Source: a virus
Direction: 5' to 3' (one strand)
Length of the DNA: 25,371 nucleotides
Virus record (IMG/VR): IMGVR_UViG_3300035117_000128
Span: 1 to 25,371 of that record
Of the stretch, positions 1 to 25,371 are shown piece by piece (position 1 is the first letter of the stretch; every line of letters begins with the position of its first letter). Below the pieces are notes generated by a model. That model was given only the letters and a program-made list of their open reading frames with translations. It was not told the DNA's origin and made no database searches. Position numbers and translations under genes: made by a program.

Positions 1-361
1 GCTCTCGATGCACGAACACGAGCAGGACCTGGTGCCCCGTCTTTTCCTGCACGTTTGCATAGTGCGCGTACTTGCTCCGGTCGATGCCTGTGGTCGGAAT
101 ATTCAGATGACGCGTTCCTCCCTGAAACAAACCGCAAGTGCTTTTGAATTTGCACTCCACCCACGCTGAAAGTCCGCCCGGCCACCATGATTGAAGGTCA
201 GGCAGCACGAGGTCCTGCGCCCAGCCATGCAGCATCGGTGCTACATCGCCCCCGTCATTTACGACCGAGACCAAGCACCCGCCATTGCGCAACTTGGTGG
301 CGATTTTCAATTCCGTAACTCGCCCAGTTCGAAATTCCCAACTGGTCTTCAGGGTTGCCAC
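1..361 (-). CDS. PD-(D/E)XK-type nuclease, partial (C-terminus beyond window)
   Basis: The frame is open from a GTG at 361 to the window edge, giving 120 residues. It reads as a PD-(D/E)XK nuclease fold: Glu17 in the first helix, then LPD with Asp55, then WVECKFKS with Glu69 and Lys71. A C-terminal GIDRSKYAHYANVQ stretch follows, typical of phage resolvase or VRR-like nucleases that cut or process DNA. The GTG start overlaps the 3' end of the methyltransferase gene by 13 nt and follows a weak GGGAAG site. It is the last visible gene of the early minus operon. The fold call rests on the spaced acidic/lysine motif. The exact substrate (Holliday junction, dsDNA end or other) cannot be told. Confidence 0.8.
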   Translation of the reverse strand, partial: MATLKTSWEFRTGRVTELKIATKLRNGGCLVSVVNDGGDVAPMLHGWAQDLVLPDLQSWWPGGLSAWVECKFKSTCGLFQGGTRHLNIPTTGIDRSKYAHYANVQEKTGHQVLLVFVHRE

Positions 362-1263
362 GCTTCCCACCACACGACTGACGGCCCGTACTGCTCGCCC
401 ATAACCACCGCACAACTCGGAAAGGGCGCCGCGTCCTCTCCATCATCGAAGTGCAGACGCCCACGAAGGAAACGCACCTCACCCCAGCGGCAGTAGTCCC
501 ACCACCAGGCGGTGTCGACTCGAGCGGGAACCAGACACACCACCACCGCGCCTGCCTTCGCGCTCTCATATGCCTTGGAAACCCACTGGTCGATAGTGCG
601 ACCGTAGGGCGGATTCATAAAACATCGGCCATACCACGGTTGCGCGAGTCCATCGTCGGCAGGCGTGTAGTAGCGTTCGCACTTTGCCGACCAGTCCTGC
701 GCGCACACGTCCAACTCGAACTCAAACTCCTCGTTAAGCAAGTCGAACAACCGCTGGGGTGTAGCCCAATCGCCGCGGTCGCTCGAGTACAGCCCGTCAG
801 TCTTCGCTTGTTTCAGGAAATAACTGACCGACAGCCGCTCGCCTTCGCACGCCGAAAGAATCCGCTCGCGGCGCTCAACTGGTACAGCTCCCATTTCAAG
901 CCAGCGGTCGCCGATATCCTTACTGGCACCGACCTCCATCAGAGCCGATTGACGTTGTGTCAAAGAATTCGCGGTAACGTTCCGCGAATTCTTTCGACCG
1001 GGCTGTTTCGGCAGGCGTGCTAGCAGTTCGCCTGCACGGCATTCGCACTCAATCTGCGCGATAGTGGCGAGGTTGACCTTCTCTTGACCCAATCCCGCAC
1101 GTTCGGCCCAAACGCGATAGGAGGCACTCAGGTCCGCACCCGCCTTGGCGTCCACCACGGTTTCAATCTGCTCGGCCAGCGCTCGCACGCGCGCAACCTT
1201 CGCCATGTAATCGTGCTCGTCGCGGACAGCGAGGTCCAACTCAGCATGCATTGATCGCGTCAT
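349..1263 (-). CDS. Phage Dam-type DNA N6-adenine methyltransferase with N-terminal accessory domain
   Basis: 304 aa. The C-terminal half (about 160-304) matches the phage Dam family (DNA N-6-adenine methyltransferase): GDWATPQRLFDLL, LDVCA, and the catalytic NPPY at 217-220, followed by AVVVCLVPARVDTAWW and RFLRGRL. It would methylate adenine using S-adenosylmethionine. The N-terminal half (about 1-155) resembles the helical domain found in many phage ParB-like or methyltransferase fusions (AGELLARLP, then VGASKDIGDRWLEM), probably for DNA binding. The start overlaps the upstream stop as ATGA. The methyltransferase may protect phage DNA from host restriction or regulate expression. A perfect 13-bp inverted repeat lies in the coding region at the inter-domain linker (residues about 90-101). 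Confidence 0.9.
   Translation of the reverse strand: MTRSMHAELDLAVRDEHDYMAKVARVRALAEQIETVVDAKAGADLSASYRVWAERAGLGQEKVNLATIAQIECECRAGELLARLPKQPGRKNSRNVTANSLTQRQSALMEVGASKDIGDRWLEMGAVPVERRERILSACEGERLSVSYFLKQAKTDGLYSSDRGDWATPQRLFDLLNEEFEFELDVCAQDWSAKCERYYTPADDGLAQPWYGRCFMNPPYGRTIDQWVSKAYESAKAGAVVVCLVPARVDTAWWWDYCRWGEVRFLRGRLHFDDGEDAAPFPSCAVVMGEQYGPSVVWWEAWQP
962..994. repeat. Perfect 13-bp inverted repeat inside the Dam gene
   Basis: AAAGAATTCGCGG (962-974) and CCGCGAATTCTTT (982-994) are exact reverse complements around a 7-nt loop. They lie in the methyltransferase coding sequence where it encodes a low-complexity linker, so the protein places little constraint there. The structure could be an mRNA hairpin or a protein-binding site. 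No T-tract follows on either strand, so it is not a normal terminator. Confidence 0.85.
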
Positions 1264-1463
1264 CGCGGCTCTCGCTCGAAGCGCAGGAAGTACTCGGCTT
1301 TGGACATGGGCCGCGTGCCCTGCTTACGGTCGAACCAGTAGGTCCGCAGCGCCTGGGCGGTCCGGCGGAACGCGTGCCGATTCGGCAGACAGTTAGACGA
1401 GCACCGCCCGCGCAACGGGTAGTGCACCGGACACATCCCTCGTATCACCCAACTCGCAGGCAT
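1260..1463 (-). CDS. Small Cys-containing hypothetical protein
   Basis: 67 aa, family not recognised. The N-terminal half has CPVHYPLRGRCSSNC (Cys/His at about 11, 14, 21, 25), a plausible metal-binding knuckle. The C-terminal half is basic and aromatic (RTYWFDRKQGTRPMSKAEYFLRFE). Its ATG lies one base after the annealing-protein stop (TGA-C-ATG), and its own stop overlaps the methyltransferase start as ATGA. That tight coupling is the main reason to call it a real gene. It may bind DNA or a partner in the recombination/methylation cassette, but this is only inferred from position. Confidence 0.7.
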   Translation of the reverse strand: MPASWVIRGMCPVHYPLRGRCSSNCLPNRHAFRRTAQALRTYWFDRKQGTRPMSKAEYFLRFEREPR

Positions 1464-1464
1464 G

Positions 1465-2283
1465 TCAGGGCATCGCCGGGCTGGTGAGGCCCGGCTCCGC
1501 CTCTGACCGCTCTTCTGCCCCTGCAGCAGCGAGAGCGTTGATACGTGACTGGAGCTCGAGCCCGCGTTCGGTGATCTCCTCTTCGGTCATCTCCGGCGAG
1601 ATCACCCACACCGACGCGTCCTGGACGACACCGGCATGCCGAGCGCGCGTGAGGAGCGCCCCGTAGCGATCGAGCAGTTTGCCGCGCCGGTCGGATTGCA
1701 TGCGCGCCCGCGGCGCGTCATCAACGTAGCGCTCGGTCGTCGGCACGTACCGCTCCGGCTCCTGGTCGAGGACTTCGCCGGTGTTCGGATCGACCTGGAC
1801 CGGCATGGCGTACGGAATCGTCTCGAGCTCCGACTCGTCCGTCCATCCCAGCCCGCACAGCGACAAGGTGACCCTGCGCTTGGCCTTCGTCTCGGCCTTC
1901 ATCAGCGCATTCGCCAATGCGTCGCCGCGGAGTCCAGTGATCGCCACGGCGCCTGTCGACGAGTCCTGACGGCCCTCGCGATCGGTGGCGTACACCGTCA
2001 CTAGATGGATGTCGCCCACCGTGGAGCGCTCCTGGCGGGTGATGTTGACCCTATGCAATTTGCGTAGCTGGTCGGTGCACGACTTGGTGGCGTACAGCGT
2101 GAGCTTGCCGTTCAGGTTGATGTAGGCAAACGGCTGGGTGAGCTCGTTGAGCCCGAGAGAGCGACAAGTTTCGCGGTAATATGCGACGCGCTCGTCCGCG
2201 GTGAGCTTGGCCAGGTCGCCCTTGAGGACGACCGATTCGATGATGTCCGCTGGTGACTCGGCACGAGTCGCTAACTCGGTCAA
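1465..2283 (-). CDS. Putative phage ssDNA-annealing / recombination protein
   Basis: 272 aa from a TTG start. The start follows a strong GGAGG site 9 nt upstream and overlaps the preceding stop as TTGA. The core has LTADERVAYYRETCRSLGLN, TQPFAYINLNGKLTLYA, TKSCTDQLRK, GLRGDALANALMKAETKAKR and RVTLSLCGLG, followed by a variable acidic tail. This core recurs in many phage proteins that sit beside nucleases. I take it as a RecT/Erf/Rad52-like annealing protein on the basis of context and general resemblance, without a solved homologue to cite. With the PD-(D/E)XK nuclease two genes further on, it could form a nuclease-annealase recombination pair. Confidence 0.65.
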   Translation of the reverse strand: MTELATRAESPADIIESVVLKGDLAKLTADERVAYYRETCRSLGLNELTQPFAYINLNGKLTLYATKSCTDQLRKLHRVNITRQERSTVGDIHLVTVYATDREGRQDSSTGAVAITGLRGDALANALMKAETKAKRRVTLSLCGLGWTDESELETIPYAMPVQVDPNTGEVLDQEPERYVPTTERYVDDAPRARMQSDRRGKLLDRYGALLTRARHAGVVQDASVWVISPEMTEEEITERGLELQSRINALAAAGAEERSEAEPGLTSPAMP

Positions 2284-2438
2284 TTCGGGAATCCTCCATA
2301 GACCGTCAAAATCGCCGCGCCGACCGCGACGAACAGCAGCACCCAGGTCGCCAGGATCACGCCCTGCTCGAGCCGCCGCTGCCGGCGGTGAGCGCGCTCA
2401 TGGTCCCGCAAGAAATCACGCAATTCGTTGGTCGTCAC
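2280..2438 (-). CDS. Small single-span membrane protein
   Basis: 52 aa from a GTG that shares a base with the upstream stop (TAGTG). A longer ATG start at 2492 would overlap the lysozyme-like gene by 55 nt and looks less likely. The N-terminal half is charged and helical (LRDFLRDHERAHRRQRRLEQ). One hydrophobic segment follows (about 25-46, ILATWVLLFVAVGAAILTVY), with a short C-terminal tail. It lies directly after a secreted transglycosylase-like gene, so it could be a holin-like or enzyme-export partner. That role is inferred from position only. Confidence 0.7.
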   Translation of the reverse strand: MTTNELRDFLRDHERAHRRQRRLEQGVILATWVLLFVAVGAAILTVYGGFPN

Positions 2439-2902
2439 TAGCAGAGCCCTCGAGTCGAGAACTCGCGCCCGCGGCCGACGGTGAGCATCCACCTAGCGGC
2501 GGCGCGCGCGGCGACCGGGTCGAAGACGCTCAACCCGGCTTTGCCCTGCGGCGTCGTGCGCCAGGTCGACGGTAGGAATTGCAGCGGCCCGCTGGCGCCG
2601 GAGCGCGGGTTGACCGCGGAGGCCACGCCGTGCGACTCGTACCGCTCGAGACACAAGACGACGCGATCGAGCGCGTCAGGGACTGGCGGGGTGGATGCTG
2701 CGACCGGCAGTTCACCCACCCCGCGCAGGTATTCCCTTGGGCCGACGCCGGTTGTAGCGACAGCCCCGGCCAGATCCTGCGGGTCGACGTGCGCCTCGAG
2801 CGCCGCGGCGTCCAGCTCGTCGTCGGCGTGGATGCCCAGCGCTGCACCGCCGAGCACGCCGACGACGATGCCAAACACCATACCGACCGCCAGACGCGCC
2901 AT
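2438..2902 (-). CDS. Secreted transglycosylase / Rpf-like lysozyme
   Basis: 154 aa. An N-terminal hydrophobic segment (about 4-24) is a signal peptide or anchor. The second half (about 75-142) looks like the lysozyme-like fold of SLT transglycosylases and resuscitation-promoting factors: CLERYESHG with candidate catalytic Glu89, then AVNPRSGASG, LQFLPSTWR, and an AAARWML helix. It would cleave peptidoglycan glycan strands outside the membrane. Its start overlaps the zinc-finger gene stop as TGATG and its stop overlaps the small membrane protein start. A wall-cleaving enzyme in an operon of regulators and recombination genes is unusual. It may be a second lysin or act during lysogeny. Confidence 0.8.
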   Translation of the reverse strand: MARLAVGMVFGIVVGVLGGAALGIHADDELDAAALEAHVDPQDLAGAVATTGVGPREYLRGVGELPVAASTPPVPDALDRVVLCLERYESHGVASAVNPRSGASGPLQFLPSTWRTTPQGKAGLSVFDPVAARAAARWMLTVGRGREFSTRGLC

Positions 2903-3066
2903 CAGGCCGCACCCTCAGCGTCGGCCGGCCCGCCGATGCAGTCATGGCAGCGGGTCGGGACCAGCTCGTCGTGCGCGAGACAGAAGAAGCGCTCGCACAG
3001 CGGGCACCACGTCTCCGCGCGCTCGCTGCAGTCCGACTGCTGACACTTTTCGGGCACGGCGATCAT
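2902..3066 (-). CDS. 54-aa AN1-like zinc-finger protein
   Basis: Short ORF starting at an ATG that overlaps the previous stop as ATGA and ending in TGATG with the lysozyme-like gene. It carries eight or nine metal ligands: C8-x4-C13-x7-C21-x2-C24-x4-C29-x2-H32, then C40, H41 and C43. The second half (C-x2-C-x4-C-x2-H, then H-x-C) has the spacing of AN1 zinc fingers, known mostly from eukaryotes and archaea but also seen in small bacterial proteins. The tail is acidic and alanine-rich. The function is unknown. Binding to protein or nucleic acid is plausible. Confidence 0.75.
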   Translation of the reverse strand: MIAVPEKCQQSDCSERAETWCPLCERFFCLAHDELVPTRCHDCIGGPADAEGAA

Positions 3067-3290
3067 TCGTTTTCGAGCCACGCCACCAATTCCCTGGCCG
3101 TGTTCGTCATCGCGTGGACCGCGGGCACCAACTCAGCAAGCTCGGCGGTATCGCGGAGCACTTGCTTGCCACCCGCCTTCCAGGCCGCCCAATACATCTC
3201 CTCGAGCTGGTGGGACGGCTGTAGGCGGTGCTCAAGCACGTACTGCCAGTACGACGCGTCAATGCGCTCGTCGCGTTTGGTAGTAGTCAC
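3063..3290 (-). CDS. Hypothetical 75-aa helical protein
   Basis: 75 aa from a GTG three bases after the RHH gene stop. It is predicted mostly helical, with aromatic residues in the first half (IDASYWQYVLEHRL, LEEMYWAAWKAGGKQVL) and an amphipathic second half (RDTAELAELVPAVHAMTNTA). There are no cysteines, signal peptide or membrane segment. Its stop overlaps the AN1-like gene start as ATGA, which supports it as a real gene translated with its neighbours. No family is recognised. Confidence 0.7.
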   Translation of the reverse strand: MTTTKRDERIDASYWQYVLEHRLQPSHQLEEMYWAAWKAGGKQVLRDTAELAELVPAVHAMTNTARELVAWLENE

Positions 3291-3293
3291 GCG

Positions 3294-3458
3294 TCAGGCC
3301 GCGACGGTCTGGCGCTGCTCAGCTTCGTAGGAGGCGAGGATCTTTCGCAGCAGAAGAGCGGCCTGGTCGCCCGGCTGGCGGCGTTCCTCGGCGCTCAGCC
3401 GTCGCAGACGTTCGAAGCTCTCCTGGTCAAGTTTGACGTACAGAGCGCTGTTTGCCAT
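3294..3458 (-). CDS. Ribbon-helix-helix (Arc/CopG-like) DNA-binding protein
   Basis: 54 aa. Residues 4-45 fit an RHH fold: a short strand ALYVKL, then helix DQESFERLRRLSAEER and a second helix GDQAALLLRKILASYEAEQ. RHH dimers insert the strand into the DNA major groove and usually act as repressors. The gene follows the composite element at 3491-3525, whose inner end lies exactly 32 nt before this ATG. A possible -10 (AATACT, 12 nt before the ATG) sits 17 nt after TCGACG. It is therefore probably transcribed from its own regulated promoter as well as from the upstream HTH gene's promoter. Confidence 0.8.
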   Translation of the reverse strand: MANSALYVKLDQESFERLRRLSAEERRQPGDQAALLLRKILASYEAEQRQTVAA

Positions 3459-3490
3459 GACGCCAAGTATTCGCCACCGTCATGCCAGCG

Positions 3491-3525
3491 TCGACGCCTC
3501 TGATCGGACATTCGGCTGGAATGTC
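3491..3525 (-). promoter_or_regulatory. Composite regulatory element, copy 1 (GACATTCC-N13-ATCAGAGGCGTCGA)
   Basis: Read on the minus strand, GACATTCC (3525-3518), 13 nt, then ATCAGAGGCGTCGA (3504-3491). The same two blocks with the same 13-nt gap occur on the plus strand at 4543-4577. In both copies exactly 32 nt separate the element from the next ATG. The inner end could supply a -35 (TCGACG) with AATACT as -10, 17 nt downstream. It probably marks a shared operator/promoter for the RHH gene. Confidence 0.7.
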
Positions 3526-3532
3526 CGATCAG
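3500..3532. repeat. Perfect 14-bp palindrome (operator or hairpin)
   Basis: CTGATCGGACATTC (3500-3513) and GAATGTCCGATCAG (3519-3532) are exact reverse complements around GGCTG. It lies between the HTH gene stop (3541) and the RHH gene and overlaps composite element copy 1. The lack of a T-tract after it on the minus strand argues against a simple terminator. A repressor operator, or an RNA hairpin that separates the two genes, fits better. Confidence 0.8.
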
Positions 3533-3540
3533 GCGACAGA

Positions 3541-3870
3541 TCAGTCGCCGCGAATGGCTAACGCCCAGAATCGCAGAAAACCTTCCCATCCCGGCAAGTC
3601 TGCCCGCTCGAGCCAGCGACCGATCGTGCGCCCAGTGCAGCCAAACGCCTGCGCCGCATCAGCCTGGCGCGGAGGCAGGTCCGCCGCGGGGAGTCCTGCA
3701 GCCCACTCGCAGAGATCGACGAGGAACTCGAGCGGCCCATCCCACTTGGCCGTCACGCTTCGATGACCGCCCCTTCCCTGCCGAAGAGCAGCCGCAATCT
3801 GCTTTCGATCAGATGACGACAAGGCTGCCCCTTGAATCTCAGCCAGGATGCGCTCTGCTAATGGGTCCAT
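3541..3870 (-). CDS. HTH DNA-binding protein, first gene of the minus operon
   Basis: 109 aa from an ATG preceded by a good GAAGGGG site. The C-terminal part holds a helix-turn-helix at about 69-90 (QADAAQAFGCTGRTIGRWLERA), of the kind used in phage regulators and terminase-like adaptors. The N-terminal region is charged and helical (AERILAEIQ, DRKQIAAALRQG). It is divergent from another HTH gene at 4137 across a roughly 266-bp control region and is preceded by a LexA-type box. It is probably the switch protein that starts the early minus operon. Family membership beyond HTH is not recognised. Confidence 0.75.
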   Translation of the reverse strand: MDPLAERILAEIQGAALSSSDRKQIAAALRQGRGGHRSVTAKWDGPLEFLVDLCEWAAGLPAADLPPRQADAAQAFGCTGRTIGRWLERADLPGWEGFLRFWALAIRGD

Positions 3871-4136
3871 ACATCCCCTTCGACTAGAACACTTGTTCTT
3901 CTTTTTACTGCCTGGGCGTGTTGTTTGCCAGCATGTCCCCTACACGTAACACTTTTACATCCAAATGGTATGCGACGCCGGTATGCCAGTTGGCCTATCC
4001 TTTACGCCAACATCGCAGACATTCCACATAAGCATCCCCCGTGTTTCTGGCCTACGCACCCGACAGTCCGAGTAGATACCAGTGACGCATGGCTATACTG
4101 CGCCTCCAAGAGGAGGGAGCGGCCGTCTCCGCCGCC
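3871..4136. promoter_or_regulatory. Divergent control region between two HTH genes
   Basis: About 266 bp without a convincing gene, visibly richer in A/T than its surroundings. Besides the LexA-type box it holds a possible plus -10, TATACT (4094-4099), 37 nt before the ATG at 4137. A strong AGGAGG lies at 4111-4116. A plus ORF could start at ATG 4089, but the TATACT would then lie inside it. One isolated GACATTCC occurs at 4018-4025 without the second block of the composite element. Confidence 0.55.
3886..3899. promoter_or_regulatory. Candidate LexA (SOS) operator
   Basis: AGAACACTTGTTCT holds GAAC-N4-GTTC, the core of the LexA box known from Bacillus, Actinobacteria and some Chloroflexota. 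It lies 16 nt upstream of the HTH gene ATG, just after a weak promoter on the minus strand (CTGGCA, 18 nt, TAAAAA), so bound LexA would cover the transcription start. It suggests DNA-damage induction of the minus operon. It is a pattern match only. Confidence 0.55.
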
Positions 4137-4532
4137 ATGCCAGGCCAGCGACACAAACGTTTTCTGGATCGTCAGCAGTTTGTCGACGAAATGCTGGCTG
4201 CGGTCCGCGCTAATCCTGGTGCGGTCACTCAGGCTGGCTTGGCTCAAGCGCTTGGCCTGAGCGCACGGCAGCTATCGCGAGAACTGAAGGCCTTTGCGGT
4301 CCCTTGGCCGCCGAACGGTCGCCAGTCCTGGCACGAGCTCGCACAACGAGCTGCGCAATCACCGCCGGCCGACGCCTGGTTGATTACGTGCCGCGTGACC
4401 GCGGCAACCCTTGGTGATGCCGCGGCGAAGCTTCGAGCCGAGGACGGCGTCTTCATCATCGAAGCCAAGCGTCTCGAATCGGCATCAGTTCCGGCATCGA
4501 GCTGGCGTGTCCTGCTCTCGGACAAGCCGTAG
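4137..4532 (+). CDS. HTH DNA-binding protein, divergent regulator
   Basis: 131 aa from ATG 4137; an alternative ATG at 4089 would add 16 residues. An HTH lies at about 30-52 (VTQAGLAQALGLSARQLSRELKAF). The second part (about 62-128) has an alpha/beta look: HELAQRAAQ, AWLITCRV, GDAAAKLRAEDGVFIIEAKR, SWRVLLSD. The AGGAGG at 4111 is 20 nt from this ATG, which is too far unless a CGGC/GCCG hairpin between them shortens the gap. It diverges from the SOS-linked HTH gene and ends 10 nt before composite element copy 2. It is probably one half of the lysis/lysogeny or excision control. No family is recognised. Confidence 0.7.
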   Translation: MPGQRHKRFLDRQQFVDEMLAAVRANPGAVTQAGLAQALGLSARQLSRELKAFAVPWPPNGRQSWHELAQRAAQSPPADAWLITCRVTAATLGDAAAKLRAEDGVFIIEAKRLESASVPASSWRVLLSDKP

Positions 4533-4542
4533 ACACGCATTA

Positions 4543-4577
4543 GACATTCCGACGGTCTGTCGCATCAGAGGCGTCGA
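4543..4577 (+). promoter_or_regulatory. Composite regulatory element, copy 2 (GACATTCC-N13-ATCAGAGGCGTCGA)
   Basis: GACATTCC (4543-4550), 13 nt, then ATCAGAGGCGTCGA (4564-4577). It is the inverted partner of the copy at 3491-3525, with 22 of 22 block bases identical and the same gap. The next ATG (4610) is 32 nt away, as in copy 1. TCGAAT followed 17 nt later by CAGACT could be a weak promoter. Neither copy lies in a long ORF. Confidence 0.7.
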
Positions 4578-4609
4578 ATTGCGCCGTTGCTCGCCCCAGA
4601 CTGGTGAGC

Positions 4610-4771
4610 ATGGCCGATCGGGAACTGACACCGGATGAGCGGCTCTCGGAAGTAACCCGTCTGCTCGCGGAAGGCGCTCGCTTACTCCTGGAGAAGCGTC
4701 GCGCCCAGACGCCCACGACTGAAGCAGATCAAGCTGCGGCGGACAAAGCCGAGGCAAGTTCACGAAGTTGA
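4610..4771 (+). CDS. 53-aa helical protein downstream of composite element
   Basis: Starts ATG GCC GAT after a GGTGAG site and ends at TGA 4769-4771. Residues 5-30 form one amphipathic helix (ELTPDERLSEVTRLLAEGAR, then LLLEKRR). The rest is an Ala/Glu/Asp-rich tail. Short proteins with this helix are often found next to integrase genes, but no function is known to me. It runs toward the integrase and overlaps its 3' end by 43 nt, tail to tail, so the two transcripts are complementary there. The shared upstream element suggests co-regulation with the RHH gene. It could be an excision helper or a small regulator (inference). Confidence 0.65.
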   Translation: MADRELTPDERLSEVTRLLAEGARLLLEKRRAQTPTTEADQAAADKAEASSRS

Positions 4772-6462
4772 GTAGCGGGAAAGATATGTCTGGTCGCGTA
4801 CGTATCGTTCCCGCGACATGCTTCACTCTCGGGCTCAAAGCACAACACGCTCGTATGTGGATGCTCGCGACGTGCCCAGGCGCCGTCGACCACGCGTACC
4901 TGGTTACCGGTCAACGCGCGGTACTGCCGCAGCCGCCAACGACGGTTGAATCCGTCGCCCTGCGCCTCAATGCGGACACCTGCGAACAGCAGTCGATAAA
5001 TGCGGTGCTGCTGCTCCCAGGGCAGTGTGTCGAAGGCGTCAAGCGGCGACTCAAGCAGGATCTGGCACCAGGCAGCAAGCTCTGCGTCTGTATCGGCTGC
5101 TACTTTCTCCTCGGCCACCTGGTCGCGAAGCTCTGCCAACTCCGCCTCGACCTCACCCAGGCGAGCGATCAACGACGCGGGCGGCGTGACCTTACCCCAG
5201 AGTTGATCGTTGATCCACTTCGCGCGGTCCTCGAGAAAGGCAAGCCGCTGGGCCGCCGCGGACGACGCGTGCGCCTGCTGTTGTGCGCGCAGCTCAGTAG
5301 CGACCACCTGTGCGTCGTACATGACACGCGGCAGTTCATGGCGCAGAAGTTGCGCGGCGACGTTGGGGCTCAATGCCTGCGGGGCTGCACACACAACACT
5401 CTTACGCGCAGCGTGTGTGTGGCCCGAGCGAGCAAGCGTGCCGAGCGCCGAGCACGCATAGGTACGCTCGCCGCGGGCAATCATTGGATGCCCACAACCG
5501 TTGCATTCGAGGACACCCGACAGCGGATGGGGATGTCGAGTCTCGACGGTCCGCACGCTTCCAGGATGGTCGAACTTCAACCGCCAGCGGCGGACCTGAG
5601 CCGATGTCCAGTAGGCGAGCTCGGGTACATGCTGGCGGAAGTCCTTCGGCTGGCCCGTCTGCGGGTCAGTAGCGAAACGGTGCCACACGATAGACCGCTT
5701 TTTCAGGCGCGTCCCGAAGGTGAACGTACCGGTGTAGATCGTGTTTCGCAGCAGGTAGCGAAGACTTTGAACGCTCCAGTGGGTGGTCGTCCCACCCCGA
5801 CCTTTGAATGCAGGCCGCGGCGGGCCGTACGTGTTGAGCCGTCGCGCCATCTGAGACAGCGAATCACTGTCCTCGAAGAGGCGCGTCAACTCAGCAAGCA
5901 ATTCTTCGTGGTCGGGGTTCTTGGCAACGCGACGGATGACTCGACGCGCGTCGTCAGGCTTCAGAATTTCGGTCATGTAGCCAATCGGCGGTCGCATGTA
6001 CACGGGCTCGTGTTCCAGTTTCTTGAACAGTCCCGACCAGAAGGTATTGCGGATGCTGCGCCAGTCGATGCCAGCCAGCATGCACTGGAACTGAAACTGC
6101 AGCAGATCGTCATCGTTACGCAGGTCGTAGTCGCGGTCCCACGTAGCGAACAGGCCGCCCGCGTCGACAATACGGCGGGCGATATCGCCACCGTCCATGC
6201 CGAACTCGTCGCGCGTCAGTCGCTTGACGTCCAGGGCGCCGATCCCTTGAATGCGGCCCTGGCGCAGGTCCTCGAACATCTGGAGAGCGACGGTGCGCTT
6301 GGACAGATGAGCACCCGAGATGCCCTGCTCGTCATAGACGCGGACCTGATAGCCGCGCCCCTCAAGGCGCTCGACCATGTCGAACTGAGCCTCAGAGCGG
6401 AAGTTGCCAATCTGACGCACCGTCGAATTCCGAATGGTCAGACCGATAGTCGCGCCTGTCAC
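4729..6462 (-). CDS. int: Large serine recombinase (phage integrase)
   Basis: 577 aa from a GTG at 6462. Longer ATG readings run back over the upstream gene and add an unlikely basic tail. The resolvase domain (about 5-145) has R11-N-S13 (catalytic Ser), YDEQGISG, and KRLTRDEFG with active-site arginines. A recombinase domain follows (about 155-290), including PPIGYM and LLRNTIYTGTFTFG. A zinc ribbon has Cys320, 323, 337 and 358, and a coiled coil sits at about 425-470 (LGEVEAELAELRDQVAEE). This layout is that of phage integrases that join attP and attB. The gene follows a zinc-ribbon protein and the repressor in a lysogeny operon. No att core could be assigned. Confidence 0.93.
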   Translation of the reverse strand: MTGATIGLTIRNSTVRQIGNFRSEAQFDMVERLEGRGYQVRVYDEQGISGAHLSKRTVALQMFEDLRQGRIQGIGALDVKRLTRDEFGMDGGDIARRIVDAGGLFATWDRDYDLRNDDDLLQFQFQCMLAGIDWRSIRNTFWSGLFKKLEHEPVYMRPPIGYMTEILKPDDARRVIRRVAKNPDHEELLAELTRLFEDSDSLSQMARRLNTYGPPRPAFKGRGGTTTHWSVQSLRYLLRNTIYTGTFTFGTRLKKRSIVWHRFATDPQTGQPKDFRQHVPELAYWTSAQVRRWRLKFDHPGSVRTVETRHPHPLSGVLECNGCGHPMIARGERTYACSALGTLARSGHTHAARKSVVCAAPQALSPNVAAQLLRHELPRVMYDAQVVATELRAQQQAHASSAAAQRLAFLEDRAKWINDQLWGKVTPPASLIARLGEVEAELAELRDQVAEEKVAADTDAELAAWCQILLESPLDAFDTLPWEQQHRIYRLLFAGVRIEAQGDGFNRRWRLRQYRALTGNQVRVVDGAWARREHPHTSVLCFEPESEACRGNDTYATRHIFPATQLRELASALSAAA

Positions 6463-6475
6463 GCGGCGTCTTTCA

Positions 6476-6694
6476 CTAGCACGGGCAGTTGGCCTCGTGC
6501 GACGGGTCGCGCCACTGGCGACACTTCGGGCATTCGACCATCGCGACATTCGAAAGGCGGTCGCCTGTTTGCTCAGCCGCACTGGCCAACCGTTCAGACT
6601 CGCGGATCAGCCAATCCCAGACGCCATGCCACAACTCGCGCCTCGTCGCCATGTCATCAATCGGGACCAGTCGATCGTCGGGTAAAATTGTCAT
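6476..6694 (-). CDS. Small zinc-ribbon protein upstream of the integrase
   Basis: 72 aa from ATG 6694, which follows GGAAAGGAA by about 9 nt. The longer ATG at 6748 would read through the terminator-like stem. The N-terminal half is acidic and helical (LVPIDDMATRRELWHGVWDW, LIRESERLASAAEQ). The C-terminus is CPKCRQWRDPSHEANCPC, four Cys in CxxC...CxC form plus a His, a likely zinc knuckle. The stop is 13 nt before the integrase GTG, so the two are probably co-transcribed. It may help the integrase or act as a directionality factor. This is inferred from position only. Confidence 0.7.
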   Translation of the reverse strand: MTILPDDRLVPIDDMATRRELWHGVWDWLIRESERLASAAEQTGDRLSNVAMVECPKCRQWRDPSHEANCPC

Positions 6695-6732
6695 TGCAGG
6701 TCGTTCCTTTCCAACCGGTTGATCTGCTCTTG

Positions 6733-6770
6733 GCCCCTCGCCGCCCATACGGCGCGGGGCTTCTTTTTTA
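6733..6770 (+). terminator. Intrinsic terminator, plus orientation
   Basis: Stem GCCCC(T)CGCCG / CGGCG(C)GGGGC with a CCCATA loop and one T-C mismatch, followed by TTCTTTTTTA. The T-tract lies on the plus strand, so it would stop rightward transcripts just before they run antisense into the repressor gene. On the minus strand the stem is followed by CAAGAGC, so leftward reading from the repressor toward the integrase should continue. The repressor TAA is the end of the T-tract. Confidence 0.75.
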
Positions 6771-6995
6771 CTCGTCCTCGGCAGGACGCATCAGGTCCGC
6801 GGGCTTGACGCCGAGCGCGGTGGCCAGCTTGCGGATCGTGCTGGTGTACGGGTCCTGGATGCCAGCCTCGATGCGCGACAGACTCGCAGGCGTCAGGCCA
6901 GCCTTCTGTGCGAGCTCGCGCTGGTTCAGGGCCTGGCGTTCGCGTATCGCCCGCAGGCGTGGCAACTTCACCACATCGGTATCGTACTCGGTCAT
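6768..6995 (-). CDS. Cro/CI-family (XRE) HTH repressor
   Basis: 75 aa from ATG 6995. The HTH_3 domain fills residues 14-66: LRAIRERQALNQRELAQKAG, LTPASLSRIEAG, then a second helix pair ending VKPADLMRP. A longer start at 7031 is possible, but the -10 TATAGT (7008-7003) leaves only 7 nt to ATG 6995, so the message would start at or near that codon. This is the likely immunity repressor, binding operators in the divergent promoter region and blocking the plus operon from 7059. It is co-directional with the zinc-ribbon and integrase genes, as in many compact lysogeny modules. Confidence 0.85.
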   Translation of the reverse strand: MTEYDTDVVKLPRLRAIRERQALNQRELAQKAGLTPASLSRIEAGIQDPYTSTIRKLATALGVKPADLMRPAEDE

Positions 6996-7002
6996 TGACG
7001 AG

Positions 7003-7032
7003 ACTATATCAACTCTTGCGTTCCTATGCATG
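7003..7032 (-). promoter_or_regulatory. Repressor promoter, near-leaderless
   Basis: -10 TATAGT (7008-7003) reads toward the repressor gene. The -35 is poor (around ATGCAT at 17 nt). Only CTCGTCA separates the -10 from ATG 6995, so the transcript would start at or next to the start codon. It overlaps the plus promoter's -35, as expected for a mutually exclusive switch. Confidence 0.6.
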
Positions 7033-7044
7033 ACGTGATATGGT
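7016..7044 (+). promoter_or_regulatory. Rightward early promoter
   Basis: -35 TTGCGT (7016-7021), a 17-nt spacer, and -10 TATGGT (7039-7044). The start would fall near 7051, about 8 nt before ATG 7059. The spacer holds ATGACGTGAT, an imperfect palindrome that could be the repressor operator. It drives the plus operon 7059-10215. Confidence 0.65.
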
Positions 7045-7058
7045 CTGGATACGAAGTC

Positions 7059-7301
7059 ATGAACATCACGCTCTCAACAGACAACCCCCGCAGCCTGAAG
7101 GCGCTGCAGCTCACCGCGAGCGCCGCTGACTGGCTCGCCCTCCCCGGTGGTGGATACGGCATCCCGAGCGAACGCAATGACGGCGCCTTCTACGCCGCCG
7201 ACTGCTCCTCGTGCTCGTGCCCCGACTTCCAGTACCGCCGCGAGGCGTGCAAGCACCAGCTCGCCGTACGTCTCTACGCCGTGCTCCAGGCCGCCGCGTG
7301 A
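7059..7301 (+). CDS. Small SWIM-type zinc-finger protein
   Basis: 80 aa from ATG 7059, chosen over ATG 7026 because the latter lies inside the promoter spacer. The C-terminal half carries the SWIM signature CxC...CxH: Cys52-x-Cys54 (CSCPDFQ) and Cys64-x-His66 (ACKHQLAVRLY), with an extra Cys49. SWIM fingers bind DNA or proteins and occur in SWI2/SNF2 helicases, MEKK1 and many small prokaryotic proteins. The N-terminal half (LSTDNPRSLKALQLTASAAD) is a strand-helix lead-in. It is the first gene of the rightward early operon and its stop overlaps the next start as TGATG. Confidence 0.8.
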   Translation: MNITLSTDNPRSLKALQLTASAADWLALPGGGYGIPSERNDGAFYAADCSSCSCPDFQYRREACKHQLAVRLYAVLQAAA

Positions 7302-7453
7302 TGCCAATACGGCACATTGTCGTCACGGTCGCACTCGACCCACAGTCGGGCATGACCGTCGACGACTGGGACATGATCGAGCAGTGGCTGATCGATCACT
7401 TCTACGCCCGCTTCAACCTGCGGGTGCTCGCGGTCAATACCGATGTCGAGTAA
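7301..7453 (+). CDS. Hypothetical 50-aa protein
   Basis: The ATG overlaps the SWIM gene stop (TGATG) and the 3' end overlaps the next gene by 11 nt. The sequence alternates a strand (IRHIVVTVALDPQSG), a helix (TVDDWDMIEQWLIDHFYARF) and a strand (LRVLAVNTDVE). That beta-alpha-beta form could be a tiny ferredoxin-like unit. No family is recognised. The tight overlaps on both sides support it as a real, translationally coupled gene. Confidence 0.65.
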   Translation: MPIRHIVVTVALDPQSGMTVDDWDMIEQWLIDHFYARFNLRVLAVNTDVE

Positions 7454-7823
7454 CGGTTACACGGGCACCACGGTCGAGGGCGTCGTCGAAGCCACCAACG
7501 AGCGCGGCCTCAAGCTGGACGGCGGCTCGGGCTGGCTCAACGTCAGCAAATTCCGACCGCTTGAGCTGCCGCCCGTCGGCACCGCGGTCCGCGTCGCCGT
7601 CGATGCAAAGGGATTTCTGACATCCGTCCAGGTCCTCGACTCGCCCACAACTCCCGCAGTTCTGAGTCGCAACGAAACGATTACCCGGCTCGCCGTGCTC
7701 AAAGCCGCGGCCAATTTCCTCGGCCTTTTGTCGCAGACACGCGAAGAGGTCAAATCTGAGCACGTCCTGGTGCTCGCCGATAAGTGGATCGCCTGGGTCG
7801 ACCAGGCCAAGGAAGCCTCCTGA
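7443..7823 (+). CDS. OB-fold-like early protein
   Basis: 126 aa. Residues 6-66 are strand-rich and resemble an OB-type barrel: TVEGVVEATNERGLKLDGG, GWLNVSKF, GTAVRVAVDAKGFLTSVQVL. The C-terminal part (about 78-126) is helical (NETITRLAVLKAAANFLGLL, then HVLVLADKWIAWVDQA). This layout suggests binding of single-stranded nucleic acid, with the tail for partner contact, but there is no signature that proves it. It overlaps the preceding gene by 11 nt and ends 2 nt before the next ATG. Confidence 0.75.
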   Translation: MSSNGYTGTTVEGVVEATNERGLKLDGGSGWLNVSKFRPLELPPVGTAVRVAVDAKGFLTSVQVLDSPTTPAVLSRNETITRLAVLKAAANFLGLLSQTREEVKSEHVLVLADKWIAWVDQAKEAS

Positions 7824-7825
7824 TC

Positions 7826-8107
7826 ATGACCACGTTTCTCCGTCTCGAGCTCAGCAATCGCGAGGGTGACATCACGCTCGTCAACATTGAGCACGTCGTC
7901 CGCATCCACCCGACCTGGCCGAAGGGTTGCACGCTGGTGCTCAGCGACGACACCAGCGTCCACGTCCGCGCCAGCCTGGAACAACTCCAAGGACGTCTGC
8001 TCTGCACCGGCGGCCGCGCCCACGTCTACACCGTCGAGCACACGTACGCGCTGGACCACCAGGTCGACGAGGCGTACGAGGCCATGCGCGCGGACCTCCT
8101 GCCATGA
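7826..8107 (+). CDS. Small beta-rich protein, FlbD-like layout
   Basis: 93 aa from ATG 7826 with AAGGAAG about 11 nt upstream; an in-frame start at 7784 would run into the preceding gene. The core has a strand, a short INIEHV-type helix and strands: GDITLVNIEHVVRIHP, CTLVLSDDTSVHVRASLEQL. This matches the layout of small FlbD/LytTR-like beta proteins, though the resemblance is in pattern only. The C-terminal segment is helical and acidic. Its stop overlaps the next gene as ATGA. The function is unknown. Confidence 0.7.
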   Translation: MTTFLRLELSNREGDITLVNIEHVVRIHPTWPKGCTLVLSDDTSVHVRASLEQLQGRLLCTGGRAHVYTVEHTYALDHQVDEAYEAMRADLLP

Positions 8108-8556
8108 CGCAGGTGGGAACCCGCCCCTACGGCGGCACGGGACTCTCGCTCGAGGACCTCGACGCCATGCCGCGGCACGATCGCGAAGCCATTCTCGCGG
8201 GCACGATCCACCACCTGCGCGAGCAACTCGGCGAGCTCCGCACCCAACTCGCCGAGTCCGAAGGCATGCTCCGCCAGGCCATGCTCGAGCGCGGCGCCAC
8301 CGTCGCCGACGCCGGCACCTGGACCGTGAAGCTCGCCACGAAGCGCTCCTACGTCTACGACGAGGAAACATTGGCTGGGCTCCAGGCGTTCGTCGACCCC
8401 GACGTCTACGACGAGGCCGTGCGCAGGGTCGTCACCCTCAAGGTGTCGAAGCTGAAACTGAACCAGCTCGTCAAGCGCGGCGGAGAAATCGCAGCCATCA
8501 TCGACGCCGCAACGACCGAGGTTGTGGACGGCTATACGCTCGAGGTCACACGCTAA
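8104..8556 (+). CDS. Hypothetical coiled-coil early protein
   Basis: 150 aa from an ATG overlapping the upstream stop. A coiled coil spans about 28-62 (REAILAGTIHHLREQLGELR, then TQLAESEGMLRQAML). A C-terminal domain has strands and helices (TWTVKLATKRSYVYDEETL, LKVSKLKLNQLVKRGGEIAA, IIDAATTEVVDGYTLEVTR). The C-terminal half has the look of a conserved phage early family, but I cannot name it. The stop shares a base with the next start (TAATG). Confidence 0.75.
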   Translation: MTQVGTRPYGGTGLSLEDLDAMPRHDREAILAGTIHHLREQLGELRTQLAESEGMLRQAMLERGATVADAGTWTVKLATKRSYVYDEETLAGLQAFVDPDVYDEAVRRVVTLKVSKLKLNQLVKRGGEIAAIIDAATTEVVDGYTLEVTR

Positions 8557-8942
8557 TGGGGCATATGTCTAGCAAAAAAGAGGGCGCCCCTGGCTGGCTC
8601 AATGAGCTTCGCGGCGACTACGAGCGCGAGATGGATCGTGCCAACGCCGCCAATGCCGAACTGACCCGCGAGCGCGACGAACTGCGCGAGCAATTCAACC
8701 AATACGTTCGCGGGGCTGAGACAGAGGCGAACGAACTGCGCGCGGATCTTCAGGGCTTGATGGACGAGAGCGCGGCCAGCACGGAAGCAATGGATCGAGC
8801 ACGGGCCGAGATAGACAGCCTGCGTGCCTACAACGAGATGCTGCTCAAGGTCGAACGAGAGCATGTGGCCGAAATCGAGCGGTTGACTCAGCTACTCAAG
8901 GATCACGACATTGAAGACGTGCAGCCGCTGCCACGAAGCTAA
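8556..8942 (+). CDS. Coiled-coil protein
   Basis: 128 aa starting at TAATG. Apart from the basic first 10 residues (MGHMSSKKEG), nearly the whole protein is a long heptad-rich helix (NAELTRERDELREQFNQYV, RARAEIDSLRAYNEMLLKVE, HVAEIERLTQLLKDHD). It probably oligomerises or scaffolds other early proteins. The last 32 nt overlap the next gene, whose TTG start lies inside this coding sequence. Confidence 0.7.
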   Translation: MGHMSSKKEGAPGWLNELRGDYEREMDRANAANAELTRERDELREQFNQYVRGAETEANELRADLQGLMDESAASTEAMDRARAEIDSLRAYNEMLLKVEREHVAEIERLTQLLKDHDIEDVQPLPRS

Positions 8943-9366
8943 ACCCGCTGCCGAGTTCTATCGCGACCGCCGCGCTAGTGATGGCCTGAACGGCCATTGC
9001 AAGGCTTGCCACTTGGTCAAGACCAATGCGTACAAGCAAGCAGATCCAGCACGGCACAAGGCTCAGGATGACTCTTGGCGAGAAAAGAACATCCCGCGTG
9101 TCAGAGAGGCGCAGGCGCGCTATCTACAGACACATCCAGACTTCAAGCCCGAGCACACTCGCGATTGGCGAAACAGGCACCCGGATCGAACGCGAGCACA
9201 CAACCTTTTGAACCGCGCAATACGGGATGGAAGGCTAGTACGCCCCGGTGATTGTCAGGAGTGCGGATCAGGAGTGCGGATCGAAGCTCATCACGATGAC
9301 TACTCAAAACCCTTGGAGGTGCGATGGCTGTGCAGGAAGTGCCACGCGAAACTCGGCCCACACTAG
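8911..9366 (+). CDS. EndoVII/HNH-like zinc-binding endonuclease
   Basis: 151 aa from TTG 8911, with CAAGGAT about 10 nt upstream. Two Cys pairs at the N-terminus (KTCSRC 4/7 and CKAC 30/33) are the classic 'C..C...KP..EFY' phage zinc motif. The C-terminus has CQECG (115/118), IEAHHDDYSKPLE with His127-His128, and CRKCH (141/144). That is a treble-clef HNH/EndoVII core that would cut DNA using a divalent metal. The middle is basic and helical. It overlaps the coiled-coil gene by 32 nt and the next gene by 43 nt. It is either a junction-resolving enzyme or a homing-type HNH. Confidence 0.8.
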   Translation: MKTCSRCHEAKPAAEFYRDRRASDGLNGHCKACHLVKTNAYKQADPARHKAQDDSWREKNIPRVREAQARYLQTHPDFKPEHTRDWRNRHPDRTRAHNLLNRAIRDGRLVRPGDCQECGSGVRIEAHHDDYSKPLEVRWLCRKCHAKLGPH

Positions 9367-9731
9367 AAGACGAGCACGAACACTGCCCTTGTGTCGAGCG
9401 GCTGACGGTCGCAGCGCATCGCTTCGAAGAAGAGGCTCGTCAGGCTACGTTCGAAGTCGAGCGGCTCCAACGCGAGAATGGCGCCCTGGCGCGTGTGTAT
9501 GCGCTGGCCGAGGAAGCACTGCGCGGACGTACCGCCCGAATGCATGACGCCGAATCCCAGGTCACCACGCTGGAGTGGCAACTGAGCGAGGCGAACAAAG
9601 AGATCGAGCGGCTCCATGCGCCACCGCACGGTCCGACTGCCTACAGCGACACTGGCCAGTATGACGACGGCGGCAAGTGGGCCGACCTTCAGTCCGATAC
9701 CGAAGCGATCGACGGCGACCAGGTGCTTTGA
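9324..9731 (+). CDS. Coiled-coil early protein
   Basis: 135 aa from ATG 9324 after a GGAGGTGCG site. Positions about 25-100 form a coiled coil (LTVAAHRFEEEARQATFEVE, RLQRENGALARVYALAEEAL, TTLEWQLSEANKEIERL). The tail is acidic. One Cys pair (HCPCVERL) sits near the N-terminus. It resembles the coiled-coil gene at 8556 in character, but there is no clear sequence match by eye. It begins inside the endonuclease gene (43-nt overlap). Function unknown. Confidence 0.7.
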   Translation: MAVQEVPRETRPTLEDEHEHCPCVERLTVAAHRFEEEARQATFEVERLQRENGALARVYALAEEALRGRTARMHDAESQVTTLEWQLSEANKEIERLHAPPHGPTAYSDTGQYDDGGKWADLQSDTEAIDGDQVL

Positions 9732-9765
9732 AAGACCTAATTGTTGTTGTTAGAGATGACCAAAC

Positions 9766-10215
9766 ATGATTGACGGACACTGGCTCGCCGTGAAGCGCAC
9801 CGACCCGCGGGCGTACGCGCTGTATCGGCGCCATTACTCCGCGGAGAAGGGCGCCCGCTGGCGGCGACCTGGCAATACCAACGTCACCTCAGCTGGTGAG
9901 ACGATGGTGCTGCCGAGCCAGTGCTGCCGCGCCCTGTTCGTCTGGCTCAGATGCGACCCCACCATGCGCCTCGACCACCAGACCGGCGTCAACTGCGCAG
10001 TGTTTCGGAATGAGGGAGCCGGCCTGTCGAGTGACATGATACGCGAGGCCGACGAGCTCGCCTTTCAACGATGGCCGGGCGAGCGGCACTTCACCTACGT
10101 GGACGACACAAAGATCCGCTCCAGCAATCCTGGTTTCTGCTTTCTCAAAGCCGGCTGGACAAAGTGCGGCCGCAGCAAGGCACGCAACCTCAGCATCCTT
10201 GAACGGTCTTGGTAG
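9766..10215 (+). CDS. GNAT-like, possibly Mom-type DNA modification protein
   Basis: 149 aa. Motifs include RTDPRAYALYRRHYS, ALFVWLRCD, VNCAVFRNEGAGLSS, RWPGERHFTYVDDTKIR and NPGFCFLKAGWTKCG. This pattern recurs in phage proteins whose fold I take to be GNAT acyltransferase-like, related to Mu Mom, which modifies adenine. That placement is from memory of the family and needs a profile search. With the Dam methyltransferase it would give this phage two DNA-modifying enzymes against restriction. It is the last gene of the rightward operon and lies 34 nt after the previous one. Confidence 0.6.
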   Translation: MIDGHWLAVKRTDPRAYALYRRHYSAEKGARWRRPGNTNVTSAGETMVLPSQCCRALFVWLRCDPTMRLDHQTGVNCAVFRNEGAGLSSDMIREADELAFQRWPGERHFTYVDDTKIRSSNPGFCFLKAGWTKCGRSKARNLSILERSW

Positions 10216-10297
10216 ATCTAACTGCCCTTAGCGCGCACTAGACTGGCGGCGAGGAGTTGGACCACCTGGCAGGAGCGGCGCCGTGCGCAGCGAAACG
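10216..10297. other. Convergent gap, no gene seen
   Basis: About 82 bp between the rightward early operon and the leftward late block. I see no clear terminator with a T-tract, though two converging operons must end near here. If the doubtful 54-aa ORF at 10298-10462 is not real, the gap is about 250 bp and still shows no stronger feature. Confidence 0.4.
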
Positions 10298-10462
10298 TCA
10301 CCCCGTCGTAGGCCTGCCAGCACCCTTACACTCAAGCGGGCGGCGCAATCGGGATGACGCCGCACCAGTCTTGCGCGGAGAACCTCCCTCACCTTGACAG
10401 GGGTGGCGGACGACGACGATGATCAGCACGGTGATGATGAGCCCGCCGACGCCGTAGACCAC
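10298..10462 (-). CDS. Possible small membrane protein
   Basis: 54 aa from a GTG just after the preceding stop (TGACGTG). Residues 1-18 are hydrophobic (VVYGVGGLIITVLIIVVV), like the N-terminal anchor of a small phage membrane protein. The rest is basic and irregular (RKTGAASSRLRRPLECKG), and looks less protein-like. It may be a real lysis or morphogenesis accessory, a decayed gene or a chance ORF. Codon use in the second half does not look like that of its neighbours. Confidence 0.35.
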   Translation of the reverse strand: MVYGVGGLIITVLIIVVVRHPCQGEGGSPRKTGAASSRLRRPLECKGAGRPTTG

Positions 10463-10463
10463 G

Positions 10464-10625
10464 TCAGATCAGACGAGCGATCGCCGTCGCGGCGATCAGC
10501 CCGAACACCACCGTTGCCGTGAACGGGACCACGTTGAGCAAGCCCAGGATGGCCAGCAGCAGAACCAAAACGGCGATGATGGCGCCGACGGTGTACGGAT
10601 ACGCGCCCATGGTAAATGGAGCCAT
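10464..10625 (-). CDS. Small two-span membrane protein, holin-like
   Basis: 53 aa from ATG 10625 with a strong GAGGGGGAG site. Two hydrophobic segments (about 11-30, YTVGAIIAVLVLLLAILGLL, and 33-53, VPFTATVVFGLIAATAIARL) are joined by a tight NV turn, and there is almost no soluble part. This fits a small holin or membrane spacer. It sits downstream of the PT-rich protein and a second membrane protein, which are themselves downstream of a lysin. Holins vary too much to confirm from sequence. Confidence 0.65.
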   Translation of the reverse strand: MAPFTMGAYPYTVGAIIAVLVLLLAILGLLNVVPFTATVVFGLIAATAIARLI

Positions 10626-10628
10626 GAT

Positions 10629-11291
10629 TTACTCCCCCTCTGGTAGTTGAACGGGCGGCGCCAGGACGCGCTCGACGAGCGTGACCGGCGTGGCCTCGGG
10701 CGTTTGCACAGGCGTCTCGGTCACCACCACGACCAGTACTGGCAAGATGATGACCGGCACCACCACGACCTCCCTGGCTGTTACCTCATCAGGTGGCTGC
10801 ACCGGGACGAGCGTCGGGCGGTCCAGAGCGTAGCGGGTGGCCTGCGCCTCAGGCGTGCCGCCGCAGCGTTCCTGCGACGTCCAGTCCCGCTCCCGCACGC
10901 CAGGCACGTCGGGTACCGCGGGCGGCGCTGCAAGACACTCGGCTGACTTCGCGCGCTCCGGACCAGGTCGGAGCGTCGGCGGCACGCGGCGCTCGATCAG
11001 AGGGGTAGGCCGTGGCGTGGGCGTGTCGCGCGGCACGGGCGTGCCCGTGGGCTGCGGCGTCGGCCGCGGCGTCGGCGTCTCAGTCGGCTCCGCCGTGGGC
11101 GTGTCGGTTGGCGTCGGAGTCGGAGTCTCGGTCGCATCCGGCTCGGGCGTAGCTGTCGGCTCCAGCGTAGGAGTCGGCGTGTCGGTCGGCGTTGCCGTGA
11201 GCGTGGGCGTCTCGCACAGCTCGAGCTGCTGGGTGGGGTTGATGCACTGGGCATGCAGCAGCAGCAGCCCGCCCGCAATGAGCCCAAGCAC
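10629..11291 (-). CDS. Secreted Thr/Pro-rich membrane-tethered protein
   Basis: 220 aa from GTG 11291 (TAGTG with the upstream stop). A signal-like segment ends in LLLLHAQC, with Cys16 in a weak lipobox. A linker of TPTPT/ETPTPRPTP repeats spans about 28-98. A Cys-containing segment follows (SAECLAAPPAVPDV, ERCGGTPEAQ), then a hydrophobic segment (about 177-196, VVVVPVIILPVLVVVV). Such TP linkers are typical of Chloroflexota secreted proteins, so this is also a host clue. It may span the thick wall and join membrane to surface during lysis, or be a surface-exposed lysogenic factor. No catalytic domain is visible. Confidence 0.75.
   Translation of the reverse strand: MLGLIAGGLLLLHAQCINPTQQLELCETPTLTATPTDTPTPTLEPTATPEPDATETPTPTPTDTPTAEPTETPTPRPTPQPTGTPVPRDTPTPRPTPLIERRVPPTLRPGPERAKSAECLAAPPAVPDVPGVRERDWTSQERCGGTPEAQATRYALDRPTLVPVQPPDEVTAREVVVVPVIILPVLVVVVTETPVQTPEATPVTLVERVLAPPVQLPEGE
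10998..11210 (-). repeat. Degenerate TP/ETPTP coding repeat
   Basis: About 71 codons of alternating ACN-CCN (Thr-Pro) with interspersed Glu, Asp, Gln and Arg. It is read in frame on the minus strand as the linker of the secreted protein. The repeat is imperfect, which suggests selection at protein level rather than recent slippage. Confidence 0.8.
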
Positions 11292-11527
11292 TAGTCCTCA
11301 TCTTTACGGCGGCGACGGGGGGCGGGCCGAAAAGCCAGCGGTATGACAAACCAGGCGCCTAACACGACACCACAGACGAGTGCCACGCCGGCGTTGTACT
11401 CGGGCCGGATGAGGACCAGCAGCAGGCCAGCAGCCAGCACGATCAGGGTCACCAGCACCTGGCACACCATGCGGGTGATGGTCACCGACGCCGGCTCGTG
11501 CCACTCTTCGGACGGCGCGTCAGACAA
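11291..11527 (-). CDS. Two-span membrane protein, candidate holin
   Basis: 78 aa if TTG 11527 is used; an ATG or GTG about 57 nt further in would give a shorter product. Residues about 18-40 (TRMVCQVLVTLIVLAAGLLL) and 44-66 (NAGVALVCGVVLGAWFVIPL) are membrane spans. The C-terminus is strongly charged (RPAPRRRRKDED). Small size, two spans and a charged cytoplasmic tail fit class II holins. The gene overlaps the lysin stop by a few bases, so lysin and holin would be made together. Confidence 0.7.
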   Translation of the reverse strand: MSDAPSEEWHEPASVTITRMVCQVLVTLIVLAAGLLLVLIRPEYNAGVALVCGVVLGAWFVIPLAFRPAPRRRRKDED

Positions 11528-11942
11528 CCGACACCACGCTGAACGCCCCCAGGCGATTGAAGTCCGCGCGCGACAGCACGTCCCATATTCCACAGTAGCC
11601 GGGCGCACTGTTGGCTATCCAGAGGTTCGCGCCTTGCACGCCGCGCAGAGCAACCCAGTGGTAATAAGCGGCCCCCGACATCATGCCTGTGGTGCTCTGC
11701 GCGATCTCGTACACCGCGTCGAAGTCGAGCCAGCCCTGCTCACTCCCCAGGCCGTAGTCGCCGAGCACGCGCTGGAGCTGCGCGCCCGAGCCGTCCATCA
11801 ACCCGTAAGTCGAGTTGATGTTGTTCGGGTAGCCGATCTCGTAAACGGTGCGTTCACGGTCGCTGCCGCGGCACCCGGTCGACTCGAGCACCCAATCCAG
11901 ACTGCACGAGGAACACGTCCAGGAGTAGACCTGCGGCGCCAT
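11520..11942 (-). CDS. C39/papain-like cysteine peptidase, putative lysin (in-frame part)
   Basis: 140 aa from ATG 11942, but the frame is open back to 11999 without a start codon, adding EGYEDEPPPATVGWNPYLA. The fold resembles C39/papain-like peptidases. Candidate nucleophile Cys10 or Cys13 is in SWTCSSCSLDWVLE, His95 in YYHWVALRG, and Asn111 in LWIANS. Such enzymes cut peptide bonds in peptidoglycan or process proteins, and the place before a holin-like gene favours lysin. GWNPYLAMAPQVY reads as part of the same domain, so the ATG at 11942 is probably not the real start and the protein may begin in the gene at 12180. Confidence 0.7.
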   Translation of the reverse strand: MAPQVYSWTCSSCSLDWVLESTGCRGSDRERTVYEIGYPNNINSTYGLMDGSGAQLQRVLGDYGLGSEQGWLDFDAVYEIAQSTTGMMSGAAYYHWVALRGVQGANLWIANSAPGYCGIWDVLSRADFNRLGAFSVVSVV

Positions 11943-11996
11943 CGCGAGGTACGGGTTCCAGCCGACCGTAGCCGGCGGTGGCTCATCTTCATAGCC

Positions 11997-12003
11997 CTCA
12001 AAA
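11997..12003 (-). other. Candidate +1 programmed frameshift or indel (TTT TGA G)
   Basis: On the minus strand the 60-aa ORF ends CCC TTT TGA. Slipping +1 on TTT-T skips one T and continues as GAG GGC TAT into the peptidase frame. A slow TGA after a slippery TTT is like the CTT-TGA site of release factor 2. The result would be a 219-aa protein. A one-base sequencing or assembly error in the T-run would give the same picture. Confidence 0.6.
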
Positions 12004-12180
12004 GGGCGTCCGTTTTACGGCGTTCTCGCTTTCGTACCAGTAATAGATAGCGTCGCGTGCGAACGTCTGACTGACCTTGTCGCCCTCGCGCAAGACGACA
12101 AACTGCTCGTCCCCGCGCGGCTCGTCGGCATTGTCGGCGATGGCTTGCGCCACGCCCGGTCCGATCGAATAGTCCGTCAC
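11998..12180 (-). CDS. 60-aa lysin N-terminal domain, probably joined to the peptidase
   Basis: Starts at a GTG that overlaps the upstream stop (GTGA) and ends TTT TGA. The sequence GPGVAQAIADNADEPRGDEQ, VVLREGDKVSQTFA and DAIYYWYESENAVKR looks like the N-terminal module that precedes C39-like domains in related proteins. That is a recollection, not a search. On its own it is a small alpha/beta unit without catalytic residues. See the frameshift entry for the join to the peptidase. Confidence 0.65.
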   Translation of the reverse strand: MTDYSIGPGVAQAIADNADEPRGDEQFVVLREGDKVSQTFARDAIYYWYESENAVKRTPF

Positions 12181-12497
12181 CCCAGCGCTCCGAACTTCGA
12201 TTCGAGATACGCCACCAGCGCATCGCGCAACTCGTCAGTTGTCGAGCCGAGCGGCACCGCCTTGATCGTCGCCAGATGATCGGTTTGTGTTTGTGTCTGA
12301 CTGGCGAAAAACGACTCCACGATCGGCTGCGCAGCGGGTGGCAGTGCCACGTGCTGACCACTCTCGTCGTAGGTATAGATGACCATGCTGTAGAGCGCGT
12401 CGGTGCCGATCCCATTGGATACATCGAACCCCGCCTGCGCCAGATTGTCCTCCAACGGCACCAGGTCGAGCGGCGGCATTGGCACAACCTGCGTCAT
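12177..12497 (-). CDS. Hypothetical protein between tail and lysin genes
   Basis: 106 aa from ATG 12497, overlapping the tail-protein stop (TGATG); the ATG at 12572 would add 25 residues that only shadow that gene. It is Pro- and Gln-rich at the start (VVPMPPLDLVPLEDNLAQAG), then SMVIYTYDESGQHVALPPAA, and a C-terminal helix (TTDELRDALVAYLESKFGAL). There is no signal or membrane segment. Its location suggests a tail accessory or lysin chaperone, but no family is recognised. Confidence 0.7.
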   Translation of the reverse strand: MTQVVPMPPLDLVPLEDNLAQAGFDVSNGIGTDALYSMVIYTYDESGQHVALPPAAQPIVESFFASQTQTQTDHLATIKAVPLGSTTDELRDALVAYLESKFGALG

Positions 12498-13111
12498 CAG
12501 TGCAACTCCAGTCCAGTCAGTACACGGCGGGTCGAATCGGTGTACAGCGTGCCAGCGTTGAGGATGCTCCACTGCCCGTGAAGGATGTGCGCTCCAGCCG
12601 ACAACGCAAACACCCAGTGAATTGTGACTATTTGATACACCGTCGGATTACCGATGGTGAAGAGGTTGGTGGCACTCCCGTCCAGGGCGAGATTGAAGAC
12701 AGCCAGGGTGTTACTCACCGACCCGGTCACGATCACTGTTGCGGTCAACGAGGCCAGAAGTTGCCCGGCTACTGGCGACGTGAAGCTAATGAGCATGTCG
12801 GGAATGTCGACCGGGGTGGCCGAAGTGGTACTGGGCGTCGCTGTCGCGCCACTCGCCTGGTGCTGGATAACGGCTGCATTCGGCGCCAGGTCAACGGCTT
12901 GAATGGTCCCGTCGGCAATCATGGCGCTGGTGATCGACCCCGCTGCGATCCCAGCAGCGGCCACTGGTAGTCCCAGGCCTGGCGCGTGCGTGTGCTGGTC
13001 GACCGCCAGCGCCAGCGTCTGGATGTCCTCTTTGTGGAAAAGATCCGCCGCAGCCGTCGCGTACGGAAATGCCAATCCGCCGGAGAAGTTTGTTGCAACA
13101 GTTCTCGCCAT
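12497..13111 (-). CDS. Tail fibre / receptor-binding-like virion protein
   Basis: 204 aa from ATG 13111 with a strong GGGAGGT site. The first part (about 1-60) is Ala/Gly-rich and ends in SITSAMIADGTIQAVDLAPN, a repeat seen in trimeric tail fibres. Residues about 105-200 are strand-rich and Ser/Thr-rich (LISFTSPVAGQLLASLTATV, VFNLALDGSATNLFTIG, AHILHGQWSILNAGTLYTD), like the jelly-roll heads of fibre tips. It follows the large tail protein and would sit at the end of the tail, perhaps contacting the host. Confidence 0.7.
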   Translation of the reverse strand: MARTVATNFSGGLAFPYATAAADLFHKEDIQTLALAVDQHTHAPGLGLPVAAAGIAAGSITSAMIADGTIQAVDLAPNAAVIQHQASGATATPSTTSATPVDIPDMLISFTSPVAGQLLASLTATVIVTGSVSNTLAVFNLALDGSATNLFTIGNPTVYQIVTIHWVFALSAGAHILHGQWSILNAGTLYTDSTRRVLTGLELH

Positions 13112-13125
13112 TTATCTGGACCTCC

Positions 13126-15078
13126 CTAGACCCACTGCACTGCCTTGACCCTGAGCGAGCCGCGCCACTGGCGGCCAATCTCGTCGAAGCTCTGCAACAA
13201 GGAATACTCCGTAAACATCAACTGCTGCGTCGTCTCGTCCGGCAGCGTGACGTTGACGGCTCCAGGCGTGTCGACCGCGGCCTCGATCAACTTCTGGATC
13301 TGGGTGCGACCCATCCTGATCGGCACCCCGTCCCTGCGCACCAGGCCGTCCGCACACAGAATGTCCGCCTGGAATTCCATGATCCGTTGCGGCCGCAACG
13401 CGTGGCCCAGACTCACGCCCGACACCAGCGGCGACGCGGTGTTGACCGTGTTGTGGAGGTGCACTCTGAGAGCGGCCAGGGTGCAGGACGCGGTGATCGG
13501 GAATTTGACGCGGTCGTAGACCGGCGTGTTGAACGTATGCGCCAGCGCCGTGAACGTCGTGCTCGGCGTGGGATCGAGCTTGTACTCGAGCGTCACGTAG
13601 TTGCTCGCGTCGATCTTTGGCCCCGTCACGCTGAAGTGGCGCAAGCTCTTCTGGCTGGCGTGGTAGCCGGCGTGCCACAACGGCAGATCGATCCACCCGT
13701 CGCCGACAAAATAGCGATAGGCCGAACACCCCGCCGGATTGGGCGTGCACGGGTTGATCATCCAGCCAATGCTGCCGTCGCTAAAGCCGATGTACGTCCG
13801 CGTGTGCCCCGCCGCCTGGCCGACCTGCGACACGAACAGGTGCTGAATCGCTCGATTCACGAACGGGATGCTGACCGAGCCATGCCAGGCGTCGATGTGG
13901 ACAGGTTCGCCCGTACCCTGACTCCCCAACGCGGTCACGAGTGTGCTCGCTCGAGGTCCGCGAACGCCTTGAGCAACCCACGCGCCGAACTTGCACAGGT
14001 AGCCCGTATTGGAGTCCTTATCGAGCAGCGCCGCATAGGCAAACATCGACTCGACACCGGCAAAGGCGGTCACCGCACCAGAGACGGCGCCCGTGTTGCT
14101 GGACAGGTCGTCAGGCCCCACGCTCGTCCAGGACAGGTCAGGGTCCAGTCTGCCCAGCGAATTGCCGTAGGCCACGTACAGACCGTTTTCGAAGGTGCCC
14201 CAGCGCCGGCCGTTGTCGGGCAGGTCGGCGTACCGCAGGAACGGGAACAGCTCGCGATCGTTGCCGGCGGCGTCAAGCGTGTACAGCCCGTCCGTCTTGG
14301 CGACGACCAGCGTGCCGCCCGCGGTGACCAGCAGGGACGTGATCGCCGAGGACTTGTCACCCGTCCTGAAGATCAGCGAGGTGTAATTCGCTTCGTTGGT
14401 CGGGTCGGCATTGGTGTCCAGTTTTCGCAGACGGTTGGTGTCGTCCGCCCACCAGAACTCTTTGCCCACCACCGTGAAGGCAAGCGCGGTGAACGTCGCC
14501 ATCGCGGTATACGCAGCACCGTCGGACGTCCACTGCGCGACGCCGCTCGAGAGCGCGAAAAACGCACGCTGCACGCCATCGAAATTCGACGTGAACACGA
14601 CAACGTCGATGATCGGCTGCGGGAACGTCTTGACCACCGACCACGTATCGGTTGTGCCCGCCGCCTTCTTGAGGACGTTCGCCCCATTGGTGGCGTACAG
14701 CGACGTCCCGATCTCGAAGAACTTGCCGATACCCCTGGCCGCATCCACACCCGCCGCGGTGTACGTGGTGATCTCCGGGCCGAGCATCCACGGCCAGACC
14801 GACAGGTCGACCGCGTTTGCCGCGGTGTAGCGCTGGTCGTCCCACTTCTCCTGGATCGCCAACCCGAGGCCGAGCGTGAGCTGCTGGAAGGGCTCCTCGC
14901 GGTCGTTGGTCGGATTCGCGCCGGCGTACGAGTAATCGGGCGGCGCGACCTGGTTGATCGACTGCGTCTCGACCGACACCAGCGCCGGCTGGCCTGCCTG
15001 GGGTGAGCCGATCAAGAAGCCCGTGCCGGAAATAATGACGTGAAACGGATACGGGCTGCGCTTCGCGTATACGGACAC
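13126..15078 (-). CDS. Large tail protein, propeller-like
   Basis: 650 aa from a GTG that shares a base with the upstream stop (TAGTG). The middle (about 90-380) is a run of short strands and Trp/Gly/Asp-rich turns resembling a beta-propeller: DLSVWPWMLGPEITTYTAAG, GTSLYATNGANVLKKAAG, EFWWADDTNRLRKLDTN, KTDGLYTLDAAGNDRELFP. The C-terminal part (about 400-650) ends with VLCADGLVRRDGVPIRMGRT and SFDEIGRQWRGSLRVKAVQW. The latter resembles the final part of other phage tail proteins. It probably forms the tail knob or the fibre attachment ring. The propeller call is by pattern. Confidence 0.6.
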   Translation of the reverse strand: MSVYAKRSPYPFHVIISGTGFLIGSPQAGQPALVSVETQSINQVAPPDYSYAGANPTNDREEPFQQLTLGLGLAIQEKWDDQRYTAANAVDLSVWPWMLGPEITTYTAAGVDAARGIGKFFEIGTSLYATNGANVLKKAAGTTDTWSVVKTFPQPIIDVVVFTSNFDGVQRAFFALSSGVAQWTSDGAAYTAMATFTALAFTVVGKEFWWADDTNRLRKLDTNADPTNEANYTSLIFRTGDKSSAITSLLVTAGGTLVVAKTDGLYTLDAAGNDRELFPFLRYADLPDNGRRWGTFENGLYVAYGNSLGRLDPDLSWTSVGPDDLSSNTGAVSGAVTAFAGVESMFAYAALLDKDSNTGYLCKFGAWVAQGVRGPRASTLVTALGSQGTGEPVHIDAWHGSVSIPFVNRAIQHLFVSQVGQAAGHTRTYIGFSDGSIGWMINPCTPNPAGCSAYRYFVGDGWIDLPLWHAGYHASQKSLRHFSVTGPKIDASNYVTLEYKLDPTPSTTFTALAHTFNTPVYDRVKFPITASCTLAALRVHLHNTVNTASPLVSGVSLGHALRPQRIMEFQADILCADGLVRRDGVPIRMGRTQIQKLIEAAVDTPGAVNVTLPDETTQQLMFTEYSLLQSFDEIGRQWRGSLRVKAVQWV

Positions 15079-16097
15079 TAGACCCTCACCGCGGGCCCGA
15101 AGTTGCGCTGCCGATACAGCTTCTTTTGTGGCATATCCGCCACGAGATGCTCACGTACGAGGTCGTTGAACGCCGCAACCGCACTCATCTGATCTCGGAT
15201 CAACCGCTGATTCGCCGCCGGCTCGAGCAGGTGTCCGAACTGGCGCCAACCCGCGACCAGCGCGGCGGCCGCGGCCCAACCCGCCGTCACCGGTGCCTCG
15301 TCTGTCTCGAGGCTCAACCCCGTCTGCTCACCCCACACGCCACCACTCGCGCGACAGTGGTCATACGACCGCTTCAGACAGCGCAGGTAGATGAGATCGC
15401 CGGCGTTGAACGTCTGGCTCCCCGTATTGAGATAGAAGGTGCCGCCGTCGCGCTCGACCTGGCCGAAGATCCTGCGCTCGAAGGGATCTTGCAGGTTGCG
15501 GTCCTCGCCTGCCGCCAATAATCCAACCTGGAGCACGTTGCCAGTATCGATCAGCCACGGCGCCACCGCGGTGAGGTCATGCCGGCTCGTCAGGATGGTC
15601 GGAATGCACGCGACCTCGACCACCACCCAGCAATGCCGCAGCCCCTCGTTGATCAGACGCGTCGACGTCGGCGCGTCAAACGGACCAAGGATCTCGAAGC
15701 GCTCGCCTGGCCCGATCGGCGTGCTGCCCTCGAGCTGGACGTAGTTGTATTGCTCCATGTCGTGGTAGGTCAGCGCTTCCAGAAAGCCATAGGTCGTGCC
15801 GAGCGCGTCAGCGTACGGGCTATTGGTCCACGGCAGGTCAGGCGTAATCGTGCCCGTCGACGGCTCGTACGCCATCACGTAGCGACTGCGATCGGTGAGG
15901 AGCACGGCGCTCGGGCGATACAGCGGACGATCGATCAGTTGGTCCTGCTGCGGAATGCCGGACTGGATCGGATACGCCAGGCACACCAGTTTGGTCACGT
16001 CCGAGCCAATCATCGCCCGCAGGTCGTAGCTATCCAGCCCGATGAACGGACCAGCTTCCTGCGACAGACTCGAGCGGTACTGGCTGAGTGTCGGCAT
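15078..16097 (-). CDS. Virion protein, role not identified
   Basis: 339 aa from ATG 16097. There is no signal peptide. Motifs include GPFIGLDSYDLRAMIGSDV, DRSRYVMAYEPSTGTITPDL, GPGERFEILGPFDAPTSTRL and FYLNTGSQTFNAGDLIYLRC. The C-terminal half is helical (AGWAAAAALVAGWRQFGHLL, then MSAVAAFNDLVREHLVAD). Its place between the small tail genes and the 650-aa tail protein suggests a neck, tail-tube or adaptor part. I cannot name the family. Confidence 0.65.
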   Translation of the reverse strand: MPTLSQYRSSLSQEAGPFIGLDSYDLRAMIGSDVTKLVCLAYPIQSGIPQQDQLIDRPLYRPSAVLLTDRSRYVMAYEPSTGTITPDLPWTNSPYADALGTTYGFLEALTYHDMEQYNYVQLEGSTPIGPGERFEILGPFDAPTSTRLINEGLRHCWVVVEVACIPTILTSRHDLTAVAPWLIDTGNVLQVGLLAAGEDRNLQDPFERRIFGQVERDGGTFYLNTGSQTFNAGDLIYLRCLKRSYDHCRASGGVWGEQTGLSLETDEAPVTAGWAAAAALVAGWRQFGHLLEPAANQRLIRDQMSAVAAFNDLVREHLVADMPQKKLYRQRNFGPAVRV

Positions 16098-16106
16098 GGT
16101 GACTCC

Positions 16107-16214
16107 CTAGCGCACCAACAACAACGGCGGCGGGCTACTCGATGCCCCAGCGAGGACCAGGAGCGGCGCGACCGTAACTGGCGCGAGCTGCAGCGGCGGC
16201 GCGCTACCCGCCAT
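16107..16214 (-). CDS. 35-aa Pro/Leu/Ala-rich miniprotein
   Basis: From ATG 16214, with AAGGA six bases upstream, to TAG 16107-16109, 9 nt before the next start. The sequence is low complexity (APPLQLAPVTVAPLLVLAGA, then SSSPPPLLLV). Hydrophobic and Pro-rich stretches could form a membrane-active or assembly peptide. The good ribosome site and close spacing to the next gene favour a real gene, but the HNH insertion next to its start means it could also be the remnant of a longer one. Confidence 0.5.
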   Translation of the reverse strand: MAGSAPPLQLAPVTVAPLLVLAGASSSPPPLLLVR

Positions 16215-16221
16215 ACAATGT

Positions 16222-16237
16222 CCTTGAATGTTCAAGG
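16222..16237. repeat. 7-bp palindrome over the HNH start codon
   Basis: CCTTGAA-TG-TTCAAGG, perfect arms around a TG, covering the HNH start codon (ATG at 16228). It could be an operator for the HNH gene, a hairpin hiding its start codon, or the trace of an insertion junction. On the minus strand the AAGGA of the 35-aa gene lies in the same repeat, so both genes may be linked. Confidence 0.65.
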
Positions 16238-16764
16238 CCGAAATCTGGCTGCCGGTCGCCGGCTACGAGGACACCTACGAGGTGTCGGACTACGGACGCG
16301 TCAGGCGTTTGACTGGCTATCGACGTGCCACCTGGCCCGGTCGAATGCTGAAAACCTATCTGACGACTCACTATCCAAGCGTCGGGCTGTGGCGTAGCAA
16401 CACCCGCTCGACAGCGTATGTGCATCGTCTTGTGGCAGCGGCGTTTCTCGGACCGCCGCCATCTCCGTCGCACGAGGTCAATCACCTCGACGGCGTGCGG
16501 ACGAACAACCACGTCAACAATCTTGACTGGACTACCTCGAGCGGCAACAAGCTGCATGCGTACACGACTGGCCTCACGCCAGACAGACGACTCGCGCGCG
16601 GAGACCGTCACGGCAACTCCAAACTGACCGATGCGCAGGTTGAGCAGATCCGCGCCGCGCCAGCCAGCGTGCGGAGCGTGGATCTGGCACGAGAGATGGG
16701 CGTCAGCATTTCGCTCATCAGCAAGATCCGCCTCGGCCACCATCGATTGCCTCATCCCCCGTAA
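16228..16764 (+). CDS. Free-standing NUMOD4-HNH homing endonuclease
   Basis: 178 aa. NUMOD4 lies at about 5-30 (EIWLPVAGYEDTYEVSDYGR). The HNH core runs from YVHRLVAAAF with His66 through EVNHLDGVRTNNHVNNLDW (Asn85-His86, Asn94/98). A C-terminal DNA-binding part has GDRHGNSKLTDAQVEQI and an HTH-like helix pair at about 150-170 (VDLAREMGVSISLISKIRLG). It would nick or cut a specific site and spread by copying itself. It is encoded antisense to the late operon, overlaps the neighbouring 62-aa gene by 13 nt and starts inside a palindrome, as expected for an inserted selfish gene. Confidence 0.92.
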   Translation: MFKAEIWLPVAGYEDTYEVSDYGRVRRLTGYRRATWPGRMLKTYLTTHYPSVGLWRSNTRSTAYVHRLVAAAFLGPPPSPSHEVNHLDGVRTNNHVNNLDWTTSSGNKLHAYTTGLTPDRRLARGDRHGNSKLTDAQVEQIRAAPASVRSVDLAREMGVSISLISKIRLGHHRLPHPP

Positions 16765-16940
16765 GTCAGGTCCTCGAGCGAGTTCGGCACCAGCGCCTTG
16801 AGTGTCTGCCAATCATCGGGCAACGTTAGTGTCACGACCGTGCCAGACGGAAGCCTGGCACTCACGATCAGCTTGCCGGTATGCACCCACGTCCCATCGG
16901 TCTGCTGGCCGCCGACCAGCGTGTACTCAGACGTGGACAT
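16752..16940 (-). CDS. Hypothetical 62-aa virion-associated protein
   Basis: 62 aa from ATG 16940. It is strand-rich with a ladder of Thr/Ser and Gly: YTLVGGQQTDGTWVHTGKL, VSARLPSGTVVTLTLPDDWQ, LKALVPNSLEDLTYGG. It may be a compact beta-sandwich, part of a tail decoration. Its 5' end overlaps the upstream gene's 3' end by 14 nt. No family is recognised. Confidence 0.65.
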   Translation of the reverse strand: MSTSEYTLVGGQQTDGTWVHTGKLIVSARLPSGTVVTLTLPDDWQTLKALVPNSLEDLTYGG

Positions 16941-17382
16941 TGGTCACCTTCGCACCAGGTCGCTTGATGACGATGCTGGCACGCACCCCACCCTGCGAGG
17001 CGCGATTGTCCCTGCGGTACACCGCGGCTTCGATGGCCACATACGCGCGCCGATAGTCGGCGTCGCTGGTCAACCTGAGCTCGCGCATGCCATCAACTTG
17101 CGGCAAGCTAAGCCACCAGTCGCCGTCGATCACGTCGGGCGTGTTGGCATCGCCGACCATCGGGTCACCGTCCAGACAGTAGCCGTCGCGTTCGATCTTG
17201 ATATCCCGCACGACGCCCTCGAGCAGCCGGCACGCGCGGTCGACCTCGACCTGGTTCTGGCAGTAGCGCACGTTGTGGCCGGCGTACGTCAACCTGAAAA
17301 AGCCCGAGCCGAAGACACAGTCGGGCCGATGCACCACTCCCGTGACACTCAGGTACTCGGTCCGCCCGTGCTCGTCGATCAT
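16927..17382 (-). CDS. Hypothetical virion protein
   Basis: 151 aa from ATG 17382, two bases after the FN3 gene stop; a longer frame upstream only shadows the FN3 gene. Strand-rich parts include RTEYLSVTGVVHRPDCVFGS, FFRLTYAGHNVRYCQNQVEV, RLLEGVVRDIKIERDGYCL and DGDWWLSLPQVDGMRELRLT. It has three or four Cys. The order in the operon suggests a tail or neck component. The fold and family are unknown to me. Confidence 0.7.
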   Translation of the reverse strand: MIDEHGRTEYLSVTGVVHRPDCVFGSGFFRLTYAGHNVRYCQNQVEVDRACRLLEGVVRDIKIERDGYCLDGDPMVGDANTPDVIDGDWWLSLPQVDGMRELRLTSDADYRRAYVAIEAAVYRRDNRASQGGVRASIVIKRPGAKVTNVHV

Positions 17383-17384
17383 CG

Positions 17385-17831
17385 CTAAACCGTGACGAAG
17401 GTCCGGTCGGTGGAATAGGTGGTGATGCCGTTGGCGCTCGCACCGATGCGGTAGTGGTAGGTCGTGACCGTCGTCAGGCCGGCCAGCCCTTTGACCTGCG
17501 GACCAGTACCGGTGCCCAGCGTGTTCTGCGTCCCGTACGCCGTCGTCAAGCCGTAGTCGACCCAATTGAGCGCCTGCGCCGATAGCGTGTAGTTGATATT
17601 CACGGTCGTCGCCGTCATACCCGACGCCGAGATGGCCGTAATGGCCGGCGCCAGCGCGCTGGTCGTCGACCCATTCGGCGCGACCGCGGTTGACGCACCG
17701 GCGTCGGTCGGCCAGCCGCCAGGCCGTGCAGTACCTGGCGGCTCGTTGCCGCGCCAGTCCACGGGCGTGTGCGTCCACAAACCGCCCGCGGCGCCGACCT
17801 GGTTGGCGATCACGCCACTATCGATCGGCAT
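17385..17831 (-). CDS. Fibronectin type III-domain virion protein
   Basis: 148 aa from ATG 17831; the 57-residue basic extension of the longer frame is a shadow of the upstream gene. Residues about 57-148 fit a single FN3 domain: ITAISASGMTATTVNINYT, WVDYGLTTAYGTQNT, LTTVTTYHYRIGASANG and the final DRTFVTV strand. Phage Ig/FN3 domains usually decorate the capsid or tail and bind weakly to surfaces. The N-terminal part (about 1-55) is Gly/Pro/Ala-rich and would be the attachment arm. It overlaps the upstream gene by 14 nt. Confidence 0.8.
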   Translation of the reverse strand: MPIDSGVIANQVGAAGGLWTHTPVDWRGNEPPGTARPGGWPTDAGASTAVAPNGSTTSALAPAITAISASGMTATTVNINYTLSAQALNWVDYGLTTAYGTQNTLGTGTGPQVKGLAGLTTVTTYHYRIGASANGITTYSTDRTFVTV

Positions 17832-18135
17832 GGCTCTCCTGCTCTTCCTTGTCTTCCTTCGCGGCCCTCGTGTGCTTCTCGGTCGCGTGCGCGCGCGTCG
17901 CGGGTGGTGCGGCGCCGTTCTCCTCGTTCCACGCGACGAGGCTCTCGATGGTCTGCTCGCCCGTGATGGTGTACCCCTTCCGGATGTACACCACCGCATT
18001 GGTAGCCGCCGCCACGAAGCTCTCGCCGTCGTTCCGCAGATACGTGAAGTAGAGCGTGCCTGGCGGTGCGGGCACGTTGCCCTGCGTCGCGGACTGGATC
18101 GCCAGCGCCTGGTAATCGACCGGTGTTTCAGACAT
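17818..18135 (-). CDS. Hypothetical head/tail protein
   Basis: 105 aa from ATG 18135, overlapping the preceding stop by 8 nt. The N-terminal 70 residues are compact (VDYQALAIQSATQGNVPAPP, TLYFTYLRNDGESFVAAATN, VVYIRKGYTITGEQTIESLV). The tail is a charged Ala/Lys/Glu segment (HATEKHTRAAKEDKEEQESH), probably disordered. The position between the post-capsid gene and the FN3 gene suggests a head decoration or head-tail link. Not recognised. Confidence 0.7.
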   Translation of the reverse strand: MSETPVDYQALAIQSATQGNVPAPPGTLYFTYLRNDGESFVAAATNAVVYIRKGYTITGEQTIESLVAWNEENGAAPPATRAHATEKHTRAAKEDKEEQESHADR

Positions 18136-18748
18136 TGGCTCTCCCCCTCCGTCGAGACTCGTCGATGGGATCGTGTCCTCGGCCCTCGATGGTGGTGGCG
18201 CGCGAACCTTCAGCGCCTAGCTTGCGCTGCAGGTCCTCGAGTGTTTCGGACACTTCCACCCCGCGCAGCAACGCCGGCTCCGGCTCGCTCCGCTTCGGCG
18301 TCGTATCCACGACCCGCACCAACGTGCCACGCTCGCGGATCGACTTGATCGTTGCTTCGAGCTCGTCGATGCTCTGGTCGTCGATCCCGTCCAGGTCAAT
18401 CAGGGCAGACAGCGTCGGATCTTTGCTGTCGGCTTTCCTGATCGCGTTAATCAGGTTCGCCTTGCGCCGCTGCTCGGCAATCACCCGCGGGCGTTCGATG
18501 CGCTCCCACTCTTCGATTTCCGAGATGCTCTCGCCGCGAGCTGGTTGGTCAGCGAGTATGTGGAACCCTTTGTCCTCGTAGTACGCCCTTGACTGTGGGT
18601 CCGACTGGAGTTGGACGATATACCCGTCGGGACGGGCATACCAGCGCAAATCGTAGTTATAGTTTTTGCCGCGCTTGGGCTGGATACCGGTCCGCCCAAG
18701 CGTCTTCTCGACCATCCGGTCGGTGAAGGTTTCGGTTGGCGCCGCCAT
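18128..18748 (-). CDS. Hypothetical head-associated protein
   Basis: 206 aa from ATG 18748, two bases after the capsid stop; an ATG at 18772 would overlap the capsid gene. The N-terminal half has aromatic strands (NYNYDLRWYARPDGYIVQLQ, YYEDKGFHILADQ). The C-terminal half is a long charged helix (WERIERPRVIAEQRRKANLI, DDQSIDELEATIKSIRERGT, then VSETLEDLQRKLGAEG). It may be a head-tail joining or capsid-stabilising protein. Placing it immediately after the capsid gene is usual for such parts, but no family is recognised. Confidence 0.7.
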   Translation of the reverse strand: MAAPTETFTDRMVEKTLGRTGIQPKRGKNYNYDLRWYARPDGYIVQLQSDPQSRAYYEDKGFHILADQPARGESISEIEEWERIERPRVIAEQRRKANLINAIRKADSKDPTLSALIDLDGIDDQSIDELEATIKSIRERGTLVRVVDTTPKRSEPEPALLRGVEVSETLEDLQRKLGAEGSRATTIEGRGHDPIDESRRRGRANV

Positions 18749-18750
18749 GT

Positions 18751-19605
18751 CTAGCTCGCGCCGCGGACCCACACGCCGAAGTTGTCGCGCATTTCCTGGT
18801 GCCCGTAGATCTCTTCGACCGCGAGCTTCCAGGTGAAGACGTCTATGTCATAGAATATATGCGTCTTCGGCGTGCGCTGCATGATCAGCGCGACCGCTTC
18901 GCGATGCAAGATCGCGTTGTTCGCCTGGCCCGCGGACGGCTTCACCAGGTTGGTGGTGATGCCCAGGTTGAGCCCGTACATGTCGCCGAGCATGCCGTTC
19001 TTGGCCGGCATACTGCCGTTGCCGATGTACAGCGCGTTGCTCCAGCGGTCGAGCGCCAGTTTGGCCACCTTCTCAGCCGGCGACATGAGAAAGAAGCGGT
19101 CGTTCTGCGGCGCGTCGGCGTTGTCCAGGAACTGGACCGCGGACAGCACGTTCGCATCCGACGCGACGGTACCGAGCGTGCCAACGACCTGCGAAAAGCC
19201 TGCCACGTCGGTCGCCAGGGCCGTGTCAACGTCGCGTGCGAGCGCGTAGCCAAGCTTCTGCTGGTACTCGTTCTGGACGTCGACGATGCTCTGCACCTTG
19301 ACGATATCTTCGATGCCGAGAGCGGCGTAGGACCACAGATTCAGCGTGATGGTCGTCGCGGTTTCAGCCACCGTCTCGTAGACGATCGCCGTGTTTTCTG
19401 TTTTGGCTCGAGCGGCGAGGTTGCCAATGCTGGCGACCTTGACCGTTCGGCCCACGCTGGCGTCGCTTTCGAAGCCGCGGTTGACCGACTTGGCGAAGAG
19501 CAGGTTGCTTTCCGTCGCGCGCAAAACAGCCTTCGACCAGATGTCCGGCGAGAAAACACCATCCGCGATGGTCTTATCAACATATTCCAGTGCGCCCGTG
19601 GCCAT
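18751..19605 (-). CDS. Major capsid protein, HK97-fold type
   Basis: 284 aa from ATG 19605 after GGGGGTA. The sequence fits phage major capsid proteins of the HK97 fold: VGRTVKVASIGNLAARAKTE, NTAIVYETVAETATTITLNL, YAALGIEDIVKVQSIVDVQN, QQKLGYALARDVDTALATDV, and the loop and strand GNGSMPAKNGMLGDMYGLN. The C-terminus ends FGVWVRGA. The length is typical of mature non-processed capsid proteins. It forms the icosahedral shell. It lies 30 nt after the scaffold gene, the usual order. Confidence 0.85.
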   Translation of the reverse strand: MATGALEYVDKTIADGVFSPDIWSKAVLRATESNLLFAKSVNRGFESDASVGRTVKVASIGNLAARAKTENTAIVYETVAETATTITLNLWSYAALGIEDIVKVQSIVDVQNEYQQKLGYALARDVDTALATDVAGFSQVVGTLGTVASDANVLSAVQFLDNADAPQNDRFFLMSPAEKVAKLALDRWSNALYIGNGSMPAKNGMLGDMYGLNLGITTNLVKPSAGQANNAILHREAVALIMQRTPKTHIFYDIDVFTWKLAVEEIYGHQEMRDNFGVWVRGAS

Positions 19606-19635
19606 TGGAACTACCCCCTTCGGTGGTACCTGTTG

Positions 19636-20538
19636 CTAGTGTTGGGTGAGGGGGATGCTCCGCGTTGGCCTGTGGCGCACCCCCGGTTTCGGTCGGTTGT
19701 TCTCGTCGAACAACGCGTCATACTCTGCGAGTGACATCGCGGCAATCTGTTCGTCTGTCACTTCTCGGACGCGACTGGGGGTACCGGAGTCACGCTCGGG
19801 GACAGGCTCGTCGCCGTTGAGTTCAGCCATCAAAGACTTGCGAAGAGCAGACTCGCGCTTCTGGAGCTCGAGCTTGACCCGCGCCTCTGAGACAGCCTCC
19901 ATGTATTCTGCCACTCCTTCGGCGTAGCCCTTGCCCACGCCGAACGCTTTGCCGGCGACCTCCTTCTGGATGGCCTCCGGCAGGTTCTTCTGGAAGGCGA
20001 CCACGCCGTCCATAAAGGGACCCGCGGCCTGGGCGGCTTGCTGCGACGCGAGCTGGCTTTGCAACTCGCGCTGAGTCATCTCGCCCAGCGTGTACAGGTC
20101 CCCTGACGCCGCAGCGTCCAGCTTCGCTTTATCTTGTGCTTCGCGCTCTTGCTTCGCCAGGAGCTCCCGGGCACGACGATCGCCGATCTGCCCGATCAGG
20201 CCCGAGACGACATCGTCTTTCTCGAATTGGTCCCGCGGCAGGTTCTTTGCGAGGAGCCGCAGGGCTTCGGTCGGGTCCTTGGCATCGCGGACCGCGTCGA
20301 ACCACGATTGGTCGGCCGCGGGTTCCGCCTGCTCGGGTTCGGATCGGGCGGCGTCGGATGCCTCTTCTGCTACCGACGCCGCCTCGTCCACGGCTGGAGG
20401 GACGGCCCCTGCTCCAGCCGTCTCGCTTGCGCGAGCCCTGGATTGCCCCCGAGATCGTGCGGGCGGAGTGTGAGCAGGTGCCGGCTCGTCGTCGACCAGG
20501 TCGGGGTGGACCGAGTTGTTCCAGTCGCTGGTCGTCAC
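19636..20538 (-). CDS. Capsid scaffolding protein
   Basis: 300 aa from a GTG that overlaps the upstream stop (GTGA). It is acidic, alanine-rich and low in hydrophobics, with a disordered N-terminal 85 residues and long helices after that (about 85-240: TEALRLLAKNLPRDQFEKDD, ARELLAKQEREAQDKAKLDA, EMTQRELQSQLASQQAAQAA). A C-terminal helix ends the ordered part (DEQIAAMSLAEYDALFDEN). These are the marks of scaffolds that guide procapsid assembly and then leave. The gene lies directly before the capsid gene. The call is by composition and position. Confidence 0.8.
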   Translation of the reverse strand: MTTSDWNNSVHPDLVDDEPAPAHTPPARSRGQSRARASETAGAGAVPPAVDEAASVAEEASDAARSEPEQAEPAADQSWFDAVRDAKDPTEALRLLAKNLPRDQFEKDDVVSGLIGQIGDRRARELLAKQEREAQDKAKLDAAASGDLYTLGEMTQRELQSQLASQQAAQAAGPFMDGVVAFQKNLPEAIQKEVAGKAFGVGKGYAEGVAEYMEAVSEARVKLELQKRESALRKSLMAELNGDEPVPERDSGTPSRVREVTDEQIAAMSLAEYDALFDENNRPKPGVRHRPTRSIPLTQH

Positions 20539-20672
20539 TTCTTCTTCGCCGCCGCCTTGCGCTGCGTGCTGTATGCCGCCGCTACGGCCTGCTTTACGGG
20601 TCGACCAGACTTGACCATCTCGCGGATGTTGCTCTGAAACGCGGCCTTACTCGCTGACTTCTTGAGCGGCAT
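20535..20672 (-). CDS. 45-aa basic virion-associated protein
   Basis: From ATG 20672 with GGAGAT upstream to TGA 20535-20537, overlapping the scaffold GTG. The sequence MPLKKSASKAAFQSNIREM continues VKSGRPVKQAVAAAYSTQRK and ends in a Lys-rich tail. Small basic proteins of this kind, with the GxPxKQAVAxA pattern, are common beside head genes in many tailed phages and metagenomic contigs. The function is not known. It may bind DNA or the scaffold. Confidence 0.8.
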   Translation of the reverse strand: MPLKKSASKAAFQSNIREMVKSGRPVKQAVAAAYSTQRKAAAKKK

Positions 20673-20674
20673 GC

Positions 20675-21730
20675 CTATCTCCGAATCGTCCCGACGGTGT
20701 TGGGCGCGTTGAACTGCGGGAGCGTGTTCTTGATCTGCGTCAGCGCGTCAGTCGGGTCGATCCCGTACTTCTCCTGCATAGATTGCAGGATCAGGTTCTG
20801 CGTGGTTGGCGTGCTGCTGAGAAAGCTACGCGAGTCGAGCTTGTTCGGGGTCGGCGTCGCGTTCAGCCAGGACTGCGCGGTCGTCTGGTTCGCGGTCGGG
20901 TCCTTGATGTCGTCGATGAGCTGCTGCAAGTAGCCCATGCCGCCCTGCGTGTTGCCGCCCGTGGTGCCAACGCCCGCAACCGTGGTCGGCGCCTGAAAGC
21001 TCGCTGTCGGCAAGCCCTGGAGCACACGGCCCGCCTGGCCGAGCACTTGCGCCTGGCGGAACGGATTCGCTTGCAATCCCGCCGCGGCGGTGATAGCGCC
21101 CATCTGCTGGGTGTACGCCTGCTGCTGCGCCGCGAGCGTCGTCTGATTCGCCAGCGGCGCCTGACCGGCGTTGCCGTACAGGTTGGCGTACTGCTGCTGC
21201 GCCGCGAGCGTCTCCTGACCCTGACCGGTGCCCTGCTGCAGCCCGTTCGGCGTGACGTAATACCCCGTCAGGCCCGCGTTCTGCGCGGCGATGTTCTGTG
21301 CCTGCAGCGAACCCGCCAGTGTCGGCGCACCCTGGTACTGACCCGTCAGGCCAGCCTGGCTGATCAGCAGGTTCTCGTTGAAGCGACGGATGTCGTCCTG
21401 GAACTTCTGCGTATCCAGCCCGAAGGTCTGATTGAACTGACGGATCTGCTCAGCCAGCGCGTCCTTGTTGCCCGATGCTGCCGCGCCGAGCAGTTGCTGC
21501 ACGCCCGTAGCTAACTGCGACGAATTAGCCGTGCTGTTGGTCGTGGTCGTATTGGTCGCACCGCTCGAGACATTCGGGTTGGTGTTGACACCGAACGTAC
21601 CGCCGCCCTGCTGCTGCGACAGCGACGCGCCCGTCTGAGAAGCCGCGCTCTGTTGGGCATCCGCGAGGGAATTGCCCTGGACGGTGATGCTGCCGCCATG
21701 AACCGTATCGGGAAGGGTGTAGGAAGCCAT
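20675..21730 (-). CDS. Gln/Ala/Thr-rich virion protein
   Basis: 351 aa from ATG 21730. It is rich in Gln, Ala, Asn and Thr and low in charge, with few hydrophobic runs. Helical stretches include ALAEQIRQFNQTFGLDTQKF, QDDIRRFNENLLISQAGL and LAAQQQAYTQQMGAITAAAG. The C-terminal 60 residues are better ordered (QSWLNATPTPNKLDSRSFL, LILQSMQEKYGIDPTDALTQ). It lies between the 606-aa virion protein and the head genes, so it is probably an internal or ejected virion protein. No family is recognised. Confidence 0.7.
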   Translation of the reverse strand: MASYTLPDTVHGGSITVQGNSLADAQQSAASQTGASLSQQQGGGTFGVNTNPNVSSGATNTTTTNSTANSSQLATGVQQLLGAAASGNKDALAEQIRQFNQTFGLDTQKFQDDIRRFNENLLISQAGLTGQYQGAPTLAGSLQAQNIAAQNAGLTGYYVTPNGLQQGTGQGQETLAAQQQYANLYGNAGQAPLANQTTLAAQQQAYTQQMGAITAAAGLQANPFRQAQVLGQAGRVLQGLPTASFQAPTTVAGVGTTGGNTQGGMGYLQQLIDDIKDPTANQTTAQSWLNATPTPNKLDSRSFLSSTPTTQNLILQSMQEKYGIDPTDALTQIKNTLPQFNAPNTVGTIRR

Positions 21731-21736
21731 GCTGGT

Positions 21737-23557
21737 CTATCCGCTACTCGCTAACTGTGGCGCCGCCGCGGGGGCGATAAAGCCCATAAAGCGCGGATCA
21801 CCGAACGGCACCGTTCCGGCGATGCCCGCTGGCAAGAGCGTCCCGGGAGGCTGTTGCGGTTGCTGCGGTTGAAAACGCGGGTCGTACGGTGCCTGAAACC
21901 CCGTCGCCGGCTGGATCGGCGCGATCGCCGGTACGGCAGCGACTGCCGGCTGCGCGACGGTCGGTGGTGCGACCACCCCGCCCTGCTGCTGGCTGGCGTT
22001 TGCCGCGTCCGCGGCAGCGTGCAACGGATGCAGCACCCCTCCGTTCATCTGCTGGTACTTGTCCAGCATCTGGCCGAGCGTCGCGATCGCCGCCTGCGTC
22101 GTCGGATCATGCACGTTGCTGTTCGGGTCGGCCGCCTGGACCATGCGTGCCGCGGAATCCATCGTCGACTGCCCGCCCATGAGCTCGGCGGTCCAGCCCG
22201 ACAGACCCTGCACCAGGTTGGCGCCGACGTCGCCGGGGATGCTGGTGATGTTCTTGTTCTGGAGCGCGTTGCCCAGGATGCTCTGGAGCGTGCCCGTCGC
22301 GGCCTGGACACGCTGTTGCAGCAAGCTCGAGCCCGTCTGGGCATTGCCACGCGTATTCGCCAGGATGTCGCCGGCTGCCGTGGTTGCCGTCTGGTTCTGC
22401 GCAGTCGTGGCGTTGGCCCTCGCCGTCTGCGCGTTCATGACGTTCACCGTGCCCGTGAGCAGGTCCTTCGCGTCGGCCATGCTCATCTGCTGCGCGTTGA
22501 CCTTGACGCCCACCTGGTCCATCAACGCCTGCATGGCATCGTTGGCCATCACGCGGTTCTGGTTGGGCACCCACTGGATTGAGCCGTCCGGCTTCAGCAA
22601 GGGAATGGTGGGCGAGATCAGATCGGGCGTGAGTTGCGTCGGCTTCTCGCCAACGTAGTTCTCGTTCGGGTCCTTACTGACGACCTGGCCCTTGTCGTCG
22701 AGCACGATGCGGAACCTGTCGGTCGGACCAGTGCCATACACCGCGACCGGCTTGGCGTCCTTGTCCTTGACGAGCTCGGCGATCGGCTGGAACGTGCCGT
22801 CGACGACCGTGCCGCCCTGCTGCTTCCCCGGTTGGCCAGGGATGTCCTGCCAGATGACGTTGCCAGCCGGCGTTGCCGCCGCTGCTGGCGCCTTGCGGGA
22901 TGCACCCGTCGGCTTGTTCGACGGCGTCCCGTCTGGGCTGAGGGTAGTGACAACTTCGATCTCATTGGCGGGGTTGCTGGGGTCGGGGATCCAGCGCGCG
23001 CCGCCCACGTTCGTCGGCCCGGCGGCGGGCGGGGGAGCCGTGAGCTGATGGAAGCTGTTGTCGCCGGTGTCGACCATGCCGACGACCTTGCTCGGGTCGC
23101 GCGGATCGGGGATCGGCTTGAAATTGCCAGAGGGCGAACCACCGACCTTCTGATTGGGCAGATCCACGACCGTGTTTGAGTTGTTGGGGTCGATCAGTTT
23201 GACTGCAGGAGTGGTCGTGTCCTCAGGTGGAATGACCTTGCCCTGGGCGTCGATACGCTGCAGTTGCGACAGCGGAGCACCCTTGTTGGTAGACGGCGAG
23301 ACGTCCTTGGGCCCTTCCTCGACGCTCCAGGACACCTTCCCGGTTGGCCCCTCAACGCTTACGGCGCGCAGCACCAACTGGCGACTACTCTTGCCATCAG
23401 TGATGGTTGCGAGCCAGCGGCCGGTCGGCGTTGGCTTCTGCGCTCCCGTCACGTCGGTCGCCATCTGCGTCTCGGCAACCGGATCGCCCACGGGGCGCCA
23501 GCCGGGACTCGTCTGCTGGATGATCTGATCGAGACCCAGCCCCTGGTCGTTAGGCAC
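21737..23557 (-). CDS. Large virion protein with repetitive Pro/Gly-Asp segments
   Basis: 606 aa from GTG 23557 after a G-rich run. The N-terminal 330 residues have short strands and Pro/Asp turns (GRWLATITDGKSSRQLVLRA, PIPDPRDPSKVVGMVDTGDN, RWIPDPSNPANEIEVVTTLS). Residues about 340-510 form long helices (NDAMQALMDQVGVKVNAQQM, TSSLLQQRVQ-type heptads, TAELMGGQSTMDSAARMVQA). The C-terminus is Pro/Gln-rich. It may be an internal or ejection protein. The promoter at 23584-23589 (minus) would start its transcript about 20 nt upstream. Confidence 0.65.
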   Translation of the reverse strand: MPNDQGLGLDQIIQQTSPGWRPVGDPVAETQMATDVTGAQKPTPTGRWLATITDGKSSRQLVLRAVSVEGPTGKVSWSVEEGPKDVSPSTNKGAPLSQLQRIDAQGKVIPPEDTTTPAVKLIDPNNSNTVVDLPNQKVGGSPSGNFKPIPDPRDPSKVVGMVDTGDNSFHQLTAPPPAAGPTNVGGARWIPDPSNPANEIEVVTTLSPDGTPSNKPTGASRKAPAAAATPAGNVIWQDIPGQPGKQQGGTVVDGTFQPIAELVKDKDAKPVAVYGTGPTDRFRIVLDDKGQVVSKDPNENYVGEKPTQLTPDLISPTIPLLKPDGSIQWVPNQNRVMANDAMQALMDQVGVKVNAQQMSMADAKDLLTGTVNVMNAQTARANATTAQNQTATTAAGDILANTRGNAQTGSSLLQQRVQAATGTLQSILGNALQNKNITSIPGDVGANLVQGLSGWTAELMGGQSTMDSAARMVQAADPNSNVHDPTTQAAIATLGQMLDKYQQMNGGVLHPLHAAADAANASQQQGGVVAPPTVAQPAVAAVPAIAPIQPATGFQAPYDPRFQPQQPQQPPGTLLPAGIAGTVPFGDPRFMGFIAPAAAPQLASSG

Positions 23558-23583
23558 GTTTTCCGCCCCCCCGTCTGGCTGGC

Positions 23584-23591
23584 ACTATACT
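23584..23591. promoter_or_regulatory. Overlapping divergent -10 boxes (ACTATACT)
   Basis: The octamer gives TATACT on the plus strand (23586-23591) and TATAGT on the minus strand (23589-23584). It lies between the 606-aa virion gene (start 23557) and the moron-like plus genes (start 23666). Neither side has a strong -35. Two RNA polymerases could not use it at once. It would fire the late genes one way and the cassette the other. Confidence 0.5.
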
Positions 23592-23611
23592 CTCGCGCAA
23601 CTCACGAAAAT

Positions 23612-23638
23612 GTCCCGCGCCGCGCGAACGGCCGGGAC
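23612..23638 (+). promoter_or_regulatory. Stem-loop in the leader of the plus cassette
   Basis: GTCCCG-c-GCCG-cgcgaa-CGGC-CGGGAC: ten base pairs with one bulged C and a six-base loop. It lies in the predicted leader of the 63-aa gene, about 12 nt before its AAGGAT site. There is no T-tract. It could control translation or stability, or be an operator. Confidence 0.65.
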
Positions 23639-23665
23639 GTCGACACCGAGAAGGATTGATTCCCA

Positions 23666-23857
23666 GTGCAGCCTCAGTCTACCAATCACAACCACCCCGA
23701 GCTCGAGCGACGACTCGATGAGTCCTTCGACATCCTGCTCGAGGTCCGCGATATCGCGCGCGGGCTGCGCGGTCATCTGGTCACCGTCGATGAACGCCTC
23801 ACGCGCATCGAAGACGCGATCCGTCGCATCACCCCCAACGGGCATGCACAGCACTGA
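23666..23857 (+). CDS. 63-aa coiled-coil protein of the plus cassette
   Basis: GTG start with AAGGAT about 11 nt upstream. After a polar N-terminus (QPQSTNHNHPELERRLDES), the rest is one amphipathic helix (FDILLEVRDIARGLRGHLV, then TVDERLTRIEDAIRRITP). No membrane segment or catalytic motif. The last 14 nt overlap the next gene. Small helical partner proteins of this kind often pair with a membrane protein, as here. The cassette is antisense to the late operon, so it may be expressed in the lysogen. Confidence 0.65.
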   Translation: MQPQSTNHNHPELERRLDESFDILLEVRDIARGLRGHLVTVDERLTRIEDAIRRITPNGHAQH

Positions 23858-24257
23858 CCGCACCGGCTTCGGTTTTGCAGCCGTGTTCATCGGCGGCGTG
23901 GCCGCGGCGCAGTTTGGACGACCAGGTCGCCAGGAAGACATCGCCGTGATCATGGGCATCGCCATTGCCGTGATGGCCGTGATTGCGATCAGTTTCGATG
24001 GCGAACGAGCCGTGCCCCCCTGGAAAAGGGCTGCTATTGAATGGCGACGGTTGAAGTCGTACCTCATCGGAGTTCTCGCGACTGTGCCGTTGATCGTCTG
24101 GATCGGCGTGGCGCTGAGCCTGAACAACGAATGGGGTGTGGTCGTGTTTTTTGCCCCCTTCGTCGTGGCCGTGCTGGGACTCGTGTACCTGTTCATCATC
24201 GATCCACGCCTGCTCCGTCGCCGTCTGATGCGCGAGGAGTTCAAAGACGACATTTAG
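23844..24257 (+). CDS. Four-span membrane protein, moron-like
   Basis: 137 aa from ATG 23844, overlapping the previous gene by 14 nt. Four hydrophobic segments lie at about 8-24, 33-52, 73-93 and 99-119 (FGFAAVFIGGVAAAQF, DIAVIMGIAIAVMAVIAISF, YLIGVLATVPLIVWIGVALS, GVVVFFAPFVVAVLGLVYLF). The loop between spans 2 and 3 and the C-terminus are basic (LLRRRLMREEFKDD). No enzyme motif is seen. Membrane proteins in such orientation-reversed units often act in superinfection exclusion or change the host surface. This is inference. It ends 4 nt into the convergent virion gene. Confidence 0.7.
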   Translation: MHSTDRTGFGFAAVFIGGVAAAQFGRPGRQEDIAVIMGIAIAVMAVIAISFDGERAVPPWKRAAIEWRRLKSYLIGVLATVPLIVWIGVALSLNNEWGVVVFFAPFVVAVLGLVYLFIIDPRLLRRRLMREEFKDDI

Positions 24258-25371
24258 CCGCCCATCCCAATCGGCACCGGCACCCGCTTCGCCCGGCCCT
24301 CATCAAGTCGCCGCCTGATCTCCGTCTCGCTCAGCGATTGCAGCAACTCACCGCCTGCCTGCATCCTCCCACGTTCGACCGCACGGGAGAGCGCCCGCTG
24401 CTTGCCGAGTTCGTCCGCATTCTGGTAGTCCTTGTCGGCCATCACCGCCTGCACGTTGCGTTCGATATAGCCGCCCGCCTTTTCATTGACGGTACGCTGC
24501 TCCGCGGGCGTCAGGTCGACGTTGCGTACCGACGTGGGGGGCTCTCCAACATCCGCTCCGTAGCGCAGCAACTCCGCCAGCACCACATTCGACCGGACCT
24601 CAGTTGTTCGCAACGGGTTGAGTGCTCCCGCACCAGACTGTTCGTTGGGAATGGGTCGGCCGAGTTGATCCTGCGCTACCGGCACGTTCTGGCGCAGGCC
24701 CGGCAGACGCGCCTGCACGCTTTCGGAGAGGTACTGCCCAAGTCCTTCCTTCGCTTTCGTTGGCTGCCGCATGACGGTGTCAGTCGCCTGACCGAGCGTG
24801 TTCAACGCCGAGCCATACGGCACCAGCGAGGTGATGAATTGCCCGAGCGATTGGCCGCCATAGCGCTGGGGGTCGTCGAACGCTTTCCACAGTGTCCCCA
24901 CCCCCTGCAGATACGACTGCTCGGTCACCAGCTTCGCCGTCCGCTTGCCCTCGTCGACCAGAACCTCAACCGGCGAGGCGCCAGTCTTCGCGTACTGTTG
25001 CGCTTCCGCCACCCCTGCTACCGCAGACAATGACTCGGCGATCGGCCCCCAATTGGAATAGCTGACGTAATGGTCGCCGATCTTCACGCTGTACGGCTGC
25101 CACCCCTGAGCTTTGAGCATGTCGCGTTTTTCAGGATCATCAGGACCCGCTCCGGTAATCAGGCCGTCCTGCGCCTTCGTGTAGAAGGCATACGTCAGGG
25201 CTGAGCCCATCAGGTTGTCACCGAAGCGCTCGCCGAGCGGCACCAGTCCCTTGTCGGCACCCTCTTGGACAGTAGAGCGCGCCAGTTGTTCGCGCAGATT
25301 GCTCCTCGTCAGCGGACCATATTTCCCGCGGGCGACGTCAATGGCCGTACCGACTGCTCCCACCGGGGTAC
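24254..25371 (-). CDS. Large internal/polyvalent-type virion protein, C-terminal part (cut by window)
   Basis: The frame runs from the window edge to TAG at 24254; the GTG at 25363 is probably internal. The 372 visible residues are helical and charged. Motifs include GSALTYAFYTKAQDGLITGA, GPDDPEKRDMLKAQGWQPYS, VKIGDHYVSYSNWGPIAESL and LGQFITSLVPYGSALNTLGQ, then a C-terminal helical tail (ELLQSLSETEIRRRLDEG). The GWQPYS-x-K-x-G segment reminds me of the large polyvalent or internal virion proteins of podophages, which enter the host with the DNA. That family call needs a profile search. Confidence 0.6.
   Translation of the reverse strand, partial: TPVGAVGTAIDVARGKYGPLTRSNLREQLARSTVQEGADKGLVPLGERFGDNLMGSALTYAFYTKAQDGLITGAGPDDPEKRDMLKAQGWQPYSVKIGDHYVSYSNWGPIAESLSAVAGVAEAQQYAKTGASPVEVLVDEGKRTAKLVTEQSYLQGVGTLWKAFDDPQRYGGQSLGQFITSLVPYGSALNTLGQATDTVMRQPTKAKEGLGQYLSESVQARLPGLRQNVPVAQDQLGRPIPNEQSGAGALNPLRTTEVRSNVVLAELLRYGADVGEPPTSVRNVDLTPAEQRTVNEKAGGYIERNVQAVMADKDYQNADELGKQRALSRAVERGRMQAGGELLQSLSETEIRRRLDEGRAKRVPVPIGMGG

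Follow-up and report, generated by a model that had tools for sequence, protein, structure and literature searches.

A matched pair of predicted operator-promoters at the outer edges of a putative lysis-lysogeny region in a group of metagenomic phages

Stoperators of the L5-type mycobacteriophages are, like the sites described here, repressor-type sites in a temperate phage. The switches of lambda (CI/Cro) and TP901-1 (CI/MOR) span about 1 kb and contain two HTH regulators that are transcribed apart, along with a shared operator sequence (PMC7250872), all of which recurs at the locus analyzed here. Like this locus, phage 186 (Tum), N15 (AntC), and the Gifsy phages (antirepressors) have one of their regulator genes preceded by a LexA-type box (PMC3121763). 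The SP-beta SprA/SprB pair and similar integrase-excision factor units combine a large serine integrase with a small neighboring gene that has a promoter of its own, of an inducible type (PMC6957869), while in the leaderless promoters of Deinococcus-Thermus a -10-like motif lies a few nt upstream of the start codon and no clear Shine-Dalgarno sequence is seen (PMC12340547); both arrangements have their likeness in the region too.

The stretch of DNA under study, here called the window, is a virus record of 25,371 bases, in which two exact inverted copies of a composite element, GACATTCC-N13-ATCAGAGGCGTCGA, had been predicted. Direct reading of the sequence bore this out, with copies at 3525-3491 on the minus strand and 4543-4577 on the plus strand. 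No further match with up to 3 mismatches was found elsewhere in the record, and among 100 dinucleotide shuffles none gave two copies, or even one (mean 0.00); the pair is not expected by chance. The claimed spacing held as well, since the last base of each element was read to lie 32 nt from the next ATG, at 3458 on the minus strand and at 4610 on the plus strand. Overlooked in the original prediction was that GACATTCC is one half of a palindrome. Copy 1 is located within the longest perfect inverted repeat of the window, CTGATCGGACATTC-GGCTG-GAATGTCCGATCAG (3500-3532; 14-bp arms), and copy 2 forms a looser palindrome, GACATTCCGACGGTCTGTC (GACA-N11-TGTC). Taken as arms over their full 35 nt, the 2 copies are 80% complementary. 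Each element can be described as a palindromic operator, GGACA-N11/12-TGTCC, joined to a promoter, and at both sites in the window the operator centre is situated 58 nt upstream of the start codon. Another perfect palindrome, AAAGAATTCGCGGTAACGTTCCGCGAATTCTTT, with 13-bp arms, was found at 962-994, within a gene for a Dam-type methylase.

For comparison, IMG/VR was queried with the integrase, HTH1, HTH2, the 53-aa protein, and the RHH protein encoded in this region, which yielded six diverged relatives: L006, L009 (with L007), L012, L019, L030, and L029. The contig of L029 starts just upstream of the RHH gene, while the other five contain the whole region; all sequences compared are metagenomic. 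L003 and L004 carry the exact pattern, but are identical to the window over the compared region; as they represent the same phage and thus provide no independent evidence, they were left out of the counts. Two further contigs, L020 and L021, were matched by the profile of the 53-aa protein, but showed no such region on inspection and were set aside. Relatives of the 53-aa protein and the integrase were not found in the GTDB genomes, and no close relative was found among named phages, where identity reached only 24-26% for the integrase and 20-28% for the capsid, with no match of weight for HTH1. The features of the region are as follows:

3294-3458, minus strand: RHH-like gene (54 aa), first of the leftward unit; family A3/A10, kept in all relatives.
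3466-3471, minus strand: -10-like AATACT of copy 1, 7 nt before the RHH ATG, at the NANRNT position.
3491-3504, minus strand: ATCAGAGGCGTCGA block of copy 1, covering the -35 region; exact in both copies.
3500-3532, minus strand: putative operator of copy 1, a perfect palindrome with 14-bp arms and core GGACATTCCAGCCGAATGTCC (3506-3526), centred at -58 from the RHH start; at the same place in six relatives.
3541-3870, minus strand: HTH1 (109 aa), weak HTH_23 match; relatives in L012 and L030.
3887-3898, no strand assigned: LexA-type box GAACACTTGTTC, 17-28 nt before the HTH1 start codon; at the same place in L012, L030, L006, and L019.
4094-4099, plus strand: TATACT, probable -10 of the HTH2 promoter as read from sequence; TATACTGCGCCT is kept in L012 too.
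4137-4532, plus strand: HTH2 (131 aa from the conserved start), weak HTH matches; relatives in L012 and L030.
4542-4562, plus strand: putative operator of copy 2, AGACATTCCGACGGTCTGTCG, centred at -58 from the start of the 53-aa gene.
4564-4577, plus strand: ATCAGAGGCGTCGA block of copy 2, covering the -35 region.
4597-4602, plus strand: -10-like CAGACT of copy 2, 7 nt before the ATG of the 53-aa gene.
4610-4771, plus strand: 53-aa gene beside the integrase; relatives in L006, L009, and L019.
4729-6462, minus strand: large serine integrase (Pfam Resolvase/Recombinase, phrog_95), tail-to-tail with the 53-aa gene.

The five complete relatives share one order. An element separates the RHH gene from a first regulator; after the divergent region come the second regulator, the other element, the small gene, and the serine integrase. 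The operator precedes the RHH gene in all seven phages (the window and six relatives) and the small integrase-side gene in all six complete regions (the window and five relatives), counts that are not independent, as the phages share descent. The layout outlives its integrase, given that the serine integrases of L012 and L030 were missed by the IMG/VR search with that of the window, and that HTH2 of L030 is 43% identical to its counterpart there. In L006, L009, and L019, HTH2 and HTH1 are replaced by an XRE protein and a protein of 137-142 aa, and the GGACA half-sites are kept. The end of the latter protein weakly resembles HTH2 (probability 40%); otherwise, it looks unrelated. The leftward genes include a methylase gene and a transglycosylase-like gene, with a RecT gene also present on the corresponding side of L006. 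In L012, the RHH protein (L012:3174-3338) is 85% identical to that of the window, as against 57-58% for HTH1 and HTH2, a hint that the RHH gene evolves more slowly or has been exchanged.

Across these phages, a GACA-N11/12-TGTC palindrome was found at a fixed place before 13 start codons (7 of RHH genes and 6 of small genes), with 45-48 nt between the end of TGTCC and the start codon (46 for the RHH gene of L019). A NANRNT motif ends 6-7 nt upstream of the start at 13 of 13 sites, compared to 4.5% of all ATG and GTG codons in the window. Variants of this -10-like motif include CAGACT, CACACT, CACGCT, and AATACT, among similar ones; the first base is mostly C, and no clear Shine-Dalgarno sequence is seen. 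In other bacteria, leaderless promoters are an established type, their TANNNT sitting a few nt upstream of the start codon (PMC12340547). Here too, a -10 motif is found at a fixed distance of a few nt from the start codon, so that the promoters are predicted to be leaderless, with transcription starting at or next to the start codon. Such a promoter geometry would account for the constant 32 nt. A standard sigma-70 scan gave no promoter at the switch region.

The block between operator and -10 is specific to groups of phages: GGCRTCGA in the window, L012, L029, and one copy of L030 (the other copy has GGCGTTTA), and TGTCnyGCCGG in L006, L009, and L019. The inner operator bases vary between phages (GGACATTC, GGACAGA, GGACAAA, and GGACACGTT). 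The two arms of one site agree more than arms re-dealt among sites do (31 vs 21.3, P 0.018), which is what a symmetric dimer with a shifted preference would be expected to leave. The exact GGACA-N-TGTCC site was found one to three times per phage record, each time inside the switch region, with an extra copy near the start of the RHH-side regulator in L006, L009, and L019 only. In diverged relatives, then, the genes persist together with the element and its spacing, and in each phage record the operator is confined to the switch region, so that neither of the two outcomes named beforehand as refuting the prediction was seen. The main reading of the original prediction, a shared promoter/operator for both flanking genes, is well supported, and we consider it very probable that the two copies form an operator-promoter pair. 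Operator, promoter, and start codon would then stay one unit of fixed geometry while the regulators change.

The inverted copies flank a 1-kb core and a serine recombinase is adjacent, which had led to a secondary prediction of an invertible segment. This reading, in which the copies are recombination sites of such a segment, or attachment sites, is not supported and seems to us very improbable. All six complete regions agree in gene order and orientation, even where the integrase differs (L012 and L030), such that the second orientation expected of a segment of the Hin/Gin type was not seen, and the arms of one phage agree at operator and promoter positions only. Furthermore, a better candidate for attP is present at 4772-4817. 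Equally remote, in our view, is a role of the palindromes as RNA hairpins, either terminators or leader structures, after the HTH genes: while a 14-bp stem is conceivable for copy 1, immediately past the HTH1 stop codon, neither copy has a T run or a terminator call, and several other copies pair at only 5-8 of 10 positions.

The alternative attP candidate is an imperfect inverted repeat (18-nt arms, 83%) in the 3' end of the integrase gene, just past the stop codon of the 53-aa gene. It is kept in four phages (L006, about 6610-6665; L009, about 600-650; L019, about 3412-3460; and the window), and integration there, if it is attP, would change the C-terminus of the integrase. The 53-aa gene and the integrase gene overlap tail-to-tail by 43 nt (4729-4771), with similar overlaps in L006, L009, L019, and, with another integrase, L030. 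No family match was found for the 53-aa protein. Its place beside the integrase and the candidate attP makes a role in excision attractive, and we tentatively suggest that it could be an excision factor. The XRE gene beyond the integrase, where TATAGT precedes an in-frame ATG by 7 nt (about 6990-7010), may be leaderless too.

The core encodes two divergently transcribed proteins of DNA-binding type, HTH1 and HTH2, whose profiles match each other over the HTH (probability 86%). AlphaFold2 models of both (three-sequence alignments, mean pLDDT 72) gave no significant match in the PDB, nor did PDB sequence profiles match either protein. Between the divergent regulators, GAAC-N4-GTTC was found in five of the six cores, and with one mismatch in that of L009, while it occurred in 1-2% of shuffled cores; the whole record holds a single copy in the case of the window, as does that of L006. 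In Bacillus and Mycobacterium, LexA has GAAC-N4-GTTC as its motif (PMC3323433). At the level of sequence, then, five of six cores carry a LexA-type box at the promoter of the presumed inducing gene, and in the window its place 17-28 nt before the HTH1 start codon is a predicted repressing position. An SOS input to the switch is probable.

The region is best read as the lysis-lysogeny region of a temperate phage. On balance, we favor a model in which the two copies are the matched operator-promoters of both outward units, served by one core regulator, with HTH1 held by LexA and induced by damage. The positions of the elements, their conservation, their fixed spacing, and the agreement between the arms of each site are observed; we infer what binds them, which way control runs, that SOS feeds in, and that the 53-aa protein acts in excision. 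Against the model stand the exchange of regulators in L006, L009, and L019, the imperfect LexA-type box of L009, and the negative sigma-70 scan. One symmetric core regulator would bind both operators, and the leftward operon (from the RHH gene onward) and the 53-aa gene would be switched together. That both operators share one binder is likely, and a core HTH protein is a plausible one; HTH1 and HTH2, which share the HTH motif, might be rivals for these sites. HTH1 would be kept off by host LexA sitting on the GAAC-N4-GTTC box, and would be made upon DNA damage. HTH1 would more readily activate both promoters than merely uncover them, since an operator centred near -58, ahead of the -35 region, speaks for activation rather than simple repression. 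Whether HTH1 acts as a direct activator is nearly evenly balanced in our judgment, leaning slightly against.

The same operator position bears on another reading, in which a CI-like repressor beside the 53-aa gene (HTH2, or XRE in L006, L009, and L019) keeps both promoters closed in the lysogen, and the gene under LexA control encodes an antirepressor that acts on this repressor rather than on DNA. XRE is a classic repressor fold found at the place of HTH2, and LexA-controlled antirepressors such as Tum of phage 186 and those of the Gifsy phages are known (PMC3121763). However, with the operator centres at about -58, neither the -35 nor the -10 is covered, and HTH1 itself carries an HTH, making this reading unlikely, if still a serious one. 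We give less weight still to the RHH protein as the binder, feeding back on its own gene and the 53-aa gene. It is encoded by the sole gene of DNA-binding type present in all seven phages, directly behind the element, but L009 and L019, whose operators are alike, diverge strongly in its N-terminal strand, and the RHH assignment was made by eye, with no Pfam match.

If the model with a LexA-held core regulator is confirmed, this would be a compact switch in which one operator type couples lytic transcription and excision, and would offer a test of which residues in the regulators change along with the operators. It might even represent an undescribed class of SOS switch, although we regard this as doubtful: an HTH activator under LexA control would turn on a mirror-image pair of leaderless promoters flanking the two regulator genes, so that early transcription and excision begin together, and the inner operator bases would be retuned from one phage to the next, giving immunity groups. 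In any case, a control region has been defined from sequence for a phage group without a close relative in the named-phage and GTDB sets searched.

Several differences set the locus apart from the described systems. Unlike the dispersed stoperators of L5-type phages, of which no equivalent in many copies over the genome was found, the sites here number only two or three per phage record, all in one region. The -10-like motif mostly starts with C, rather than the T of the Deinococcus-Thermus leaderless promoters, and the predicted 53-aa excision factor has no demonstrated sequence relation to the SP-beta SprA/SprB unit. In contrast to Tum, AntC, and the Gifsy antirepressors, the gene behind the LexA-type box encodes an HTH protein inside the immunity region, its LexA control being predicted. 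Finally, whereas CI/Cro and CI/MOR have their operators between divergent promoters, the paired operators described here are placed outside the regulator pair, beyond the 3' ends of both regulators and before the genes that follow.
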